Of a DNA stretch of 64,000 bases, positions 1 to 64,000 are shown piece by piece. The notes beneath the pieces were generated by a model, which was given only the letters and a program-made list of their open reading frames with translations, ran no database searches and had not been told where the DNA came from. Numbering within the stretch: the first letter of the stretch is position 1; the number at the start of each line of letters is the position of its first letter. Source of the stretch: Acidobacteriaceae bacterium (lineage in GTDB: Bacteria > Acidobacteriota > Terriglobia > Terriglobales > Acidobacteriaceae); assembly GCA_003134655.1 (NCBI GenBank), contig PLBY01000155.1, positions 74,358-138,357 on the forward strand, written 5' to 3'. A program made the position numbers and the translations under genes.

Positions 1-110
1 ATGAGCGCCAGTGCATTGCCGCCCGCCACCCTCCGGCGCAAGGTGGCATGCGGGGCGGTTGCAAGACCGCCGGCAAGCTGCGAACCATGAAGCGAAAAGC
101 GGAGGCAACG

Positions 111-860
111 ATGGCAACTCCCAATTCCCAAACCATGACTGAATTCTGCGAGCAGGTAAACCCGCGCGTCCTTCTGGAGATGCGCCGCACCCGTCCCTTC
201 CCAGACATGCTGCGGGTGCAGGAAAGCTGGGTCGCCGCTGCGGAAAAACGCGCCTTGCTCTGGCTGGCCGCGCGCACTCCCGACCGCATCGGCCCCGACC
301 ACCTGACCGTCCTGGGCCTGGCCGCGCAGATCGGTGCCGGTGTCTTCTACGCGTTGGCCGCAGTCAATCGTTACGCGCTCCTCGCCGTGATTGTCTGCCT
401 CTCCCTCAACTGGCTCGGAGACTCGCTTGATGGCACTCTTGCTCGGGTCCGCCAGCGCCAGCGTCCGCGCTACGGTTTCTACGTCGACCACATGGTCGAC
501 AGCTTCGGCGGGGTCGCGCTGATGGGCGGCCTTGCCCTCTCTGGATACATGCATCCGTCGATCGCGATTGGCTTGCTCATCGCCTTTCTGATGCTCTCGA
601 TCCAGTCATATCTGGCGACGCACGCGCTGGGCGAGTTCCGCATCTCGTTCTGGCGCTTCGGCCCAACGGAGCTGCGCATCCTTCTGGCAGCAGGGAACCT
701 TGCGCTCTTTTGGAAACCGGTAGTGCACATCTTTGGCGGGATCTATCGCCTGTTCGACGTGGGCGGAGCAATCGGCCTCGCTGGCATGGGACTGATGGTT
801 GTCGTCTTCACGCTGCAGAACACGATCCGACTCTATCGCGAAGAAAGGATCCCGCAATGA
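111..860 (+). CDS. CDP-alcohol phosphatidyltransferase family protein
   Basis: Integral membrane enzyme that would transfer a phosphoalcohol from a CDP-alcohol to an acceptor alcohol, as in phospholipid head-group synthesis. The family motif DGx2ARx8-9Gx3Dx3D is complete: D107, G108, A111, R112, G122, D126, D130. Several hydrophobic segments follow. The frame is open from the left window edge, but GGAGG at 101-105 lies 5 nt before ATG 111, which decides the start (249 aa). It overlaps the next gene by ATGA, so the two are co-translated. The exact substrate cannot be told; an inositol or other lipid head group is possible. Confidence 0.85.
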   Translation: MATPNSQTMTEFCEQVNPRVLLEMRRTRPFPDMLRVQESWVAAAEKRALLWLAARTPDRIGPDHLTVLGLAAQIGAGVFYALAAVNRYALLAVIVCLSLNWLGDSLDGTLARVRQRQRPRYGFYVDHMVDSFGGVALMGGLALSGYMHPSIAIGLLIAFLMLSIQSYLATHALGEFRISFWRFGPTELRILLAAGNLALFWKPVVHIFGGIYRLFDVGGAIGLAGMGLMVVVFTLQNTIRLYREERIPQ

Positions 861-1459
861 CGATGAGGACGATGACTGCGAATTCCAGCGGACACAACCA
901 GCCGCCCTCTAAGTTCGTGCGCTGGTGCAAGTTCAACTTCGTCGGCGGAATTGGTATCGGTGTGCAGTTCGCCGCACTCTTCCTGGTCAAAAGCGTGCTG
1001 CACTTCAACTACCTCGCCGCCACCGCCATTGCAGTGGAAGCCGCGGTGGTCCACAATTTCGTCTGGCACGAACAGTTCACCTGGGTCGACAGAACAAGGT
1101 CGGACGGAGTGCAACCGTCGTTGCGCACGGTGCCCCCGCATTCCTCGCGGGCTGAACGGTCTACTGAGAGACGCGGTTTTGGGTGGCGCAGCGCTTTTAG
1201 CGCTGCGATCAAGCCATTCTTCTCTTTCAGGGCTTTAGCCCCCGGGGCACCTCGAAGTCGATACTTCCAGAGTTTCCGGCGGCTCCTGCGCTTCAATCTC
1301 ACCAACGGCGCCGTTTCCATCCTCGGAAACCTCGCGCTGATGAAAGTGATGGTCGGCCAGGGCCACATGAACTACCTGCTCGCCAACGCGATTGCCATCA
1401 CGCTATGCTCGCTGGCAAATTTCCTGGTGAGCGAAACCTGGGTGTTTGAACAAGAGTGA
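857..1459 (+). CDS. GtrA-like membrane protein with in-frame repeat insertion
   Basis: GtrA-family proteins have four membrane helices and are thought to flip polyprenyl-linked sugars or related lipids. The N-terminal half (residues 20-75) and C-terminal half (137-200, with RFNLTNG and NFLVSETWVF) match the family. Between them residues about 80-136 are a polar, Ser/Arg-rich stretch that ordinary GtrA proteins lack and that is encoded by palindromic repeat DNA (1161-1242). Start ATG 857 overlaps the stop of the upstream phosphatidyltransferase (ATGA). The pair probably modifies or exports a cell-envelope lipid or glycan. Confidence 0.8.
   Translation: MTMRTMTANSSGHNQPPSKFVRWCKFNFVGGIGIGVQFAALFLVKSVLHFNYLAATAIAVEAAVVHNFVWHEQFTWVDRTRSDGVQPSLRTVPPHSSRAERSTERRGFGWRSAFSAAIKPFFSFRALAPGAPRSRYFQSFRRLLRFNLTNGAVSILGNLALMKVMVGQGHMNYLLANAIAITLCSLANFLVSETWVFEQE
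1161..1242 (-). repeat. Family A palindromic element inside gtrA
   Basis: On the minus strand it reads GGGGCTAAAGCCC (1242-1230), a spacer, then an inverted repeat CAGCGCTAAAAGCGCTG (1205-1189). This is the same architecture as the elements at 13671 and 14406. The left end (1161-1191) also resembles 56497-56527. It lies in frame in the gtrA coding region. Confidence 0.6.
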
Positions 1460-1494
1460 CTCTTCGGTCCTCAACTCCACGCCGCGAAAGCCTG

Positions 1495-1514
1495 CCCTGA
1501 GCGAAGTCGAAGGG
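1495..1514. repeat. Short palindromic repeat
   Basis: CCCTGAGCGAAGTCGAAGGG is an imperfect 20-bp inverted repeat in the gap between two convergent genes. This string is a common intergenic repeat in several environmental phyla. It could form a hairpin at the 3' ends of both transcripts. Confidence 0.55.
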
Positions 1515-1609
1515 CGGCAAGAGAATACAGCCCACGGTGCAAACCGAGGGTGGGAGAGAAGTAGCGGAGCAACTCCATAGGGGCGAAAGAAAGCTAGGAC
1601 ACGACTCCC

Positions 1610-2587
1610 CTAAGCGATCTTCAGCACAACCTTCCCATAATTCTTTCCGTCCTCCAACAGCTTGTACGCTTCGACTGCCCGCTCCAGCGGGAATACCTGC
1701 CCAATCTGCGGAGTCAGCTTGCCCTGCGCGATCCACGCGGAAACCTGTTTCCATGCTGGTTCCATGATCTCGGCTTTCTGCGACAGATAAGTAAGCCACA
1801 GCCCCTGCACGCTGGCCGACTTCGCATACATCGCCCGCAAGTCGAGCTTTGGCTGCTTGCCCGTTGCGGTCCCGTACTGGATGACGCGTCCAAAGTCGCG
1901 CAGGCAGCGCAGACTCTTGGCCGTGTGCTCTCCGCCCAGCATTTCGAAGACGGCGTCGACGCCTTCGCCATGCGTCAGGTTCTTTACGACTTCTTCGTAA
2001 TCGTGCTGCTTGTAGTTGATGCCGTGCTGCAGACCGAGCGCTTTCACCCGCGTCAGTTTCTCATCCGACGATGACGTCCCATACATGTCGACGCCAAGCA
2101 ACTTCCCGATCTGCACGGCTGCAGTCCCCACTCCTCCGGCGACAGCGTGAATCAGTACACGATGCGTCTTTGCGGCAGCGGCAGGTTGCGTCATGCCGGC
2201 CTGCCAGTATCCGAGATACGCGGTGAAGTAGTTAACGGGAAACGCGGCGGCCTGCTCGTCAGTCCACTGGTCGGGAACAGTCCAAATCATGTTGGAGTAC
2301 GCGGCAGTCTTCTCCGCGAACGCCGCCCACTGCGCGTATCCCATCACACGTCGTCCGCTGCTCTCGCCGACTCCGGAGATCTCGACTCCCGCGAATTCGC
2401 GACCCACGACCAGCGGCGGTGCCGGGGTTCCCGGGTAGCCTCCCCGGGTAGTCATCAAGTCGGCAAAATTCATCCCTCCCGCGCGGACGCTCACCAGCGT
2501 TTGGCCGGCCTTCAGCGTGGGTTCGGGAACGTTCTGGATCGCGAGCGCGTCAGGCCCAGACAGGCTGGTGAGAACTAGAGCTTTCAT
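1610..2587 (-). CDS. Zinc-independent MDR oxidoreductase (quinone oxidoreductase / VAT-1-like)
   Basis: Medium-chain dehydrogenase/reductase of 325 aa. The N-terminal GroES-like domain carries GMNFADLMTTRGGYPG, typical of the quinone reductase and VAT-1 branch. The Rossmann fold has the glycine-rich HAVAGGVGTAAVQIGKLLG near residues 145-165. The catalytic zinc ligands of alcohol dehydrogenases are absent, so an NAD(P)H-dependent reduction of quinones or enones is likely. The C-terminal PLERAVEAYKLLEDGKNYGKVVL is typical of the family. Start ATG 2587. It stands alone, convergent with gtrA. Confidence 0.85.
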   Translation of the reverse strand: MKALVLTSLSGPDALAIQNVPEPTLKAGQTLVSVRAGGMNFADLMTTRGGYPGTPAPPLVVGREFAGVEISGVGESSGRRVMGYAQWAAFAEKTAAYSNMIWTVPDQWTDEQAAAFPVNYFTAYLGYWQAGMTQPAAAAKTHRVLIHAVAGGVGTAAVQIGKLLGVDMYGTSSSDEKLTRVKALGLQHGINYKQHDYEEVVKNLTHGEGVDAVFEMLGGEHTAKSLRCLRDFGRVIQYGTATGKQPKLDLRAMYAKSASVQGLWLTYLSQKAEIMEPAWKQVSAWIAQGKLTPQIGQVFPLERAVEAYKLLEDGKNYGKVVLKIA

Positions 2588-2907
2588 GAGGAAAGTCTAG
2601 CAGGATCGATTGAGATCCAAGACCGGAGACCTGGCACTTAAGTCCCCGACCGCCTGAGGTCTGAGGTCGAACGTCCCAGGCCAGTTTTCCCCTCTCGGTT
2701 TCCCGGCAGGTATATACTCTTGGCGTTGGCTTACTGATCGTCCGGCCGAGCCCCTGCAGGCCGGAACGGGGCGTACATTCATTCCCCTAATTCTTGCGCG
2801 CCCCGCATAGGAAAGGCCGATTCCCGCCCGGGGCGGCGAGGACTGGCACGGGTGCATTGCTCGGTCGTTTGGGCACATGGGCTACTGCATCCGCGGGGAG
2901 GTTTACC
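2588..2907. other. Intergenic leader, no gene seen
   Basis: This 320-bp gap separates two divergent genes and must hold both promoters. GC-rich inverted segments occur around 2740-2850, but I see no clear RNA gene or operator. The upstream extension of the downstream reading frame (2794-2907) has no ribosome site and is not counted as coding. Confidence 0.4.
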
Positions 2908-4017
2908 GTGGATCTTATTCTTGTACGTCTTCTTTTTGTAATCGTAGTAGCGGTTACGTGCTTCGTCATTGAGCCCTTCGGATTGACCCGCAATTACGAC
3001 GCGGGCGTGGGCGCTGTGATCGGAGCGGCAATCGTCGTCTTCGAATGGAAGCTCCGCACGGTGAGCCTGAAGCGGCTCATCGGTGCTGCCATTGGAAGTT
3101 TCCTCGGCATCTGCGGCGCCTATCTGTTCGCTCTGGTCATCCGCAACAGCATTCCTGAAGGCCACACGCAGAGCTTTTTGCAGATCCTGGTCATGCTCCT
3201 GATGGCCTACGTCGGCCTGATCGTCGGCGCCAACAAGGGCGACCTGCTGAACCTGGCTGCTTTAGGCGGCATCTTCGGCGGCGAGAAGCAGGGCAAGAAA
3301 AGCTACAAGATCCTCGACACCAGCGTCATCATCGACGGCCGCATCGCCGACATCGCGGAGACCGGCTTCCTCGACGGCATCATCGTCACGCCGCAGTTCG
3401 TCCTACGGGAGTTGCAACTCGTCGCCGATTCCGCCGACTCGCTCAAGCGCAATCGCGGACGCCGCGGCCTCGACATCCTGCAGCGCCTGCAAAAAGTCGC
3501 CACCCTCACCATCCAGATCGTGGAAGACGACTTCCCCGCCGTCCGCGAAGTTGATCTCAAGCTGATCGAACTGGCCAAGCTCTACGAGGGCAAGATCATC
3601 ACCAACGACTTCAACCTGAACAAAGTGGCACAACTGCAGGGCGTGGAAGTCCTGAACATCAACGAACTAGCCAACTCGCTGAAGCCGATCGTGCTCCCCG
3701 GCGAGACCATGCGCGTATTCATCCTGAAGGAAGGCAAGGAATACAACCAGGGCGTCGCTTACCTGGATGACGGGACCATGGTGGTAGTCGACAACGCACG
3801 CAAGATGATCGGCAAGACCATCGACGTCTCGGTCACCTCGGTCCTGCAGACGACCGCCGGCAAAATGATCTTCGGCAAATGGGACGAACGTGCCGCCTAT
3901 TCGCGCCAGGCGGCCGTGCCGGTATCAGCGCCGCCAGTGCCAGTGCCCGTGCCCGGGCCGGCTGCCGTTGCCGTTGCCGCGCCTGGTCCGTTGGAGACGA
4001 AACAAAGCACGTCTTAG
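2908..4017 (+). CDS. PIN/TRAM-domain membrane protein (YacL type)
   Basis: Four N-terminal membrane helices (about residues 3-22, 30-48, 57-78, 92-112) are followed by a PIN nuclease domain beginning [12 protein letters not shown], with the acidic metal-binding residues and [16 protein letters not shown]-type RNA-binding domain follows ([17 protein letters not shown] to GKMIFGK). A Pro/Val/Ala tail ends the 369-aa protein. GTG 2908 is the start because GGGGAG (2895-2900) sits 7 nt upstream and membrane helix 1 begins there. In Bacillus this gene lies beside ispD and ispF, and here ispD-ispF follow soon after, so the neighbourhood is conserved. Probably a membrane-bound RNase. Confidence 0.9.
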
Positions 4018-4475
4018 TTATTGGCAGGTCTGGTTTGCTTCACCGCCGAGGAACGCGCACTCGCGGCGCGACGGGTGACAGCCTGGCGCGCATACCGGCC
4101 GCTCCTGAGCGGCCGCGCGTCCTTCATGGTTCCGTTATAGACATATACCCAGCAGCGCAAACGCTTGCCGTCGTCCATGGTGACCGGCCACGTCCGGCGA
4201 AGAAACAGGCTGGAACTCCGCTTGTTCGGTTCAAATCCCTCGTAGTCGTCCAGCGAAGTCAAGGTGCTACGGTCGCCCGGTAGTTCGAAAACTTCTCCCC
4301 GAATCACCGAGCGCGACTTCTCACTTAACACTGCACCGGGGTACTCACCGAGATCGTACAAGCGCCCCTTGACCGTTGCCTGACCCACCGGCCGTAGCCG
4401 TCGGACGGTCGCTGCGATCTCCGGCGGCGCGTGCCGCGGAAAGAGCGTGCCGTACACAAAAAGATGGTGCGTCAT
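4014..4475 (-). CDS. Gamma-glutamylcyclotransferase-like protein (GGCT/AIG2 fold)
   Basis: The N-terminal LFVYGTL motif, the [13 protein letters not shown] strand and the acidic DDYEGF with its catalytic Glu identify the GGCT fold. Such enzymes release 5-oxoproline from gamma-glutamyl amines or peptides. Start ATG 4475 is preferred to an upstream TTG. The last ~35 residues are Arg/Ala-rich and contain a palindrome-encoded patch (4096-4115), beyond the usual family end. The stop overlaps the end of the convergent YacL-like gene. Confidence 0.75.
4096..4115. repeat. Palindrome in the GGCT coding tail
   Basis: CGGCCGCTCCTGAGCGGCCG is an 8-bp perfect stem with a 4-nt loop, inside the non-conserved C-terminal extension of the GGCT gene. 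It resembles the second hairpin of the family A elements. Confidence 0.45.
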
Positions 4476-4603
4476 GTTTCTCAACCGTTAGGTATGTCTC
4501 CCGGAAACTTTCGAAATTGTAAGTCGAGAAGGACGACCCGGGAATTGTCAGAAGGCCCTGATTTGAACTCATGCCTTCCGCGCTCGTATACTTACAGCCC
4601 GCT

Positions 4604-5338
4604 ATGAAGGTGATCGTCATTATTCCGGCTGCGGGGCTTGGGACGCGCATGGCTCCCATGCCCAGCGCCATGGATGCCAAGATCAAGAAGCCGCATCCCT
4701 CGAAGCAGTTCACCGAACTGGCGGGCACGCCGATCCTGATTCATACGCTCCGCAAGTTTGCCGTGGTCGATGAAGTCAGCGAAATCTGGATCGCCCTGCG
4801 CGAAAACGAAATCGAAGGCTTCCGCGAGCGCCTCACCAAAGAAATGAAAGGCGCGAAGAAGAAAATCGAACTCGTCGTTGGAGGCGAGCACCGCCAGCAG
4901 TCCGTCGAGCACGCGCTCAATGCCGTTTCCGCCGCACCCGACGACATCGTTCTCGTGCACGATGCGGTCCGCCCGTTGGTCACGCCCGAGATCATCCACG
5001 ACGTAATCGAAGCGGCAAAAAAATACGGCGCGGCCATCGCTGGCCTGCCCGCCCTCGACACCGTGAAGCAGGTGGAACGCACGTCGGAGGGCGCCATCGT
5101 CAAGTCCACGATCCCGCGCGCCGGAGTCGTGCTGGCCCAGACGCCGCAGGGCTTTCACTACAGCGTCATCAAGAAAGCCTTCGACGAGGCCTCTGCCGAC
5201 GGATTCATGGGCACCGACGAGGCCTCGCTGGCCGAGCGCAGCGGTCACGAAGTCGCCGTCGTCATGGGCTCGCCCAGAAACATTAAGATCACGAACCCGG
5301 GAGACATGGAACTCGCCGAGTTCTACTTGAAGAAGTAG
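4604..5338 (+). CDS. ispD: 2-C-methyl-D-erythritol 4-phosphate cytidylyltransferase
   Basis: Third enzyme of the MEP isoprenoid pathway: CTP plus MEP gives CDP-ME. The nucleotide-binding loop PAAGLGTRM is at the N-terminus and SKQFTELAGTPIL follows. Between them is an extra stretch of about 16 residues, longer than usual. VHDAVRPLV, TVKQVE and TPQGFHY are conserved IspD signatures. Start ATG 4604 places the first strand at MKVIVIIPAAG (244 aa). The ispF reading frame begins 12 nt after the stop, so the two are probably coupled. Confidence 0.95.
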   Translation: MKVIVIIPAAGLGTRMAPMPSAMDAKIKKPHPSKQFTELAGTPILIHTLRKFAVVDEVSEIWIALRENEIEGFRERLTKEMKGAKKKIELVVGGEHRQQSVEHALNAVSAAPDDIVLVHDAVRPLVTPEIIHDVIEAAKKYGAAIAGLPALDTVKQVERTSEGAIVKSTIPRAGVVLAQTPQGFHYSVIKKAFDEASADGFMGTDEASLAERSGHEVAVVMGSPRNIKITNPGDMELAEFYLKK

Positions 5339-5350
5339 GCGCGGGGGTTC

Positions 5351-5905
5351 TTGAGTCACCGTACACTAGACAGCTTGAAACCTGAAACTCGAAACTCGAA
5401 ACCTGCTACCCGCATCGGCTACGGTTTTGACTCGCACGAATTCCGTCCGGGCATTCCTTTGAAGATAGGCGGCATCATACTGCCGCATGACAAAGGCCTC
5501 GGCGGACATTCCGACGGAGACGTCTTACTCCACGCCATTACCGACGCGCTGCTCGGCGCGATCGCCGCTCCTGATATCGGCGCGCTCTTCCCACCGTCCG
5601 ATCCCAAGTGGAAGGGCGCGGATTCCGTGATCTTCCTGCGTGAGGCTCTGAAACGCGTGCACGATGGCGGTTACGGCGTAGCCAATGTCGACGCCAGTTT
5701 GATTCTGGCTGCGCCGAAGATCGGTCCTCACTCCGCCACGATTCGCACCCGCGTCGGCGAACTCCTCGGGCTGCACTGCGATTGTGTGGGCCTGAAGGCG
5801 AAGACTCCCGAGGGACTCAATCTGGATAACGCCGCGATCGCACACGTCGTAGTACTGCTGGAGAAAAGCCCGCGCCAGAAAAAGAAAGGGCGGAAGAAGA
5901 AATAG
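5351..5905 (+). CDS. ispF: 2-C-methyl-D-erythritol 2,4-cyclodiphosphate synthase
   Basis: Cyclises CDP-ME 2-phosphate to MEcPP. Metal ligands are visible in GYGFDSHEF (DxH) and in GGHSDGDVLLHAI, and DIGALFPPSDPKWKGADS is the substrate loop. The conserved fold starts only at residue 21 (RIGYGF). The first 20 codons have no ATG and run through a heptamer repeat (GAAACTC units at 5375-5405). TTG 5351, 3 nt after a G-rich run, or TTG 5375 could serve as start, so the true N-terminus is uncertain. The C-terminus is a lysine-rich tail of about 15 residues. Coupled to ispD. Confidence 0.92.
   Translation: MSHRTLDSLKPETRNSKPATRIGYGFDSHEFRPGIPLKIGGIILPHDKGLGGHSDGDVLLHAITDALLGAIAAPDIGALFPPSDPKWKGADSVIFLREALKRVHDGGYGVANVDASLILAAPKIGPHSATIRTRVGELLGLHCDCVGLKAKTPEGLNLDNAAIAHVVVLLEKSPRQKKKGRKKK
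5375..5405 (+). repeat. Heptamer repeat (GAAACTC-like) at the ispF start
   Basis: Four successive 7-bp units TTGAAAC, CTGAAAC, TCGAAAC, TCGAAAC are visible. They belong to the same family as the hairpin at 16380-16463. Here only one arm is present and it lies in the ispF reading frame. Confidence 0.65.
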
Positions 5906-5927
5906 CCGCTGGGCAATCTCGGACTTT

Positions 5928-6953
5928 TTAGAATCCACCCGCATGAACCGCCTCCCAGAAACTTAGATCGTCGTATCCGAGCGCAAAGACCGATACGCCC
6001 GCCAGTTTGTACGACACGGCGAGAGACGATTTCAGCGGGATGCTCTTCTCGTTTTCATACCAGACCACATGGCTTGATCCATCCGCCGCGTGATAAGTGA
6101 AAAACGGCGATGACGACGCGGTGTCCCATTGCGGCGTGGCGCCGGTCTTCGAGATCAGCGCGGGAATGTCTTTCCAGAAGACCTGCACTCCGCTCTTCGC
6201 CGCCGTGTTCCAGTCGTATCCGTAAGCGGGAATCCCCAGGCTTAACTTGTTCGGGGCCACCACCGACGCTGCGTAGGCGACGCACGGTTCCACCCAGTTC
6301 AGTCCGGCTACCGGTCCCGGCAGTCCCCACGGACCATGCTGGTCGTAGGTCATCACCTGCAGAATGTCGGCTGTCTTCCCCAGGGAGGCGAAGTCAAACG
6401 CACCGGTCCACGAATCCTCGGGATTGTCTTTCAGTTCCGCCGGAACAGAAACAACCGTGAGATATCCTGCGCGCCGCATCTTCTGCGCCACATCGTGGAC
6501 GAACGAACTGAAGGCCTTGCGATCCGTGTAATCGATCGATTCGAAGTCGATGTTGATGCCCGAATAGCCCCACTGTTGCACGAGCTTCAGCATTTGCTGG
6601 ATCGCCTGAGCTCTGGGCTTGGGTTCGTTGAGGATCGCGTGCGTGATGTTGGGATCGAACCCGATCGCATCGAAGTTCGACACGGCAGCGAAGGTCTTCA
6701 TGCCCTTCGACTTGGCGAACTGCAGCGCCTTCGTCGGCGGAGTTCCGCTGACCGTGCCGTGAGCGTCCACCGCAAACGTGTCAGTGGGCAACTGATTCAT
6801 GTAGCTGTAAAAGGCGGTTAGCGAGTTATAGGACGACTCCGCGCCCTCCAGGTAGCCCATGACTTGCTTCGAGGAATTCGGAGAGGCGGGCTGGGCCAGC
6901 GTAACCGCGATAAGGGCGAGGAGTGCAACGCACAAGCTTCCGGCACGATTCAA
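5928..6953 (-). CDS. Secreted glycoside hydrolase family 18 protein
   Basis: A signal peptide (CVALLALIAVTLAQP) precedes a GH18 TIM barrel with the catalytic strand GINIDFESID, where the Glu is the acid/base of the DxxDxDxE motif. The rest resembles chitinase-like and spore-cortex glucosaminidase proteins (SNFDA, VMTYDQHGPWGLPGPVAGL, KLSLGIPAYGYDW, FWEAV near the C-terminus). It probably cleaves or binds GlcNAc polymers such as peptidoglycan or chitin outside the cytoplasm. Start is TTG 6953 with a good purine-rich site (AAGGAAA) just upstream. Confidence 0.85.
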   Translation of the reverse strand: MNRAGSLCVALLALIAVTLAQPASPNSSKQVMGYLEGAESSYNSLTAFYSYMNQLPTDTFAVDAHGTVSGTPPTKALQFAKSKGMKTFAAVSNFDAIGFDPNITHAILNEPKPRAQAIQQMLKLVQQWGYSGINIDFESIDYTDRKAFSSFVHDVAQKMRRAGYLTVVSVPAELKDNPEDSWTGAFDFASLGKTADILQVMTYDQHGPWGLPGPVAGLNWVEPCVAYAASVVAPNKLSLGIPAYGYDWNTAAKSGVQVFWKDIPALISKTGATPQWDTASSSPFFTYHAADGSSHVVWYENEKSIPLKSSLAVSYKLAGVSVFALGYDDLSFWEAVHAGGF

Positions 6954-7088
6954 GATTTCCTTCCCAGCGACCCGGCGACTCGGTCAAATGCTACACACTT
7001 TCAAATCCAGCAGCCAGCCAGTGATTGATCCTTTCGAACTTGCAGACCGCGGCTTGGGTTTACTATGAATCGCTGCACTGGAGGCTTC

Positions 7089-7664
7089 ATGCGCATTCCT
7101 GCCGGACTTCGCTCATTGGTATTGGTCATCTTTCTGCCTGCAGGCTTCGCCGCCGCGCAACATGCGACCGCTTCGGCACCGCCGCATGTTGACGTGCCCG
7201 CGATTCCACCGCGCGCCGAAGACGTTGCCACCATCGACGGAATCATGAAGGCGTTCTACGACGTGATCTCCGGCCCAGCAGGACAGCCCCGACAGTGGTC
7301 GCGCGACCGCACGCTCTACATCGCTGACATCCGCTTCGTCGCGATGTCCGAGGACAAGGCCGGAAAGCCCCTGCCCCAGATCGCCACTCACCAGCAATTT
7401 GTCGACTACGCCGATCCGGTCTTGGTGAAAGACGGTTTCTACGAGAGCGAGATTCATCGCGTCACCCAGAAGTTCGGAAACATCGCGCACGTCTTCAGCA
7501 CCTATGAAAGCCGCCAGAAAGCCGGGGGCCCTATCATCGCCCGCGGCATTAACAGCATTGAGCTGTTTTATGACGGCAAGCGCTGGTGGATCGCTTCCAA
7601 CATCTGGGACGATGAGCGACCCGACAATCCTCTGCCGCCGCAGTACCTGCCAGAGAAGAAATAA
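7089..7664 (+). CDS. Secreted NTF2/SnoaL-like protein of unknown function
   Basis: After a signal peptide (LVLVIFLPAGFAAAQ) comes a small alpha+beta domain: IDGIMKAFYDVISGPAG near the start, a central region, then HVFSTYESR, GINSIELFYDGKRWWIASNIWDDE. This pattern is that of NTF2-like proteins. Start ATG 7089 has GGAGG at 7080-7084 and fits the signal peptide; an ATG at 7065 lacks a site. Function is not predictable. Confidence 0.75.
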   Translation: MRIPAGLRSLVLVIFLPAGFAAAQHATASAPPHVDVPAIPPRAEDVATIDGIMKAFYDVISGPAGQPRQWSRDRTLYIADIRFVAMSEDKAGKPLPQIATHQQFVDYADPVLVKDGFYESEIHRVTQKFGNIAHVFSTYESRQKAGGPIIARGINSIELFYDGKRWWIASNIWDDERPDNPLPPQYLPEKK

Positions 7665-7682
7665 GGTGGCGGGCATGGAGTT

Positions 7683-8444
7683 CTAGCGCCGCCGGCTTGC
7701 GGCATCGATGAGGGCGCGGAAGATGGCACGCGACGCAGCATCGTCGTCGACCGAGCGCTCGGGATGCCACTGCACTGCCAGCACAAAATGATCTGGTGCG
7801 GTGCCTTCGAGGGCTTCGATGATGCCGTCGTCGGGACAGCGGGCCACTACACGCAGGCCCTTTCCGATCGCCTCGGCGGATTGATGATGCGAGGAGTTCA
7901 CGGGCACCAACAGCGGTGCGTCGGCGTTCTTGTCGGCCACGATCTGCGCCAGCCTTGATTCCGGTTCAATCTCGACTGCGTGTGCGATCGGTACTTTCCT
8001 TCCTGCCTCGTGATCCACCTTGGCGCGTGCCGCTTCGGGCAGAAACTCTGGAATGTGCTGCACCAGCGATCCGGCGCGGTACACGTTCAAGCTCTGCAAT
8101 CCGTAGCAGATGCCCAGCACGGGCTTCCGCTGCTTGTAGGCATCGTCGAGCAGCAGATCATCCACGGCGTCGCGCCGCGGATCGGCGGCCGCGGTGTGCG
8201 GCGATCGCGCCGCGTGGAACCTGGCCGGATCGACGTCGGCATTGCTCCCGGGCAGCAGCACTGCGTCGCAGGTTCCCATCAACTTGCGGATTTCGTCCTG
8301 CGTTTGATCGAGCGCAACCCGAACCGGCTCGCCACCGGCCAGCGCCACCGCGTGCTCGTACTGAGGAATGGCGCGTTCGCCATACTCAGTGTCTGTCGAG
8401 TGCGGCATCGGAATGGCAATGCGCGGCGCCACAGTCTCGCCCAT
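7683..8444 (-). CDS. Gamma-glutamyl-gamma-aminobutyrate hydrolase-like (class I glutamine amidotransferase, C26)
   Basis: Glutamine-amidotransferase fold with the nucleophile elbow GICYGLQSLN and the His-Glu pair in VQWHPERS near the C-terminus, preceded by VNSSHHQ. These match PuuD-type peptidase C26 enzymes, which hydrolyse gamma-glutamyl-GABA in putrescine breakdown. A truncated FAD oxidoreductase resembling PuuB is at the other end of the window, too far away to be an operon. 253 aa, start ATG 8444. The next gene upstream on this strand ends 5 nt away, so a three-gene operon with the small membrane protein and the cupin is likely. Confidence 0.85.
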   Translation of the reverse strand: MGETVAPRIAIPMPHSTDTEYGERAIPQYEHAVALAGGEPVRVALDQTQDEIRKLMGTCDAVLLPGSNADVDPARFHAARSPHTAAADPRRDAVDDLLLDDAYKQRKPVLGICYGLQSLNVYRAGSLVQHIPEFLPEAARAKVDHEAGRKVPIAHAVEIEPESRLAQIVADKNADAPLLVPVNSSHHQSAEAIGKGLRVVARCPDDGIIEALEGTAPDHFVLAVQWHPERSVDDDAASRAIFRALIDAASRRR

Positions 8445-8449
8445 CCTAT

Positions 8450-8764
8450 CTAGCCCAGCCTTTCGATCGCTGACAAAGTCTTGGCCTGGAGGTAGTGGCG
8501 GATCTCCATCGCCAGCGCGAGCACCAGAATGATGGCCCCCGCCACCAGCGCTATGGGCAGCGCGATGTGCAGGTAGGCGATCCGCATGTCGGGATGTATG
8601 TCCCGCAGCCAGGCAAGAACCACGGTTCCAAGGATCGCGAACAGCAAACTCACGGCGAAGGTGAGGAGCGTCCCGATTAACGTGACCAGACCCACGCGGA
8701 CGGGAATGGTGTACCAGCGGGGAGCGCGGGATGCAGCTGCGGACTTCATAAGGTCAGGACTCAT
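8450..8764 (-). CDS. Small membrane protein, unknown function
   Basis: 104 aa with two hydrophobic segments (VGLVTLIGTLLTFAVSLLF and IALPIALVAGAIILVLALA). Start ATG 8764 lies 1 nt after the stop of the upstream cupin gene, which argues for translational coupling and against the longer upstream frame. No family recognised. Confidence 0.65.
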   Translation of the reverse strand: MSPDLMKSAAASRAPRWYTIPVRVGLVTLIGTLLTFAVSLLFAILGTVVLAWLRDIHPDMRIAYLHIALPIALVAGAIILVLALAMEIRHYLQAKTLSAIERLG

Positions 8765-8765
8765 T

Positions 8766-9182
8766 CTAACGGTCCGAACTCTTCTCGACTCGGTTCGCGC
8801 GGTGGCCGCCGAATGCATTGATGGTTCGGGTGCCGGCCTCCACTTCACCGCCATGCCGCACGCCTCGGGGAATGAAGCACTCCTCTCCGGCCCGGATCGG
8901 TGTCCTCTCTTCGCCCCCATTTGCCGTATAGGTGATCAAGGTGTAGCAGCCCTCGACCACAATCATGTATTCATCGAACTCGTGCACGTGCGGCGCCGAG
9001 GGCGTGGTCTCAGAGCAGGTCCAGAAAGCCATCTGGCTGCCGTCCGCTCCGTCAAAGACATAGCCTTCGACGCTGGGAGTCGCCTGGCTGCTCGTGGCGA
9101 TGCGGTTGACCGGCTGCTTCATAAACTCCGGAAAGGCCTTCATGATGTCAGAAGCTCCTCGCTCAGCGAATGCGATCCCCAT
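8766..9182 (-). CDS. Cupin-domain protein
   Basis: Single cupin barrel with motif 1 PHVHEFDEYMIVVEG (His, His and Glu metal ligands) and motif 2 GEECFIPRGVRHGGEV. Small cupins of this type bind a metal and act as isomerases, dioxygenases or ligand sensors; the substrate is not evident. The start is uncertain: ATG 9182 is used, ATG 9143 has a distant GAGGAG, and a GTG at 9233 would add 17 residues. First gene of a probable three-gene minus-strand operon. Confidence 0.75.
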   Translation of the reverse strand: MGIAFAERGASDIMKAFPEFMKQPVNRIATSSQATPSVEGYVFDGADGSQMAFWTCSETTPSAPHVHEFDEYMIVVEGCYTLITYTANGGEERTPIRAGEECFIPRGVRHGGEVEAGTRTINAFGGHRANRVEKSSDR

Positions 9183-9183
9183 G

Positions 9184-9474
9184 CTAAATCCAGGGGCGGT
9201 TGCGAGTGCAGGGAGGTTGGGATCTTGGCCCACACTTTTTTTCTGCGCTCTGAGCTAAAATCTTGATTTCGTGGGGGTTACGGGGCGAGGGTGGGGTCGC
9301 GTACCTGTAAAATATTGAGCCGCAATGACTTACATGTAAAATATTCCAGAATAAGGACTTAGTCGCGAACTGAGGGCGCTTCGCTGGATCAGTGTTCGAG
9401 AACTTCTTGGGAGAGCGGTCGCGCATGTAGGCAGCTTGCGCTTTCCAGAATTCTCGGTAAAGGTCGTTCGTCAC
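9184..9474 (-). CDS. Doubtful short reading frame over repeat DNA
   Basis: A 96-codon frame whose first ~45 residues (MTNDLYREFWKAQAAYM) look protein-like, while the rest is the translation of a 29-bp tandem repeat (9306-9361). It may be a gene remnant. No family recognised. Confidence 0.2.
   Translation of the reverse strand: MTNDLYREFWKAQAAYMRDRSPKKFSNTDPAKRPQFATKSLFWNILHVSHCGSIFYRYATPPSPRNPHEIKILAQSAEKKCGPRSQPPCTRNRPWI
9306..9361. repeat. Two-unit direct repeat, period 29 bp
   Basis: TGTAAAATATT occurs at 9306-9316 and 9335-9345, each followed at the same distance by AATGACTTA or AAGGACTTA. The segment is much more AT-rich than its surroundings. Two adjacent units without spacers do not make a CRISPR array. 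Confidence 0.6.
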
Positions 9475-9739
9475 AAAAATTGCGATTCTTGCTGTGGAAA
9501 ACTGTGGAAAAGATTGCTGGGCTCGTGTGGTTGCCGCTAGCCACTTTCAGTCCCCTAAGGTCATGGGACTTCCCGCAAGGAGAGAGAGGTTAATAAGTGT
9601 ACGGCAGTTTAACGACAGTTATTGTTATGCGCAGACCACTTCGGGGCTTCTAGAAAGGAAATGCCCCACATCTGCAGGGGACGCCAGGAGTGGGGCACTC
9701 AGCGAGACGGATCCATATTCAGCGGGCTTGGCAGACCTT
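9475..9739. other. Intergenic region with one inverted repeat
   Basis: No convincing gene. TGCCCCAC (9662-9669) and GTGGGGCA (9690-9697) can pair, and the 3' end of the next minus-strand gene follows. The element at 32933-32965 has the same CCCCAC/TGGGG ends. Confidence 0.4.
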
Positions 9740-10162
9740 TTACGGCTGATAGGGCGTCGCCTTCAGGGTGATCACGGCGAGCTGCTCCTTCTCCGCTGCT
9801 AGTTGTCTCTCGATGCGGCACCTCGGAATCTCTTGTCCGGTCTGCGTGCGCGCTGTCCAGAACTGCGATAGGAAGCACCGACGCCCATAACAGTTGAAGG
9901 CCACTGCTCCGGGTCCTTCCGTTCGACGGCCACTGACCGGGTTGGTCATCGCGAGAGCGGCGGCTCCGTTTGGCCCAAGGATCTTCAGTGTCTGACCCTG
10001 CGGCGCCAGGATTTGGTAGTGACCTGCGGGAAGAACTTTCTCAGCCACGTTGAAGTTGAACGGTATGTCTACCCTCAGACCGACCGTCTGCGCACTGCTC
10101 ACCACCACAGCCACGACGAAGAAACAACCGAGCAGCACTACTTGCTTTGCGATCTTTCTCAT
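9740..10162 (-). CDS. Small secreted protein, Acidobacteria type
   Basis: 140 aa with a clear signal peptide (VVLLGCFFVVAVVVSSAQ) and a compact beta-rich domain: VDIPFNFNVAEKVLPAGHYQI followed by two cysteines in FNCYGRRCFLSQFW that could form a disulfide. Many Acidobacteriota genomes carry paralogues starting with this VPFxFxVxxxxLPAGxY pattern; their function is unknown to me. Start ATG 10162 has AGGAGG just upstream. It is divergent from the winged-helix/PD40 sensor. Confidence 0.75.
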   Translation of the reverse strand: MRKIAKQVVLLGCFFVVAVVVSSAQTVGLRVDIPFNFNVAEKVLPAGHYQILAPQGQTLKILGPNGAAALAMTNPVSGRRTEGPGAVAFNCYGRRCFLSQFWTARTQTGQEIPRCRIERQLAAEKEQLAVITLKATPYQP

Positions 10163-10480
10163 AACTGCCTCCTTTTTATGCTGCGGGCCATTTGCTGGCC
10201 CCGGTTCGTGAGCTCGGTTGCACCTTCGCTCTGGCCGGGAAAAATAACAATGCACGGGCGATGATCCAGAAAAGGAATAGTTGTCGCCAACTACCGCGTT
10301 GATGCCGTGGGAGATAGGGAGAGATGTGACCACTGACGCGAATGGAATCCAGCACGAGTAACTAGGAAACATGCGGTCCACGACGTGCGGACAATGTGAC
10401 TGAGATCACGGACAGGGGACCCATATAGGCACAAGATCAGTACCTGCCGGGCGATGTTAGATCCTGGCTGAGGCAGTTCC
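10163..10480. promoter_or_regulatory. Divergent promoter region
   Basis: 318 bp between the secreted-protein gene and the winged-helix sensor, holding both promoters. No operator or RNA gene could be recognised by eye. The sensor's winged helix may act here, but no site is visible. Confidence 0.3.
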
Positions 10481-12610
10481 ATGCAATTGCCGGCTGCGAA
10501 GTCGCGGGTTATCCGCTTCGGAGTTCTTGAAGTCGATCTTGAGGAAGTGGAACTCCGCAAGAGCGGCATCCGCATCAAGCTGCAAGGCCAACCCTTTCAA
10601 ATCCTGACCATGCTGTTGGAGCGCCCCGGACAAACGGTCACCCGAGAAGAGCTACGTCGACAGCTTTGGCCCGCAGATACCTTCGTTGACTTCGATCACA
10701 GCCTCAACAGCAGTATCAAGAAGCTGCGCGAGGCGCTGGGAGATGATTCTGAGAACCCTCGCTTCATTGAAACCCTGCACCGGCGTGGCTACCGGTTCAT
10801 TGCCCCAGTGGATGTCCCCCCCGCTGCGGCCGCCGAACGAAGTGAGCAGTTCCCACTTGTAGCCGTTGCGCACGTCGAGCCGAAGAACTTGGCATCCTGG
10901 CAGAAATGGGCTGCGACAGTGGCTCTTTTCGTCGGATCCACGCTGCTCGGGCTTTGGCTGCGTTTGCCGCTTCCGCCGCCAAGAGTACTGGCATCCCAAG
11001 AGCTCACCAACGATGCGGTTCCCAAGCTTTCGCTTGTGACCGACGGGAATCGGATCTACTTCACAGAGAATTCCCCAAATCATTACCAGATCGCTGAGGT
11101 GTCAATTAGAGGAGGCGAAGCAGCTCCGGTTGACGTACCTTTTCCCGATCCCGTAGTGGACGCCGTTTCGGAGGAACGATCCGAACTGTTGATTGAACGG
11201 GCGAATTCGGAAATCGGGGATTTCCAATTGTCGATGTGGTCGGTGCCGCTCCCAGCCGGGTCGCCACGCAGGCTCGGGGATGCATTGGGCCACGATGCTG
11301 TCTGGTCGCCGACTGGGAAGCTGGTGTTCGCAAAAGGAAACGATTTCTACATTGCGGAGCATGATGGCGCCAACGCCCGCAAGTTTGCTACCGCGCCGGA
11401 CTTTCCAACCGGTATTAACTTCTCGCCCGATGGCAACAGGTTCCGGTTCACGGTTACGCACCTGATCAGTGGTACTTCGACCATATGGGAGGCCCGTGTC
11501 GATGGGAGCGATATGCGTCCTTTATTCCCGGGCTGGAACAATCCTCCCGCCGAGTGCTGCGGTCACTGGACTCCCGACGGCAAATATTACGTCTTTCAAA
11601 GCACACGGGAAGGTGTCACCAACATCTGGATTGTCCGCGACCGGTCCGATTGGTGGCGGAAAGTCTCGCGTGAACCGCTTCCGCTCACAGTCGGACCACT
11701 GCAACTTTCTCATCCACTTCCCAGCGCAGATGGCAAGAAGCTGTTCGCGGTCGGCACCCACCAGCGGGCCGAGTTAGTGCGCTATGACTTTAAATCAGGC
11801 GAGTTTGTACCCTACCTCGGCGGCATCTCGGCGGGCGATATGGACTTCTCCCGAGATGGGCAATGGATGACTTATGTCAGCTATCCCGAAGGTACGCTCT
11901 GGCGCAGTAGAATGGACGGCTCCGCTCGGCTGCAGATTACTTACCCTCCCCTGTCTGCCGCCTTACCCCACTGGTCTCCCGACGCTCAGCAAATTGCGTT
12001 CTCTGGAACCACCCCTGGTAAGCCGTGGAAGATGTTCCTGATTTCAAGAGATGGTGAAAGCATGCGGGCGGTGACTGCCGATGAGATTGTGGAAACTGAT
12101 TCGACCTGGTCGCCGGATGGCAAGACACTGGCTTTCGGGCACTATGAGCCTGTCCGTGCCGACGAGACATTCATCGAGTTGTTCAACCTCGAAACCCACC
12201 AGATTTCCGAACTGCCCGGATCTTTAGGGATCTTCGCTCCCCGATGGTCGCCGGATGGCCGTTACATAATCGCGGGCTCTCACCGCAGCGACAAATTGAT
12301 GCTCTACGACGTCAAGAACCACAAATGGCGGCAGCTGGGCGACAGCCTGGAACCCGGCAGCTATGGCTTCATGGCTTGGTCGCGTGATAGCACCTATGTG
12401 TATTTCGACAGGGCGGGGAGTGCGGATAACGGATATTTCCGCCTGCGAATCAGTGACGCAAAACTGGAAAGGCTATTTGACCTGGAGCGGATACACCGAC
12501 TCGCCACGTTTGCCGGGTCCTGGACCGGCCTTGGTCCCGACGACACTCCCCTGTTTGTCCGCGACATCAGCACGCAGGAGATTTACGCGCTCGATCTGCA
12601 GCTGCCGTAG
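10481..12610 (+). CDS. Winged-helix transcriptional regulator with periplasmic PD40 beta-propeller
   Basis: CadC/ToxR-like one-component regulator. Residues about 7-105 are an OmpR-type winged helix (QPFQILTMLLERPGQTVTRE, HSLNSSIKKLREALGDD, RRGYRF). One membrane helix follows near 147-165 (AATVALFVGSTLLGLWL). The remaining ~540 residues are a TolB-like PD40 propeller with repeated WSPDGK/FSPDGN blades, presumably periplasmic. The sensor half is homologous to that of the kinase at 51903-54551, down to the C-terminal [10 protein letters not shown] and a CC pair (ECCGHWTPDGKYY). There is no phosphoacceptor domain, so signalling would pass directly through the membrane. Ligand unknown. Confidence 0.85.
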   Translation: MQLPAAKSRVIRFGVLEVDLEEVELRKSGIRIKLQGQPFQILTMLLERPGQTVTREELRRQLWPADTFVDFDHSLNSSIKKLREALGDDSENPRFIETLHRRGYRFIAPVDVPPAAAAERSEQFPLVAVAHVEPKNLASWQKWAATVALFVGSTLLGLWLRLPLPPPRVLASQELTNDAVPKLSLVTDGNRIYFTENSPNHYQIAEVSIRGGEAAPVDVPFPDPVVDAVSEERSELLIERANSEIGDFQLSMWSVPLPAGSPRRLGDALGHDAVWSPTGKLVFAKGNDFYIAEHDGANARKFATAPDFPTGINFSPDGNRFRFTVTHLISGTSTIWEARVDGSDMRPLFPGWNNPPAECCGHWTPDGKYYVFQSTREGVTNIWIVRDRSDWWRKVSREPLPLTVGPLQLSHPLPSADGKKLFAVGTHQRAELVRYDFKSGEFVPYLGGISAGDMDFSRDGQWMTYVSYPEGTLWRSRMDGSARLQITYPPLSAALPHWSPDAQQIAFSGTTPGKPWKMFLISRDGESMRAVTADEIVETDSTWSPDGKTLAFGHYEPVRADETFIELFNLETHQISELPGSLGIFAPRWSPDGRYIIAGSHRSDKLMLYDVKNHKWRQLGDSLEPGSYGFMAWSRDSTYVYFDRAGSADNGYFRLRISDAKLERLFDLERIHRLATFAGSWTGLGPDDTPLFVRDISTQEIYALDLQLP

Positions 12611-12866
12611 GGCTTCCATTCGCGAAGGGTGGTTGAGCGTAATTGTTGTAATCAGTTGCGCCACCGAAAAATGAGCTTTTCAGGGAACCTTTGGAGCCCA
12701 CGGCCTTTTCAGCCAAAAGCGAGTTTTTCGGCAGATTGCGAAGCTGATGCTTTTCGGCCATCTGGCGGCACGAGGGTAAATCGTGAGCTTCCCGATCTGG
12801 GGAACTCCCCGGAGCAGATATCCCCGAAGACCTGAGCGCCACGTCGCTGTGTGTAGAATAGGGCAG

Positions 12867-13604
12867 ATGTCTCAGGCAGCCCCAGCAATTACACGCAGCC
12901 CGGCCGAAGTGGTTCGGGTCACTCCGGTTTCCCAGGCACCGAACGGCATCTGCTACGCCGTCGCCGGCGAGGTCGCGGTCAACTCGTTTGACTTGGAGCG
13001 GATGATCGCCGCTGTGCCTACCAAGGTTGCGGCCGCGCTCGAGCGCAAGGCTTATTACTTCGTCCCGCTGGCTGTGAGCCAGGGAGATGAGACGGTGATC
13101 GCCGACCGCTACGATGTCGCGCTCAGCGATAACGCCGTTTGCCACCGCAACCTGAACCTGGGCGACTCGCAGTGCGTGTTCATCTCCACGCGATTGATGG
13201 ACGACAAGTTTTCGGTGGCGTTCGAGTTCTATATCAACGTGGGGCATGCGCTGGTCGAGCGCGCCGGAGTTTCGCACGATTTCAGCGAGTTGGCGTGGAG
13301 TCAGGTGGAAGCGGGAGTTCGGGGCGAGACTTCTCTCGATGCCTGGGAAGCGCGCAAGCTGGCCACTGCCGGAGGCCCGGACGCCGAGCGCTTCAAGAAC
13401 GAATATCTCGACGCGACGTTCTCCGACACGATTTCGATTTATCTATTGTCGCTGTATCTTGACGTGGATTATTACGATCTGCGGGAGCGCGACTATCCGT
13501 TGCTGGCGCCGTCTGCGCTGGCGGAGCGGCTGCGTAAAGTGGCGGAGTTGTTCCCACCGAACACTGGATTCGAATTTGCAGTGCTCTACAAGCGGCGCGG
13601 GTAA
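12867..13604 (+). CDS. Conserved hypothetical protein
   Basis: 245 aa, soluble, acidic, no signal peptide. Start ATG 12867 (MSQAAPAITRSPAEVVRVTP). Visible blocks are VPTKVAAALERKAYYFVPLA, TVIADRYDVAL, CHRNLNLGD and a Tyr/Asp-rich YLLSLYLDVDYYDLRERDY. I do not recognise a family. The 256-bp gap before it shows no gene. Confidence 0.6.
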   Translation: MSQAAPAITRSPAEVVRVTPVSQAPNGICYAVAGEVAVNSFDLERMIAAVPTKVAAALERKAYYFVPLAVSQGDETVIADRYDVALSDNAVCHRNLNLGDSQCVFISTRLMDDKFSVAFEFYINVGHALVERAGVSHDFSELAWSQVEAGVRGETSLDAWEARKLATAGGPDAERFKNEYLDATFSDTISIYLLSLYLDVDYYDLRERDYPLLAPSALAERLRKVAELFPPNTGFEFAVLYKRRG

Positions 13605-13670
13605 ACGCGATTTCTTTCGCTTTCCATTTCCCGGATCAACTAATTAAGATCACTCTTCCAGCGGGCATCC

Positions 13671-13735
13671 CTCAGGGGCTAAAGCCCGCACTCATTACAC
13701 GGCTAACGCGGCCCTGAAGGGCCGCTCTTCCACGG
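13671..13735 (+). repeat. Family A palindromic element, intergenic copy
   Basis: CAGGGGCTAAAGCCC (13673-13687), an 18-nt spacer, then the 30-nt block 13706-13735 containing GCGGCCCTGAAGGGCCGC and ending CTCTTCCACGG. The block is 29/30 identical to 14440-14469 inside ispE. It lies about 100 bp before the ispE start. Confidence 0.8.
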
Positions 13736-13832
13736 TCGTGCATGCGTGTGTAGTCTTTCCGCAACGTCTGAGAGTGTGGTCTTCCCAATTCACAAGCGCA
13801 AACCTCGATCGAGACTTTACAATCATCCGTCC

Positions 13833-15005
13833 ATGACTGTGACGGTGCGATCGTTCGCGAAGATTAATCTCGGGCTGCGGATTGGCGCGGCGCGGGAGGA
13901 TGGGTTTCATGAGCTGCTGACCGTGTATCAGACGATCGGGTTGCATGATGTGATTCGGGTCAGCGTCGGACGCGGGAGTGGGATTGAGATTCAGTGTGCC
14001 GATCCGCGGGTGCCGAAGGACGAATCGAATACTTGCTTTCGCATCGTGGAGAGGGCCATGCGGGCCTTGCGCGCCAAGGGACGTGTGGTCATCGAGATTG
14101 AGAAGCGGTTGCCGGTGCAGGGCGGACTGGGCGGGGCTTCGTCGAATGCCGTGGCTTGTCTGCTCGGTCTGGAGCGGGCGCTGAAGAAGAGTCTGCCGGC
14201 TGCCGACAGGTTGCGGATCGCGGCGGAGGTTGGATCGGATCTGCCCTTGTTTCTGGTGGGTGGGACCGTGCTTGGGGTGGGGCGGGGGGAACAGGTGTAT
14301 CCGCTGCCGGAGTTGCCGGCGGTGGCGTGTGTGGTGGTTACTCCGACAGTCGGCGTTTCGACTCCGAAGGCGTTCGCGGATTGGGACCGGTTGAGCGGTG
14401 ACAAACAGGGGCTAAAGCCCAGGCTTTTGGAGGGCGTTGACGCGGCCCTGAAGGTCCGCTCTTCCACGGCGATGCCGGCAGGCTTGGTGCCCTCCGGCGG
14501 CGAACCCGCCGAGCTTCGCTCGGCCCAGCCGGGTCAAAGACCCGGCTCCACACAAAGTTGGACGGGCGAAAGCGCGGGTCCCTACACGAGCAACTCCCGC
14601 GCGAGCAGTGCGGGGAAATTGACGGCGTCTACGGGCTCCGATAGAATGAATGAGCTTGGTCGCGGGTTGTCGGCGTGGCTGAGTGAGATGTACTCCGGTG
14701 CTCCTTTTGGAAGGGGCCGGGCCGAGAATCCGCTTCTCGCGCTTGTCCGGGCCGGGATCAAGAACGACTTCGAAGAGGTCGTCTTTCCTGAATATCCCGA
14801 GCTGAGTAGTGGAAAGCGTGCGCTTTTGCGCGCGGGCGCGAAATATGCGTCGTTGTCGGGCTCTGGCTCGACGCTGTACGGGCTGTTTGCCTCTCGCGAG
14901 GCGGCTGTGCAGGCCGTGGCCAGGATGCGGAAGCAGGGCTGGGCGGCGCGGGCGACGGCGACGCTGCCGCGACGGGCTTACTGGAAGCGGGTCGTGGCGA
15001 GGTAG
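13833..15005 (+). CDS. ispE: 4-diphosphocytidyl-2-C-methyl-D-erythritol kinase with large in-frame insertion
   Basis: GHMP kinase phosphorylating CDP-ME in the MEP pathway. SFAKINLGLRIG is the N-terminal signature, PVQGGLGGASSNAVACL is the ATP loop, GSDLPLFLVGGTVLGVGRG and LSGSGSTLYGLF complete the family pattern. The protein is 390 aa against the usual 285-310. The surplus is residues about 190-269, low-complexity sequence encoded by two or three repeat elements (14406-14590), in the surface region before MNELGRGL. All catalytic motifs are intact, so the enzyme is probably active. Start ATG 13833. It is the first gene before tRNA-Gln and prs. Confidence 0.92.
   Translation: MTVTVRSFAKINLGLRIGAAREDGFHELLTVYQTIGLHDVIRVSVGRGSGIEIQCADPRVPKDESNTCFRIVERAMRALRAKGRVVIEIEKRLPVQGGLGGASSNAVACLLGLERALKKSLPAADRLRIAAEVGSDLPLFLVGGTVLGVGRGEQVYPLPELPAVACVVVTPTVGVSTPKAFADWDRLSGDKQGLKPRLLEGVDAALKVRSSTAMPAGLVPSGGEPAELRSAQPGQRPGSTQSWTGESAGPYTSNSRASSAGKLTASTGSDRMNELGRGLSAWLSEMYSGAPFGRGRAENPLLALVRAGIKNDFEEVVFPEYPELSSGKRALLRAGAKYASLSGSGSTLYGLFASREAAVQAVARMRKQGWAARATATLPRRAYWKRVVAR
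14406..14469 (+). repeat. Family A element in frame inside ispE
   Basis: CAGGGGCTAAAGCCC (14406-14420) is identical to 13673-13687. After a 19-nt spacer, 14440-14469 matches 13706-13735 at 29 of 30 positions. Confidence 0.85.
14508..14554 (+). repeat. Family C element in frame inside ispE
   Basis: GCCGAGCTTCGCTCGGC forms a first hairpin and CCGGGTCAAAGACCCGG a second, followed by CTCCACACA. The same two hairpins occur at 21885-21930 between the sigma and anti-sigma genes. Confidence 0.85.
14560..14590 (+). repeat. Degenerate family B element inside ispE
   Basis: GGACGGGCGAAAGCGCGGGT then CCCTACA resembles the GACGGGCG...CCCGTCCCCACA elements at 15042 and 29824. Confidence 0.45.
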
Positions 15006-15041
15006 GGCTTGTGCCTCTGGGCGCTCGGCTTCGCCTTCGAT

Positions 15042-15068
15042 GGACGGGCGAGGCACCCGTCCCCACAC
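15042..15068 (+). repeat. Family B element after ispE
   Basis: GGACGGGCGAGGCACCCGTC can form a hairpin, followed by CCCACACA. Near-identical cores occur in frame in recG (29824-29850). Confidence 0.65.
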
Positions 15069-15090
15069 AATCTGTGGAGGTCGGCGAATT

Positions 15091-15180
15091 TTTGATTGTT
15101 GATTTTTGATTGTTGATTGAAAATCTAACTGTGCCCCGGCTAGGGGTTCAATCGACAATCAACAATCAGGCAATCAACAA
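15091..15180. repeat. Heptamer hairpin, GATTGTT family
   Basis: The left arm has GATTGTT, GATTTTT, GATTGTT, GATTGAA units; the right arm has the complementary CAATCGA, CAATCAA, CAATCAG order. Together they form a long imperfect hairpin ending 8 nt before tRNA-Gln. Other copies are at 24252, 48521 and 61568. Confidence 0.75.
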
Positions 15181-15188
15181 TGGCTTAC

Positions 15189-15262
15189 TGGGCCGTCGAC
15201 TAATGGTAGGTCAAGTGCCTTTGGAGCACTTTGTCTAGGTTCGAATCCTAGCGGCCCAGCCA
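15189..15262 (+). tRNA. tRNA-Gln (anticodon TTG)
   Basis: Complete cloverleaf. Acceptor TGGGCCG (15189-15195) pairs with CGGCCCA (15252-15258), including the weak U1-A72 pair typical of tRNA-Gln. The anticodon stem is AGTGC/GCACT with loop CTTTGGA, giving anticodon TTG. The T arm is CTAGG-TTCGAAT-CCTAG. The discriminator is G and CCA is encoded. Confidence 0.96.
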
Positions 15263-15316
15263 AGAAAAGCTGCAGTGGAACGGTACAAACTGAAGGCCAG
15301 GAGCCCAGAGACAACC

Positions 15317-16372
15317 ATGGCTACTTTAGTGACGCCGACCGACAAGACTGAGAAAGTTGAAAAGAAGACTCCGCCTGTGACTGACGAAAAAACCGAGCGG
15401 AAGCAGCGTCCGCGCTCTGACGAGAAGTTCAAGATTTTCAGCGGCACGGCGAACGAACACCTGGCCGATGAAGTCTGCCAATTTCTTGGGATGCAGCGGG
15501 GGCAGGCGCAGGTCATTCGTTTCCGGGACGGCGAGTGTTACGTCCAGATTCAGGAGAACGTACGCGGCGCCGACGTTTTCGTGATGCAGCCGACGTGCCG
15601 TCCGGTGGACGAGCATCTGATGGAGTTGCTGCTGATGATCGATGCGCTGAAGCGCGCTTCGGCGCGGCGCATCACGGCAGTGATTCCGTACTTCGGGTAT
15701 GCCCGGCAGGACCGGAAGGACAAGCCGCGCAGTCCGATTTCGTCGAAGCTGGTGGCCGATCTGCTGACCACGGCGGGGGCGCACCGGGCGTTGATTGTGG
15801 ATTTGCATACGCCGCAGTTGCAGGGATTTTTCAATATCCCGGTGGATCATTTGTTCGCTTCGCCGGTGCTGGTGGATCACTTTCGGAAGCTGGCGCTGCC
15901 GAATCTGACTGTGGTTTCGCCGGATGCGGGCGGCGTGGAGCGGGCGCGGTTTTTTGCGAAGAAAGTTGACGCGGCCCTGGCCATCGTCGACAAACGGCGC
16001 GTCGAGATGAATGTGGCCGAAGTGATGCACGTGATCGGCGACGTGAATGGCCGGACGTGCTTGATCATCGACGACTTGATTGACACGGCCGGAACGCTCG
16101 TCAAGACCGCGGCGGCGCTGGTGGAGAACGGGGCGACCTCGGTGTTTGCGTGCGCGTCGCATGCGGTGCTGTCGGGGCCGGCGGTGGAGAACATCAAGAA
16201 CTCGGTCATCAGGGAAGTGGTGGTCACGAACACGATCCCACTGACGGCCGAGGCGGATGCGGCACGAACCGAAAAGGGAGGAAAGATCAGCGTCCTCTCA
16301 ATTGCGGGATTGATTGGCCGGGCGATTCAGGCCAATCACGAAGAGACTTCGGTCAGCAAGTTATTTACTTAA
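15317..16372 (+). CDS. prs: Ribose-phosphate pyrophosphokinase
   Basis: Makes PRPP from ribose 5-phosphate and ATP. Conserved blocks are FRDGECYVQIQENVRGADVF, PYFGYARQDRK, DLHTPQLQGFF, the PRPP-binding loop CLIIDDLIDTAGTLVKTA, and SPDAGGVERARFFA. The catalytic core begins at KFKIFSG; ATG 15317 leaves a charged, Lys/Glu/Thr-rich extension of about 35 residues not seen in most Prs proteins (351 aa against about 315). The gene follows tRNA-Gln and starts a translation-related cluster, the usual prs-rplY-pth order. Confidence 0.95.
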   Translation: MATLVTPTDKTEKVEKKTPPVTDEKTERKQRPRSDEKFKIFSGTANEHLADEVCQFLGMQRGQAQVIRFRDGECYVQIQENVRGADVFVMQPTCRPVDEHLMELLLMIDALKRASARRITAVIPYFGYARQDRKDKPRSPISSKLVADLLTTAGAHRALIVDLHTPQLQGFFNIPVDHLFASPVLVDHFRKLALPNLTVVSPDAGGVERARFFAKKVDAALAIVDKRRVEMNVAEVMHVIGDVNGRTCLIIDDLIDTAGTLVKTAAALVENGATSVFACASHAVLSGPAVENIKNSVIREVVVTNTIPLTAEADAARTEKGGKISVLSIAGLIGRAIQANHEETSVSKLFT

Positions 16373-16379
16373 AGGCAGG

Positions 16380-16463
16380 TTTCAAGGTTTCAAGGTTTCA
16401 GAGTTTCAAAGACAAGTGAATGGGTAGGTCTTTGAAACTTTGAAACGTGAAAACTTTGAAACA
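16380..16463. repeat. Heptamer hairpin, TTTCAAG family
   Basis: Units TTTCAAGG, TTTCAAGG, TTTCAGAG, TTTCAAAG at the left, and CTTTGAAA, CTTTGAAA, CTTTGAAA at the right. The whole prs-rplY gap is a long imperfect hairpin. A single arm of the family lies at 5375-5405. Confidence 0.7.
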
Positions 16464-16503
16464 TATAGATGTCTGCAAATCCTTTGGATAGGAATCGACT
16501 TTT

Positions 16504-17229
16504 ATGGCGACTACATTGGAACAAAACGTACTCGAAGCGCAACCGCGCGAAGCAGGGACGAAGAACGACGCGCGTGCCGTGCGCCGCGGCGGAAAAATTC
16601 CGGCTGTGGTGTATGGAGCGGGCAAGGAATCGCTCGCGATCACGGTGGATCCGCGGCATGTGGCGCGCATCCTAAACTCCGAGACCGGTCACAACACGAT
16701 TTTTGATCTCGCACTGACTGGCGGCGAGCCGACCAAGGCGATGATCGTCGACTGGCAGTACGAGCCCATCAAGGGCAATCTTCTGCACATCGACCTGAAG
16801 CGCATCGCGCTCGACAAGGTGCTGAAGGTCAGCGTCCCCGTGTACCTGGTGGGCGAGGCGGCGGGCGTGAAGCAGGAGGGCGGCATCATGGAACAGATGC
16901 TGCGCGAAGTCGAGATCGAGTGTTTGCCCGCGGATATTCCGAGCCATATCGATGCGGACGTCAGCCACCTGACGTTTGGCAAGGTGCTGCGCGTTTCGGA
17001 GTTGCCGCACTCAGACAAGATCAAGTTCATCACCGACGAGAACCAGCCCGTGGCGCACGTTACCGCGGTGAAGGAAGAAGTGGTGGCCACTCCTGACGCG
17101 ACCGCGGCGGAAGCGGCGGCTCCGGCTGAGCCTGAAGTCATCAAGAAGGGCAAGCAGGAGACGGAGGAAGAAGGCGCCGAGGCTCCGGCAGCGAAGCCGG
17201 AGAAGGCCGAGAAGAAGGAGAAGAAGTAA
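16504..17229 (+). CDS. rplY: 50S ribosomal protein L25 (long, CTC type)
   Basis: Binds 5S rRNA. N-terminal L25 domain (RAVRRGGKIPAVVYGAGKE, LALTGGEPTKAMIVDWQYEP) followed by the CTC-type beta domain (VPVYLVGEAAGVKQEGGIME, ECLPADIPSHIDADVSHL). The C-terminus is a long Ala/Glu/Lys-rich tail (about 45 residues), common in this family and variable. Start ATG 16504. Located between prs and pth, as in many bacteria. Confidence 0.95.
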   Translation: MATTLEQNVLEAQPREAGTKNDARAVRRGGKIPAVVYGAGKESLAITVDPRHVARILNSETGHNTIFDLALTGGEPTKAMIVDWQYEPIKGNLLHIDLKRIALDKVLKVSVPVYLVGEAAGVKQEGGIMEQMLREVEIECLPADIPSHIDADVSHLTFGKVLRVSELPHSDKIKFITDENQPVAHVTAVKEEVVATPDATAAEAAAPAEPEVIKKGKQETEEEGAEAPAAKPEKAEKKEKK

Positions 17230-17348
17230 GGAAGCGAGCCGAACGCGCCCTTCGGTCGCTTGTGCTCTCTCAGGGCAGGCTCCGGGGATTCGCGCGGCTC
17301 GCCCAGATCCTTCGCGAGACAAAGAACGTCTCGCTCAGGATGACAAGT
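17226..17348 (+). repeat. Family E element, rplY-pth gap
   Basis: Begins at the rplY stop with AAGGAAGCGAGCC and ends CAGATCCTTCG-hairpin-CTCAGGATGACA. GCGAGAC and GTCTCGC form the inner stem. A second copy of the whole element is at 17949-18061. Confidence 0.8.
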
Positions 17349-17375
17349 GGTTTGAACTGAGGAAGCTATTTAGGC

Positions 17376-17951
17376 GTGAAACTGATTGTTGGTCTGGGCA
17401 ATCCCGGTATCGAGTATCAGTTCACGCCGCATAACCTGGGCTTTTTGGCGATTGATCGAATCGCGAGCGGCCTGGGAGTGGAAGTGAGAAACCGGCAGTG
17501 CCGGGCGCTGACGGCGCGGGCGGTGATTGCTGATCAGACGGTGCTGCTGGCCAAGCCGGAGACGTTCATGAATTTGAGTGGCGTCTCGGTGCGGGAACTG
17601 GTCGAGGAGTACGAAGCGAAGCCGGAGTCGGACCTGATTGTGATTCAGGACGAGTTGGATTTTCCGCTGGGCACGTTGCGGATTCATACGAGGCGGAGTT
17701 CGGCGGGGCACAACGGCATCGAGTCGATCATCGGGGCGCTGGGCACGCAGGATTTTCTGCGCATACGGATCGGCGTGGCGCCCGAGCGGAAAGTTGGAGA
17801 CGGCGCGGCATACTTGCTGGCTCCGATGCGCAAAGCGGAGTTGGCGATTGTGGACGGCATGCTCGACACCGCCGAAGACGCGGTGAAAGTGATTTTGAAA
17901 GAAGGTCCGGCAGCGGCGATGAATCGCTTCAACCGGAGGCCGGAAGAGTAG
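17376..17951 (+). CDS. pth: Peptidyl-tRNA hydrolase
   Basis: Recycles peptidyl-tRNA. VGLGNPGIEYQFTPHNLGF has the catalytic His19 and Asn20. KPETFMNLSG and the Asp in QDELDFPLG are conserved, and SSAGHNGIESI completes the active site. 191 aa, the standard length. Start is GTG 17376 at the first conserved residue. Sits between two copies of the same palindromic element. Confidence 0.96.
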   Translation: MKLIVGLGNPGIEYQFTPHNLGFLAIDRIASGLGVEVRNRQCRALTARAVIADQTVLLAKPETFMNLSGVSVRELVEEYEAKPESDLIVIQDELDFPLGTLRIHTRRSSAGHNGIESIIGALGTQDFLRIRIGVAPERKVGDGAAYLLAPMRKAELAIVDGMLDTAEDAVKVILKEGPAAAMNRFNRRPEE

Positions 17952-18061
17952 TAAGGAAGCGAGCCAAACACGCCTTGGTTGCGTCTCAAAGAGCGCGACG
18001 CATAGCGCGGCTCGCCCAGATCCTTCGGCGGGCAAAAAGCGCCCCGCCTCAGGATGACAAG
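17949..18061 (+). repeat. Family E element, pth-rpsF gap
   Basis: Begins at the pth stop with TAAGGAAGCGAGCC and ends CAGATCCTTCG, stem GCGGG/CCCGC, CTCAGGATGACAAGTTTG. The outer parts match 17226-17348 while the inner stem differs in sequence but keeps pairing, which suggests selection for the hairpin. Confidence 0.8.
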
Positions 18062-18080
18062 TTTGGAATTGGAGAAAAGA

Positions 18081-18506
18081 ATGAATCGCACCTATGAATT
18101 GATGTTCATTGTTCGGCCGGATATGACGGAAGAGGATCTGGACAAGCTGATTGCTACTTTGAGCGGCGTGGTGCCGACCTCGGGCGGAAGCGTGCAGCGT
18201 GTCGACAAGATGGGCAAGCGTCGTCTGGCTTACACCGTGCGCCGGTTCCACGAAGGCATCTACGTGCTGATGGTGGTGGAAGGCGGAGGCGCGGTGATTC
18301 ACGAACTGGAGCGCCGCCTGCGCGTGACCGAGCCGGTTATCAAGTTCCTTACCGTGCGTACGGATGAGGAGCAGAAGCGGCTGGACAAGGTGAAGGCGCT
18401 GCGCGATGCGAAGAAGAAGGTAAGCGCGCAGCCGGCGGCTCCGGCCCCGGCCCCAGCGGCGGAAGCACCTGCGGCTCCGGCGGCGGCAGCCCCGGCGACG
18501 GCGTAG
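18081..18506 (+). CDS. rpsF: 30S ribosomal protein S6
   Basis: NRTYELMFIVRPDMTEEDLD is the S6 start. GKRRLAYTVRRFHEGIYVLM and VTEPVIKFLTVR are conserved. An Ala/Pro tail of about 35 residues extends the usual 95-100 aa. ATG 18081 is preceded by GGAG. First of the rpsF-rpsR-rplI group. Confidence 0.96.
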   Translation: MNRTYELMFIVRPDMTEEDLDKLIATLSGVVPTSGGSVQRVDKMGKRRLAYTVRRFHEGIYVLMVVEGGGAVIHELERRLRVTEPVIKFLTVRTDEEQKRLDKVKALRDAKKKVSAQPAAPAPAPAAEAPAAPAAAAPATA

Positions 18507-18600
18507 GGCTGCGAGAAATCCTGGCGAGGCTCGTGCAGATCTCAAGCGAAAGCGGATTCCTCGCATCGCTCGGAATGACAAGGTATATCGGAATGACAAG
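18507..18600 (+). repeat. Diverged family E-like element, rpsF-rpsR gap
   Basis: CAGATCTCAAGCG, GATTCCTCGCATCGCTCGGAA then two ATGACAAGG copies resemble the CAGATCCTTCG...CTCAGGATGACA pattern of the preceding gaps. Confidence 0.45.
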
Positions 18601-18644
18601 GCATCAGGCGTCGTGAAGTACGGCGACCCACACAGAGGAGAATT

Positions 18645-19019
18645 ATGGCTGACGAAACGAAAGCACCAGAGCAATCCACCCCGAGCGAGAGGCCGCGTTT
18701 TGATGGTCCCCGCCCGGGAGGAGATCGTCCGCGGTTTGGCGGTGGTGGTGGCGGACGCGGGCCCGGCGGACCTCCGCGCGAAGGCGGTGGCGGACGCAAG
18801 TTCTTCCGGCGCAAGAAAGTCTGCAAGTTCTGCGTCGAGAAAATTGAAGACATCAACTACAAGGACTTTCGCATGCTCGGGCAGTTCGTGGCCGAGAGCG
18901 GCAAGATCGTGCCGCGGCGCCTGACCGGCGTATGCGCACCGCACCAGCACCGTCTGTCGGCGGCCATCAAGAAGGCGCGGAACATCGCGTTGCTGCCGTT
19001 TGCCGGGCGGGCATCGTAG
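18645..19019 (+). CDS. rpsR: 30S ribosomal protein S18
   Basis: The S18 core lies in residues about 55-124: [38 protein letters not shown] and [13 protein letters not shown]. The first 50 residues are Gly/Arg/Pro-rich, an extension found in several acidobacterial S18 proteins. GAGGAG just before ATG 18645 fixes the start. Cysteine pairs CKFC and GVC may bind zinc. Confidence 0.96.
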
Positions 19020-19026
19020 AACAAAG

Positions 19027-19114
19027 CTGTCAGCTATCAGCCGTCAGCTCTCAGCTTTTTCGTCCTGAGAACGGAATGTTTGGCTGATAGCTGATAGCTG
19101 AAAGCTGAAAGCTC
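19027..19114. repeat. Heptamer hairpin, GTCAGCT family
   Basis: Left arm GTCAGCT, ATCAGCC, GTCAGCT, CTCAGCT; right arm GGCTGAT, AGCTGAT, AGCTGAA, AGCTGAA, AGCT. The arms are complementary and fill the rpsR-rplI gap. A second member is at 51765-51904. Confidence 0.75.
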
Positions 19115-19131
19115 AAGATTGGAGTCATCCC

Positions 19132-19587
19132 ATGGAAGTCATTCTGAAAGAAGATGTAGCGAAGCTGGGGTCCCGCGGCGACGTGGTGAAGGTCGCGGAA
19201 GGATATGGGCGGAATTATCTGTTGCCGCGTAAGCTGGCCATTCAGGCCAACGAGGGCAACAAAGCCGTGATCGCGCAGATGAAGGCCGCATCGGTGCGAC
19301 GCTCCGCCAAGGAGAAGACGCAGGCCGAGGAACTGGCTAAGCAGTTTGACGGCGTCTCGGTGTCGTTCCAGCGGCGCACGGGCGAACACGAGCAGCTCTT
19401 TGGGTCGGTCACGTCGAGCGATATCGGCGACGCGCTGACCAAGAAGGGCTTCAACGTCGATCGACGCAAGATTCAGCTGCACGAGCCGCTGAAGACTGTG
19501 GGCGAGTTCAGCGTGCCGGTGAAGCTGCACAAGGACGTGACCGCGCACTTGAAGGTGGTCATCGAGAAGGAAGCGGTCGCGGAGTAA
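19132..19587 (+). CDS. rplI: 50S ribosomal protein L9
   Basis: MEVILKEDVAKLGSRGDVVKV and GYGRNYLLPRKLA are the L9 N-terminal domain; the C-terminal domain has GEHEQLFGSVTSSDI and HLKVVIEKE. 151 aa, normal length. Last gene of the small ribosomal-protein group; a convergent gene follows. Confidence 0.96.
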   Translation: MEVILKEDVAKLGSRGDVVKVAEGYGRNYLLPRKLAIQANEGNKAVIAQMKAASVRRSAKEKTQAEELAKQFDGVSVSFQRRTGEHEQLFGSVTSSDIGDALTKKGFNVDRRKIQLHEPLKTVGEFSVPVKLHKDVTAHLKVVIEKEAVAE

Positions 19588-19662
19588 GAGTTCGCAATGC
19601 GGCCCGGGCTTTCTGTTGTCCTGCATGTATCTGCACGGTGACCTATCACCGGCGTAGGCCAA

Positions 19663-20877
19663 TCACTGGCATGTCAGCGTAAACCTGCGCAGGGAGCCAT
19701 TCGTCCATCCCGTGCCGTCGGTCGGCAAGTGCGTGAAGTAAACGTAAAAACTCTTTCCTAGAATGTGCGGGTCATCGCCCAGTCCGACGGATGTGGGATA
19801 GGCCGCGATCGTCTCGAAGTTGCCAAGCAAGGTGGGCAGCGTCCAGTGAAGCCCGTCGGGCGATTCGGAATAGCCGAAATTCGTGTCGTTCGAAATGATC
19901 ATCACGTAGCGCTGCAGAAAACTGTTGAAGTGGATATCGAGATAGCCCTGGTAGTTAGAGTGGGGATTGAGGTCGGTGGAAGCGCCGCCGATAGCGGGTT
20001 GCAGGATCCAACTGCCTTGGTAAAACTTCTGGAAGGAGACGGCGTGATGGGGCTTGGGTCCAAAGGCTGCGGCGAGTACGGCGGACACTGTGGCGCGGGC
20101 AACCGAGACGTTCGTCGTGGTGTTAACACCTTGGGCATCGGTGAGGTGAAGCGTGCCGTTGGCGATCCAGTCAGGGAAATAGAGATAAAAATATTTGTGG
20201 TCCGGCGAGAGAACGAGGGGGCCATCGCCGATTTCGAAGCCATCGAGTCCGACGGAATAAGCCTGGTTCAGGCGGATGATTTCGCCAAGATCGGTCCAGG
20301 TTCGGCCGTTGTCGGTGGAGGCGGCGAGTCCAAGAGCGGCGTAGAGGGCATCGTTGGGAAGTTCAGCGTGATAGGTTGCGAGAAGATTGCCGGCACCAGG
20401 CATTCCAGCGGGAACTTGATAGACCGGGCCTCCGCCCATGTAGCCGTAGCTGGGGAGAATTGGGTTGATTGCAGAACTGGGGTTGGGAGAAACGCTTACG
20501 TCCTCTGGATCGTCGGTTCCGAGCGGGTTATCGAGAGTTCCGACCGTGGTTGTGAACGATCCCCACTTGTCGTTGCCAACCCATTGTCCCTGCCACATTT
20601 GTCGTGCATGGTATCCACCGTCGCTGCCGAAAAACTCGTAGCCCCTGGCGGTTTTGATGACGCCGAGCGGCGTGTCGGGCCAGTCGAACGTGTCGGTCAG
20701 CGGCGGTTCTGCCCTGGCTCCTGCTGCAAGGCGCTGCGCCGGCGAGGCGACCACGGTTGGCGGGGTTAGGGCAGGATGGCAGATCTGAGAGAGAGCCTGC
20801 GCGACCCCGATTCCGGAAGCTAGCTGAAGGAAACCGACTAATAGCGTGATAGAGGCGAGCGGCAGTCGGGACGGCAT
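19663..20877 (-). CDS. Secreted protein with sialidase/GH43-like propeller features
   Basis: A signal peptide (ASITLLVGFLQLASGIGVAQA) precedes about 380 residues rich in short beta repeats. An Asp-box STDNGRTW occurs near the middle, and SPDHKYFYLYFPDW and SESPDGLHWTLP resemble the blades of exo-acting glycosidases. Catalytic residues cannot be assigned. ATG 20877 has GAGGA upstream and is preferred to the 11-codon longer start. It is monocistronic, divergent from the sigma factor gene. Confidence 0.6.
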   Translation of the reverse strand: MPSRLPLASITLLVGFLQLASGIGVAQALSQICHPALTPPTVVASPAQRLAAGARAEPPLTDTFDWPDTPLGVIKTARGYEFFGSDGGYHARQMWQGQWVGNDKWGSFTTTVGTLDNPLGTDDPEDVSVSPNPSSAINPILPSYGYMGGGPVYQVPAGMPGAGNLLATYHAELPNDALYAALGLAASTDNGRTWTDLGEIIRLNQAYSVGLDGFEIGDGPLVLSPDHKYFYLYFPDWIANGTLHLTDAQGVNTTTNVSVARATVSAVLAAAFGPKPHHAVSFQKFYQGSWILQPAIGGASTDLNPHSNYQGYLDIHFNSFLQRYVMIISNDTNFGYSESPDGLHWTLPTLLGNFETIAAYPTSVGLGDDPHILGKSFYVYFTHLPTDGTGWTNGSLRRFTLTCQ

Positions 20878-21284
20878 TGAGGATCCTCGAATTCGATTTC
20901 GTACGATCACAAACCTACATCGCTAGGAACACCCGAATCTCTGGAATGTTGCAGTTGCCCCGGCGGTGGCGCAGTTACGATGCCAAATTCGCAGTATCTA
21001 CCATATGCGGTTGTTCTGTTTCCCCCTAAATCTTTACCGCAGAAGCACCTAGGCCCCCAAAAAATCCCCTTCCGGCCTATAATTTCTGCTCACGGTTCCC
21101 CTGACGACTCGTCTATTCCAATGCAAGCCCGGATGCGGTAAATACCGGGCAAACAGAGGAACGAAGACACATGCCGGCCGGTGTATGGGTATTACCACTT
21201 GCGGTTGGCGATCGGGCCCACTCGAAGTCGAAGAGTGAAAGAGTAGAGAGAGTTAGTGAGAACCATGACCCCGCGCGGGGCCGC
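20878..21284. promoter_or_regulatory. Promoter and leader of the sigma-factor operon
   Basis: A TATAAT hexamer lies at 21078-21083; no good -35 is visible 17 bp upstream, so assignment is tentative. The leader has a hairpin GCCCGG/CCGGGC near 21127-21150 and AGAGGA (21155-21160) before an ATG at 21171 that is in frame with the sigma gene. Divergent transcription of the secreted protein also starts here. Confidence 0.4.
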
Positions 21285-21878
21285 ATGGCTGGGCAAGAAC
21301 GCCGCATAGATGACACGATGCTGATCCGGGAGGCTCAGCGCGGAAACCGCGCCGCCTTCGAAGACCTCGTGCGTCACTACGACCAGTCTGTTTTGCGCCT
21401 GGCTCTCCATCTCACCGGAACCGAGCAGGACGCGCAGGACGTCTACCAGGACGCCTTCCTCAAGGCCTATAAGAACATCGGAAATTTCCGGTTCGAATGT
21501 TCCTTCTATACGTGGATTTACCGGATCGTGACCAACTTGTGTCTCGATCACTTGCGCAAGAAGAATGTGCGCAAAGAGGACGCGCCGGTGGCGAAAGATC
21601 CGTCGGGCGGGGAGTACGACCTGCTCGATCAGGTGCCCGATGTGCGGGCGGGAGCGAATCCGGAGCGAGATTTGCTGCGCCGGCAGTTGGGGGCGCGCAT
21701 AGCCGGAGCGCTGGAGAAGCTGACGCCGCGCGAGCGCATGGTGTTTGAGTTGAAGCATTACCACGGGTTGAAGCTGCGCACCGTGGGTGAGATTTTGAAG
21801 ACTACGGAAGAGACCGCCAAGAATACTCTCTTCCGCGCCACGCAGAAACTGCGCGGGGCGCTGGCGGATATGAGATGA
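21285..21878 (+). CDS. ECF (RpoE-like) RNA polymerase sigma factor
   Basis: Sigma-70 region 2 (FEDLVRHYDQSVLRLALHL, DAQDVYQDAFLKAYKNI, FYTWIYRIVTNLCLDHLRKK) and region 4 (LEKLTPRERMVFELKHYHG, LKTTEETAKNTLFRATQKLR). 197 aa from ATG 21285. An in-frame ATG at 21171 with AGAGGA 10 nt upstream would add 38 unconserved residues. It is followed by its likely zf-HC2 anti-sigma factor and two envelope proteins; autoregulation is typical of such operons. Confidence 0.9.
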   Translation: MAGQERRIDDTMLIREAQRGNRAAFEDLVRHYDQSVLRLALHLTGTEQDAQDVYQDAFLKAYKNIGNFRFECSFYTWIYRIVTNLCLDHLRKKNVRKEDAPVAKDPSGGEYDLLDQVPDVRAGANPERDLLRRQLGARIAGALEKLTPRERMVFELKHYHGLKLRTVGEILKTTEETAKNTLFRATQKLRGALADMR

Positions 21879-21884
21879 AAAAAG

Positions 21885-21930
21885 GCCGAGCTGCGCTCGG
21901 CGACCGGGTCAAAGACCCGGTCCCACATAA
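21885..21930 (+). repeat. Family C element between sigma and anti-sigma genes
   Basis: GCCGAGCTGCGCTCGGC and CCGGGTCAAAGACCCGG hairpins followed by TCCCACATAA. The two stems match 14508-14554 within ispE. Confidence 0.85.
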
Positions 21931-21948
21931 GCTGATTAGGGTGCAATT

Positions 21949-22896
21949 ATGAAGTGTGAATGGGTTCGAGAGAATATCGTGCTTCAGGTTTATGGCGAAC
22001 TGGCGGATGACGCCCGCCATGAACTGGAGCAGCACGTGGCCCGCTGCGCTGACTGCGCAGCCGAACTGAAGGCGGAGCAGGATTTTCACGCGCTGCTCGC
22101 TCAGGATCGGGCGGCCGATCCGTCGCCCAATCTGGTGGCGGCTTCGCGCATGCGGCTGCAAGAAGCGCTGGAGACGGCCAAGCAAGGCAGCTTCTGGAGC
22201 CGGCTGGCGTTCGATCCGGCGAACTGGCTGCTGCAGATGAAGTTCTCGCCCGCGCTGGCCTCGGCGATTCTGATCGTCGGGTTTGTGGGCGGGATTGGAA
22301 CCATGCGTGAGATCTACGGATCGCGCCCCACGACGACAGCAGGAGTTACGAACTCGACGGGCACTACAGCAGTTCCCACCGAAGCTTCCATCGCGAGTAT
22401 CAGTTCCATCGTCCAGGACCCGGGCACCAATCAGGTCAGTATCAAGTACAACACGCTATCGACTCAGGAAGCGCAGGGATCGCTGAACGATCAGAAGATC
22501 CAGCAGTTGCTGCTCTACGCGGCGCGCAACAACTACAACTCGGGTGTGCGGGTGGACTCGGTCGATCTGTTGGCGCAGAAGTCCGGAGACATGCAGGTGC
22601 GCGAAGCGCTGATGTACACGCTGCAGAACGATACGAATCCGGGCGTGCGGCTGAAGTCGCTGGATGCGCTGGGCAATTACGTGAAGAACGATACCAACGT
22701 GCGCGACTCGGTGTTGCGGGCGCTGGTGAACGATAGCAATTCGGGAGTGCGCATTGAAGCATTGCGGCTGATCGAGCCGGTGAAGGCTGACGGCAGCGTG
22801 CGCGGAGTGCTGATGGCGCTGGCTGCGAAGGATCAGAGCACGTATATCAAGTCGCAGGCCCGCACTATGCTGGCGCAGTTGCCGGAGATTGATTAA
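21949..22896 (+). CDS. Membrane anti-sigma factor: zf-HC2 domain plus HEAT-like repeats
   Basis: The cytoplasmic N-terminus has the zinc motif HxxxCxxC (H29, C33, C36) that binds and inhibits ECF sigma factors. One membrane helix spans about 100-118 (SPALASAILIVGFVGGIGT). The outer part (residues 175-315) holds HEAT-like repeats with the recurring pattern NDTNPGVRLKSLDALGNY and NDSNSGVRIEALRLI. The HEAT domain would be a periplasmic protein-interaction platform. It is in line after the sigma gene, separated only by a repeat element. It probably releases the sigma factor on an envelope signal. Confidence 0.82.
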   Translation: MKCEWVRENIVLQVYGELADDARHELEQHVARCADCAAELKAEQDFHALLAQDRAADPSPNLVAASRMRLQEALETAKQGSFWSRLAFDPANWLLQMKFSPALASAILIVGFVGGIGTMREIYGSRPTTTAGVTNSTGTTAVPTEASIASISSIVQDPGTNQVSIKYNTLSTQEAQGSLNDQKIQQLLLYAARNNYNSGVRVDSVDLLAQKSGDMQVREALMYTLQNDTNPGVRLKSLDALGNYVKNDTNVRDSVLRALVNDSNSGVRIEALRLIEPVKADGSVRGVLMALAAKDQSTYIKSQARTMLAQLPEID

Positions 22897-22943
22897 GGAA
22901 TCAAGGAAGAATAGCGTCGGCGTTTTGCCGGCTTTCGCGGTGC

Positions 22944-22990
22944 GCGGGCGAGACGCCCCCGCGACAGCCGCCGGGACGGCGGCGCTACAA
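22944..22990 (+). repeat. Family D element
   Basis: GCGGGCGAGACGCCCCCGCG then ACAGCCGCCGGGACGGCGGC and GCTACAA. The same order of two hairpins ending in GCGCTAC occurs at 41136-41182. Confidence 0.75.
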
Positions 22991-23030
22991 AGAACTACCG
23001 CTGAGTGAAGCGAGAATTGAGGGGGCTATT

Positions 23031-24245
23031 TTGAAACGTGCGCTACAAATCGTCGGGCTGGCTGGTGTGCTGGCTCTGCTTGCGCCGCTGGCACTTGTTC
23101 CCAAGAGCTGGGCGCAGGAAACACATGTAACCCGCGAAGGCGGAGACTGGGGTCAGGAGATCACGGGCTCGCTGGCAGGGGTTAAGAACTTGAGAATCAA
23201 AGTTGACATGGGCTCCGTAGTGGTGCGAGGCGGGCAGCAGCAGGGCATCAATTACGTTATACATACTCGTTTTGGTTCTTCTTCCGAGCAAGAGGCGCGC
23301 CGCCAGTTCGAGCAGTACAAGGTCACCGCATATGTGAAGGGCGACACCGCCTGGATCGTAGGCGACTGGCAGGGCAGCAAAAGGCCCCGTCATTGTTCTT
23401 CGGAATTTTCCGTCATGGTGCCGCGCGAGATGGCGCTGTTGAAGCTGGAAACCGAGGGCGGCAACGTGGATGCTACGGGAGTCACTGGCCGGGTGGAAGC
23501 GGAGAGCGGCGGAGGCAGCCTGCGACTCGACGACATCGGCGGTGGAGCGAATGCGGAGACCGGAGGGGGATCGATCGACGTTGGAACGATCAGCGGCGAT
23601 CTCGGTCTGCACACCGGCGGTGGTTCGATTGAAGTTCGCCAGGCCAATGGCAAGCTGGTCGCCGAAACTGGCGGCGGGAGCGTTGAAATACAGTCCTGCG
23701 CGCAGGGCGCGGTCATCGAAACCGGGGGCAGCAGCATTACCGTGCGTCACTGCAACGGAATGGTCAAGGCATCGACTGGCGGTGGCAGCGTCGACCTCAG
23801 CGATATTGGTGGCCCGGCGCAGATTGAAACCGGGGGTGGCAGCATTCGCCTTAACTCGGCCAAGGGACACGTTCACGCGGAGACCGGCGGCGGCGGCATT
23901 GAGTTGTACGGTGTGCCTTCGGCGTCGGCCGAAACGGGCGCGGGCGGGATCACCGTGAAGCTGATGAATACGGGCGGCGAGCGTCGCGACTCCGATCTGG
24001 AAACGGGCGCAGGCGACATCACGGTCTATCTGGCGGCGGATGTCGCGGTCAATGTGCGCGCCAGCGTCGATATGGGTAACGGACACCACATCACCTCCGA
24101 GTTTCCTGACATCCACATCAGCAGCGAGGGCGGTCAGTGGGAGGCTAAGACGCTGAATGCGGAGGGCAAGCTGAACGGGGGCGGTCCGGCACTGAAGGTA
24201 CGGACTGCGAGTGGCAACATCACTTTTAAGCATGCCGGCCATTAG
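23031..24245 (+). CDS. Secreted DUF4097-type repeat protein
   Basis: A signal peptide (IVGLAGVLALLAPLALVPKSWAQ) is followed by a right-handed beta-helix-like array: about ten imperfect copies of a 16-20 residue unit centred on ETGGGSI or STGGGSV (residues 140-320). DUF4097 proteins often sit in sigma/anti-sigma operons and are proposed surface or envelope-stress proteins. The start is TTG 23031 with GAGGGGG about 6 nt upstream. It lies between the anti-sigma and PDZ genes, on the same strand. Confidence 0.8.
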   Translation: MKRALQIVGLAGVLALLAPLALVPKSWAQETHVTREGGDWGQEITGSLAGVKNLRIKVDMGSVVVRGGQQQGINYVIHTRFGSSSEQEARRQFEQYKVTAYVKGDTAWIVGDWQGSKRPRHCSSEFSVMVPREMALLKLETEGGNVDATGVTGRVEAESGGGSLRLDDIGGGANAETGGGSIDVGTISGDLGLHTGGGSIEVRQANGKLVAETGGGSVEIQSCAQGAVIETGGSSITVRHCNGMVKASTGGGSVDLSDIGGPAQIETGGGSIRLNSAKGHVHAETGGGGIELYGVPSASAETGAGGITVKLMNTGGERRDSDLETGAGDITVYLAADVAVNVRASVDMGNGHHITSEFPDIHISSEGGQWEAKTLNAEGKLNGGGPALKVRTASGNITFKHAGH

Positions 24246-24251
24246 GAACCA

Positions 24252-24347
24252 TTGCTGATTGTTGATTTCTGATTGTTGATTAGAACCCGGCTTTCCGTGC
24301 CAGCCGATTTTCAATCGACAATTGAGAAATCAACAATCAGCAATTGA
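24252..24347. repeat. Heptamer hairpin, GATTGTT family
   Basis: Left arm GATTGTT, GATTTCT, GATTGTT, GATTAGA; right arm GATTTTC, AATCGAC, AATTGAG, AAATCAA, CAATCAG. It fills the gap between the DUF4097 and PDZ genes. Confidence 0.75.
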
Positions 24348-24425
24348 ATGTGGAACGAACGCGGATTCGTGAGGCTGTGTCACCGAATCCGCGAGCCTCA
24401 AACAATTCTGGATGAGGGAATGACC

Positions 24426-25544
24426 ATGCGCACATACGTTATGACCAGCATCGTGTTGTTGCCATTGCTCCTCACCTTTTCGCACGCCGCGCAGAACTGG
24501 TCGGTGGATCCGCCGGCTGCGCCCTGGATCTTCTCCAGCGAAGACAGCGGGACCAGTTCCTATCTTGGGGTCGATATTTCAGACGTGACCACCGAGCGAC
24601 TGAGCGCGCTGAAGCTCAAAGAGGAAAAGGGCGTCGAGGTGACGATGGTCGACCAGGACGCTCCCGCGGGGAAGGCGGGCATCAAGGAGCACGACGTCAT
24701 CCTCACGATGAACGGAACGTCGATCGAGAGTGGAGCGCAGCTGCGGCGGATGATCCACGAAATGCCGCCGGGCCGCGTGGTGAGCTTCGGGTTGAGCCGG
24801 GATGGCCAGCCCATGACAGTGAAGGTGCAACTGGCCGACAAGCACAGCGAGTTCTCGGTCCACAGTCCCAAGCCGGGCGATTTCCATTTTCAGATTCCCG
24901 AGATTCACGTGCCGGATATCGACATTCCGGCGATCCAGGTCATGATCACGTCGTCGGCGCGCAGCGGGCTCACCATGGAGAACATCTCACCCCAGCTGGG
25001 CGAGTTCTTCGGGGTGAAGAATGGCAATGGCGTGCTGGTACGGTCGGTAGAAAAAGGCAGCCGCGCAGAGAAGGCTGGGTTCCGCGCAGGCGACGTGATT
25101 GTCAAAGTAAATGATCAGGCGGTCCACGACACCAGCGACTTTTCGCACGGCATGAAGTCACGCAGCGGCAACTCAGTCACGGTTGTTGTGGTACGCGACA
25201 AGAAAGAGCAGACCCTGACCTTGTCGCTGCCGGATCGCAAGGAGTCGGGCGATCTTCTGGAAGAAGAGAGCTCTGACGATCTGTGGATCGATGCGGATTC
25301 GCGAGTGGAGTTGGGCGAGTTGCAGAACGAAATCGCCAAACTGAGGCCGCAGATGGAGTTAGCGGCGAAGGACTTTCATAAATCCGCGGAAGAACTTCGG
25401 AAATCTTGGTGCGACCAGCAGAAGAAATTCCGCGAGGAAAGTTCAAAGCAGCGCACGGAAATCAGGAAGCAGGAACGAGACCTGAGGCTGAAGCTGGATC
25501 AGATGCGCCGTAACTCCATGTTCCGAACCTGGGCGGACATCTAA
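24426..25544 (+). CDS. Secreted protein with two PDZ domains and a C-terminal coiled coil
   Basis: A signal peptide (YVMTSIVLLPLLLTFSHAAQ) precedes PDZ1 (SSYLGVDISDV to VSFGLSRDGQ, with APAGKAGIKEHDVILTMNGT) and PDZ2 (LGEFFGVKNGNGVLVRSVEK, AEKAGFRAGDVIVKVNDQAV). The last ~90 residues are Lys/Glu/Arg-rich and likely a coiled coil. There is no protease domain, so it would be a periplasmic scaffold or adaptor, not a DegP. GAGGGA at 24414-24419 suits ATG 24426. Last gene of the sigma-linked cluster. Confidence 0.82.
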   Translation: MRTYVMTSIVLLPLLLTFSHAAQNWSVDPPAAPWIFSSEDSGTSSYLGVDISDVTTERLSALKLKEEKGVEVTMVDQDAPAGKAGIKEHDVILTMNGTSIESGAQLRRMIHEMPPGRVVSFGLSRDGQPMTVKVQLADKHSEFSVHSPKPGDFHFQIPEIHVPDIDIPAIQVMITSSARSGLTMENISPQLGEFFGVKNGNGVLVRSVEKGSRAEKAGFRAGDVIVKVNDQAVHDTSDFSHGMKSRSGNSVTVVVVRDKKEQTLTLSLPDRKESGDLLEEESSDDLWIDADSRVELGELQNEIAKLRPQMELAAKDFHKSAEELRKSWCDQQKKFREESSKQRTEIRKQERDLRLKLDQMRRNSMFRTWADI

Positions 25545-25557
25545 CCGAACTCAAGCG

Positions 25558-27048
25558 CTACCGGCCGCTGGCTGCCGCGCGCACGAGACTGGCGAGGCAG
25601 ACGCGGTTGCGTCCTGCCTGCTTTGCCGCATACAGACCGTTGTCCGCGGCGCGAATCAGTTCATCACGGCCCTTGCCGTGCTCGGGGAACACCGCGACGC
25701 CCGCGCTGATCGTCACCGTCCGGGGCACTCCGGGAAACGGATGTGCCTCCACCATCCGCCGCAACTTCTCCGCGATGGAGATCGCCTGAGCGGTATTAAT
25801 CTGGGTCAGCAGGATGGCGAATTCCTCTCCGCCGTAGCGACACACGACATCAATCTTGCGCAATTGCTGGTGAAAGAGCGAAGAAACCTGGCGCAGGACT
25901 TCGTCCCCCAGCAGGTGGCCGAATTCATCATTCAGCCTTTTGAACTCATCGATGTCGGCCATGATCACAGCCATTCCGCCCTTGTAGCGTCGGGCGCGCT
26001 CGATTTCCTCCATGATTCGAAGCTCGAAGAAACGGCGATTGAAGATTCCGGTGAGTCCGTCGAGGTAGGCCAGTTGCTTGACCCGCTCCACGTAGTGCGC
26101 ATTCTGGATGGAAGTGGCGCAAATGTCGGCCACCGATTCGAGGGACTGCAGTTCGCTCGCGCGGAAGGCATTGGTCTGAGCGCTATGCAGCGTCAGCACG
26201 CCGAGGGTCTGGCCAAACGAAATGAGCGGAATGCTCATGCGCGAGGCGCACTCTTTGAAGAGCCGGAGGGACTCGGGTGTGCTGCTCAGATCTTTTTCAA
26301 TGATGGTGCCGCTGGTTTCAATGATGCGCGACCACGGATACTGGGTTACCGGGAAGCGTCCGCCGGGCGGGGTACACGGCGTGAGTTCGCCCTGATGGGC
26401 ACGCATGACCAGGTCGCCTTCATCCCGCAGAAAAAGGGATACGTGGGGGACCTGAAACGCGTGCTGAATTACAGAGCACACGCGGACCAGCAGATCCTCA
26501 AGTTCCATGACGGCTGTACTCTGTTGCGCGATGATGTTGATGGCTTCCAATTGCCGCGCCCGCTGGCGTTCCAGCGAGTACAAATGGGCATTCTGCAAAG
26601 CAATGGAGGCGTGCGTGGAAAACAAGGTCAGCAGTTCGATGGTTTCGTGGTCGAAACGATCGACGCGGTCACTCTGGCAGTCGAGAACGCCCACGACTTC
26701 ATCGCGCACCATGAGCGGAATCGCCAGTTCCGAGCACGTGGATTGCGCGGCGCAGATATAGCGCGGGTCTTTGCTGACGTCAGCGGCGTACACCGGTTCC
26801 TTCTTCAGGACCGCCGCTCCGGTGATCCCGTCGTGTTGTCCCAAACAAATCTTGTCCTTGCCGGCATCCCAGCCGATCTGCGAACGGACGCACAACTGCT
26901 GGGTTTCCTTGTCGAGCAGCAGGATGGCGACGTTCGGCAGATGAAAATAGTCCCGCGCGATCGCCAGGATTCTCTGCAGCACCTCGTCCAAATCAAAGGT
27001 GGAGAGCACGGCCTGGCCGGCGTCGTATAGGACCGCGAGTTTCGGCAT
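25558..27048 (-). CDS. Diguanylate cyclase: GAF-GAF-GGDEF
   Basis: Synthesises c-di-GMP from two GTP. Two GAF domains (about residues 20-165 and 190-330; HDGITGAAVLKKEPVY and CSELAIPLMVRDEVVGVLD in the first) precede a GGDEF domain with active-site YGGEEF and an intact inhibitory I-site RKID five residues before it. No membrane segment is seen, so it is a soluble sensor. ATG 27048 starts at MPKLAVLYDAG; the longer upstream frame is Pro/Ser-rich and unsupported. A PilZ protein, a possible c-di-GMP receptor, is at 47014. Confidence 0.92.
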   Translation of the reverse strand: MPKLAVLYDAGQAVLSTFDLDEVLQRILAIARDYFHLPNVAILLLDKETQQLCVRSQIGWDAGKDKICLGQHDGITGAAVLKKEPVYAADVSKDPRYICAAQSTCSELAIPLMVRDEVVGVLDCQSDRVDRFDHETIELLTLFSTHASIALQNAHLYSLERQRARQLEAINIIAQQSTAVMELEDLLVRVCSVIQHAFQVPHVSLFLRDEGDLVMRAHQGELTPCTPPGGRFPVTQYPWSRIIETSGTIIEKDLSSTPESLRLFKECASRMSIPLISFGQTLGVLTLHSAQTNAFRASELQSLESVADICATSIQNAHYVERVKQLAYLDGLTGIFNRRFFELRIMEEIERARRYKGGMAVIMADIDEFKRLNDEFGHLLGDEVLRQVSSLFHQQLRKIDVVCRYGGEEFAILLTQINTAQAISIAEKLRRMVEAHPFPGVPRTVTISAGVAVFPEHGKGRDELIRAADNGLYAAKQAGRNRVCLASLVRAAASGR

Positions 27049-27155
27049 AGTCGAACGAATTGTACGACGGGGGAAAGGGGTTACCGATGTTCCGAAAGTA
27101 ACGTCGGATTCGAGGGGCGACCCGGGCGGGCTGCTCGGGCACGCTGACCGGATGG

Positions 27156-27362
27156 CTAACGCCACCTTCTTGCGGTGCGGATCAGTCCATAGGCCATGAG
27201 GCAGAACCAGAAGTCCAGAATTAACCCCAGGTCCATGTGGAAGGGGCGATGGCGAGCGACGGGCGGCAACTGCGGAATCAGGGCGAAGTACACCACGTTG
27301 CCCAATATGATCGCCAGCAGAGCTTGGAGAAAATTGATGAGCACCGATGGTTTAGACACCAT
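27156..27362 (-). CDS. Small two-helix membrane protein
   Basis: 68 aa with two hydrophobic helices (LINFLQALLAIILGNVVYF and LGLILDFWFCLMAYGLI) separated by a Pro/His/Arg loop. The pattern is protein-like and transcription is tandem with the cyclase gene. ATG 27362 abuts a 13-bp inverted repeat; an alternative ATG at 27371 lies inside its stem. Function unknown. Confidence 0.6.
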   Translation of the reverse strand: MVSKPSVLINFLQALLAIILGNVVYFALIPQLPPVARHRPFHMDLGLILDFWFCLMAYGLIRTARRWR

Positions 27363-27388
27363 AGAGGGCATCCGAGGATGCCCTCTAT
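27361..27388. promoter_or_regulatory. Perfect 13-bp inverted repeat over a start region
   Basis: ATAGAGGGCATCC, 2-nt loop, GGATGCCCTCTAT. It overlaps both possible start codons of the small membrane protein gene, so in RNA it could hide the start. It may instead be an operator. There is no U-tract next to it in the minus direction. Confidence 0.5.
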
Positions 27389-27564
27389 TTACGCGGGTAG
27401 CTGATTGTTTGCAAGTGGTTAGGGAAATGAGGGCAGAGCCATCAAAGCCGCCTGGAGTCCTGTCATTCCTCGGGGGAACACCAACCTTTTGGGTCCCCGC
27501 GCGGTCAAGGAGTGAAACGGCGATTTTGCAACAGTTAGCCTGGTTACCATGCTACCGTGCTGGC

Positions 27565-28074
27565 ATGAAAAAGGCGTCGAAGAAAAAGGGCTCCGGCCAT
27601 CCACGTACGAACCACCCCACTACAGCCACGAAGGAGCGCATCCTTGTGGTAAATGACGAAGAGCCCATCCGCGAGATTGTCGCATTCATGCTGACCACGG
27701 CGGGATATCAATGCCGGACGGCATCAGATGGGATCGAAGCATTGGCCGTGCTCGATTCCGGGAAAGAATTCGACCTTTTGCTCACCAATCTCATGATGCC
27801 CAATTTGGATGGGATTGGACTGTTGGCACGTACGAAGGACAAATTCCCTGACATGCCTGTTGTGCTTGAGACCGCAGTTCACGATACCTCCGTTGCTCTC
27901 GCCTTCATCCGTAACGGTGGCTACGACTACCTGCTGACGCCCTTCGAGCAAGAGCAGTTGCTGCATGTAGTCCGCCGTACGTTGGAGTACCGCCGTCTGA
28001 AGTTGGAGAACAGAGCCCTCCAATCGCAAGTCGCGAAGCTGCGGGAGAGAATAGCTTCGCATATCCGAGGATAA
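27565..28074 (+). CDS. Stand-alone degenerate receiver (pseudo-receiver) protein
   Basis: Receiver fold of about 120 residues (ERILVVNDEEPIREIVAFML to DYLLTPFEQEQLLHVV), with a 45-residue tail that is probably helical. The phosphoacceptor Asp is Asn (N75 in LLLTNLMMPNLDG), one of the acidic pair is Asn (N30), and the conserved Lys before PF is Thr (T125). Thr103 remains. Phospho-signalling is therefore unlikely; it may be a constitutive binding module or read another cue. The codons AAT, AAT and ACG are clear. ATG 27565 begins a Lys-rich leader. 169 aa. Confidence 0.8.
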   Translation: MKKASKKKGSGHPRTNHPTTATKERILVVNDEEPIREIVAFMLTTAGYQCRTASDGIEALAVLDSGKEFDLLLTNLMMPNLDGIGLLARTKDKFPDMPVVLETAVHDTSVALAFIRNGGYDYLLTPFEQEQLLHVVRRTLEYRRLKLENRALQSQVAKLRERIASHIRG

Positions 28075-28163
28075 GCGCTCGGGAGCAATGTAATATATTC
28101 TTCGCCATTGAGAGCGCGATTTCTAGGTTTACGCGGAGTTGCTCAAGAATGTAGTCTCCGGTT

Positions 28164-28500
28164 ATGCCTTCTCGAGCATTGCTTCTCATCGTTGCGTTCA
28201 CTTCCCTTTTCTCTGCTCCCTATGAGGCTGCAGACTCCGTTTCCGCGAATCAGATCCGCTCCCAGCGACAGGAAACAGACAAAGCCTTTCAGCCTCACGA
28301 TGCGAAGCAATTGGCAACCTTGTTCAGTTCAGCTTGCCACTTTACGACGGCCGCAGTCCACATCGACGGCAGTGATGCCTTGGAAGATTTTCACGAAACC
28401 CTGTTCCTGAAAAGGGCCTGATGTAACTCTTGTGCATCAGACAAATCCCGAGCGTGTATTCGCCCGCTCCTGCTACCATTCTTTTTCACGCCCACGGAAC
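28164..28500 (+). pseudogene. Frameshifted secreted NTF2-like (DUF4440) gene
   Basis: The reading frame 28164-28421 encodes a signal peptide (LLLIVAFTSLFSAPYEAAD) and the start of an NTF2-like domain (IRSQRQETDKAFQPHDAK, AAVHIDGSDALEDFHETLF), then stops after LKRA. Removing one G from the AAAAGGG run near 28411 continues the domain as RPDVTLVHQTNPERVFA up to the recG start. The gene is thus probably broken, or a single sequencing error hides an intact one. Confidence 0.55.
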
Positions 28501-28508
28501 CCTAGCGC

Positions 28509-30758
28509 ATGCTCGAACTCTCCACGCCCGTCCAATATGTGAAGGGCGTTGGTCCGCGCATTGGGGAAGTTCTGGCCGCAAAGGGGATTCACACCGTCGG
28601 CGACCTGCTCCATTATCTGCCATTTCGCTATGAGGACCGGCTGAACCCGCGGGGGATTTCCGAACTGCGTCCCGGCGAAATGGCCACAGTCGTCGGCGAA
28701 GTGCGCAATTCGGGGCTGTTCCGCACGCGGAAGATGCCGATTTTTCAGCTGACCGTTGGACAGGGGCGGGCCCGCCTGCGCTGTCTTTTTTTCAATGCCA
28801 CTTACTTACAGGACAAGTTCACGCCCGGGCAGATGATCGCGCTCTACGGCAAGGTGGAAGAAGATGAACGCAGCCGTGAATTGCAGATCATTCAGCCGCA
28901 GTTCGAGATCCTGGGGGACCCCACCGACTCGGGCGAGAACGGGGCGGAAAAGAAGGCTGCCGAGTCGCTGGAGATTGGGCGCATCGTTCCCATCTACGAG
29001 GCGATTGGACGGCTGACGCCGCGCTGGTTCCGGAAAGCGATTCGCACCGCGCTCGACAATCTCACGCCGGACTTGCCGGATCCGATTCCTGCTGCCGTGC
29101 GCGCGCATCTCGGCCTGATTTCTCCGCGTGCGGCGCTGTGGAACGTGCACTGGCCGGAGCCGGGCGAAAGCTTCGAAGCCTTGCAGTCTTCGCGTACGCC
29201 GGCGCATATCCGGATGATCTTCGACGAGTTGTTCTTCGTGGAACTGGGGCTGGAGTTGAAGCGGCGCCAGCAGAAGGCGCAGACCGGAATCGCGTTTGGG
29301 CTGGACGACCGGGTGCGGGCGGCGATCAAGAAGATTTTGCCGTTTCATCCCACGGCGGCGCAGAAGCGGGTGCTGAAGGAGATTGCGGCCGACATGGAGA
29401 AGCCTTATCCCATGCGGCGTTTGCTGCAGGGCGACGTGGGATCAGGTAAGACGATAGTGGGCTTCGAGGCGGCCATCATCGCGATTGAGAACGGCTGCCA
29501 GGTAGCTCTGATGGCGCCGACTGAGATTCTGGCGCAACAGCATTATTTTTCGGCGCGGCGAATTCTGGAGAATGCAGGGTACCGCATTGTGCTGCTGACC
29601 GGATCGCTGGAAGCGGACCGCAAGCGGGAGGTGCGGCGGCATATCGCGCAGGGGAACGCACAGTTGGTGATTGGGACGCATGCGCTGCTGGAAGAGAAAG
29701 TCGAGTTTGCCAAGCTGGGGCTGGTCATCGTGGATGAGCAGCATCGGTTTGGCGTGTTGCAGCGGTTGAAGTTGATGAGGAAGTCGGGAGATGTTGAGGA
29801 AACCAGCCGAGCTACGCTCGGCGGGACGGGCGAAGGCGCCCGTCCCCACACAGATGCCCGTCCCCACATAAACTCTGCACCCCACATAGTCACTTCTACA
29901 CCTGCTGAGCCCGACGTTCTTGTCATGACCGCGACGCCCATTCCGCGGACGCTGGCGCTTACTCTTTACGGCGATCTTGATCTGAGCGTGCTCGATGAGA
30001 TGCCGCCGGGGCGCACGCCGATCGTCACTCGCTGCGGTTCCGACGACGAATCGCCGAAAGTGTGGGAGTTTGTTCGCAAGCAGGTGACGGCCGGACATCA
30101 GGTTTATGTGGTGTATCCGGTGATCGCCGAGAATGAAGAGAGCGAACTCAAAGCGGCGATCAAGATGTACCGCGAGCTGAGCGGCAAGATCTTTGCCGAT
30201 TTGAAAGTGGGGCTTCTGCATGGCCGCTTGGATGCTGAACTGAAAGAGCAGGTCATGCGCATGTTTCAGCGCGGTGAGTTGCAGATTCTGGTCGCGACGA
30301 CCGTCATCGAAGTCGGCGTGGATGTGCCTAACGCGACCGTGATGGTGATTGAGCACGCTGAGCGTTTTGGCCTGGCGCAATTGCACCAGTTGCGAGGGCG
30401 CATCGGCCGCGGTGCGGCGAAGTCGTATTGCATATTGATGACGGGAGGGAAAGTCAGCGAAGAAGGTCAACGCCGCCTAGACGCGATGGTGCAGACCAAC
30501 GACGGCTTCAAGATCGCTGAACTCGATCTCGAACTGCGCGGGCCGGGCGAATTTTTCGGCACGCGCCAGGCGGGGACGCCGAGTTTCCGAGTCGCCAACA
30601 TCATCCGGGATGCGCAATTGCTGGAGGCGGCCAAGCACGAAGCGGCAGCCGTTATTGCCGGACCGAACGCGGAGATCTCTGCCGAAGAAATCAGCCGCGC
30701 GCTGGTGCACATGCGGGCGCGCTGGCAGCACACGTATGGATTGGTTGAAGTCGGCTAG
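28509..30758 (+). CDS. recG: ATP-dependent DNA helicase RecG with in-frame insertion
   Basis: Branch-migration helicase for stalled forks. The N-terminal wedge/OB region is followed by Walker A GDVGSGKTIVGFEAA, motif II DEQHRFGV, motif III TATPIPRTLALTLYGDLD, and motifs V-VI IEVGVDVPNATVM and HQLRGRIGRG. Residues about 428-469 (GTGEGARPHTDARPH region) between DEQH and TATPIPR are extra, of low complexity and encoded by palindromic repeats (29805-29870). Otherwise length and motifs are normal (749 aa). Start ATG 28509. Confidence 0.95.
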   Translation: MLELSTPVQYVKGVGPRIGEVLAAKGIHTVGDLLHYLPFRYEDRLNPRGISELRPGEMATVVGEVRNSGLFRTRKMPIFQLTVGQGRARLRCLFFNATYLQDKFTPGQMIALYGKVEEDERSRELQIIQPQFEILGDPTDSGENGAEKKAAESLEIGRIVPIYEAIGRLTPRWFRKAIRTALDNLTPDLPDPIPAAVRAHLGLISPRAALWNVHWPEPGESFEALQSSRTPAHIRMIFDELFFVELGLELKRRQQKAQTGIAFGLDDRVRAAIKKILPFHPTAAQKRVLKEIAADMEKPYPMRRLLQGDVGSGKTIVGFEAAIIAIENGCQVALMAPTEILAQQHYFSARRILENAGYRIVLLTGSLEADRKREVRRHIAQGNAQLVIGTHALLEEKVEFAKLGLVIVDEQHRFGVLQRLKLMRKSGDVEETSRATLGGTGEGARPHTDARPHINSAPHIVTSTPAEPDVLVMTATPIPRTLALTLYGDLDLSVLDEMPPGRTPIVTRCGSDDESPKVWEFVRKQVTAGHQVYVVYPVIAENEESELKAAIKMYRELSGKIFADLKVGLLHGRLDAELKEQVMRMFQRGELQILVATTVIEVGVDVPNATVMVIEHAERFGLAQLHQLRGRIGRGAAKSYCILMTGGKVSEEGQRRLDAMVQTNDGFKIAELDLELRGPGEFFGTRQAGTPSFRVANIIRDAQLLEAAKHEAAAVIAGPNAEISAEEISRALVHMRARWQHTYGLVEVG
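29805..29870 (+). repeat. Family C/B repeats in frame inside recG
   Basis: GCCGAGCTACGCTCGGC (family C first hairpin) is followed by GGGACGGGCGAAGGCGCCCG, TCCCCACA and a second partial GCCCGTCCCCACATA (family B). The insertion lies between helicase motifs II and III. Confidence 0.75.
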
Positions 30759-30803
30759 GCGCTGCTGGCCGAAGAAAACCGCGGAACTGATAGAATCGAA
30801 AGC

Positions 30804-31724
30804 ATGGCCGGGTCTTCCCAATTAATTCAGATTGAGCTGGGCGCTCCGCAGCGGGTGCCGAAGCCGTCGTGGCTGCGGGCGAAAGCTCCCGTGGGCGACA
30901 ACTTCCACAATCTGAAGAAACTGGCGCGGGGCATGGGACTGCACACGGTGTGCGAGTCGGCGCAGTGCCCCAACATTGGCGAGTGTTGGAACCACAAGAC
31001 GGCGACGTTCATGCTGCTGGGGAACATCTGCACGCGGCGCTGCGGGTTCTGCGCGGTACCGAAGGGGCGGCCGGAGCCCATCGATCTCGATGAACCGCGG
31101 CGAGTGGCTGAGGCAGTCGCTACGCTGGGACTGAAACATGCGGTCGTGACCAGCGTGAATCGCGACGACGATAACGTTGGCAGCGCCCGAATTTTCGCTG
31201 AGACTATCCGCGAGATTCGCGAGTTGACGCCCGATTGCCGGGTGGAAGTCCTGATCCCCGATTTTCAAGGGCTGAAAGAGTCGTTGCGAATCGTACTCGA
31301 CGCCAAGCCGGACGTGCTGAACCACAATACCGAGACGGTGCCGCGGTTGTATCGCGCGGTTCGCTCCGGCGCGCGCTACGAACGCACATTGACCTTGCTC
31401 GAGAATGCAAAGAAGTTTTCGCCCGGCATGGTCACCAAGAGCGGCGTGATGGTGGGCCTGGGTGAATCTTCGGAAGAGCTGATTGAAGTCTTCCGCGATC
31501 TGGGCGCGCGCGGCGTCGACATTCTCACGGTGGGCCAGTATCTGCGGCCTTCGAAGGATCACCTGCCCATCGCACGCTTCTACGAGCCCCAAGAGTTTGT
31601 TTATCTGCGGGATCAGGCTCTGCGCTTTGGTTTCCGCCACGTTGAATCAGGGCCGATGGTTCGGTCCAGCTACCACGCGCACGAGCATGCCGATGCCGCT
31701 GCGCTGCCGCGGGCGGTGTCGTAG
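30804..31724 (+). CDS. lipA: Lipoyl synthase
   Basis: Radical-SAM enzyme inserting two sulfurs into octanoyl groups on lipoyl proteins. The auxiliary cluster motif CESAQCPNIGEC (C50, C55, C61) and the radical-SAM motif CTRRCGFC (C76, C80, C83) are both intact, as is the C-terminal RSSYHA containing the cluster-binding Ser. 306 aa, normal. It is independent of lipB in this window. Confidence 0.97.
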   Translation: MAGSSQLIQIELGAPQRVPKPSWLRAKAPVGDNFHNLKKLARGMGLHTVCESAQCPNIGECWNHKTATFMLLGNICTRRCGFCAVPKGRPEPIDLDEPRRVAEAVATLGLKHAVVTSVNRDDDNVGSARIFAETIREIRELTPDCRVEVLIPDFQGLKESLRIVLDAKPDVLNHNTETVPRLYRAVRSGARYERTLTLLENAKKFSPGMVTKSGVMVGLGESSEELIEVFRDLGARGVDILTVGQYLRPSKDHLPIARFYEPQEFVYLRDQALRFGFRHVESGPMVRSSYHAHEHADAAALPRAVS

Positions 31725-31829
31725 CTTGCGCCGAACGGGACTCCCCGTCAAAATCGTTTCTCCCAAGATCAACGTTCCCAGTATTAGTATCCCCATCGAA
31801 CAAATCGGCATCCGGAGGGCTCCGCTCCC

Positions 31830-32627
31830 GTGGTGACCGTTCTTCTGGTGATCCTCGGATTCTTCGCCGGCTTGCTGGGCGCGCTGACCGGAATCGGTGG
31901 CGGCGTGTTGCTTACGCCGATTCTCGCGTTGCATTTCGATATCACGATTCGCCAGGCCATTGGGACGAGCCTGGTCGCGGTGATCACGACTTCGGCGGCA
32001 AGTTCGTCGGTGCACTTGCAACGCCACACCACTGATATTCGCCTGGGCATGACGCTCGAGTTGGCGACCGCATTCGGCGCAGCCGTCACGGCGTACCTGG
32101 TGGGCTACTTCAATCGCAATGCGCTCGAAGGATTGTTTGCCGGATTTTTGCTGTACAGCGCGATCACGATCCTGACCAAGGGCGGCAAAGTGAAGCCGCT
32201 GGAAGACGAGTCTGCTTTCATTGTCGACGAGACCGTGATTCCACCGTACGAGCCGAAGCGCTATCCGCTGGGACTCGCGGCGTCGTTGGTGGCGGGCGCG
32301 CTCTCGGGACTGCTGGGGATCGGCGGCGGTCCGATCAAAGTTCCGGTCATGTACATCTTCATGAATGTGCCGCTGATGGTGGCCACGGCTACTTCGAACT
32401 TCATGATCGGCGTGACCGCGGCGGCCAGCGCCATGGTCTATTACCGGCGCGGCGACATTCTGGTGCAATATGCGGCGCCGCTGGCGGTGGGAGTGTTTGT
32501 GGGATCGCTCCTGGGCGCGCGTCTGGCGCCGCGGGTTCACAACAAGGTCGTAGTGTATCTGCTGGTCGGCGTGATGTTCTACCTTGCGGGACACCTGATT
32601 GTGCACTTGCTGCAGGGGTGGCTATGA
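31830..32627 (+). CDS. TauE/SafE-family anion exporter
   Basis: Eight or so hydrophobic segments in two halves, each opening with a glycine-rich loop (LLGALTGIGGGVLLTPILAL and ALSGLLGIGGGPIKVPVMYI), the signature of the family (formerly DUF81) that moves sulfite, sulfoacetate or related organic anions. GTG 31830 with GGAGGG about 11 nt upstream is used. The stop overlaps the next gene by ATGA. Substrate is unknown. Confidence 0.85.
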   Translation: MVTVLLVILGFFAGLLGALTGIGGGVLLTPILALHFDITIRQAIGTSLVAVITTSAASSSVHLQRHTTDIRLGMTLELATAFGAAVTAYLVGYFNRNALEGLFAGFLLYSAITILTKGGKVKPLEDESAFIVDETVIPPYEPKRYPLGLAASLVAGALSGLLGIGGGPIKVPVMYIFMNVPLMVATATSNFMIGVTAAASAMVYYRRGDILVQYAAPLAVGVFVGSLLGARLAPRVHNKVVVYLLVGVMFYLAGHLIVHLLQGWL

Positions 32628-32923
32628 GCGAGGTACGCGAACCCGGCTTCGACCGCATCGTAGCGCTGGTGCTGCGTACAGGAGCCTTCAGTTGTTTCTT
32701 CGTCATGCTGGCCGGGTTGATTACAGGGTTGTTTGTCCATGGCCGTATTCCGCTCGGCATTGAGCGCGCGGGCGTCCTGCTGATGCTGGCCACGCCGGTC
32801 GTGCGCGTGATCGTTGCCTGCTTTCTATTCTTTCGGGAGAAAGACATGAAGTATGGGTGGATCTCGCTGGGTGTGCTGGTCATTCTGATGCTGGGGTCGA
32901 TGTTTGGGATTGGGGAACACTGA
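32624..32923 (+). CDS. DUF1634 membrane protein
   Basis: 99 aa with three hydrophobic segments (FSCFFVMLAGLITGLFV, GVLLMLATPVVRVIVACFLF, GVLVILMLGSMFGIG). DUF1634 proteins are regularly encoded next to TauE/SafE exporters, as here, and are thought to be partners. ATG 32624 overlaps the exporter stop codon. Confidence 0.82.
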   Translation: MSEVREPGFDRIVALVLRTGAFSCFFVMLAGLITGLFVHGRIPLGIERAGVLLMLATPVVRVIVACFLFFREKDMKYGWISLGVLVILMLGSMFGIGEH

Positions 32924-32932
32924 AGCGAAAAT

Positions 32933-32965
32933 CCCCACGTCTCGCAAAAGACGCGAGACATGGGG
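32933..32965. repeat. Inverted repeat after the DUF1634 gene
   Basis: CCCCACGTCTCGC and GCGAGACATGGGG form a 12-bp stem with one A-C mismatch. No T-run follows, so it is more like a repeat element than a classical terminator. Confidence 0.5.
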
Positions 32966-33005
32966 CACCCGGACCGTGCCCTCCCGAGTCTTTCTATCTC
33001 TTAGT

Positions 33006-34085
33006 TCAGAAGATGTGCAGCTTGATGCTCAAGTATTTCTTGGGGTTTTCGCGGATGGCCTTCACCAGGTCGCGAGTCTCGGTCAGCATCTGGTTGGCGT
33101 TGTTGTAGAGGGCCTCATCTTTGAAGAGCTTGCCGGCGGTGCCCTGTCCGGCTTCGAGTTCCGTGGTCAACTCTGAAAGTTTGCTGATCGTGTTGTCGAG
33201 CTTCTTGGCCAGTTCCTCATCCTTCGTCAACTTGCCGATCGTGCCCTTGCCAGCGTTGATGTCGTCGGTCAGCTTCTTCATGTTGGCGATGGTGTCGTTG
33301 GCGTTGTTGTAGAGCGCGGGATCTTTCAGGAATTTTCCGGCGGTGCCTTTGCCCTGCTGGAGATCGTCAATCACGCCGTTCATCTTGTCGAGCGTGGCGA
33401 TGAATTTGTCGTAGGCATCGGTGCGGCTGATCAGACGTCCCAAGCTGCCTTCGCCGCTGCCCACTTCGTGTACGATCCCCTGGAACTCCGCGACGGTCGA
33501 GGAGAAGCGGTTGTACAGCGTCGGATCGTAAATGAGTTTCCCGAGCGATCCCTTGCCGCTTTCGGCGAAGGCCAGAATGCGGTCGGCGCGCTTCAACAGT
33601 GCGTCCATGTTCTCCAGCGTACTTTGGCTGGCGCGCACGACCTGGTTGAAGTCCGGATGCACCTGCGTGGGCAGCGTGTCTCCGTCCTGTGCGGGAGGAC
33701 CGATGGCCTGGGCGCTCTCGATATCGAGGTAGGTTTCGCCGAGCACGCCCGCGGTGTCGAGTGAGGCCACCGAATCGCGGCGCAAGGCGTAACCGTATTT
33801 CGTGCTGAGTTTCATCGTGATTTCGACGGGAGTGAGTTGCTTGTCTTTGTCGGGCACGATGCGAATGTTGGTCACGTTGCCGATGTCCACGCCGCTGAGA
33901 CGCACGGGGGCGCCTTGGCGGAGGCCCTGGGCGTTGTCGAAATAGGATTTCAAAGTGATACGAGGGGTGAAGAACCCGGAGGTTCCGGACATTAAGAACA
34001 GCAGAAAGCCCAGCGTCAGACTGGCAACGATCACCGTGATCCCAACGCGCAGTTGCGACCACTTGAGCTGCTTCTGGCTAGGCAA
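33006..34085 (-). CDS. MlaD/Mce-domain protein with five repeat units
   Basis: An N-terminal membrane anchor (VGITVIVASLTLGFLLFLM) is followed by the MCE domain (ITLKSYFDNAQGLRQGAPVR, VDIGNVTNI, GVLGETYLDIE), which binds lipids in trans-envelope transport. Then five tandem units of 35-37 residues share GxGTxGKLxxDxxLYNN. No MlaE or MlaF permease is adjacent, so this is a separate periplasmic component. The start is TTG 34085 after AGGAAAC. Next to an unrelated membrane enzyme. Confidence 0.85.
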   Translation of the reverse strand: MPSQKQLKWSQLRVGITVIVASLTLGFLLFLMSGTSGFFTPRITLKSYFDNAQGLRQGAPVRLSGVDIGNVTNIRIVPDKDKQLTPVEITMKLSTKYGYALRRDSVASLDTAGVLGETYLDIESAQAIGPPAQDGDTLPTQVHPDFNQVVRASQSTLENMDALLKRADRILAFAESGKGSLGKLIYDPTLYNRFSSTVAEFQGIVHEVGSGEGSLGRLISRTDAYDKFIATLDKMNGVIDDLQQGKGTAGKFLKDPALYNNANDTIANMKKLTDDINAGKGTIGKLTKDEELAKKLDNTISKLSELTTELEAGQGTAGKLFKDEALYNNANQMLTETRDLVKAIRENPKKYLSIKLHIF

Positions 34086-34196
34086 ATCGTTTCCTCATGA
34101 TGCCAGTCCGGATGGATTGCGCCGGCTGCGCGAACAGCTCAGGATCGCAACCAGCTCCGGCTTCCTCGTTGCATGATAACAAAACCGGAGCCGGGC

Positions 34197-36596
34197 CTAG
34201 GCTGCTTTCGTGCGCAGGGCGGGCGTCAGCAGCAGGGCGAGCAGGTAGGCGGTGGCGCCGCAGGCCAGAGTGACGTTCAATCCGAACTGGATGGCGATGA
34301 CCATGGCCAGTACCGATCCGAGCACGCTGGCCGCCGCATTCATCGCCCAGGCCCATTCGACTGAATTATCGGAGGCGCCTTGCCCGCTGGGAAATTCCGG
34401 AGCGGGCAGGGCAGCGAGCGCTCGCAAGCCCGTGGGGAAGGGCATGCCCATTACGAATCCCAACGGGACGAGAAGGACGCCGCTGACCAGCAGGCGGTAG
34501 CCGAAGTCCAGGCCAACCAGCGCCGCAAGACGGCCGGGGAGGAAGAATACGTCGGCGAGAATTGTCACGATGACGAGGACGAGCGGGACCCAGGCTAAAT
34601 TTGTGCGAGGCAGCCAGAGTCGTGAGAACAGGCTGCCTGCTCCGCTGGAGATCATCAGCAAGAAAATCACGACAGTGAGTGCGTAGGTAGGGTGGCCGAG
34701 GAATAGCACGAAGCGCTGGATGAAGGCGATCTCCACCAGGATGTAGCCCAGACCCACGGCAACGAAGTAGAGCAGTGGAAACGGGGACTGGCGGGCGTTC
34801 CGGCTTCTCAACGCAAGGGGCAGAACCAGGAATGCCAGCACTGCGATCAGGGAAATCACGAGCACGAGAAGGAGGACCAGCACACCAAGGTTCACTTTCC
34901 AGTCGATGCCTTCCCGCAGGCCTTTTTCGCCGAGGATCTGCCCGGCCTTCAGAGTGAAGAAGAAGAACGGAGCATTGTCGGTGACCGGCGCGACATTGTA
35001 GGCGTAGCCGCGCGCGAAGCCGTAGGGATCGTTGCTGGCGATCAGATCGGAGAACGGATTGTTCCCGGGCTGCGACGGCAGATACAGCGGGTCGAGTTCC
35101 GAGTAGTGATCGAAATGCGTGATCACCGCCGTCTCTTCCGCAGGCGTAAACGGAGTCTTCTTGGCCAGCACGACGACCGGGATGCCATCTGCGTCGAGCT
35201 CGCCCTGAGAGGCGACGATGAAGTTGCGAGCGGGATTCGCAACTCCAAGGCGATGCAGAGCCTCCATCGCCACCGCGACCACGCGCAAGGCTTCGCGCGG
35301 ATGGCGGAATTCCCAGCGGGTGATGGCGATCATTCCATCGGGCTTGAGGTGATTGAAATATTCGCTGAACGCCTCGACCGTATAGAGATTGTTTTCGCTG
35401 AGCGCGAACGCGCCGGCGGCGGTCGAGGCCCAGGTGTCGACCAGCGTCATCTGCACGACATCAAAATGCTGCGGAGTCGAGCGAAGGAAGGAGCGGCCAT
35501 CGGTCACGTGGATGTGCACGTCGGGCCGATCGTAGAGATGCTGCGCGTAGTCAGCGTACCGCTCGCGCATGATGGTGGTGGCGATGATGGGATTAATCTC
35601 GATCCCGGTGACGCTCGGACTGCCGTTGGCCACGGCGCGCAGAACGTCGACGCCTCCGCCAGGGCCGATGATGGCGAACTCGCCGTGGGGGCGGAGAACG
35701 TTGGCAAGTGCCGGCGGCGCGGCCATCAGGTTGTGCTCCCACAGGGTCCCCTGCCAGTGCGCCAGATCGGCGTTCATGATGTAGGTGGAAGCGTCGGCGT
35801 CGATGACGATGGCTTTGGCTTGCCCCTGGCGGTCGACTTCCACGCGCGAGAGCGCATTCCAGCGCGCAAATTCGACCCACGCGGGATCGCGGAACATGCC
35901 CTTGGCGTACACCACGTCGATGAGGCGTCCGGAGTGGTTCGCGCCGATCAGAGCCACCAAAGCAACCGCGAGCAGGGCGGCATTTCGGCGCTGCGAACGG
36001 AACTCGGCCCAGATGGTGGCGGCGGCGGCCATCGTGGCTCCGGCAACGAGAATGACGTTGGGTCCGCCCACCAAATTCAGCAAGGGGACGACCGCCAGGC
36101 AGGCCAGTGCTCCGCCGCAGAGATCGGCGCCGTAGAGTCGCGGAATACGGCGTGTCTCGCGAGCGAAGACGACGGCGAAAAGAAGTCCGGTGAGGAAGAA
36201 AGGGACGGCAGCGGCCAGATAGAGCACGGTTAGTCGGGCGAAGTTCGCCCACGACACCCGCAGCGCGACTGGAACATGCAGCACGATCTCCAGCACCACG
36301 AGGACCACCACGGAATTCGCCATGCACAACCTTGCGGCCAGCGTGCGCGTGTCGGTGGCGGCGAGCCTGGCTTTTAGCAGATAGGCGAAGACCCCGCCCG
36401 CGCCCAGTCCGAGCAGGGCGATGGAAATCGCGAGGAAGGCGAAGTGGTAGAAGAGCACGACGGAAAACAGTCGAGTCAGCGCCAACTCCAGCAGCAGGGC
36501 GGAGAAACTGGTGAGCGCGAGGCCCGCGAGCAGAGTTTTTTCCGGAATTTCGGTGCTGCTCGAAGTTGGGATAGGAGTCGAAGTGAGTACGGGCAT
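34197..36596 (-). CDS. Membrane-embedded spermidine-synthase-like protein
   Basis: 799 aa. About seven N-terminal membrane helices, a central methyltransferase-like domain (IIGPGGGVDVLRAVANGSPS and the acidic VTGIEINP), then another group of C-terminal helices. Such fused proteins have a polyamine-synthase fold, but their substrate is not established. MTLVDTWASTAAGAFALSEN resembles a substrate loop in the family. It is alone on this strand with a Mce gene downstream. I would not call it a functional spermidine synthase from sequence alone. Confidence 0.75.
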   Translation of the reverse strand: MPVLTSTPIPTSSSTEIPEKTLLAGLALTSFSALLLELALTRLFSVVLFYHFAFLAISIALLGLGAGGVFAYLLKARLAATDTRTLAARLCMANSVVVLVVLEIVLHVPVALRVSWANFARLTVLYLAAAVPFFLTGLLFAVVFARETRRIPRLYGADLCGGALACLAVVPLLNLVGGPNVILVAGATMAAAATIWAEFRSQRRNAALLAVALVALIGANHSGRLIDVVYAKGMFRDPAWVEFARWNALSRVEVDRQGQAKAIVIDADASTYIMNADLAHWQGTLWEHNLMAAPPALANVLRPHGEFAIIGPGGGVDVLRAVANGSPSVTGIEINPIIATTIMRERYADYAQHLYDRPDVHIHVTDGRSFLRSTPQHFDVVQMTLVDTWASTAAGAFALSENNLYTVEAFSEYFNHLKPDGMIAITRWEFRHPREALRVVAVAMEALHRLGVANPARNFIVASQGELDADGIPVVVLAKKTPFTPAEETAVITHFDHYSELDPLYLPSQPGNNPFSDLIASNDPYGFARGYAYNVAPVTDNAPFFFFTLKAGQILGEKGLREGIDWKVNLGVLVLLLVLVISLIAVLAFLVLPLALRSRNARQSPFPLLYFVAVGLGYILVEIAFIQRFVLFLGHPTYALTVVIFLLMISSGAGSLFSRLWLPRTNLAWVPLVLVIVTILADVFFLPGRLAALVGLDFGYRLLVSGVLLVPLGFVMGMPFPTGLRALAALPAPEFPSGQGASDNSVEWAWAMNAAASVLGSVLAMVIAIQFGLNVTLACGATAYLLALLLTPALRTKAA

Positions 36597-36668
36597 AAAT
36601 GAATAGGAAGGCGACAGTCTAGCAGATGGCGCGCACCAGATTTTGCGCGAGTCGGTGCGCGGAGAGCC

Positions 36669-37046
36669 TTAGCTCTCGAGGATGACTTGAGCGATTGCCT
36701 GTTCCTGGGTGTGTGAAATCGAGAGAGCGGTATTCTTCACGCCGAGCTTCGCGGCGAATTCTGCAGCCTTGCCGTGGAATGCGATGGTTGGACGGCCACC
36801 CGGCATGCGGACCACTTCGCAATCGCGCCACCGTACGCCATGGTTCCAGCCGGTGCCCAGAGCCTTCATGGCGGCTTCCTTGGCTGCGAAGCGCGCGGCA
36901 TAACGCTCCATGCGATTTGCCTTGGAATCGCAGTAGCGCATCTCTCCCGGAGTGTAGATGCGCTGCAAAAAACGCTGGCCGAAACGCTCGATGGACTGGC
37001 GGATGCGGGGAACTTCTGCGATGTCGATACCGGTGCCTACGATCAT
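36669..37046 (-). CDS. acpS: Holo-[acyl-carrier-protein] synthase
   Basis: Transfers 4'-phosphopantetheine from CoA to the carrier-protein serine. GTGIDIAEVPRI with Asp8 and RFAAKEAAMKALG with Glu57 bind Mg. 125 aa, normal. Its likely target, AcpP, is encoded at 45323. Start ATG 37046, close to the stop of the DUF488 gene. Confidence 0.95.
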   Translation of the reverse strand: MIVGTGIDIAEVPRIRQSIERFGQRFLQRIYTPGEMRYCDSKANRMERYAARFAAKEAAMKALGTGWNHGVRWRDCEVVRMPGGRPTIAFHGKAAEFAAKLGVKNTALSISHTQEQAIAQVILES

Positions 37047-37072
37047 GTTGCGGATGCCCTCGGCATTGAATC

Positions 37073-37606
37073 TTACAGCAACCGATCTCCACGATAGATC
37101 AGACGTCCGTCAACGATGCGGGCTTCTCCCATCAACGCATGCGATTTGACTGGGCCCTCAGCATCGATATGCAGGACTTCATGACCACGTGCGACCAGCC
37201 AGTCGGAAATCAGCATGCGGTGGCAGCGGAAATATACCCGCTCGGCGCACATGTACGCGGTCCGCGAGCTTTCGGCGAATGCGAGCAGATCCGACATGGC
37301 GCGGTCGAATTCCGGCGTAAGCATGTAGTCCGCATAGTTGCGGAAGCTCTGGTTGCGCAGGCCAATGTTGGGAGATTCCTCAAGGCTCTTCTTGCGATAG
37401 CCTCCCAGCGCCTTCAGCCACACATAACGGATTCCCGCGGCCGGCAAAGTCTGTTCTAGCGAATCGCGATTGAACTGAGGCAGCCGCCGCGACATGGGGA
37501 AGGCGCGGATATCCACGAGAGTCTGAACCTGATGCGCCCTCAGCGCGCCAATCAAGTCTTCGATGGTGCGAGTGGAATGCCCGATGGTGTAGAGAACGGC
37601 CAACAA
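37073..37606 (-). CDS. DUF488 protein
   Basis: YTIGHSTRTIEDLIGALRAH and LVDIRAFPMSRRLPQFN are the hallmark start of DUF488. ALGGYRKKS and the C-terminal CAERVYFRCHRMLISDWL with two cysteines are also typical. DUF488 proteins are of unknown role, some near DNA-repair genes. Start is TTG 37606. A second, YeaO-type DUF488 protein is at 39670. It lies between acpS and selA on the same strand. Confidence 0.8.
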   Translation of the reverse strand: MLAVLYTIGHSTRTIEDLIGALRAHQVQTLVDIRAFPMSRRLPQFNRDSLEQTLPAAGIRYVWLKALGGYRKKSLEESPNIGLRNQSFRNYADYMLTPEFDRAMSDLLAFAESSRTAYMCAERVYFRCHRMLISDWLVARGHEVLHIDAEGPVKSHALMGEARIVDGRLIYRGDRLL

Positions 37607-37624
37607 TTATTGGATGCCGTCGGT

Positions 37625-39133
37625 CTAAGACGCGATTCGTTCGAGCGCACCTGCGATGACCGGATCCTGGTCGGCAAACACGGTGCGCAAATCCAGCAGG
37701 ACTCTTCCTTGTTCCACACGGGCAATGATTGCCGGATCGGACGCGCGCAGACGGGCGGAGAACTCGTCGGCGCTGAGGCCCTCGCAACTCAAAGCCAGCA
37801 GGCGAGTCGGCAGGACTGATGAGGGCGCGGCGCCGCCGCCAATGACTGATTCACCGTTGGTAATCTCGATGCTGAGTTTCGACGACCGGACGTGTGCCGA
37901 GAGGGAGTCGGCGCGTTTGCCGATTTCCTCTTTGGTCAGGCGCATCATCTTCAATGTGGGAATGGCGTCGTGGTCGCGCTTCACATAGGCGAGCAGCGTA
38001 GCCTCGAGCGCGGCGTAGGTGAGTTTGTCCACGCGGAGCGCGCGGAACAACGAGTTCGATCGCATGCGGGCGACCAGATCGGCGCGACCGCTGATCAATC
38101 CGGCTTGCGGGCCGCCCAGCAACTTGTCGCCGCTGTAGGTGACGATGTCGACGCCGGCGCGCAAGCTGTCGAGCACGCTGGGTTCGCCGCTGATGCCGAA
38201 GTTCTGCAAGTCGACGAGCGCGCCGCTGCCGAGATCTTCCATCAATGGGAGGCCACGCTTTTGGGCGAGAGCAACCAGTTCCGCTGTGGATGCCTGCTCG
38301 GTAAAGCCGGTAATTTCGAAATTCGAGCGGTGCACGCGCAGCAGGAGCCGAGTGCGATCAGTAATCGCTTTTTCGTAGTCAGTGACGCGCGTGCGATTGG
38401 TGGTGCCGACCTCACGCAGCGTTGCGCCCGACTTCGCCATGACGTCTGGAATGCGGAAGGAGCCACCGATCTCGACTAACTCGCCGCGTGAGACGATGAC
38501 TTCGCCGCCTTCGGCCAGGGTGTTGAGCGCCAGCAGGACTGCGGCCGCGTTGTTGTTTACGACGATGGTCGAGACACTGCTCGCAGCTTCCGCCGGGCTT
38601 TGCCTCTTCGGCTCGCTGCTCTCGCTCAGGGCTGGCTCCGGCTGGACGGCCGAGGCGGCCGTCCCCACATGAGCTGATATCGCGCCGTCACTGAGTAGAC
38701 TGCGGAAGAGGCGATCTACGTGGGTATCCCGCTTGCCGCGCTCGCCCGCGTCGATGTCGAACTCGAGATTGGAGAAGCGTCCGGCGGTTTCGCGGATGTG
38801 CGCCAGGGCGGACTTTGCCAGCGGGGCGCGGCCCAGGTTCGTATGCAGGATGACCCCGGTTGCGTTGATCACCGGGCGCAGGGAATGTCCGAGTGCCTGA
38901 CGCAGCTGTCCTTCGATTGCAGATGCGATTCCCGTAAGGGCCAGTTGCAGCGCTGACGAAGTCAGCAAGCCGGAAGCAATTTCACGCCGCAAGCGAGCGA
39001 CCACGGCGCGCGCAGCGTCGGTGACCGGCGCAATTCCGTGGGCGGCTGCGAGAGTTTCTACGCCGGGTATCCGCAGAACTTCGTCGACCGACGGCAGTTC
39101 GCGAAAAAGCTCCGATTTCGCCGTGGTTTTCAT
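37625..39133 (-). CDS. selA: L-seryl-tRNA(Sec) selenium transferase with in-frame insertion
   Basis: PLP enzyme converting seryl-tRNA(Sec) to selenocysteinyl-tRNA. INATGVILHTNLGRAPL, VVNNNAAAVLLAL and the PLP-lysine motif SGDKLLGGPQAG (K337) are present. Residues about 149-188 between the small-subdomain helix and VVNNN are extra and are encoded by repeat DNA at 38644-38676 and flanks. ATG 39133 gives 502 aa against 460-470 usual. The genome presumably uses selenocysteine; selB, selC and selD are not in this window. Confidence 0.94.
   Translation of the reverse strand: MKTTAKSELFRELPSVDEVLRIPGVETLAAAHGIAPVTDAARAVVARLRREIASGLLTSSALQLALTGIASAIEGQLRQALGHSLRPVINATGVILHTNLGRAPLAKSALAHIRETAGRFSNLEFDIDAGERGKRDTHVDRLFRSLLSDGAISAHVGTAASAVQPEPALSESSEPKRQSPAEAASSVSTIVVNNNAAAVLLALNTLAEGGEVIVSRGELVEIGGSFRIPDVMAKSGATLREVGTTNRTRVTDYEKAITDRTRLLLRVHRSNFEITGFTEQASTAELVALAQKRGLPLMEDLGSGALVDLQNFGISGEPSVLDSLRAGVDIVTYSGDKLLGGPQAGLISGRADLVARMRSNSLFRALRVDKLTYAALEATLLAYVKRDHDAIPTLKMMRLTKEEIGKRADSLSAHVRSSKLSIEITNGESVIGGGAAPSSVLPTRLLALSCEGLSADEFSARLRASDPAIIARVEQGRVLLDLRTVFADQDPVIAGALERIAS
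38644..38676 (+). repeat. Family B element, antisense inside selA
   Basis: GGACGGCCGAGGCGGCCGTC followed by CCCACATGAGCTG, on the plus strand while selA is on the minus strand. Same hairpin-then-CCCCACA layout as at 15042 and 29824. Confidence 0.7.
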
Positions 39134-39178
39134 CCCCGGATTATCCCATGAAAACTGCGCCACGCACTCCTCGCGGAG

Positions 39179-39589
39179 CTAAAGCGTGTGCAGGTACGCC
39201 AGCAGATCCTGGATATCCTGCGAGTTCAATGTCTGGCTGTAGCCGGGCATTTCATTGCGGCCGAGGCGGATGATATCGGTGACGCGCTCATCATTGGCGG
39301 GCAGCCCACTGAGGGAAAGATATTTGTGCTGGAACATCCCCTTGAGCCCCGGGCCTTTTTTGCCGCGGGTAGAATACGGTTCGTGGCAGCGGTTGCAGCG
39401 GTCGTCGTAGATTCTGCGGCCGGCGGATTGCTGAGGGTTGAGACCGAGTTCCGCATCGGACTTGCGCGGCTCGACGTTGCAAGCGAAAAGCGTAATCAAC
39501 GCGAGCAGAGCTGCCATCGCTCCGAGAAGAACCTTCTTACTTCCATTCCCCAACGACTGACCCGTCCACCCGAAATCTTGCACTTGCAT
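39179..39589 (-). CDS. Cytochrome c-type lipoprotein
   Basis: A membrane/signal segment (VLLGAMAALLALITLFAC) with Cys37 as possible lipidation site precedes one haem motif CNRCH (C65, C68, H69). Met in RNEMPGYSQ is the likely axial ligand. The mature domain is about 95 residues. It probably carries electrons at the outer face of the membrane. Start ATG 39589. It precedes selA in the same direction, with an unrelated role. Confidence 0.85.
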   Translation of the reverse strand: MQVQDFGWTGQSLGNGSKKVLLGAMAALLALITLFACNVEPRKSDAELGLNPQQSAGRRIYDDRCNRCHEPYSTRGKKGPGLKGMFQHKYLSLSGLPANDERVTDIIRLGRNEMPGYSQTLNSQDIQDLLAYLHTL

Positions 39590-39669
39590 GAACCATCCCT
39601 CGATCGTGCCATATGCGGCGCTGCAAGCCGCTTTACAATAATAAGGCAGAGCACGGACAAGCCCACCCC

Positions 39670-40098
39670 ATGACAGTTGCCATCAAGCGTGTCTACGAAC
39701 CCGCGTCGCGTACCGACGGAGCGCGCGTGCTCGTCGACCGTTTGTGGCCGCGTGGGCTCACGAAAGCCAAGGCTGCGGTCGATGAGTGGCTGCGCGATCT
39801 GGCGCCGTCTGACGAACTGCGCCGCTGGTACCACGCGCGGCCCGATCACTGGCAGAACTTCCGCAAGAAGTATCTAAAGGAGTTGTCGCTGCCGGAGGCC
39901 CAGGAACCGCTGCTCCTGCTTTACAAACTTGCCCACAAGAGAAAACGCGTAACCCTTCTGTTTGGCTCGAAGAACGAGACCAACAATAACGCGGTCGTCC
40001 TCAAGGAATTGCTCGATGGAATGCGCAAGCCTCCGACGGGAACGGGTCCGGGAGCGATTGGCGTCATGCGGCGCGAGGCTGCCGTGCGGCGCAGGTAG
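39670..40098 (+). CDS. DUF488 protein, YeaO type
   Basis: 142 aa. VYEPASRTDGARVLVDRLWP and RGLTKAKAAVDEWLRDLAPS are the YeaO signature, followed by WYHARPDHWQNFRKKY and VTLLFGSKNETNNNAVVLKE. Structurally related to the DUF488 gene at 37073 but only distantly similar. ATG 39670 is chosen; the 19 upstream codons lack a site. Function unknown. Confidence 0.85.
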   Translation: MTVAIKRVYEPASRTDGARVLVDRLWPRGLTKAKAAVDEWLRDLAPSDELRRWYHARPDHWQNFRKKYLKELSLPEAQEPLLLLYKLAHKRKRVTLLFGSKNETNNNAVVLKELLDGMRKPPTGTGPGAIGVMRREAAVRRR

Positions 40099-40156
40099 CG
40101 CCGTCACACGCAGAGTCCCTTCTGCACTCTTCATTTCGATTTAGAATCGGTGCCGC

Positions 40157-41110
40157 ATGAGATCAGTCTTTCAATGGAACCTCGGCGCGCGCTCTCTCGA
40201 ACTGGGCAAGCGCACGCTGATCATGGGGATCGTCAATGTGACGCCGGATTCATTCTCCGACGGTGGGCAGTTTCTGGATCGCGACCAGGCTGTCGCGCAC
40301 GCCGAGCGATTGCTCGAAGACGGCGCAGACATTCTCGATATCGGAGGCGAGTCGACGCGGCCGGGAGCGCGGGTCGATGCTGATGTTTCGAAGCCAGCTG
40401 AGGGGAAGAAGGGTCCCGCAGCGAATCTCAAGGCGGGTGCGCCAGCCGTGAGTACGCCCACGGTTAGCGTGGAAGAGGAACTCAAGCGCGTGCTGCCGGT
40501 CATCGCCGAGTTGAAGAAGAAGCATCCCGCTACTGTGCTCTCCGTCGATACCTACAAAGCGGACGTCGCCCGCGCGGCCGCAGGCGCAGGGGCCGAGATT
40601 GTCAACGACGTCAGCGGATTCCGCTGGGACGCGCGCATGGCCAAGACCGTTGCTGAGCTGAAGTGTGGTGCCGTTCTTATGCATATGCGAGGACGTCCCG
40701 AGGAGTGGCGCACGCTGCCGCCGCCGGGGGACATCGTGCTGCTGGTAAAACGCGAACTCAAGGAGTGGGCCGAGAAGGCGGTGCTGGCGGGCGTGCGACG
40801 CGAGCGGATCGTGCTCGATCCCGGCTTTGGATTCGGGAAAAGCTTCGATGAAAACTATCCGCTGCTTAGACGCTTCAGTGAATTGCAGGCGGCGGGATTC
40901 CCGCTGCTGGCGGGTACTTCGCGGAAGTCATTCATTGGACGAACCTTGGGACGAGACGGGAAGGATGTTTCACCTGAGGGCCGCCTCTATGGAACGCTCG
41001 CCACGCAGACGGCGCTGATTCTCAAGGGCGCGCACATTTTGCGCACGCACGACGTCAAGGCGGCAGTGGACGCGGCGCGCGTTGCGGATGCGATTTTGCA
41101 AGCGTACTAG
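40157..41110 (+). CDS. folP: Dihydropteroate synthase with extra loop
   Basis: Condenses dihydropterin pyrophosphate with p-aminobenzoate in folate synthesis. MGIVNVTPDSFSDGG, DIGGESTRPGA, EIVNDVSGF, VLDPGFGFGKSFDEN and GTSRKSFIG are all present. Residues about 74-104 (SKPAEGKKGPAANLKAGAP) are an extra, low-complexity loop just after GESTRPGA. 317 aa. Unlike the ispE insertion, no palindrome is obvious in this stretch. Confidence 0.95.
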   Translation: MRSVFQWNLGARSLELGKRTLIMGIVNVTPDSFSDGGQFLDRDQAVAHAERLLEDGADILDIGGESTRPGARVDADVSKPAEGKKGPAANLKAGAPAVSTPTVSVEEELKRVLPVIAELKKKHPATVLSVDTYKADVARAAAGAGAEIVNDVSGFRWDARMAKTVAELKCGAVLMHMRGRPEEWRTLPPPGDIVLLVKRELKEWAEKAVLAGVRRERIVLDPGFGFGKSFDENYPLLRRFSELQAAGFPLLAGTSRKSFIGRTLGRDGKDVSPEGRLYGTLATQTALILKGAHILRTHDVKAAVDAARVADAILQAY

Positions 41111-41135
41111 GGCGGGTGTGTGAGATCTCGGCTCC

Positions 41136-41182
41136 GCGGGCGAGACGCCCCCGGTACAGCCGGCAGGATGCCGGCGCTACTT
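41136..41182 (+). repeat. Family D element
   Basis: GCGGGCGAGACGCCCCCGGT, then ACAGCCGGCAGGATGCCGGC and GCTACTT. Matches 22944-22990 in the order and ends of the two hairpins. Confidence 0.75.
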
Positions 41183-41291
41183 TTTTCTGTCGGAGAAATA
41201 TTAGGCTTCCGTTATTTTTGTTCAGCAAGCCTTAGCCGTGGCACGCGCTGATCGGTCGAGCATTTGGCTACATACAAAACAGGCTTCACAC

Positions 41292-41322
41292 AAAAAAGGC
41301 GTCCGAAACTCGGACGCCTTTT
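41292..41322. terminator. Bidirectional rho-independent terminator
   Basis: AAAAAAGGCGTCCG, loop AAACT, CGGACGCCTTTT. The stem is perfect and flanked by A-run and T-run, so it can end both folP (plus strand) and the DUF6600 gene (minus strand). Confidence 0.85.
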
Positions 41323-41355
41323 CCCGTTGCTTGATTGAGTGATCTACCCCAACTC

Positions 41356-43839
41356 CTAGTGGGGCTTCTGATCCTGCTTCTTCTGCTCGTCTTGCTTTTT
41401 CTTCTCCTCGGGAGTAAGCGGACGAGGCTGAGGCTGTGCCGGGTGCGCTTGCGGAGGCGGCGTATGCTGCGGTGGTTGCGGTTTTGCGTTCGGTTGAGCC
41501 GCAGGCGGACGATCATTGCGCGCGGGTGGTTCAGCCGGACGATTGTTCGCCGGCGGCTGATTGGGCTGCGGACGATTGGGCTCGGGCCGGTTGTTGGGCT
41601 GCGCCGCAGGAGGATGATCATTCCGTGCCGGTGGTTCAGCCGGACGATTATTCGCCGGTGGATTCGGCTGTGGCCGATTCGGTTCGGGCCGGTTGTTGGG
41701 TTGCGGCTGACTCGGCTGGGGTTGAGATGGTTCCGGCCGGTTGTTGGGTTGAGCCGCAGCCGGATGGTCGTTTTTCGCCGGTGGTTCAGCCGGACGATTG
41801 TTCGCCGGTGGCTGATTGGGCTGCGGACGGTTCGGCTCGGGCCGGTTGTTGGGCTGAGGCTGACTCGGCTGGGGTTGAGATGGTTCCGGCCGGTTGTTGG
41901 GTTGCGGCGCAGCCGGATGGTCGTTCTTCGCCGGTGGTTCAGTCGGACGATTATTCGCCGGTGGCTGATTCGGCTGGGGACGGTTCGGCTCGGGCCGGTT
42001 GTTGGGCTGAGGCTGACTCGGCTGCGGCTGCGGCTGTTCCGGCCGGTTGTTGGGTTGCGGCGCAGCCGGGTGGTCGTTCTTCGCCGGCGGTTCAAGGGGT
42101 CGATTGTTCGCGGGTGGCTGATTATTCGGCACGGGACGATTCGGTTGTGCAGGAGTTGCTCCCGGCCGCCCGTTCGCAGCCGGCGGAGTGCCCGGCCGGT
42201 TCGCCGGTTGATTCGCGGGCGCGCTTGCCGGTTGGTTCACGGGCCGACCCATGGTCGGTGTCGCGGGTTTTCCCGGAGGCGCCTGCTTCACCTGAGGCTG
42301 CGCAGCCGGCGTATTCGCGGGACGCAAGCGTGCCAGGTCCTGTCGAGCGATGGGCTGCCCTGGATGGGCCGCCATCACTTGCTGCCGGGCTGCGAAGGAT
42401 ACCGGTGGAGGCGGCGCAGCTGCCTTGGCAACCACTGCGCGATTCGCCACGGCAGCCGGAGGCGCTGCCACGCGGTTCGCCGTGTTGGCATGGACTCCCA
42501 GCACGCTGTTGGAAGTGGGTGCGACAACGGCCCTGGCATTCACCGGGGCCGCGGCAATCTCCCGGGCGTTCACCCGCACGGCCACGTGGCTAACGGGCTG
42601 TCCGCTGCTGAAAGCCTTTTGCGGAACTGCCGTCACCGCACCCGAGACATTCTTATTCACATAAGTGACATTGTTGATGACGGTCGTCTTGTTGACGATC
42701 GTGGTGTTATAGACATTCGTCACCTGCGTGACATTCACGGTCGTGTTGCTGACGTTGACGCGATTGACGTACCCGCGGCTTACCGGATACGACGGCACAT
42801 AGACTTCGCGCGGACCCAAGGGGAACCATCCCATGTTGCCCGCGAAACCGCCGCCTCCGCCTACGAATACGACGAGGGCAGGCGCATAAACCGGCCGCAC
42901 TTCCGCCGGTCCCGGCACCCAACCCCAGCGGCCTCGAATCGAGAGCCAGCGGCCGTAATGAAAGGGAGCGTAACCCCACGGTTCGTCGTCGACCCATGTC
43001 CATCCCCAGGGATCGATCCACGCCCAGTGGCCTTCGCGATACGGAGCCCAGCCCGCGTTAACGCGCGGGTACCAGACGTTGCCGTAGCCCGGATCCGGAT
43101 GCCAGTCGCCGTTGTCGTCCAAGTCCTCATATCCGACGACATCGTGAGAAACGTATCTCGCCGACGGCGAATTCTCGTAGCGGTGGTCCCGAGCATAGGT
43201 CCAGTTGTCGAAGTCATCGGGATCGCCGAGATCCTCCACTTGCGCCCTGAGGCGGTCGGTCCCTTCGAAGGTGCCTCGCTGTCCGCTATGCAGGGTGTAG
43301 CTCTGTCCGTTGCCGGTGGATTCGCCTTCGCCTTCACGAATGCTCACCACGGTGTAAGTTCCATCTTCGCTGGCCTCGACGCGATAGCGACCGGGCTGGA
43401 AGATGGAGAACGCCTGGTTGGGTGTATCGATCTCAAATACATCATCGCGGTCTAAACGGCGGACGCGCACGCTGATCGATCCTGAGCTTAGTTGGATCTG
43501 CGCCGTGCGGTCGTCCAGATTCAGAAAGGAGATGCCGGTGTTGCTGTTCAGGTCGATCACCGCCGCCCCGAGTGACAGTTCGGCGCGAGAGTCCCGGTCG
43601 GACCAGAGCTTGTCGCCCGTAGTCAGGGGCCGGTTTTGCGCGGCTTCCACCCACTCCGACTCGCCCGCCGGCTGAAATGAAACGGAACCTTGCATGTAAC
43701 CGAGACGCGCTACGCGGCTCGGGGGATCATCCTGATCCGGCTGGTCTTGCGCGACTACCCGCTGCACGAGAGCAGCGCTTACCACCGCGATGGCCAGCAC
43801 GGAGATTGTCCGACGCAGGCCCTTCGTAAACTGGTTCAT
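41356..43839 (-). CDS. FecR/DUF6600-type secreted protein with Pro/Asn-rich tandem tail
   Basis: Signal peptide (ISVLAIAVVSAALVQRVVAQ), then a FecR-like domain (VARLGYMQGSVSFQPAG, SGSISVRVR, VSIREGEG), then repeated tryptophan motifs of the WxPxGxW class (NAGWAPYREGHWAWIDPWGW, VDDEPWGYAPFHYGRW, GRWGWVPGPA). A polar Asn/Thr/Val segment follows, then a tail of about 280 residues with 51-residue units of QPPANNRPAEPPAKNDHP type (about four, the third shorter). The tail is probably disordered and cell-wall or matrix exposed. ATG 43839 starts the signal peptide; 27 upstream codons are not credible. Confidence 0.85.
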   Translation of the reverse strand: MNQFTKGLRRTISVLAIAVVSAALVQRVVAQDQPDQDDPPSRVARLGYMQGSVSFQPAGESEWVEAAQNRPLTTGDKLWSDRDSRAELSLGAAVIDLNSNTGISFLNLDDRTAQIQLSSGSISVRVRRLDRDDVFEIDTPNQAFSIFQPGRYRVEASEDGTYTVVSIREGEGESTGNGQSYTLHSGQRGTFEGTDRLRAQVEDLGDPDDFDNWTYARDHRYENSPSARYVSHDVVGYEDLDDNGDWHPDPGYGNVWYPRVNAGWAPYREGHWAWIDPWGWTWVDDEPWGYAPFHYGRWLSIRGRWGWVPGPAEVRPVYAPALVVFVGGGGGFAGNMGWFPLGPREVYVPSYPVSRGYVNRVNVSNTTVNVTQVTNVYNTTIVNKTTVINNVTYVNKNVSGAVTAVPQKAFSSGQPVSHVAVRVNAREIAAAPVNARAVVAPTSNSVLGVHANTANRVAAPPAAVANRAVVAKAAAPPPPVSFAARQQVMAAHPGQPIARQDLARLRPANTPAAQPQVKQAPPGKPATPTMGRPVNQPASAPANQPANRPGTPPAANGRPGATPAQPNRPVPNNQPPANNRPLEPPAKNDHPAAPQPNNRPEQPQPQPSQPQPNNRPEPNRPQPNQPPANNRPTEPPAKNDHPAAPQPNNRPEPSQPQPSQPQPNNRPEPNRPQPNQPPANNRPAEPPAKNDHPAAAQPNNRPEPSQPQPSQPQPNNRPEPNRPQPNPPANNRPAEPPARNDHPPAAQPNNRPEPNRPQPNQPPANNRPAEPPARNDRPPAAQPNAKPQPPQHTPPPQAHPAQPQPRPLTPEEKKKQDEQKKQDQKPH
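41460..42130 (-). repeat. Tandem repeat, 153-bp unit, in the DUF6600 gene
   Basis: About four in-frame units encode PANNRPAEPPAKNDHPAA, PNNRPEPSQPQPSQPQP and NNRPEPNRPQP. The third unit is shorter. Such arrays expand and contract by slippage. Confidence 0.7.
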
Positions 43840-44096
43840 AAATGATGTCGTCCTTTGGAGCGGAGTTTCAACCCCACTCGCACTTGTTGCGAATGCTGAT
43901 GGCCCAAGTCCCGAGCGCACAGATTCGCACGAGCTTCGGACGTAGACCCCGACCTAATGATGCATTTGGAGAACAGGGTGCCCCTACAGCCAAAACCCGA
44001 TGGAGCAATTGTCAATCTTTCCGGCCCCCTGCCGCAATCACTGAAAGTGTGTATGACGTTGCATACCATCGGCTGTCCTGACGCAGAGAGGAAGGC

Positions 44097-44561
44097 CTAG
44101 AAGGCTTTGCCGGAATCGAGCAGGATGGTTACTGGCCCCTCGTTGACCAGTTCCACTTGCATCATTTCCTGGAAGCGGCCGGTTTCGCAGCGCAGGCCGG
44201 AGGCCCGGACGCCCTCGACAAAAAACTCATACAGCCGGCGGGCGTGTTCTGGCGGCGCCGCGGCATCGAAGGATGGGCGCTTGCCGCGGCGCACATCTCC
44301 GTACAGAGTGAACTGCGAGACCACGAGCACGCTGCCGCCCACGTCTTGCACGCTGCGGTTCATCTTTCCGTCGACGTCCTCGAAGATGCGCAGGCCCGCA
44401 ATCTTCTCAGCGAGATACGTCGCGTCGGTCTCGGAGTCTTCGTGGCTCACGCCCAGCAGAACCAGCAATCCCAGGCCGATCTCGCCGCTCGTCCACCCGT
44501 TGTTGATCCGGTCGTTGATGGTGACTTTGGCGCGGCTCACGCGCTGCACGACGGCACGCAT
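44097..44561 (-). CDS. dtd: D-aminoacyl-tRNA deacylase
   Basis: Removes D-amino acids (and mischarged Gly) from t[18 protein letters not shown], the catalytic SQFTLYGD and the C-terminal [12 protein letters not shown] are the defining blocks. 154 aa, normal. Start ATG 44561. The DUF4440-like gene on the same strand ends 18 nt upstream. Confidence 0.96.
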
Positions 44562-44578
44562 TCGACTTTCCTGGCCTC

Positions 44579-45016
44579 TCAGCGACCTGCTTCGGTCAAC
44601 ATCGATTCATGCCCGGCAACACACTGCCAGCGCCCTTCGCGGTACACGTACACATCGGTGAAGCGCACTCTGGCCACGATCTGGCCCCGCGCGTTGATGG
44701 CTGTCGCCAGTCCCCGGATGTAGCCGAAATCACCCTGCACATGCGCGTGCAAATCCGAGAGCGCATGGTGCACGGAGGGATGTTCGCCGGCTTTTGCCAA
44801 TGTGGTGGCGCGGTCGGTCAGCGCGCCATCTGGTCCGGCATCCTCGAACTCGTCCGCCAGAATGCAGCTCAGACTTGCCGTATCCCGTTGCTCCAAGGCG
44901 CGGGCCCATGTCTGCTCGATATGAATCAAGGCGTCGTTGTCCCTTGCTTCGCCCTTGGGACACGGGGCCGCAATAGCCAGGGGACAAAGCAGCAACACCC
45001 ACAGTGCGTATTTCAC
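44579..45016 (-). CDS. Secreted DUF4440 / NTF2-like protein
   Basis: Start is GTG 45016, with GAGGAG about 6 nt upstream; it begins [21 protein letters not shown], a clean signal peptide. The domain is typical of DUF4440: [63 protein letters not shown]. About 145 aa. Not enzymatic by inspection. Closely followed by dtd. Confidence 0.8.
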
Positions 45017-45322
45017 GTCAGACTCCTCGGGATAAGGCCACCAACCGACCCATGATACCCCGGCCAACGTTTGACCCCGGCAATGTCCTGCCTTTAGGAT
45101 TCAAGTGTGCAATTCCAAGTCAGCGGAGCCTTTGCCGAAAGAGCCAGGGCCCTTCCTTTACACTAATTCACCGGGACAATTACACTACACACTCGCCTTT
45201 TTTCGTACCGCAGTGCGCAGACGTAGAGTTGTGGAGGGCCAAGGCCCGAGCAGAAACAGGCGCTGCAATTGCGCCACGCAAGCAACCGAATTCAAATCTA
45301 ATCGAGGCAAGCGAGGAGACAC
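45017..45322. promoter_or_regulatory. Promoter region of acpP-fabF
   Basis: TTTACA (45157-45162), an 18-bp spacer and TACACT (45181-45186) form a plausible sigma-70 promoter. GAGGAG sits 5 nt before the acpP ATG. No gene was seen in this 306-bp stretch. Confidence 0.45.
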
Positions 45323-45568
45323 ATGGCAGCCGTAGAAGAGAAGGTAAAACAGATTATCGTGGAGCAGTTGGGAGTGGATGAGGGCGAAGTCACCTCGAGC
45401 GCGTCGTTCGTGGACGATCTGGGCGCGGATTCGCTGGACACCGTCGAACTGGTCATGGCGTTCGAAGAAGCCTTCGACATCGAAATCCCCGATGAGGACG
45501 CGGAGAAGATCCGCACGGTACAGGACGCGGTCGACTACATCGGCAAGCACGCGAAAGCGGGGAAATAG
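45323..45568 (+). CDS. acpP: Acyl carrier protein
   Basis: 81 aa, acidic, with the phosphopantetheine site [12 protein letters not shown] (Ser37). Carries acyl chains in type II fatty-acid synthesis. Directly followed by fabF with no gap. Confidence 0.97.
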
Positions 45569-46807
45569 TTGGGACGCAGGGTCGTGGTTACAGGTCTTGG
45601 ATTGATCTGTGGCGTGGGCAATACCACTGACGTGGTGTGGAAAGCCTTGCTTGCGGGCCAGAGCGGTGTCGGACGCATCACCGGGTTCGACCCCACGGCC
45701 TTTGCCTGCCAGATTGCCGCCGAGGTCAAGAACTTCGACCCTCTGAATTTCATCGAGAAAAAAGAAGTCAAGAAGATGGGGCGCTTCATTCACGTGGCCA
45801 TCGCTGCCGCGGATGAAGCGCTGAAGATGTCGGAACTGAAGATCACCCCGGAGAACGACGAGCGCGTTGGCGTTCACATCGGGTCGGGGATCGGAGGGTT
45901 TGACATCATCGAACGCGAACATCTCGCGCTGATGGAAGGCGGCCCGCGCAAGATCTCTCCGTTTTTCATTCCTGCCGCCATCATCAACCTCGCTGCCGGA
46001 CAGGTTTCCATGCGTTGCGGGGCCAAGGGACCGAACGAGGCCACGGCCACGGCCTGCACCACCAGCGCGCATTCCATTGGAGATTCTTTCCGAATCATCC
46101 AGCACAACGATGCCGATGTGATGATTGCCGGCGGCGCCGAGGCGGCAATCACTCCCATGGGCGTGGGCGGATTTGCTGCCATGCGCGCCCTTTCGACGCG
46201 TAACGACGCACCGGAGAAGGCCAGCCGTCCCTGGGACCGCGACCGCGACGGCTTTGTGATCGGCGAAGGAGCGGGGATTGTGATCCTGGAAGAGTTGGAG
46301 TTTGCCCGCAAGCGCGGCGCCCGCATTCTGGCGGAGATCGCGGGATACGGCATGAGCGGCGATGCCTACCACATGACCCAGCCGGCTCCCGAGCATGAAG
46401 GCGGCTTCCGCGTCATGCGCAACGCCGTGCGCGATGCCGGTGTGACACCCGACGTTGTGGGATACGTGAACGCCCACGGCACTTCGACACCGATTGGCGA
46501 CACGCTCGAGGCGCACGCCATTCGCAATTTTTTCGGCGAGCGCAAGATCGCGGTGAGTTCCACGAAATCGATGACCGGGCACCTGCTCGGTGGGGCGGGA
46601 GGACTTGAGGCCGGCATCACCGTGCTGGCCTTGCGCGACCAGATTCTGCCTCCGACGATCAATCTGGAAAACCCCGATCCTGATACTGCCGGGATGGATC
46701 TGGTTCCCAACCATGCACGCAAGGCCGAGCTTGAGTACGCGATGTCGAACTCCTTCGGCTTCGGCGGGACGAACGGCGCGCTGTTGTTCCGGCGCTGGAC
46801 CGAATAA
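45569..46807 (+). CDS. fabF: 3-oxoacyl-ACP synthase II
   Basis: Condensing enzyme of fatty-acid elongation. The active-site Cys163 lies in EATATACTTSAHSIGD, with His residues in NAHGTSTPIGDTLE and SMTGHLLGGAG. 412 aa. The start TTG 45569 touches the acpP stop, so translation is coupled to acpP. Upstream residues follow the normal RRVVVTGLGLICGVG. Confidence 0.97.
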   Translation: MGRRVVVTGLGLICGVGNTTDVVWKALLAGQSGVGRITGFDPTAFACQIAAEVKNFDPLNFIEKKEVKKMGRFIHVAIAAADEALKMSELKITPENDERVGVHIGSGIGGFDIIEREHLALMEGGPRKISPFFIPAAIINLAAGQVSMRCGAKGPNEATATACTTSAHSIGDSFRIIQHNDADVMIAGGAEAAITPMGVGGFAAMRALSTRNDAPEKASRPWDRDRDGFVIGEGAGIVILEELEFARKRGARILAEIAGYGMSGDAYHMTQPAPEHEGGFRVMRNAVRDAGVTPDVVGYVNAHGTSTPIGDTLEAHAIRNFFGERKIAVSSTKSMTGHLLGGAGGLEAGITVLALRDQILPPTINLENPDPDTAGMDLVPNHARKAELEYAMSNSFGFGGTNGALLFRRWTE

Positions 46808-47013
46808 GATTTTCTCATTCGGCGTTTCTCGTCTGTGCCATCCAACTCCAAACCCCTGATTTGACGCGGCTTTTGGCGCGTAATGTCCCTTCTCGCACAT
46901 TCGCTGAAACGGTAACGCGACTTTGGTACTTCGCTCGTTGACCCTTTGTGTCTTTTCAACGATGGCGAACGCCTCCACAATGGGTTTTGAAAGTGGAGTC
47001 TTCCCCCAAACTT

Positions 47014-47718
47014 ATGGATAAAGCTTTCGCCACACACTTCACACCCGCCCCGTTCACCCGAAAAGCAGCCGCCCGCACCGCACTTGTCGGCTTGACTGAG
47101 CCTTACCGCGCGCTGCTGTCGGAAGGCTTCCGCCAGTTCGGCATTGAAACCGTGGTCGTGACCGCAGACGCTGCCGAGCGGCTGAAGAAGGAAAAATTCG
47201 AGGCCTGCGTGCTGAGCCTGGGAGAGGGCGCCGGTGCCGTGATGGAAGCGGCCCGCTCATCCCCGTCGAACAGCCGTTGCGTGATTTACGGAGTGGGCGG
47301 CAACGCGCAAGAAGCCATGAGCTACTCCAAGTTCGGCATCAACGCCATGTTCAGCGAGCCGCTGGAGCGGCCGGCGGCGCTCAAGCTGATTCGCGCCACC
47401 CGCCTGCTGGTGCTGCATGAATTCCGCCGCTACGTGCGCATCCCGGTGATGACCACGGTCTCCCTCGTTGGCGACGGCCGTCGCGTCTCCGCGAGCAGCA
47501 TCGAAATCAGCAGCGGAGGCATGTCAGTCAAGAGTGTCGAGGATTTTTCCATCGGGGCGAACGTGGAAGTTTCTTTTGCGCTGATGACCTTACCCCGCGT
47601 CAATCTGAAAGGGGTCGTGAGCTGGTGCAAGCCCAAGTCGATCGGAGTGCGCTTCGCCGCCGCCGACGAACACCGCCAGAGGATCAAGACCTGGATCGAC
47701 TCGTACCTCGAAAACTGA
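47014..47718 (+). CDS. PilZ-domain protein with N-terminal receiver-like fold
   Basis: The first ~120 residues (ARTALVGLTEPYRALLSEGF, VVVTADAAERLKKEKFEACV) have receiver-like secondary structure without a visible phosphoacceptor Asp. The C-terminal PilZ domain has the c-di-GMP motif RRYVRIPV (RxxxR) and EISSGGMS, where Glu replaces the usual Asp of DxSxxG. It may be a c-di-GMP effector for the cyclase at 25558. ATG 47014 is preferred to the upstream GTG-rich region. Confidence 0.75.
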   Translation: MDKAFATHFTPAPFTRKAAARTALVGLTEPYRALLSEGFRQFGIETVVVTADAAERLKKEKFEACVLSLGEGAGAVMEAARSSPSNSRCVIYGVGGNAQEAMSYSKFGINAMFSEPLERPAALKLIRATRLLVLHEFRRYVRIPVMTTVSLVGDGRRVSASSIEISSGGMSVKSVEDFSIGANVEVSFALMTLPRVNLKGVVSWCKPKSIGVRFAAADEHRQRIKTWIDSYLEN

Positions 47719-47745
47719 GTCGCGGCCTGCCGTTACAATGTTCTG

Positions 47746-48507
47746 GTGCCTGAAGCCAGCACTCGCATCGCCGCGGCGCCCGCGCTACCTCCCATCGACC
47801 CCCAGCGTTTCACCCTTCGCCAGCGCATCGTGCTCCGCGTCATCATCTTTCTAGGACACTCCATCATTCGTCTGATCGGGCCGACCTTTCGTGTCTCGGT
47901 GTCCTACGAAGAAGGTGCGCAGCAGACGCCGGACCAGCGCCCCCTGGTCGCCTCTTTTTGGCATTCCTGCATGATCCCGGCGACCTACATCTTCCGCGAC
48001 ATGGGCATCCGGGTGATGAGCAGTGATAGCTACGACGGCCAGTACATGGGCCGAATTATCCACAAGTTCGGCTTCGTTGCAGTGAAAGGATCGAGCAGTC
48101 GCAACGCCGTGCGTGCCCTGCTCGGCTTGCGCCGCGCGCTGGAAGAGGGCTGGACTGTAGCCTTCACTCTCGATGGTCCGCGAGGTCCGCGGCACAAAGT
48201 AAAGCCCGGACCGGTCGCGCTCGCGCGGTCGTCTGGATTGGCAATGACCATGTTCCACGCGGCGGTCGACAAAGCCTGGGTCCTCAACAGCTGGGACCGC
48301 TTGATGATCCCGAAGCCTTTCTCCCGGGTACTGGTGCGCTTCGGCAAGCTGATCCGCGTGCCGGAAGGTGCGACCGACGAAGACGTGGAACGCTACACGG
48401 GGGAACTGCAGGCGTCTCTGGATCGAGTGTGCGAATTTGCTGAAGGTAACGTCAGTCGGGTCGGAACGAGCGAATTTCCGTACTACAAGCGAAACGAAGA
48501 GAAGTAA
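47746..48507 (+). CDS. DUF374 / lysophospholipid acyltransferase-like protein
   Basis: 253 aa. An N-terminal hydrophobic stretch (LRVIIFLGHSIIRLIGP) precedes VASFWHSCMIPA and the conserved FTLDGPRGPRHKVKPG of DUF374, a branch of the glycerolipid acyltransferase fold near LpxL. It would act on a lipid at the inner membrane. Starts at GTG 47746. The PilZ gene lies just upstream on the same strand. Confidence 0.82.
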   Translation: MPEASTRIAAAPALPPIDPQRFTLRQRIVLRVIIFLGHSIIRLIGPTFRVSVSYEEGAQQTPDQRPLVASFWHSCMIPATYIFRDMGIRVMSSDSYDGQYMGRIIHKFGFVAVKGSSSRNAVRALLGLRRALEEGWTVAFTLDGPRGPRHKVKPGPVALARSSGLAMTMFHAAVDKAWVLNSWDRLMIPKPFSRVLVRFGKLIRVPEGATDEDVERYTGELQASLDRVCEFAEGNVSRVGTSEFPYYKRNEEK

Positions 48508-48520
48508 GAGTGGCCTGGGA

Positions 48521-48583
48521 GATTTCTGATTGCTGATTGAAAACCGGTTGCGATCAACAATCAGCAATCAACAATCAGAAATA
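48521..48583. repeat. Heptamer hairpin, GATTGTT family
   Basis: GATTTCT, GATTGCT, GATTGAA on the left and the complementary CAACAATCAGCAATCAACAA on the right, between two convergent genes. Confidence 0.75.
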
Positions 48584-48592
48584 GGGAATGAC

Positions 48593-49204
48593 CTACTCGA
48601 GGGTTGAGCCCAGCTGCTGGTATTTGTATTTCTTCCCGTCCCAATAGATGACCGAGGACGTGTCTTCGCCCTCACCCTTTTCCTCCATGTAAATGCCGAG
48701 GATTGTCTTTTTCTTCAGGGCGAACCTTTTCACGGTCAGCGTCTTGAAGGGCAGATTGATCAGCAGGAATTTTCCCTTGGGCTTGTCGGCGCGCCATGCG
48801 TCCTTGTCGGCGCCGTGAATAATGAGCAGGCTGATGCCGCGGCGATCGGGTTCGTCGGAAGCAAACGTAGAGGTGACCTTCACATCGCTATAGCCCAGGA
48901 AGCTGTCGTAGGGATCAGCGACGACGAAGCTGTATTCGTCCTTGTCAGCCATCGGGTTTTTGCATTTCGCAGCGACGAGCAGATCGTCGACGCCGTCGTC
49001 ATCCAGGTCAGCGACAAACTGCGGCGGCCCGGGCAAGAGAGAGCAGTTGTCCCCAAACTGTTTGTGGATGAGTTCGTCGGTGACTGCCGGCGACGGATGA
49101 GTCGCGTGCGCTGGCGGCGGAGGCGGCTGCTTTTTCTGAGCAGCAGCAGCGACCGTTAACAAGAGAGCGAGTGCTGGGAGGAGAAACCATTTACTGGACG
49201 ACAT
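48593..49204 (-). CDS. Secreted protein, unknown function
   Basis: 203 aa. A signal peptide (FLLPALALLLTVAAAAQ) then a Pro/His linker and a globular domain with PPQFVADLDDDGVDDLLVAA, an Asp-rich calcium-binding-like loop of the FG-GAP/VCBS kind, followed by several beta strands (KFLLINLPFKTLTVKRFALK). Start ATG 49204. The role is not known. Confidence 0.65.
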   Translation of the reverse strand: MSSSKWFLLPALALLLTVAAAAQKKQPPPPPAHATHPSPAVTDELIHKQFGDNCSLLPGPPQFVADLDDDGVDDLLVAAKCKNPMADKDEYSFVVADPYDSFLGYSDVKVTSTFASDEPDRRGISLLIIHGADKDAWRADKPKGKFLLINLPFKTLTVKRFALKKKTILGIYMEEKGEGEDTSSVIYWDGKKYKYQQLGSTLE

Positions 49205-49315
49205 AGATTTACTCTAGTCCCGTTTTGTGGGGTCGGGAAGAGACAGAGTAGTGACGGAGGTAACGACGGTCAGCAGCGTGCGTCGCGGCAGACATTCATT
49301 TCCCTTTGTCATCCT

Positions 49316-49420
49316 GAACAAAGCGAAGGCCCCGTGCATCTTGCCGTCGGTATACCAGCTCCCGAAAAGTGCACAGATCCTTCGGCCCGCAAAGAACGAA
49401 GGCCTCAGGATGACAAAGCG
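49316..49420. repeat. Paired family E element
   Basis: TGTCATCCTGAAC...CGAAGG on the left and CAGATCCTTCG...CTCAGGATGACA on the right are inverted copies of the same element core, enclosing 30 nt. Lies between two minus-strand genes. Confidence 0.65.
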
Positions 49421-49423
49421 TAA

Positions 49424-50425
49424 TTACTTGCGGAAGTGCTCCCAGCCTTTCGGATCGAGCTGGTAGGCGATGCCCTTGAGATTGCGGACGAGAATGAGTC
49501 GCGAACGAGTGATGTGGCCGATGTGGGTCAGCGCGACTCCGGCGATGTGCGACGGGACCCGCTTGCCGGGCCGAGCCGTGAACAGCAGTTCATAGTCCTC
49601 GCCGCCGTGGAGGGCCAGGTCAAGGTCGACTTCGCGCGCCGGCTTGCCGACACTAGCGCGGGGAATAAGTACAGCCTCGACCTCGGCTCCAACACCACTT
49701 TCTTCGCAGAGGTGGGCGAGATCGGTGGAAATCCCGTCGCTAGTGTCAATCATGGCAGAGGCAAGGCCCTTCTCGCGGAGAATACGTCCGAGTTCGACCC
49801 GGGGCTCGGGATAAAAGTGACGTGGATAGTCCCGGGGTTTCACCTTCTTCTTAGGCTTGGTCCTCATCTGCACGACTGCGGCCGCCGAGCCACCTAGTTC
49901 ACCGCTGACGAAGATGCGATCGCCGGGGCGGGCGCCGGAGCGCAGAACCGACTTCCCCCTGGGAGCGGTGCCAACCACGATGATGTCGGCCAGGATCCCG
50001 TTGGGCGATTCCGCGGTGTCGCCTCCGGCGAGGGTGACGCCGAATCTCTCCCCAAGACTGATCAGACTGCGGGCAAAGCGTCCCACCCAAGCCTGGGGCA
50101 GGTCGCGGGGCAAGGCCAGCGACAGGAACGCTGCCACGGGCTCGCCACCCATGGCGGCAATGTCGCTCAGGCCGCGCGCCAGGCAGCGGTGGCCGACCGA
50201 TTCCGGCGGATGCCAGTCGCGCCGGAAGTGAATGCCTTCCAGCGTCAAGTCGGTCGTGATCAGGGATTCTTTTCCCGGCAGCAGGCGCAGCACGGCGCAG
50301 TCATCTCCAATTCCAGTGAAAATCGTAGTGCCTGTGGGGCGGACACTCCTGTCCGCCGGCCTGCGCCGGTCAGATTTCGCCATGCGGCGAATCTGGGCAA
50401 TCAGCGCTTTTTCGGGGAGCGGCAC
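49424..50425 (-). CDS. thiL: Thiamine-monophosphate kinase with N-terminal repeat insertion
   Basis: Phosphorylates thiamine monophosphate to thiamine diphosphate. GIGDDCAVL, TTDLTLEGIHFRRDWHP, LSDIAAMGGEP, TLAGGDTAESP, DTSDGISTDL and GGEDYELLF are the AIR-synthase-like signatures. Residues about 19-32 (DRRRPADRSVRP) just before the first motif are encoded by a palindromic element (50331-50369) absent from typical ThiL. Start GTG 50425. Confidence 0.94.
   Translation of the reverse strand: MPLPEKALIAQIRRMAKSDRRRPADRSVRPTGTTIFTGIGDDCAVLRLLPGKESLITTDLTLEGIHFRRDWHPPESVGHRCLARGLSDIAAMGGEPVAAFLSLALPRDLPQAWVGRFARSLISLGERFGVTLAGGDTAESPNGILADIIVVGTAPRGKSVLRSGARPGDRIFVSGELGGSAAAVVQMRTKPKKKVKPRDYPRHFYPEPRVELGRILREKGLASAMIDTSDGISTDLAHLCEESGVGAEVEAVLIPRASVGKPAREVDLDLALHGGEDYELLFTARPGKRVPSHIAGVALTHIGHITRSRLILVRNLKGIAYQLDPKGWEHFRK
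50331..50369 (-). repeat. Hairpin element in frame inside thiL
   Basis: On the minus strand: CCGGCGCAGGCCGG then CGGACAGGAGTGTCCG and CCCCACAGG. The second hairpin plus CCCCACA resembles family B. Confidence 0.6.
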
Positions 50426-50844
50426 GGCGCAACTACTATACCGCCGACCATGAGATGGTAGGTGGTTCCGCAGGATTCACAAACCAGAGACTCGGGAAAG
50501 CGTACATCCGTAACCTGTCCCTCGGAGCCCCTGGTTACCCCGCCTTCGGTAACCGGAAAAGCCCTAGTGCCTCGTTGACAGGGGGAACCCAGTTTGTTAC
50601 CGTTAACCAGTCATTCACAATACCCTTTGGCCGAGCTAAGTTCTGCAAGCGGTAGTAATTGCAGACGAGTACGGATTTGAAGCTTTGGTCGTAAGTTCTC
50701 GGTAGGAGTAGGGCGCGAGAAAGTTTCCATTCCCAAGATGGGAGCGTAGCCCGAAAAAGTCAGGTGGTCCGAACAGGCGTTTCGGCAGCTCAGAAACTGG
50801 GCCTGGAGTTCCGGACCTGATGTTTCAACAACTAGAGGAGCGAT
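50426..50844 (+). promoter_or_regulatory. Long structured leader before the M23 peptidase gene
   Basis: No gene in 419 bp. Visible structure: CTGGTTACC (50531) pairs with GGTAACCGG (50548), then GGGGGAACCCAG (50581-50592), CTGCAA/TTGCAG near 50645-50666, and GGGAGCGTAGCCCGAAAAAG with GTCAGG near 50745-50772. The last parts have weak likeness to the 3' half of ydaO-type c-di-AMP riboswitches, which often precede cell-wall hydrolases. This is only a suggestion. Confidence 0.3.
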
Positions 50845-51759
50845 TTGCAGAAACGCTTTTACATCCTTTTTGTGGCCCGCGGGGACGACGGCCAGTTGCG
50901 CAAAATCTCCATCCCCGTGCATTACCTGTACGTGTTCGTCGTGGGCGCCGCAATCGGATTCCTCAGCCTGACCGGCATCGCCAGCTCTTATACCCGCATG
51001 CTCCTGAAGGTTTCCCGCTACAACGAGTTGCGGACGGAAAAAGATCAGCTGAAAAACAACTATTCGCGCCTGGAGCAGGTGGCCAAAGAGCGCGACGTGC
51101 AGGTAGCGTCGCTGGGTTCGATCGCCGGAGAAGTTTCGGCCCTCTACGGTCTAAAGGCGCAGCCTACGCTGGTGACGGCAACCTCCGAGCAGATTCAGGA
51201 TGCCGATGTAAGTTCTTCGCTCGACCAGTTGCATGCCCTGCGGACTTCGGCCCTGACCGGGGCGACGATGGTCGGCCTGACCATGGGCCTGACACGCAAT
51301 GCGACGACGGCCGACTGGTTCAAGGCCAATTCGGCTCCCAACCTATGGCCGGTCGAAGGCCAAGTGACGGGCAGCTTTGGCGAGCGGATTGATCCATTCA
51401 ACGGAGAAGGCGCATTCCACAGCGGCGTGGATATTGGCAGTAGCTATGGCGCCCGGATTATTGCTCCGGCGGATGGCAAGGTGGTATTCAGCGATCTCAT
51501 GGGCGGCTACGGCAAGGCCATCATGATCGATCATGGCAACGGCATCAGCACTCGCTACGGCCACCTTTCAGGCTACGCCGTCACGGCTGGCCAGTCGGTG
51601 CACCGCGGCGACGTGATCGGCTATGTGGGAGAGAGCGGACGCTCCACCGGGCCCCATCTTCATTACGAAGTCCGCATCAACGACACTCCAGTTAATCCCT
51701 ACAAGTACCTCCGCATTACGGTCGCCCACAGCAGCGGCGGCTTCGCTGCAGGAAGCTAG
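50845..51759 (+). CDS. Membrane-anchored M23 murein endopeptidase
   Basis: An N-terminal membrane helix (YLYVFVVGAAIGFLSLTGI) is followed by a coiled coil (LRTEKDQLKNNYSRLEQVAK) and a C-terminal lysostaphin-like domain. The zinc ligands are in FHSGVDIGS (HxxxD) and GPHLHYEVR (HxH). This would cut peptidoglycan cross-links in the periplasm. TTG 50845 with GAGGAG just upstream is the start. About 304 aa. It is preceded by a long leader. Confidence 0.9.
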   Translation: MQKRFYILFVARGDDGQLRKISIPVHYLYVFVVGAAIGFLSLTGIASSYTRMLLKVSRYNELRTEKDQLKNNYSRLEQVAKERDVQVASLGSIAGEVSALYGLKAQPTLVTATSEQIQDADVSSSLDQLHALRTSALTGATMVGLTMGLTRNATTADWFKANSAPNLWPVEGQVTGSFGERIDPFNGEGAFHSGVDIGSSYGARIIAPADGKVVFSDLMGGYGKAIMIDHGNGISTRYGHLSGYAVTAGQSVHRGDVIGYVGESGRSTGPHLHYEVRINDTPVNPYKYLRITVAHSSGGFAAGS

Positions 51760-51764
51760 AAACA

Positions 51765-51904
51765 AGCTCTCAGCCGTCAGCCTTCCGCTAAGACAAATCT
51801 CGTCCCGCCACGTTCCAAATCGTGAAAAGCCATCAGTCGCGATGCAGTCTTAAGGATTCCCTCGCAGGATGTTGGGAACTGAAAGCTGACAGCTGACAGC
51901 TTTT
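51765..51904. repeat. Heptamer hairpin, GTCAGCT family
   Basis: AGCTCTCAGCCGTCAGCC at the left and GAAAGCTGACAGCTGACAGC at the right, separated by about 85 nt and complementary. Lies between the M23 gene and the convergent kinase gene. Confidence 0.65.
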
Positions 51905-54551
51905 AAGGCAGCTGCAGATCTAGAGCGTAGATCTCGTGCGAACTGACGTCGCGCACGGTGAGGACGCTTCCGTCTGGAGCCACGCCCGACCAGCTTCCCC
52001 AAACTCCCCCGAAGCGGTGCAGATCATTCCAGGAGAGAAAACGCTCGGAGCGGTTCGCGCCTAGTTTGAGCGTATGCATGGAAGGTTCAGCCGCGAGAAA
52101 TCGTTCAATGTAGATGGATTTGCTGTCCCGAGCCCAAACCGGGTAACCGATGGTCCCGTCTTCCGTGCGGAGCCATTCGGACCACTGACGGGTGCTGAGG
52201 TTGAACAGCATCAGCTTTTTCGAATCCGACGCCAGGGCCACCAGGTAACGGCCATCGGGAGACCAGCGGGGGCTGAACATTCCCCGAGAGCCAGGCACAG
52301 CGGAAGATTGTCGCGTCGACAGGTCAAAAATCTGAATCTCGAGTTCGCCCAAGTCCATTCCGTAGGAGGGACGGCCGAATGCGATCTGTCTCCCATCCGG
52401 CGACCATGTAGCGTCGTTTTCCTGGCGGTCCTGCGGGAGCAGTTCCTGCGGCGTTCCGCCCTGGGCAGAGATCAAGTAAATCTTCCAGGGCTTCCCCGTT
52501 TCGGTTCCGATGAAGGCGATCTGTTTGCCATCCGGCGACCAACGCGGCAGGGTGGCATATACGGGCCAGTACGTGAGCTGCATTTTTTGCGAACCGTCAG
52601 CGCGAGCCCGCCAAAGCGTCAATTCCGGATAGCTGATGTACACGATCCATTCACCATCGGGTGAAAAGTCCGCCTCACCGGCCGAAACGCCAGAGAGAAA
52701 TGGAAGGAACTGGCGCGAGCGCGAATCGTACCGCACCAACTCTCCCTGAAGTAGTTCACCGTTGGCGAAGATGCGATTGCCGTCGGGGCTGGAAACGGGG
52801 TCCGAATACCACAGCGGCCCGGTGGTGAGTTGCGCGGGTGCGGGATTGCGGTGGAACGGGCGATGGCTTTCGCTCACGGCCCACAGGTCCTTGGTGCCTG
52901 TCGAAGGCTGGACTTCGAAGATGTAATAGCGGCCGTCGCGCGTCCAGTCCCCGCAGCACACCATGGCATCGGTCTTCCATCCAGGAAATACTGGGTGCAG
53001 ATCAGAACCATCCGGCTTCATCTCCCAAAGAGAAGAAATGTTGTTTCCGGTGGGCTTGAGGGTCATGCGCAAACGCTGGCCGTCCGGTGAAAAGCGGATG
53101 CCGCTCGGGATCTCGGAGAAACTTCTCACCCTTCGCGACTGGCTGCCATCGGCATTGGCGAAGTAGAGGTCAAGTCCTTTCAGGAAAACGAGATGCTGAC
53201 CGTCCGGGGACCACGCAGCTTCCCGGGCTTCAATGTCGTCAAGGCGGCGAGGCGAGCCGGCCGGCAGGGGCAGAGCCCACAGCGGCGCGGGGGACGTACC
53301 CTGGTAGTCCGATATCAGCAAGGTGGAGTGGTCTGGGCTCAGTCCGAAAATGTTGATGTTCTGGAACGGCACTGGAATGGGGAAGGTTTCGCCCCCGGAG
53401 GCAGAAACCTGCCCCGCGACCATATGACCGCTCGAGAACTCAGAAAAGTAGATGCGCGAGCCGTCGGTCACGAGTTGGTCCTTGAACATACCGTCACGCG
53501 TGATCTGCTTCAGGCCCACAAGCTTGGGTGGGGCAATGGGAAGCAGGAGCCATGCGACAGCAATAACCGCAACGATCAGCAGCGCCACAGAGGTTGCAAC
53601 GGCTGCCGGACGCTTCACTTTTCCTTGCTGCAGCGCGGCAGTGGAGCGCGAAACATGGCCCGTGGCAGAGAGCACTTTGTCGGAATCGGTGTCGCGCTTG
53701 AGTCGCTTCAGATCAGCCCGAAGTTCCGAGGCACTCTGGTAGCGGACATCACGCTCCTTCTCCAGCGCCGTGTTGATAATCCGCTCACACTCCGGTGGCA
53801 AAGCTGGATTCAGACGCCCCACGGCAGCCGGGAGCTTGTGGAGTATGGAATCGAAGATGGCGGCCGAAGTGTTCCCGGAAAACGGCAGAGTCCCGGTCGC
53901 CATTTCGTATAACACGGTCCCGAAGGAGAACAAATCCGTGCGCGGGTCCAGGTCCTTTCCCAAAGCCTGCTCCGGAGACATGTAAGCGACGGTCCCCAAG
54001 GCAGTGCCCGGACTGGTGAGATTGCTTTCGCTGGCCGTGGTAGCCATGCCGATGGAAACCGGCGCGCTCAACTTCGCCAAACCGAAGTCGAGCAACTTGG
54101 CGTGCCCGCGGTCGGTGACGAAGATATTCCCGGGCTTGATGTCGCGGTGGATAATCCCGCGGGCATGCGCGGCATCGAGGGCATCGGCAATCTCGATGGC
54201 GAGCTCCAGCAGACGATCGAACTCCAGCGGCGCACCGCGGAGCAATTCCCGCAAGGAGTGGCCTTCCAGACACTCCATCGCAATGAAGAAATTGCCCTGC
54301 TGCTCTCCGACTTCGTAAATGGTGCAGATGTTGGGATGATTCAGCGCCGAAGCGGCACGCGCCTCCCTCCGGAAGCGTTCATAGGCCTGGGAGTCATGAG
54401 CGAGGTCGTCCGACAGAAACTTGAGGGCAACGAAGCGGCCGAGTTCCAGGTCCTCGGCCTTGTAGACCACACTCATCCCGCCACTGCCCAGGCGCTCTAA
54501 GACTCGGTAGTGGGAGATGGACTGGCCCGCGATGGCGTGCAGTGTAGACAC
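51903..54551 (-). CDS. Ser/Thr protein kinase with periplasmic PD40 beta-propeller
   Basis: PknB-like kinase domain (residues about 15-275): [12 protein letters not shown], Lys44, [10 protein letters not shown] (Asp137) and DFG at 155-157. One membrane helix follows ([19 protein letters not shown]). The rest is a PD40 propeller homologous to that of the winged-helix sensor at 10481, sharing the AGSPRRL, FPGWxxxxxxCCG and [10 protein letters not shown] patterns. It should sense an outside signal and phosphorylate cytoplasmic targets. It is divergent from another kinase gene at 54835. ATG 54551 starts it; 882 aa. Confidence 0.93.
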
Positions 54552-54834
54552 CGGTACGGTACCCCTTGGAATGCTACAAAACCGCTCCGCAGGGGTAAGT
54601 GCCCAAAGTCACAAGAGCCCGTGATTCCAGGGTGCACCCCCGGGTCTCACCGCCGACGAGCGCAGACCCGCCACGGGGAACGCATTTCTCTCGCCCGGAA
54701 TGCAAGAACAGGCTGTTACCGGGGTAATGGAGCGATCCAAACAGGGTGCGGATAACGGTGTCCGTGGCACTAACATAGTAGAAATCCTTCCCTAGTGACG
54801 TGGCGGAGCTATAGCTCCGCTCAAGGACGACTCC
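54552..54834. promoter_or_regulatory. Divergent promoter region between two kinase genes
   Basis: 283 bp. Holds the perfect palindrome GCGGAGCTATAGCTCCGC (54803-54820), 15 nt before the ATG of the plus-strand kinase, an operator-like or repeat element. No other feature is evident. Confidence 0.4.
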
Positions 54835-56433
54835 ATGGAGAATCCCGAGATCAAACGGTTTGGCCGCTACGAGATCGTGGCGGAATTGGGCCGCGGGGCC
54901 ATGGGTGTGGTGTACAAGGCCCAGGACCCGCAGATCAATCGCACGGTCGCGGTGAAAACCGTTTCGCTGTCGGGCCAGGAGCCGGACGAGGAAAAGGAAT
55001 TTCGCCTGCGGTTTAATCACGAGGCGCAGGCCGCGGGACGTCTGCACCATCCTGGCATCGTCGCCATTTTTGATGTCGGAGAGAATCCCGAGAACGGCGA
55101 TCCCTACATCGTTCTGGAGTATGTAGCAGGCGAATCTCTGAACCGGATTCTGGCGCGCGAAAAGAAGCTCCCGCTGGACACGGCGCTGCAACTGGTGGAA
55201 GAGGTCGCCGAGGCGCTCGACTACGCCCATGCCCAGGGCGTAATTCATCGCGACATTAAGCCCGGTAATATTCTGATTAACGAGGATGGCCACGCCAAGA
55301 TCGCCGACTTCGGGATCGCCAAGCTGAACCTCGCGCACTTCACCCTGCCTGGAAAGGTGCTGGGAACTCCAGCCTATATGTCGCCGGAACAGTTAAGCGG
55401 CGAAGGACTGGATGGGCGCTCGGATCTTTTCTCACTCGGCGTCATTCTGTACGCCATGGTTACCGGGCATTCTCCGTTCCAGGGAGACAGCGCGACCACG
55501 GTGTGCTTCAAGGTGGCGAATCGTGAGCCCGTGGAGGCGAGCGCGCTGGACATGACCTTGCCCCGTGAACTGGATGAAGTAATTTCGCGCGCGATGGCGA
55601 AGAATCCGGAAGACCGCTACCAGCGAGGCGCGGAATTGGCAGAGGACGTACGCCAGTTGCAGCAGATGTTCAAGCCGGGTTCGACGACGACGTCGCTCCG
55701 AGCAGTCGCACCGCTTGCCACGGCCTCGACCGGAACGCGCGCTCGAACCACCAGCCAGGCGGCCTCAGCAACCAATCACGTGGCCCAGGTGGCGAGGGCT
55801 AACAACGCAGTCCGCAGCGCGATTCGCAAGGCCCCGCTCCGGGATCTGATTCTGGGTGCGGCCACGCTGATCGCGCTGGTGTTTGTCGCGGCTCAATCGA
55901 GGCTGCAGGTTACGCCCCCTAAAGAAGCGGCGAGTGCTTACGTGACTCCTCCCAGCACCGCAGGAAGCAGTATCAGTCCGAGTTCTGCAAAAGATTTGCC
56001 TGGCGCAGCGGCAGTTGCAGTTCCGGCGACGCCAGCCCCCGCTAGCGCCCCGCCGCAGAAACGTCGTTCTTCAACTGCACATGCGACCAGTCCAATCGTT
56101 GTGCCCCTTTCCAATCTCGATCTCGCGGTTCAGCATCAGTTCAAAGATGCCACCCTGTTCGTTTGGGTCGATGACAAGCTGATGTTGACGAAGCCGTTGC
56201 ACGGGGCCGCGCAGAAGCATCTGGTCGTGTTCAACGGAATGCGGGGTGTGGAGTCGGAGACTCTGAAGATCCCTGCGGGAAAGCATGTGATCCGCGTAAG
56301 GGCACTCTCGGCCGATGAGACGATCGACCTGTCCCGGACGGCTTCCGGTGAGTTCATCGGGGGCGCCGACAAGGCTCTGCACGTCACCATCGACAAGCAC
56401 AACACCGTGATGCGGCTGAGTTGGGGTCAGTAG
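54835..56433 (+). CDS. Ser/Thr protein kinase with one membrane helix
   Basis: PknB-like kinase domain: LGRGAMGVVYKA, Lys41, [23 protein letters not shown] and GTPAYMSPEQLSGE. A linker of Thr/Ala-rich residues is followed by one membrane helix (LGAATLIALVFVAAQ), then a Pro/Ser/Ala-rich stretch and a small beta domain (LDLAVQHQFKDATLFVWVDD). There is no PD40 domain here. 532 aa, start ATG 54835. Confidence 0.92.
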   Translation: MENPEIKRFGRYEIVAELGRGAMGVVYKAQDPQINRTVAVKTVSLSGQEPDEEKEFRLRFNHEAQAAGRLHHPGIVAIFDVGENPENGDPYIVLEYVAGESLNRILAREKKLPLDTALQLVEEVAEALDYAHAQGVIHRDIKPGNILINEDGHAKIADFGIAKLNLAHFTLPGKVLGTPAYMSPEQLSGEGLDGRSDLFSLGVILYAMVTGHSPFQGDSATTVCFKVANREPVEASALDMTLPRELDEVISRAMAKNPEDRYQRGAELAEDVRQLQQMFKPGSTTTSLRAVAPLATASTGTRARTTSQAASATNHVAQVARANNAVRSAIRKAPLRDLILGAATLIALVFVAAQSRLQVTPPKEAASAYVTPPSTAGSSISPSSAKDLPGAAAVAVPATPAPASAPPQKRRSSTAHATSPIVVPLSNLDLAVQHQFKDATLFVWVDDKLMLTKPLHGAAQKHLVVFNGMRGVESETLKIPAGKHVIRVRALSADETIDLSRTASGEFIGGADKALHVTIDKHNTVMRLSWGQ

Positions 56434-56496
56434 GCGGCTGAACTGCGGTAGGCCGCTGAGTTGGGGTCAAGTAAGCCGCTGCCACGTCTTCACAGT

Positions 56497-56527
56497 TTGC
56501 TGAGAAACTCCCTTTTGGGTGGCGCAG
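56497..56527. repeat. Fragment similar to the gtrA element
   Basis: 25 of 31 bases match 1161-1191, including an unbroken TTTTGGGTGGCGCAG. It is in a 224-bp gap. Confidence 0.5.
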
Positions 56528-56657
56528 AGCTTCGAGTTGAGTCGCTCGCCCAATCTCCCCACCCACAACCACAACTGGGCCGCTCTCTCATAATGCATTG
56601 ACCAGCGGTCAAAGCGTGCTATCGCCTGTTTAGAACAGCCGTGCTAATTTAGCGACC

Positions 56658-57404
56658 ATGAGCGACATTGATCCCGAAGTCCTTGCGCAAGCAAAGCGCG
56701 ATTATGGGGAGAACTGCGAGTTAGTTAAACTGACAGAATGGTCGTATCAGTTTAAGTGCGGCGAGAAGTCTTTTTGCAGGATTTCTAGATTCATTGCGGA
56801 AAAAGGGTTTGCGGTCAGCGCCTCCGAAATTCGCCGCCGCTGGCCTGCGATGGATCATCGGGAGCGAATCGATTTCGCGTGCAATTTTCAGGCCAAGGAA
56901 ACTTGGACGACGAATGATGATGAAATTTTGGATGTCATCATGAGTGACGGCGACGACGACATTTGGAGCGGCTGCGCACTGGGTATGTTGAGGCACAGCA
57001 ATCGCAATCGTGTCGTGGAGTTTCTCATCGAGCGCATAGGATTGAACGAGAGCGGCCATGCGCCACTCAACTACATACAAGCACTCGGCCTAGCAGGTGA
57101 TCGCCGTGCAACTGAAGTGATTCGACCTTACTACGACAAATTCTCAAAGGCCATGGAAGCCGAAGCTGTCAGCGGCATACCAGACGACATTTATTGGGGA
57201 CCGATTCCATATTTTTCTTTCTTGTGTGTGGCAGCGGACCTCTTCAGGATTGAGGGCGCTAAGGAGTACGAGCAGGCAATCAAACGATACTTTGATCATT
57301 CCAACGAGCAAGTGCGCTGGTGGGCAGAGCATGCGTTGGATTTCAAAGGCCCTACTACCCTGAAGAGGAACGCGGAATACGCGAGAACAGGGCGATTTCC
57401 GTAG
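56658..57404 (+). CDS. HEAT-like repeat protein of unknown function
   Basis: 248 aa, acidic, no signal peptide or membrane helix. Alpha-helical repeat pattern with WSGCALGMLRHSNRNRVVEF, NYIQALGLAGDRRATEVIRP and WWAEHALDFKG. The base composition is less GC-rich than neighbours, so it may have been acquired. I do not recognise the family. Start ATG 56658. Confidence 0.6.
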   Translation: MSDIDPEVLAQAKRDYGENCELVKLTEWSYQFKCGEKSFCRISRFIAEKGFAVSASEIRRRWPAMDHRERIDFACNFQAKETWTTNDDEILDVIMSDGDDDIWSGCALGMLRHSNRNRVVEFLIERIGLNESGHAPLNYIQALGLAGDRRATEVIRPYYDKFSKAMEAEAVSGIPDDIYWGPIPYFSFLCVAADLFRIEGAKEYEQAIKRYFDHSNEQVRWWAEHALDFKGPTTLKRNAEYARTGRFP

Positions 57405-57487
57405 TTGACGTAAAATCACGGTTACACTCCCCGACTGAGTTCTTTCAGCAAACTGTTTAGCGGCGTGCGCCTAGATGCAATGACCCG

Positions 57488-57664
57488 CTATTCGTCCCGC
57501 AGCGCCACCGCGATCAACAACAGCGTCACTCCTCCGAATGTGACCGGATCGGTTGCGGTCACGCCGAACAACAGCGACGACACCGCCCGCGTCAGCGCAA
57601 ACGATCCTACGATTCCAATCGCCACGCCGATCAAGATCCGCGAGTTATCATCCGCCGCGGTGCT
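57488..57664 (-). pseudogene. Remnant of an ADOP/MacB-type permease
   Basis: The frame encodes ILIGVAIGIVGSFALTRAVS, SLLFGVTATDPVTFGGVTLL, LIAVALRDE and then stops. This is the well-known C-terminal membrane segment of Acidobacteria orphan permeases, cut before the usual PARRA motif, with no upstream FtsX domains. The upstream part of the same frame is antisense to a DUF3592 gene. Confidence 0.65.
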
Positions 57665-58056
57665 TACTGGCGCAACCCCATCCAATTTTCCGAGACTACC
57701 AGGGAATTCCCAGGATTTTGGGGATCGTACTTCACCGAAGTGTGAAGCCCGAGGCGGCAGGAGTGAAGGTTGATCCAGTGCCGCAGGTAGGTGACATCCT
57801 GCGAGCATTCGTAGGTTACGCCCGCCACGTCGTATTTATAGATGAGCATGATGGCGGCGTGGTAGGTGCTCGTGACCGCCAGTTCCTGCACGTCAATCAC
57901 GGTGCCATCGGTGATGCGGCCTGTGCCCTCGAGCCACGCCCTGCGCTCGCGTTCCAGTTGATCAGCCGTCTTCGGCTTGCGTCGCAGCAGCGCGTAGGCA
58001 CCCAGCACTGCGACGCCGCCCGCTGCAACTAATCCATAGAGTCGTAGTGAATCCAT
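57664..58056 (-). CDS. DUF3592-type membrane protein
   Basis: 130 aa. One N-terminal helix (LYGLVAAGGVAVLGAYALL), then a soluble domain with DGTVIDVQELAVTSTYHAAI and VKYDPQNPGNSLV, the pattern of DUF3592. Start ATG 58056. Function unknown. Followed by the ADOP remnant on the same strand. Confidence 0.7.
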   Translation of the reverse strand: MDSLRLYGLVAAGGVAVLGAYALLRRKPKTADQLERERRAWLEGTGRITDGTVIDVQELAVTSTYHAAIMLIYKYDVAGVTYECSQDVTYLRHWINLHSCRLGLHTSVKYDPQNPGNSLVVSENWMGLRQ

Positions 58057-58240
58057 ACGTAAGGTGGGTTGAAATCGGTTCGTGCTCCGCCGACTTCCCT
58101 ATCAGCATAAGCTGAAAGCCAGATGCGTGGAAGTGGTTGTGGGGTTACGGAGGTGCCACTGGCTGTGAAAAACTTGCGGGCGGCGGAAAAGTCCCATCTT
58201 GATCTAGAATCAGCCGCGGGTTTGTTCAGCGAGGTAGCAG

Positions 58241-60385
58241 ATGAATTTCGCGGCGATCTTTGCGTGCATTCTGACTTTGAGCGTGCTGACAACTGCCGGC
58301 GCGGGGTCGGGGCCGGCGTCGGCAAAGTCCACAGAAAAGAGTTCGCACTACGACTGGGCGGTGTATGGCGGGACTCCCGAGAACAATCATTTTTCCCCTC
58401 TCAAGCAGATCAATCGCAGCAACGTAAAACAACTCGGAGTTGCTTGGACATTCGATACCGAAGAAGAGGGCGGGCTGCAGACCAGCCCGATTGTCGTTGA
58501 CGGCGTGCTGTACGGTTTGACGCCGTCGCAGAAGGTATTTGCCCTGAATGCGGCGACGGGAAAGCTCCTATGGAAGTTCGACTCCGGGATTAAAGGGACT
58601 CAGCCGGATCGGGGGCTGGCTTTTTGGAGTGACAACAAGGAGCACCGAATCCTGGTCGCGGTAATGAACTTCGTCTACGCGCTCGACGCCGCGACTGGTA
58701 AGCCGATTTCAAGTTTCGGAAAGGACGGGCGCATCGATCTCCGCGAGGATTTGGGACGCGATCCTACGGCGCAGTCGATTTATGCGACCAGCCCGGCCGT
58801 GATTTACAAAGACCTCATGATCGTGGGCGGGCGCGAGTCTGAGACCTTGCCTGCGTCTCCGGGCGACGTGCGGGCCTATGACGTGCCCAGCGGGAAATTG
58901 CGGTGGTCGTTCCACTCGATTCCGCATCCTGGCGAGTTTGGCTACGACACCTGGCCGAAAGAAGCGTGGAAGACGAGCGGCGCCGCGAACAACTGGACTG
59001 GGATGACGGTCGATACGCATCGCGGGATTGTCTATGTCCCGACTGGCTCGGCGGCATTTGACTTCTACGGAGCAGATCGGCTCGGCGATGATCTATTCGC
59101 GAACTGCCTGATCGCTTTGAACGCCGAGACCGGCGAGCGCATCTGGCATTTTCAGGCCGTGAAGCACGATCTCTGGGACCGCGATTTCCCCGCGCCGCCT
59201 GTCCTTCTCACCGTCGAACGCGATGGCAAGAAAGTCGACGCGGTCGCGCAGACGACCAAGCAGGGATTTGTCTTTCTATTCGACCGGACGAATGGCAAGC
59301 CACTGTTTCCCGTCGAGTGCCGTGAGTATCCTCCAAGCAATGTCCCAGGAGAAGTGGCAGCGCAGCAGCAATGCCTGCCTGCGAAGCCGGCGCCGTTCGC
59401 GCGCCAGTTGCTGACGGAGAGTCTTCTGAGCGAGCGCACGCCGGAAGTGCATCAATGGGCGCTGGAAAAGTTCCGCAGCTTTCGCAGCGAGGGACAGTTC
59501 GTTCCCTTCAGCGTGGGGAAAGACACGGTCATCTTTCCCGGATTCGATGGCGGCGCAGAGTGGGGCGGCGCCGCGGCCGATCCGGACACCGGAATTCTCT
59601 ATGTCAACGCGAACGATGTAGCCTGGACCGGTGCACTGGCGGAGAACACGGGCGAAAACAGCCCGAAGGCTGTGTACCTGAGTCAGTGCGCAGTGTGCCA
59701 CGGCGAAAAGATGGCGGGATCGCCTCCGGCGATTCCGTCGCTGGTGGGCGTTGGCGATCGGATGCCGGCCGCGGACGTCGCCGCCACGATCAAGAACGGC
59801 AAGGGCCGCATGCCCGGCTTCGCCAACCTGGAGAATGACAGCGAGCAGTGGTACGGATTGCTCTCGTATGTGATGAGCGGGGGCAAAGACAGCGGCACCA
59901 GAGAAAACAACGCCAAGGAAGTGGCGAGTTCCGGACCCGCACTGCCGGCGATCAAATATCACTTTACGGGATATCACAAGTTTCTGGACCCGGAAGGATA
60001 TCCCGCAGTGGCGCCTCCATGGGGAACGCTGAACGCCATCAATCTCAACACCGGCGAGTACGTCTGGAAGATTCCGTTGGGCGAGTATCCGGATCTCGCC
60101 GCGAAGGGCCAGAAAAGCACGGGCACCGAGAATTATGGAGGGCCGGTTGTAACCGCAGGCGGCCTGCTGTTCATCGGCGCGACCAACTTCGACAAGAAGT
60201 TTCGCGCCTTCGATAAGGCGACGGGCGCGCTGCTCTGGGAAACTACGCTGCCGTTCTCCGCGAACACGACTCCTGCAATCTACGAAGTGGATGGCAGGGA
60301 GTTCGTCGCAATCGCAGCGGGAGGAGGTAAGGACCCGAAGTCTAAGTCGGGTGGGGTGTATGTGGCGTTCGGGCTGAAGGAGTAA
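58241..60385 (+). CDS. PQQ-dependent dehydrogenase with inserted cytochrome c domain
   Basis: Signal peptide (FACILTLSVLTTAGAG) followed by an eight-bladed PQQ propeller: DWAVYGGTPENNHFSPLKQI, VDGVLYGLTPSQKVFALNA, NWTGMTVDTHRG. A haem motif CAVCH is at about residue 485 within a cytochrome c segment (GEKMAGSPPAIPSLVGVG), inserted before the last blades (KIPLGEYPDLAAKGQKSTGT). Oxidises an alcohol or sugar in the periplasm and passes electrons to its own haem. 714 aa, start ATG 58241. No PQQ biosynthesis genes are in the window. Confidence 0.88.
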   Translation: MNFAAIFACILTLSVLTTAGAGSGPASAKSTEKSSHYDWAVYGGTPENNHFSPLKQINRSNVKQLGVAWTFDTEEEGGLQTSPIVVDGVLYGLTPSQKVFALNAATGKLLWKFDSGIKGTQPDRGLAFWSDNKEHRILVAVMNFVYALDAATGKPISSFGKDGRIDLREDLGRDPTAQSIYATSPAVIYKDLMIVGGRESETLPASPGDVRAYDVPSGKLRWSFHSIPHPGEFGYDTWPKEAWKTSGAANNWTGMTVDTHRGIVYVPTGSAAFDFYGADRLGDDLFANCLIALNAETGERIWHFQAVKHDLWDRDFPAPPVLLTVERDGKKVDAVAQTTKQGFVFLFDRTNGKPLFPVECREYPPSNVPGEVAAQQQCLPAKPAPFARQLLTESLLSERTPEVHQWALEKFRSFRSEGQFVPFSVGKDTVIFPGFDGGAEWGGAAADPDTGILYVNANDVAWTGALAENTGENSPKAVYLSQCAVCHGEKMAGSPPAIPSLVGVGDRMPAADVAATIKNGKGRMPGFANLENDSEQWYGLLSYVMSGGKDSGTRENNAKEVASSGPALPAIKYHFTGYHKFLDPEGYPAVAPPWGTLNAINLNTGEYVWKIPLGEYPDLAAKGQKSTGTENYGGPVVTAGGLLFIGATNFDKKFRAFDKATGALLWETTLPFSANTTPAIYEVDGREFVAIAAGGGKDPKSKSGGVYVAFGLKE

Positions 60386-60450
60386 CCCCGTGATCGCTAG
60401 GGTCTTCTTCGTGAACCTTAGTGTCCTTAGTGGTTAGAGCTTTCGGATAG

Positions 60451-60864
60451 CTATTTGGTCTGGCTGCAGACTTCCTTGGTCACGAGCTCGACGAAGCCAC
60501 CTTCTGGAAGCTTGCCGAACTGATCGTCATGCGTGGCTTTCTTGCTGACGACGAAACGTCCACTGTGATCGCGGGAGTAGAACCATTCTGAGGTTGGGGC
60601 GGCGGTACCACTGGCGCAATTGAAGCGCACCCGGGCGCGCATTTCGACGAACGGTCCACCCTGCGGAAGTTCTGCCGGTTCCTTGTATTCGACGCGGACC
60701 AGCGCCAGCCGCTGATTATTCTTGAGGACGCGCACCGAACTGACCGAGACTTTATCGCCGGCTTCGGTCTGCCCGACGACGCGCCAGTCTCCAGCCGCTC
60801 GGACAACCAGGCTGACCACGAGCACCAGCGCCATCACGGCGAAAACGATAAGGGCTTTTTTCAA
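60451..60864 (-). CDS. Secreted small protein, possibly surface-adhesin E-like
   Basis: TTG 60864 gives a clean signal peptide (KKALIVFAVMALVLVVSLVV) and 137 aa. The domain has VSVSSVRVLKNNQRLALVRV, MRARVRFNCASGTAAP and a second Cys near the end (KEVCSQTK), a likely disulfide. An upstream TTG at 60927 would add 21 residues. Function is not known; the fold may be that of surface-adhesin E-like proteins. Confidence 0.55.
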   Translation of the reverse strand: MKKALIVFAVMALVLVVSLVVRAAGDWRVVGQTEAGDKVSVSSVRVLKNNQRLALVRVEYKEPAELPQGGPFVEMRARVRFNCASGTAAPTSEWFYSRDHSGRFVVSKKATHDDQFGKLPEGGFVELVTKEVCSQTK

Positions 60865-61017
60865 CGCTAGATTTTCCCAAGTTCCGATTGCACGAGACAC
60901 TCTCGTCGAAAAGAGCGATTCTGTCAACCGATTCCGGAAGAAAAGACCGTCTGCAATTCAATGCCCGTGTTATGGTTATGGGCGCAGTCGATTCCACTGC
61001 AAACCTGGGAAATTGGT

Positions 61018-61554
61018 ATGGAAATCCTTCATTCCACGACGTTTAAATCTCCGGTCGGGCCCTTGTTCCTGGCGGCGTCCGACCGCGGTCTGGGGGCGCT
61101 GGAGTTTGACGCGCGGCTGCCGGGGCAGCAGACGATTCGTCCCAACCCGCGCGATCTGCGGGCCGAGACGAAATCCGTCCGCTTCGAGGATTCTGCCAGC
61201 GGGTTGCGTCCTTATGTGCGTGAGCTTGAGGAATATTTTGCGGGCAAGAGGCGCGAGTTCAACTTCGCCCTCGATCTTCGCGGCACGGACTTTCAACTCG
61301 CGTGCTGGCGCGCCCTGCTGGCGATTCCCTATGGTGAAACGCGCTCTTACGGCGATATTGCCCGCGCCGTCGGCAGGCCTCAGGGGTTTCGCGCAGTCGG
61401 GATGACGAACAATCGCAATCCGGTGGCGATCGTTGTCCCCTGCCATCGCGTGATCGCGTCCGATGGCACACTGTGCGGCTACGGCGGAGGCCTCGACGTG
61501 AAGCGAAAGCTGCTGGAACTGGAAGGCGCGCTGAGCGGGACGCTGGCGGCTTAG
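61018..61554 (+). CDS. ogt: Methylated-DNA--protein-cysteine methyltransferase
   Basis: Repairs O6-alkylguanine by transfer to its own Cys142 in IVVPCHRVI. GTDFQLACWRALLAIPYGET, SYGDIARAVGRPQGFRAVG and the C-terminal GYGGGLDVKRKLLELEG are standard. The start ATG 61018 gives 178 aa; the earlier ATG at 60961 is unsupported. Confidence 0.96.
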   Translation: MEILHSTTFKSPVGPLFLAASDRGLGALEFDARLPGQQTIRPNPRDLRAETKSVRFEDSASGLRPYVRELEEYFAGKRREFNFALDLRGTDFQLACWRALLAIPYGETRSYGDIARAVGRPQGFRAVGMTNNRNPVAIVVPCHRVIASDGTLCGYGGGLDVKRKLLELEGALSGTLAA

Positions 61555-61567
61555 CGATCCAATTCCC

Positions 61568-61646
61568 TGATTATTGATTGATGATTGTTGATTGAAAAGC
61601 AAGAGCGGATTTTCAATCATCAATCAACAATCATCAGTCATCAATT
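61568..61646. repeat. Heptamer hairpin, GATTGTT family, at a gene start
   Basis: GATTATT, GATTGAT, GATTGTT, GATTGAA on the left, CAATCATCAATCAACAATCA on the right, then the permease start. A frame from TTG 61592 would translate the right arm. Confidence 0.75.
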
Positions 61647-61651
61647 CTCCA

Positions 61652-62974
61652 TTGACCACGAACGGCAAATCCTCCACGCTGCGCAAGGCCGGCCTCTTCT
61701 ATCTCGTCTTCGTCATGTTCTCCTACACGACGGGCGGACCCTTCGGACTCGAGGACATGGTCACCACCTCGGGCCCGGGGATGACGCTGATCTATCTGCT
61801 GGTCCTGCCATTTTTCTGGTGCATCCCCGTATCGCTGGTGTCGGCGGAGTTGACCACCTGCATGCCCGTCGAGGGCGGCTTCTATCGCTGGACGCGCGTG
61901 GCCTTCGGCGATTTCTGGGGATTCCTTGCCGGCTGGTGGAACTGGACTGCATCCTTCCTTCTGGGCGGCGCCTATGCGGTCCTGTTCACCGATTATCTCG
62001 TGTACTACTTTCCGAAGATGACGTGGTGGGAGCACTACCTTGTCTCGGTCGCGCTCATCGTCGTGCTCACCTGGATTAATGTGCGTGGCATTGAGATGGT
62101 GGGCCAGGTCGCGACTGCCTTGGAAGTTTTCATTTTCATCCCGGTGGCGACGATGATCGTCATCGCTCTGTTGCACTGGCACCACAATCCGTTTCTGCCG
62201 TTGGTGCCTCCCCATCAGGCGACGTTCAAGGTTTTCGGCGTAGGGCTGGCGCTGGGGCTGTGGCTCTACTCGGGCTACGAACAGCTCTCAACCGTGGCCG
62301 AAGAAGTAGAGAACCCGCAGCGGTCCTATCCGCGGGCGTTGGCGGTGGTAGTGCCGCTCTCGATTGCCGCGTACTTCCTGCCGACCATTGCAGGACTCGC
62401 GTCGGCAGGCAACTGGGAAAAATGGCACACCGGATTCTTTTCAGACGCCGCCAGCATGATCGGTGGCCCGTGGCTCGGCACGTGGATGACGCTGGCTGCG
62501 ATGGTGGGCAACGTCGCGCTGCTGAATAGCACCGTGTTGACGACGACTCGCATGCCGTTCGCAATGGCGGAAGATGGATACCTCCCGCGAATCCTTACCC
62601 GCAAGCATCCGCGCTACGGGACGCCGTGGCTGGCGATCGTTGTGTCGGCCGTCATCTACGGGCTGTTAGCTTGGCAGAGCCTGGCCGAACTGATCTCGGT
62701 GTACATCTGGCTGCGTTCAGCGACGACAGTACTGACGGTGCTGTCGGCATGGAAACTGCGCCGCACGCAGCCGGAATTGAAGCGTTCGTTCACAATCCCC
62801 GGTGGCCGGATTGGTTTGCTCTACGTGGTGGGTGCGCCAGTAGTGATGGCTCTCGTTGCGCTGCTGGGCAGCGACCGATTCGGCCTGATCGGCGGTGCGA
62901 TCGCGATCGTGGTGGGGCCGATTGTGTACTTCGGACTGCGGCGAACTGTGAGACGAGATGGTCTGTCATCCTGA
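61652..62974 (+). CDS. APC-family amino acid/polyamine permease
   Basis: About twelve hydrophobic segments. SYTTGGPFGLEDMVTTSGPG and the segments ALGLWLYSGYEQLSTVAEEV and TTTRMPFAMAEDGYLP are typical of the APC superfamily. TTG 61652 is favoured because the 20 codons before it are translated heptamer repeat (SIINQQSSVIN). No regulator is adjacent. Substrate cannot be stated. Confidence 0.85.
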   Translation: MTTNGKSSTLRKAGLFYLVFVMFSYTTGGPFGLEDMVTTSGPGMTLIYLLVLPFFWCIPVSLVSAELTTCMPVEGGFYRWTRVAFGDFWGFLAGWWNWTASFLLGGAYAVLFTDYLVYYFPKMTWWEHYLVSVALIVVLTWINVRGIEMVGQVATALEVFIFIPVATMIVIALLHWHHNPFLPLVPPHQATFKVFGVGLALGLWLYSGYEQLSTVAEEVENPQRSYPRALAVVVPLSIAAYFLPTIAGLASAGNWEKWHTGFFSDAASMIGGPWLGTWMTLAAMVGNVALLNSTVLTTTRMPFAMAEDGYLPRILTRKHPRYGTPWLAIVVSAVIYGLLAWQSLAELISVYIWLRSATTVLTVLSAWKLRRTQPELKRSFTIPGGRIGLLYVVGAPVVMALVALLGSDRFGLIGGAIAIVVGPIVYFGLRRTVRRDGLSS

Positions 62975-63053
62975 GGTCCGCGTTCTCTGCGGGCCGGAGG
63001 ATCTATGCAATCTGCGGCGCCTGCACGGGTCCTTCGCTTTGCTCAGGATGACA
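62963..63053. repeat. Paired family E element
   Basis: TGTCATCCTGAGG near the left and GTCCTTCG...CTCAGGATGACA at the right are inverted copies of one core. It occupies the gap between convergent genes and overlaps the last codons of the permease gene. Confidence 0.65.
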
Positions 63054-63089
63054 CGTTCCGCTTGGACATGAGGGATATCGCTCCTCGAG

Positions 63090-64000
63090 CTAGCTCACCC
63101 AATCCAGAAACCTGTACCACGCCCCCGCGAACGGCAGGAACCACGGCTTCCCGTTGTACATCCCGAGCGGCGCGCCCGGGAACGGAATCCCGACGAACGG
63201 ATTCTCCGGCTTATCTCCCGCCATGAGTTCCGCAATTTTCTGACCCTGGTACGTCGCCATCGCGACGCCGTGTCCCGCGTACCCCACCGCGTAGTACATG
63301 CCGTCCATCTGGCCGGCGTGGGGCATAATGTCGAACGCGAAATCAAGCGTGCCACCCCAGACGTGGTCGATCTTGGCGTCGCTGAGTTGCGGATAGACGT
63401 CGATCATGCCGCGGCGCAGAATGCCGGCGCTCTGGCGGACGGTCTGGTCGGTCTCAGGGAAGAACGCGGCGCGGCCGCCGAACAGCATGCGGCGGTCCGG
63501 GGTGAGCCGGTAGTAGTACAGAAAGTTCTTCGAGTCATAGATCATGCGGTTGCGCGGGCTGAGGTCGCGCGCCAGCGCTTCAGGAAGAACTTCGGTGGTA
63601 ATGATGAACGATCCGATGGGGATCAGCTTTTTCTGAAGAGAGGGCGTGGCCTTGCCCGTATACCCGCTGGTCCCGACGAAGACTTCGTGCGCCCACAGCG
63701 GCCCGCGCGACGTTTGCACCTTCCATCCCGCCTCTCCCTGGCGCGAGTCGCGCTCGATGCTTTCCACCCGCGCGTGTTCGAATATCTCCGCTCCCGCCTT
63801 CACAGCGGCGCGAGCGAGTCCGGCGACATAGCGTGCCGGATTGCACCCCGCACTGACTTCATCCACTATGCCGCCGTAGTAGATGGTCGATCCGATCTCG
63901 GTACTCAATTCGTTCTTTGGGACTACCCTCAGCGTGTGTTGGAACTCCCGGGCGATGACTTCAGCTTGCCGGGCATAGTCGTCGAAGTGCTTCTGCTTAC
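63090..64000 (-). CDS. FAD-dependent amine/amino acid oxidoreductase, N-terminus outside the window
   Basis: DAO-fold protein like gamma-glutamylputrescine or sarcosine oxidases. YYGGIVDEVSAGCNPARYVAG, VFVGTSGYTGK, FLYYYRLTPDRRMLFGGRAA and VGYAGHGVAMATYQGQ are typical. The frame stays open to the right edge (302 residues visible), so the FAD-binding N-terminus is missing. The TTG at 63908 is inside the gene and not its start. A PuuD-like hydrolase at 7683 could belong to the same putrescine pathway. Confidence 0.82.
   Translation of the reverse strand, partial: KQKHFDDYARQAEVIAREFQHTLRVVPKNELSTEIGSTIYYGGIVDEVSAGCNPARYVAGLARAAVKAGAEIFEHARVESIERDSRQGEAGWKVQTSRGPLWAHEVFVGTSGYTGKATPSLQKKLIPIGSFIITTEVLPEALARDLSPRNRMIYDSKNFLYYYRLTPDRRMLFGGRAAFFPETDQTVRQSAGILRRGMIDVYPQLSDAKIDHVWGGTLDFAFDIMPHAGQMDGMYYAVGYAGHGVAMATYQGQKIAELMAGDKPENPFVGIPFPGAPLGMYNGKPWFLPFAGAWYRFLDWVS

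Follow-up and report, generated by a model that had tools for sequence, protein, structure and literature searches.

REP sequences of the canonical kind have a GT[AG]G foot 0–2 nt from the stem, which one section of PMC6006769 treats as their mark and which is also tabulated in part of PMC2817692. Copies lying in frame within genes have been published. A portion of Di Nocera 2013 (PMC3733652) describes in-frame intragenic REPs in DNA-repair, tRNA-synthetase and tRNA-modification genes, where grouped copies encode tens of residues, and reports differing REPs near the same recB site in two Xanthomonas species. Mobile palindromes of another kind, the Rickettsia palindromic elements (RPEs), are about 105–150 bp long; the relevant passages of PMC10969869 and PMC2229807 attribute a conserved encoded peptide to each. 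Intragenic CGTC repeats of R. conorii are equated with RPE-4/6 in the same portion of PMC3733652, which reports no transposase link for them. As for Acidobacteriota, class 3 TnpA-Y1 genes of Solibacter are adjoined by CnGA-footed hairpins in high copy (a section of PMC6006769), and REPs have been predicted by RepRanger in Granulicella and other Acidobacteriota (a section of PMC12306157). Neither of these two sections mentions intragenic copies in core genes.

Here we describe palindromes found in the window, a 64,000-nt stretch of an acidobacterial metagenome-assembled genome (MAG) that has Candidatus Sulfotelmatobacter (Acidobacteriota) as its relatives. We identify these palindromes as REP sequences, that is, GC-rich hairpins with a GTGG or GTAG foot, of families A, B, C2a, C2b and C2c. 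An initial annotation of the window, made from the sequence, had noted that two intergenic palindromes recur in frame in ispE and had likened them to RPEs. The likeness in kind does not hold, as the elements are GTGG-footed REPs with RAYT transposases. The same annotation knew of no described equivalent in Acidobacteriota, which stands for that phylum in the literature searched; elsewhere in bacteria the equivalent is described, at least in the portion of PMC3733652 cited above.

The likeness to REP/RAYT systems lies in the GT[AG]G foot, the GC-rich hairpin, a RAYT flanked by its own REPs, and a mostly intergenic placement with some copies in frame. Unlike in published cases of intragenic REPs, the host is a member of the Acidobacteriota; one loop each in ispE, recG, pheT and mtaB is reused by several families over dozens of species; both orientations are present in some genes; copies are stacked and nested; and ispE has exact empty alleles. 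With RPEs and their Wolbachia equivalents the elements share the property of being mobile palindromes that lie in frame in conserved protein genes and also between genes. Compared by description, they differ from RPEs in being 20–65-nt hairpins that are read in several frames, have a GTRG foot and are associated with RAYTs. Membership in the RPEs was considered and rejected on this descriptive footing: the in-frame placement is found, but a 100–150-nt element with one conserved peptide per family is not. High copy number in an acidobacterial host is common to our hairpins, those of Solibacter class 3 and the Granulicella REPs; the Solibacter foot is CnGA, in contrast to GTGG here. In-frame REPs and in-frame RPEs are already known. 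As far as our searches show, what is new is that the host belongs to the Acidobacteriota and that, over a genus, a single loop has repeatedly been reused by differing REP families; the open-access literature searched yielded no report of in-frame palindromes in Acidobacteriota.

The ispE insert and its intergenic counterparts

The features of the ispE region and the matching elements between genes are as follows.

13671–13735, plus strand: intergenic family A element, upstream of ispE
13833–15005, plus strand: ispE (4-diphosphocytidyl-2-C-methyl-D-erythritol kinase), encoding 390 aa and present once in the genome
14391–14618, plus strand: whole ispE insert, 228 nt, in frame between the WDR and LTA codons
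14406–14469, plus strand: family A element inside ispE, the CAGGGGCTAAAGCCC hairpin plus GCGGCCCTGAAGGTCCGCTCTTCCACGG
14508–14554, plus strand: family C element inside ispE, GCCGAGCTTCGCTCGGC plus CCGGGTCAAAGACCCGG(CTCCACA)
14560–14586, plus strand: third hairpin of the ispE insert, a degraded REP, GGACGGGCGAAAGCGCGGGTCCCTACA, subfamily C2c-like by a loose pattern
21885–21930, plus strand: intergenic family C element

The window IspE matches the TIGR00154 profile above cut-off, and its GHMP N and C domains (Pfam, residues 71–144 and 305–368) are kept, one on each side of the insert. The extra in-frame segment, for which about 80 residues had been claimed, is 228 nt long and amounts to a net gain of 225 nt, or 75 residues, relative to the empty allele, in which a single AAA codon remains.

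The recurrence of both intergenic elements in ispE was confirmed. For family A, CAGGGGCTAAAGCCC is exact at 13673–13687 and at 14406–14420, and the second block is the same at 29 of 30 bases (97%) between 13706–13735 and 14440–14469. For family C, both hairpins recur: GCCGAGCTGCGCTCGGC, at 21885–21901, is found with one mismatch at 14508–14524, and CCGGGTCAAAGACCCGGTCCCACA, at 21904–21927, with two mismatches at 14529–14552 (chance expectation 0.00). With up to two mismatches allowed, CAGGGGCTAAAGCCC occurs at three places in the window, where 0.13 are expected by chance and three were reached in 0 of 100 shuffles; the scan for GCCGAGCTGCGCTCGGC gave six places, against a shuffle mean of 1.1 and a largest value of 5. 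In the four element scans of the window, shuffled windows always yielded fewer matches. The 8.05-Mb genome holds 23 exact copies of CAGGGGCTAAAGCCC and none of the reversed-pattern control, and the cores recur both inside and outside genes, where the initial annotation had proposed to count them. The spot at 21885, occupied by a C element in the window, holds other hairpin-like sequence in the relatives G011, G018 and G022, as judged by eye. A known structured RNA was ruled out, the Rfam gathering score being reached in the window by a tRNA only.

Repeats of other kinds are also present in the window. A short AT-rich repeat, TGATTGTTGATT, lies at 15079–15123, 24256, 48513 and 61568 and varies among relatives at 48540, and at 41406–42119 lie five 153-nt direct repeats, one taken as reference and the others 63–92% like it.

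Inside ispE, GCGGCCCTGAAGGTCCGCTCTTCCACGG is a REP hairpin in which CCAC is the GTGG foot on the other strand and one base breaks the stem. The family A copy in the gene has lost its fold (DNA fold z 0.21; the intergenic copy, with −1.87, is itself weak). The family C copy still folds (z −8.09); its translation reads AELRSA-QPGQRPGSTQ. In an AlphaFold2 model of IspE built on a 43-sequence alignment (mean pLDDT 77.9), every one of residues 193–268 has a pLDDT below 50, and this segment is flanked by helices 177–192 and 268–287. Ten-residue block means are at least 82 for residues 1–190 and at least 90 from residue 311 on; residues 271–310 are also low, at 50 to 65. The best structural matches of the model are the IspE crystal structures 4emd and 4dxl, with 1oj4 also in the list, and the loop that takes the insert, between WDR and KLT, sits between two helices of the C-terminal domain. 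Given this pLDDT pattern and the matches to IspE structures, the insert is likely to be a disordered loop outside the conserved fold. It is presumably translated and harmless.

REP hallmarks, RAYT flanks and genome census

REP hairpins often come in pairs, in which A1 accompanies A2 and C1 accompanies C2. The REP sequence of family A is GTGGCGCAGCGCT. The foot was scored on stems only, and GT[AG]G was counted if it lay no more than 8 nt away from the stem on the outside; in A2 the two are 4 nt apart. So defined, it is present in 63 of 71 A2, A2v, B and C2a–c hairpins, compared with about 6–7% at random; by class, the counts are 7/11 for A2, 18/18 for A2v, 13/13 for B, 4/6 for C2a, 15/17 for C2b and 6/6 for C2c. 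By the same 8-nt test the companion hairpins are without a foot (A1, 2/36; C1, 0/7).

The genome has five Y1-transposase matches. Proteins of contigs C114 and C49 (loci L155 and L154) match NF047646 (REP-associated tyrosine transposase) above cut-off. The C114 protein also matches PDB 4er8, TnpA-REP, with an E value of 8e-5; its gene has family C elements on both sides, and relatives of the protein are found in 82 of 101 genomes. Of the 30 RAYT loci ranked best in a longer list, 27 are accompanied by a GTRG hairpin at a distance of up to 500 nt, and such a hairpin is present in 13.6% of random 1-kb windows; the random-window scan found 120 hairpins, and 47 in reversed sequence, such that a single generic hairpin can be chance.

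Flanks that match particular REP families were identified as follows. C2b REPs lie on both sides of the RAYT in L155/L260 and L261–265 and on one side in L266, with inverted copies in L260–264. C2a REPs flank the RAYT on both sides in L273 and L274, and window positions 21902–21926 are, letter for letter, both of the inverted REPs that flank the L274 RAYT of the relative G042. B-type copies in the same direction are found on both RAYT sides in L281 and on one side in L284, and the B-type hairpin in the ispE of L048 is identical to the RAYT flank in L284. No family A element was found flanking a RAYT among the loci scanned, and the five Y1 loci of the window's own genome include no C2a-flanked RAYT, the C2a link coming from G042 and G230. 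The properties expected of a REP family are found here, namely the foot, RAYT flanks of the same family (C2a and C2b; partly for B-type), the RAYT profile, and many, mainly extragenic, copies. To judge from these sequences, the RAYTs would be the enzymes that move the REPs.

Further palindromes were seen near Y1 transposase genes. L151 and L153, on contig C145 of the same genome, contain Y1 transposase genes with GGCACGACTGAAGTCGTGCC hairpins and with long inverted repeats (CAGCCGCGGAGCGGCG...) between. This F hairpin, GGCACGACTGAAGTCGTGCC, has no GTRG foot by eye and is present in PheT inserts of relatives. A 46-nt repeat pair at 22943–22988 and 41135–41180 (87%), the reverse complement of which begins GTAGCGCC, looks like another REP family and is similar to a hairpin near the Y1 gene of contig C137 (L152).

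Across the whole genome we counted 93 exact footed C2b hairpins and 47 exact A2v copies, with 0 for the reversed patterns. Of these 140 copies, 25 lie within called genes and 115 outside, compared with about 87% coding in an 852-kb sample of the genome. This depletion points to selection against in-gene copies. Genes were called with a home-made hexamer gene caller, and short or end-placed calls were not scored as host genes. By our reading, ten of the 25 in-gene copies are separated by 60 codons or more from either end of their gene and lie in nine Pfam-domain genes, which encode RlmN, a peptidyl-arginine deiminase family protein, penicillin amidase, molybdopterin oxidoreductase (two), Dus, a PMT_2-like protein, MtaB, MutY and GtrA. 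The MeaB gene (L368) was left out, as the stretch before its element looks non-coding; the rest of the in-gene copies lie close to a gene end, in short open frames, or where no domain is recognised.

The 852-kb sample consists of the window and four contigs chosen for exact A1 copies, and its element density is therefore biased upward. Strict patterns gave 24 matches in called genes and 63 between genes, with 0 and 0 in the reversed sequence. Loose patterns gave 40 and 88, with 13 and 2 in the reversed control. The looser C1 pattern yields chance matches, 16 of them in the rest of ispE, and matches 11 of 75 reversed inserts. Because of these chance matches, the looser patterns were dropped for counting, and weak copies are uncallable. 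An extrapolation of gene counts from the sample was likewise dropped, since four of its five contigs had been picked for A1, and the census of two subfamilies was used instead.

In-gene elements are read in several frames, and both strands and orientations are used. The proposal that the elements are built to be translated was put to the test and found no support: of the six frames, 4.2 are open in 46 intergenic clusters, 4.1 in shuffles and 3.5 in random intergenic pieces. Thus, with several frames and both strands in use and an openness no better than that of shuffles, no peptide selection is apparent. The family A core hardly occurs beyond the taxonomic family of the window's genome: it is present in 12 of 15 genomes of that family and in 3 of 134 others.

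Variation at the ispE site and in other host genes

The ispE search covered 81 genomes, namely the window's own and 80 relatives; 77 had a match, and the four that did not include the closest relative, G016. Thirty-nine loci were retrieved and 38 used, the distant match L110 being left out. The insert site was read in 85 of 86 loci (L071 left out), corresponding to 75 distinct proteins; the right border of the insert was set by hand in L035 and L037. Six same-genus loci, L045, L046, L050, L052, L054 and L056, are empty and read WD(R/G)-K-LT, with 3 nt in place of the 228 in the window. In L056 (G036) the ispE frame breaks further downstream, perhaps through an assembly error. The alignment of orthologues that the initial annotation had suggested thus bears out its main claim: exact empty sites, with WDR joined directly to K-LT, are found in some same-genus orthologues, the segment is not universal, and the exact flanks of orthologues that do not have the insert indicate that palindromes of a mobile type added an in-frame segment to a gene of an essential type. 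Neither outcome that the annotation had named as refuting it, a conserved segment shared by all orthologues or cores that fail to recur, was observed. What has to be revised is the place given to ispE, which is one of many hosts and a site of turnover.

Strict elements are present in 27 of the 75 distinct IspE inserts, and 18 inserts contain at least two pattern classes. None was found in the other 71,220 nt of ispE coding sequence, in the reversed inserts or in 20x shuffles; in 48 of the 75 sites, no strict element was found. Among the same-genus alleles (n = 42), 19 have strict elements, 8 have 3–9 nt, and 15 have 39–123 nt lacking any; the last may be decayed elements or unrelated linkers. 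In all 85 loci read, the length is a multiple of three and stop-free, a result partly forced in that the site was read within one open frame.

By eye, the insert can be divided into two slots. The first is often occupied by family A or by family B (GTGTGGCGCGGGCG..CGCCCGCGA), and the second by C1 followed by one of three hairpins, CCGGGTC.., GGACAGCC.. or GGACGGGC... Also by eye, C is reversed in L093, which is more distant and outside the same-genus set, and in L025 and L028 a further type, TTCGAC..GCTCAGGGC, lies in frame within hairpin loops. On a quick maximum-likelihood tree of IspE with the insert columns removed, a minimum of 14 presence/absence changes is needed, and the slot states need at least 13 changes in the first slot and at least 26 in the second. 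These counts, for which looser patterns were used, rows L025, L031 and L037 were set by hand and 13 of 72 inner branches were starred, are rough and do not separate gain from loss.

Other genes of the window with an element, or with a site that is occupied in relatives, are as follows.

29806–29850, plus strand: family C element in frame in recG (28509–30758, plus strand), read as SRATLGGTGEGARPHT
38592–38669, plus strand: family C element that contains a nested E-like piece, within selA (37625–39163, minus strand), in frame on the minus strand, loose pattern
1181–1244, minus strand: family A element (A2v + A1) in a GtrA-domain gene (872–1459, plus strand), in frame, opposite strand
2140–2190, no strand assigned: site in an oxidoreductase-like gene (1610–2587, minus strand; named from sequence by eye), no element here, C-type in G011 and G019

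The genes for RecG, PheT and MtaB vary in the same way as ispE and that for SelA does so more thinly; about ten further genes have in-frame elements. RecG was matched in all 61 genomes searched. In the 30 loci retrieved, read by eye, C is forward in 10 and reversed in 10, and 10 have linkers lacking C; some of the reversed-C loci are degraded and one is cut by a contig end, and the C-less L173 has an E-like element. PheT was matched in 57 of 61 genomes, and of the 30 loci retrieved (by eye; L203 and L194 uninformative), 13 have a family A-type second hairpin, several have other hairpins, and others have a short linker. Even in the closest pair of genomes, G000 and G016, the PheT hairpins differ (L186 vs. 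L188). In MtaB (30 loci of 61 genomes, by eye), family A lies on the opposite strand in 8 loci, twice in L232, and is absent from 22. In SelA, aligned for four genomes, the element is present in G000, G016 and G011 and absent in G018. G016 is about 90–93% identical to the window's own genome and has the RecG, SelA and MtaB elements in common with it; no clean element insertion was found in the stretches of these two genomes that were aligned.

Fourteen called genes of the 852-kb sample contain strict elements. In nine the element is internal, and these encode IspE, RecG, PheT, MtaB, MutY, a Xer-type recombinase, LarC, the GtrA-domain protein and the PMT_2-like protein, the last named from a marginal Pfam score. 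A SelR-domain (MsrB-like) gene has a strict element near its N-terminus, and in the remaining four the element is at the 3′ end of the gene, in a YidD tail, or in short open frames. With looser patterns, copies are also recognised in SelA and in a YegS-type kinase. In addition, a dihydrouridine synthase gene on contig C145 (L375:1568–2887) apparently has elements at at least three places, seen in the protein by eye: at the start, from residue 292 onward and at the C-terminus.

Proposed mechanism, alternatives and implications

We think it probable that these are RAYT-spread REPs that land widely, survive in a gene where the frame is kept and the loop is tolerant, and turn over there. RAYTs, which are single-strand HUH enzymes with genes flanked by matching REPs, would spread REPs via single-strand DNA. 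Copies would land widely, and most of those falling in genes would be lost. An in-gene copy would survive if it kept the frame and sat in a tolerant surface loop, to become a translated, probably disordered segment. Across the genus, the ispE loop would have received elements and later ones of other families, some of them stacked and some inside hairpins already present, and in other cases would have been left empty or cut down to short linkers. Whether any one change at the site was a gain or a loss is an inference. No transposition event was seen, and reuse of the same site could also come from REP-to-REP recombination instead of new insertion. The lone clean recent case with a possible target-site duplication is the 25-bp insertion in G011, with CTTCG at both ends; it belongs to another family and is ambiguous.

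That insertion, an E-type element, CCTTCGACTTCGCTCAGGGCAGGCT, lies between genes and was seen on comparing G011 with the window at 49380. The same E-type element is also present within hairpins in the ispE of L025 and L028 and, by pattern, in the Xer-type recombinase gene of the window's genome.

Other origins of the insert can be weighed against RAYT-driven spread. The most serious, which we regard as possible but would not favor, is an old REP cluster in an ancestral ispE, the later variety having arisen by gene conversion or recombination with other REPs and by decay. The slot order, A or B first and C second, is kept in many species (by eye), the partner of a common C1 may be C2a, C2b or C2c, and several short linkers may be remnants. 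A single old cluster is harder to reconcile with empty sites that are clean to the letter and belong to the genus, in a clade where other alleles are filled, with the reversed C of L093 and the two orientations in RecG, and with elements of another type within hairpin loops (L025, L028). It is a good deal less likely that the insert was selected for a function, as an mRNA hairpin, a translational pause or a binding loop. Reuse of the site across the genus and the presence of several RNA-modification and DNA-repair genes among the hosts would fit such a role; however, there is no single peptide, frames and orientations differ, alleles with 0–9 nt exist, and the fold of the in-gene A hairpin has been lost.

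The remaining explanations carry little weight. That the elements are RPE-like or MITE-like, unrelated to RAYTs and mobilised by a DDE transposase, seems improbable given the GTRG foot, the single hairpins of 20–30 nt and the RAYT flanks, although in-frame placement in housekeeping genes does resemble RPEs (as described in part of PMC2229807). The insert might not be translated at all, through ribosome bypass or some other removal. GC-rich mitochondrial byps are bypassed by the ribosome, and GC-rich hairpins lie in frame in many genes here; bypass would not need the multiples of three and the lack of stops seen in all alleles, a count that is partly forced, and we judge it slightly more improbable still. 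That the inserts are assembly artefacts or chimeras is hardly credible: the named genomes are MAGs, and that of the window has 5.2% contamination, but MAGs of different projects agree in the kind of insert and in the codon at which it sits.

Building on RAYT-driven spread, we offer a more speculative proposal, namely that the loops of IspE, PheT, RecG and MtaB might be long-lived REP docking sites, at which a resident REP draws other families and turnover is driven by RAYTs. REPs might enter such a site by insertion into or beside the resident REP or by homologous swapping, a route about which we are equally tentative.

The ispE locus provides dozens of natural alleles of one core gene, some empty and others occupied by various mobile hairpins, and candidate transposases are available. 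It forms a natural series for how mobile DNA reshapes proteins, and two questions can be tested on it: do RAYTs still move REPs, and do mobile palindromes regularly supply new protein segments beyond Rickettsia-like bacteria? It is also a warning that mobile-DNA segments are included when MAG proteins of this sort are modelled as genes and aligned. If the docking proposal is true, a disordered, fast-changing module would be kept in conserved enzymes across the genus, possibly affecting their activity or interaction.
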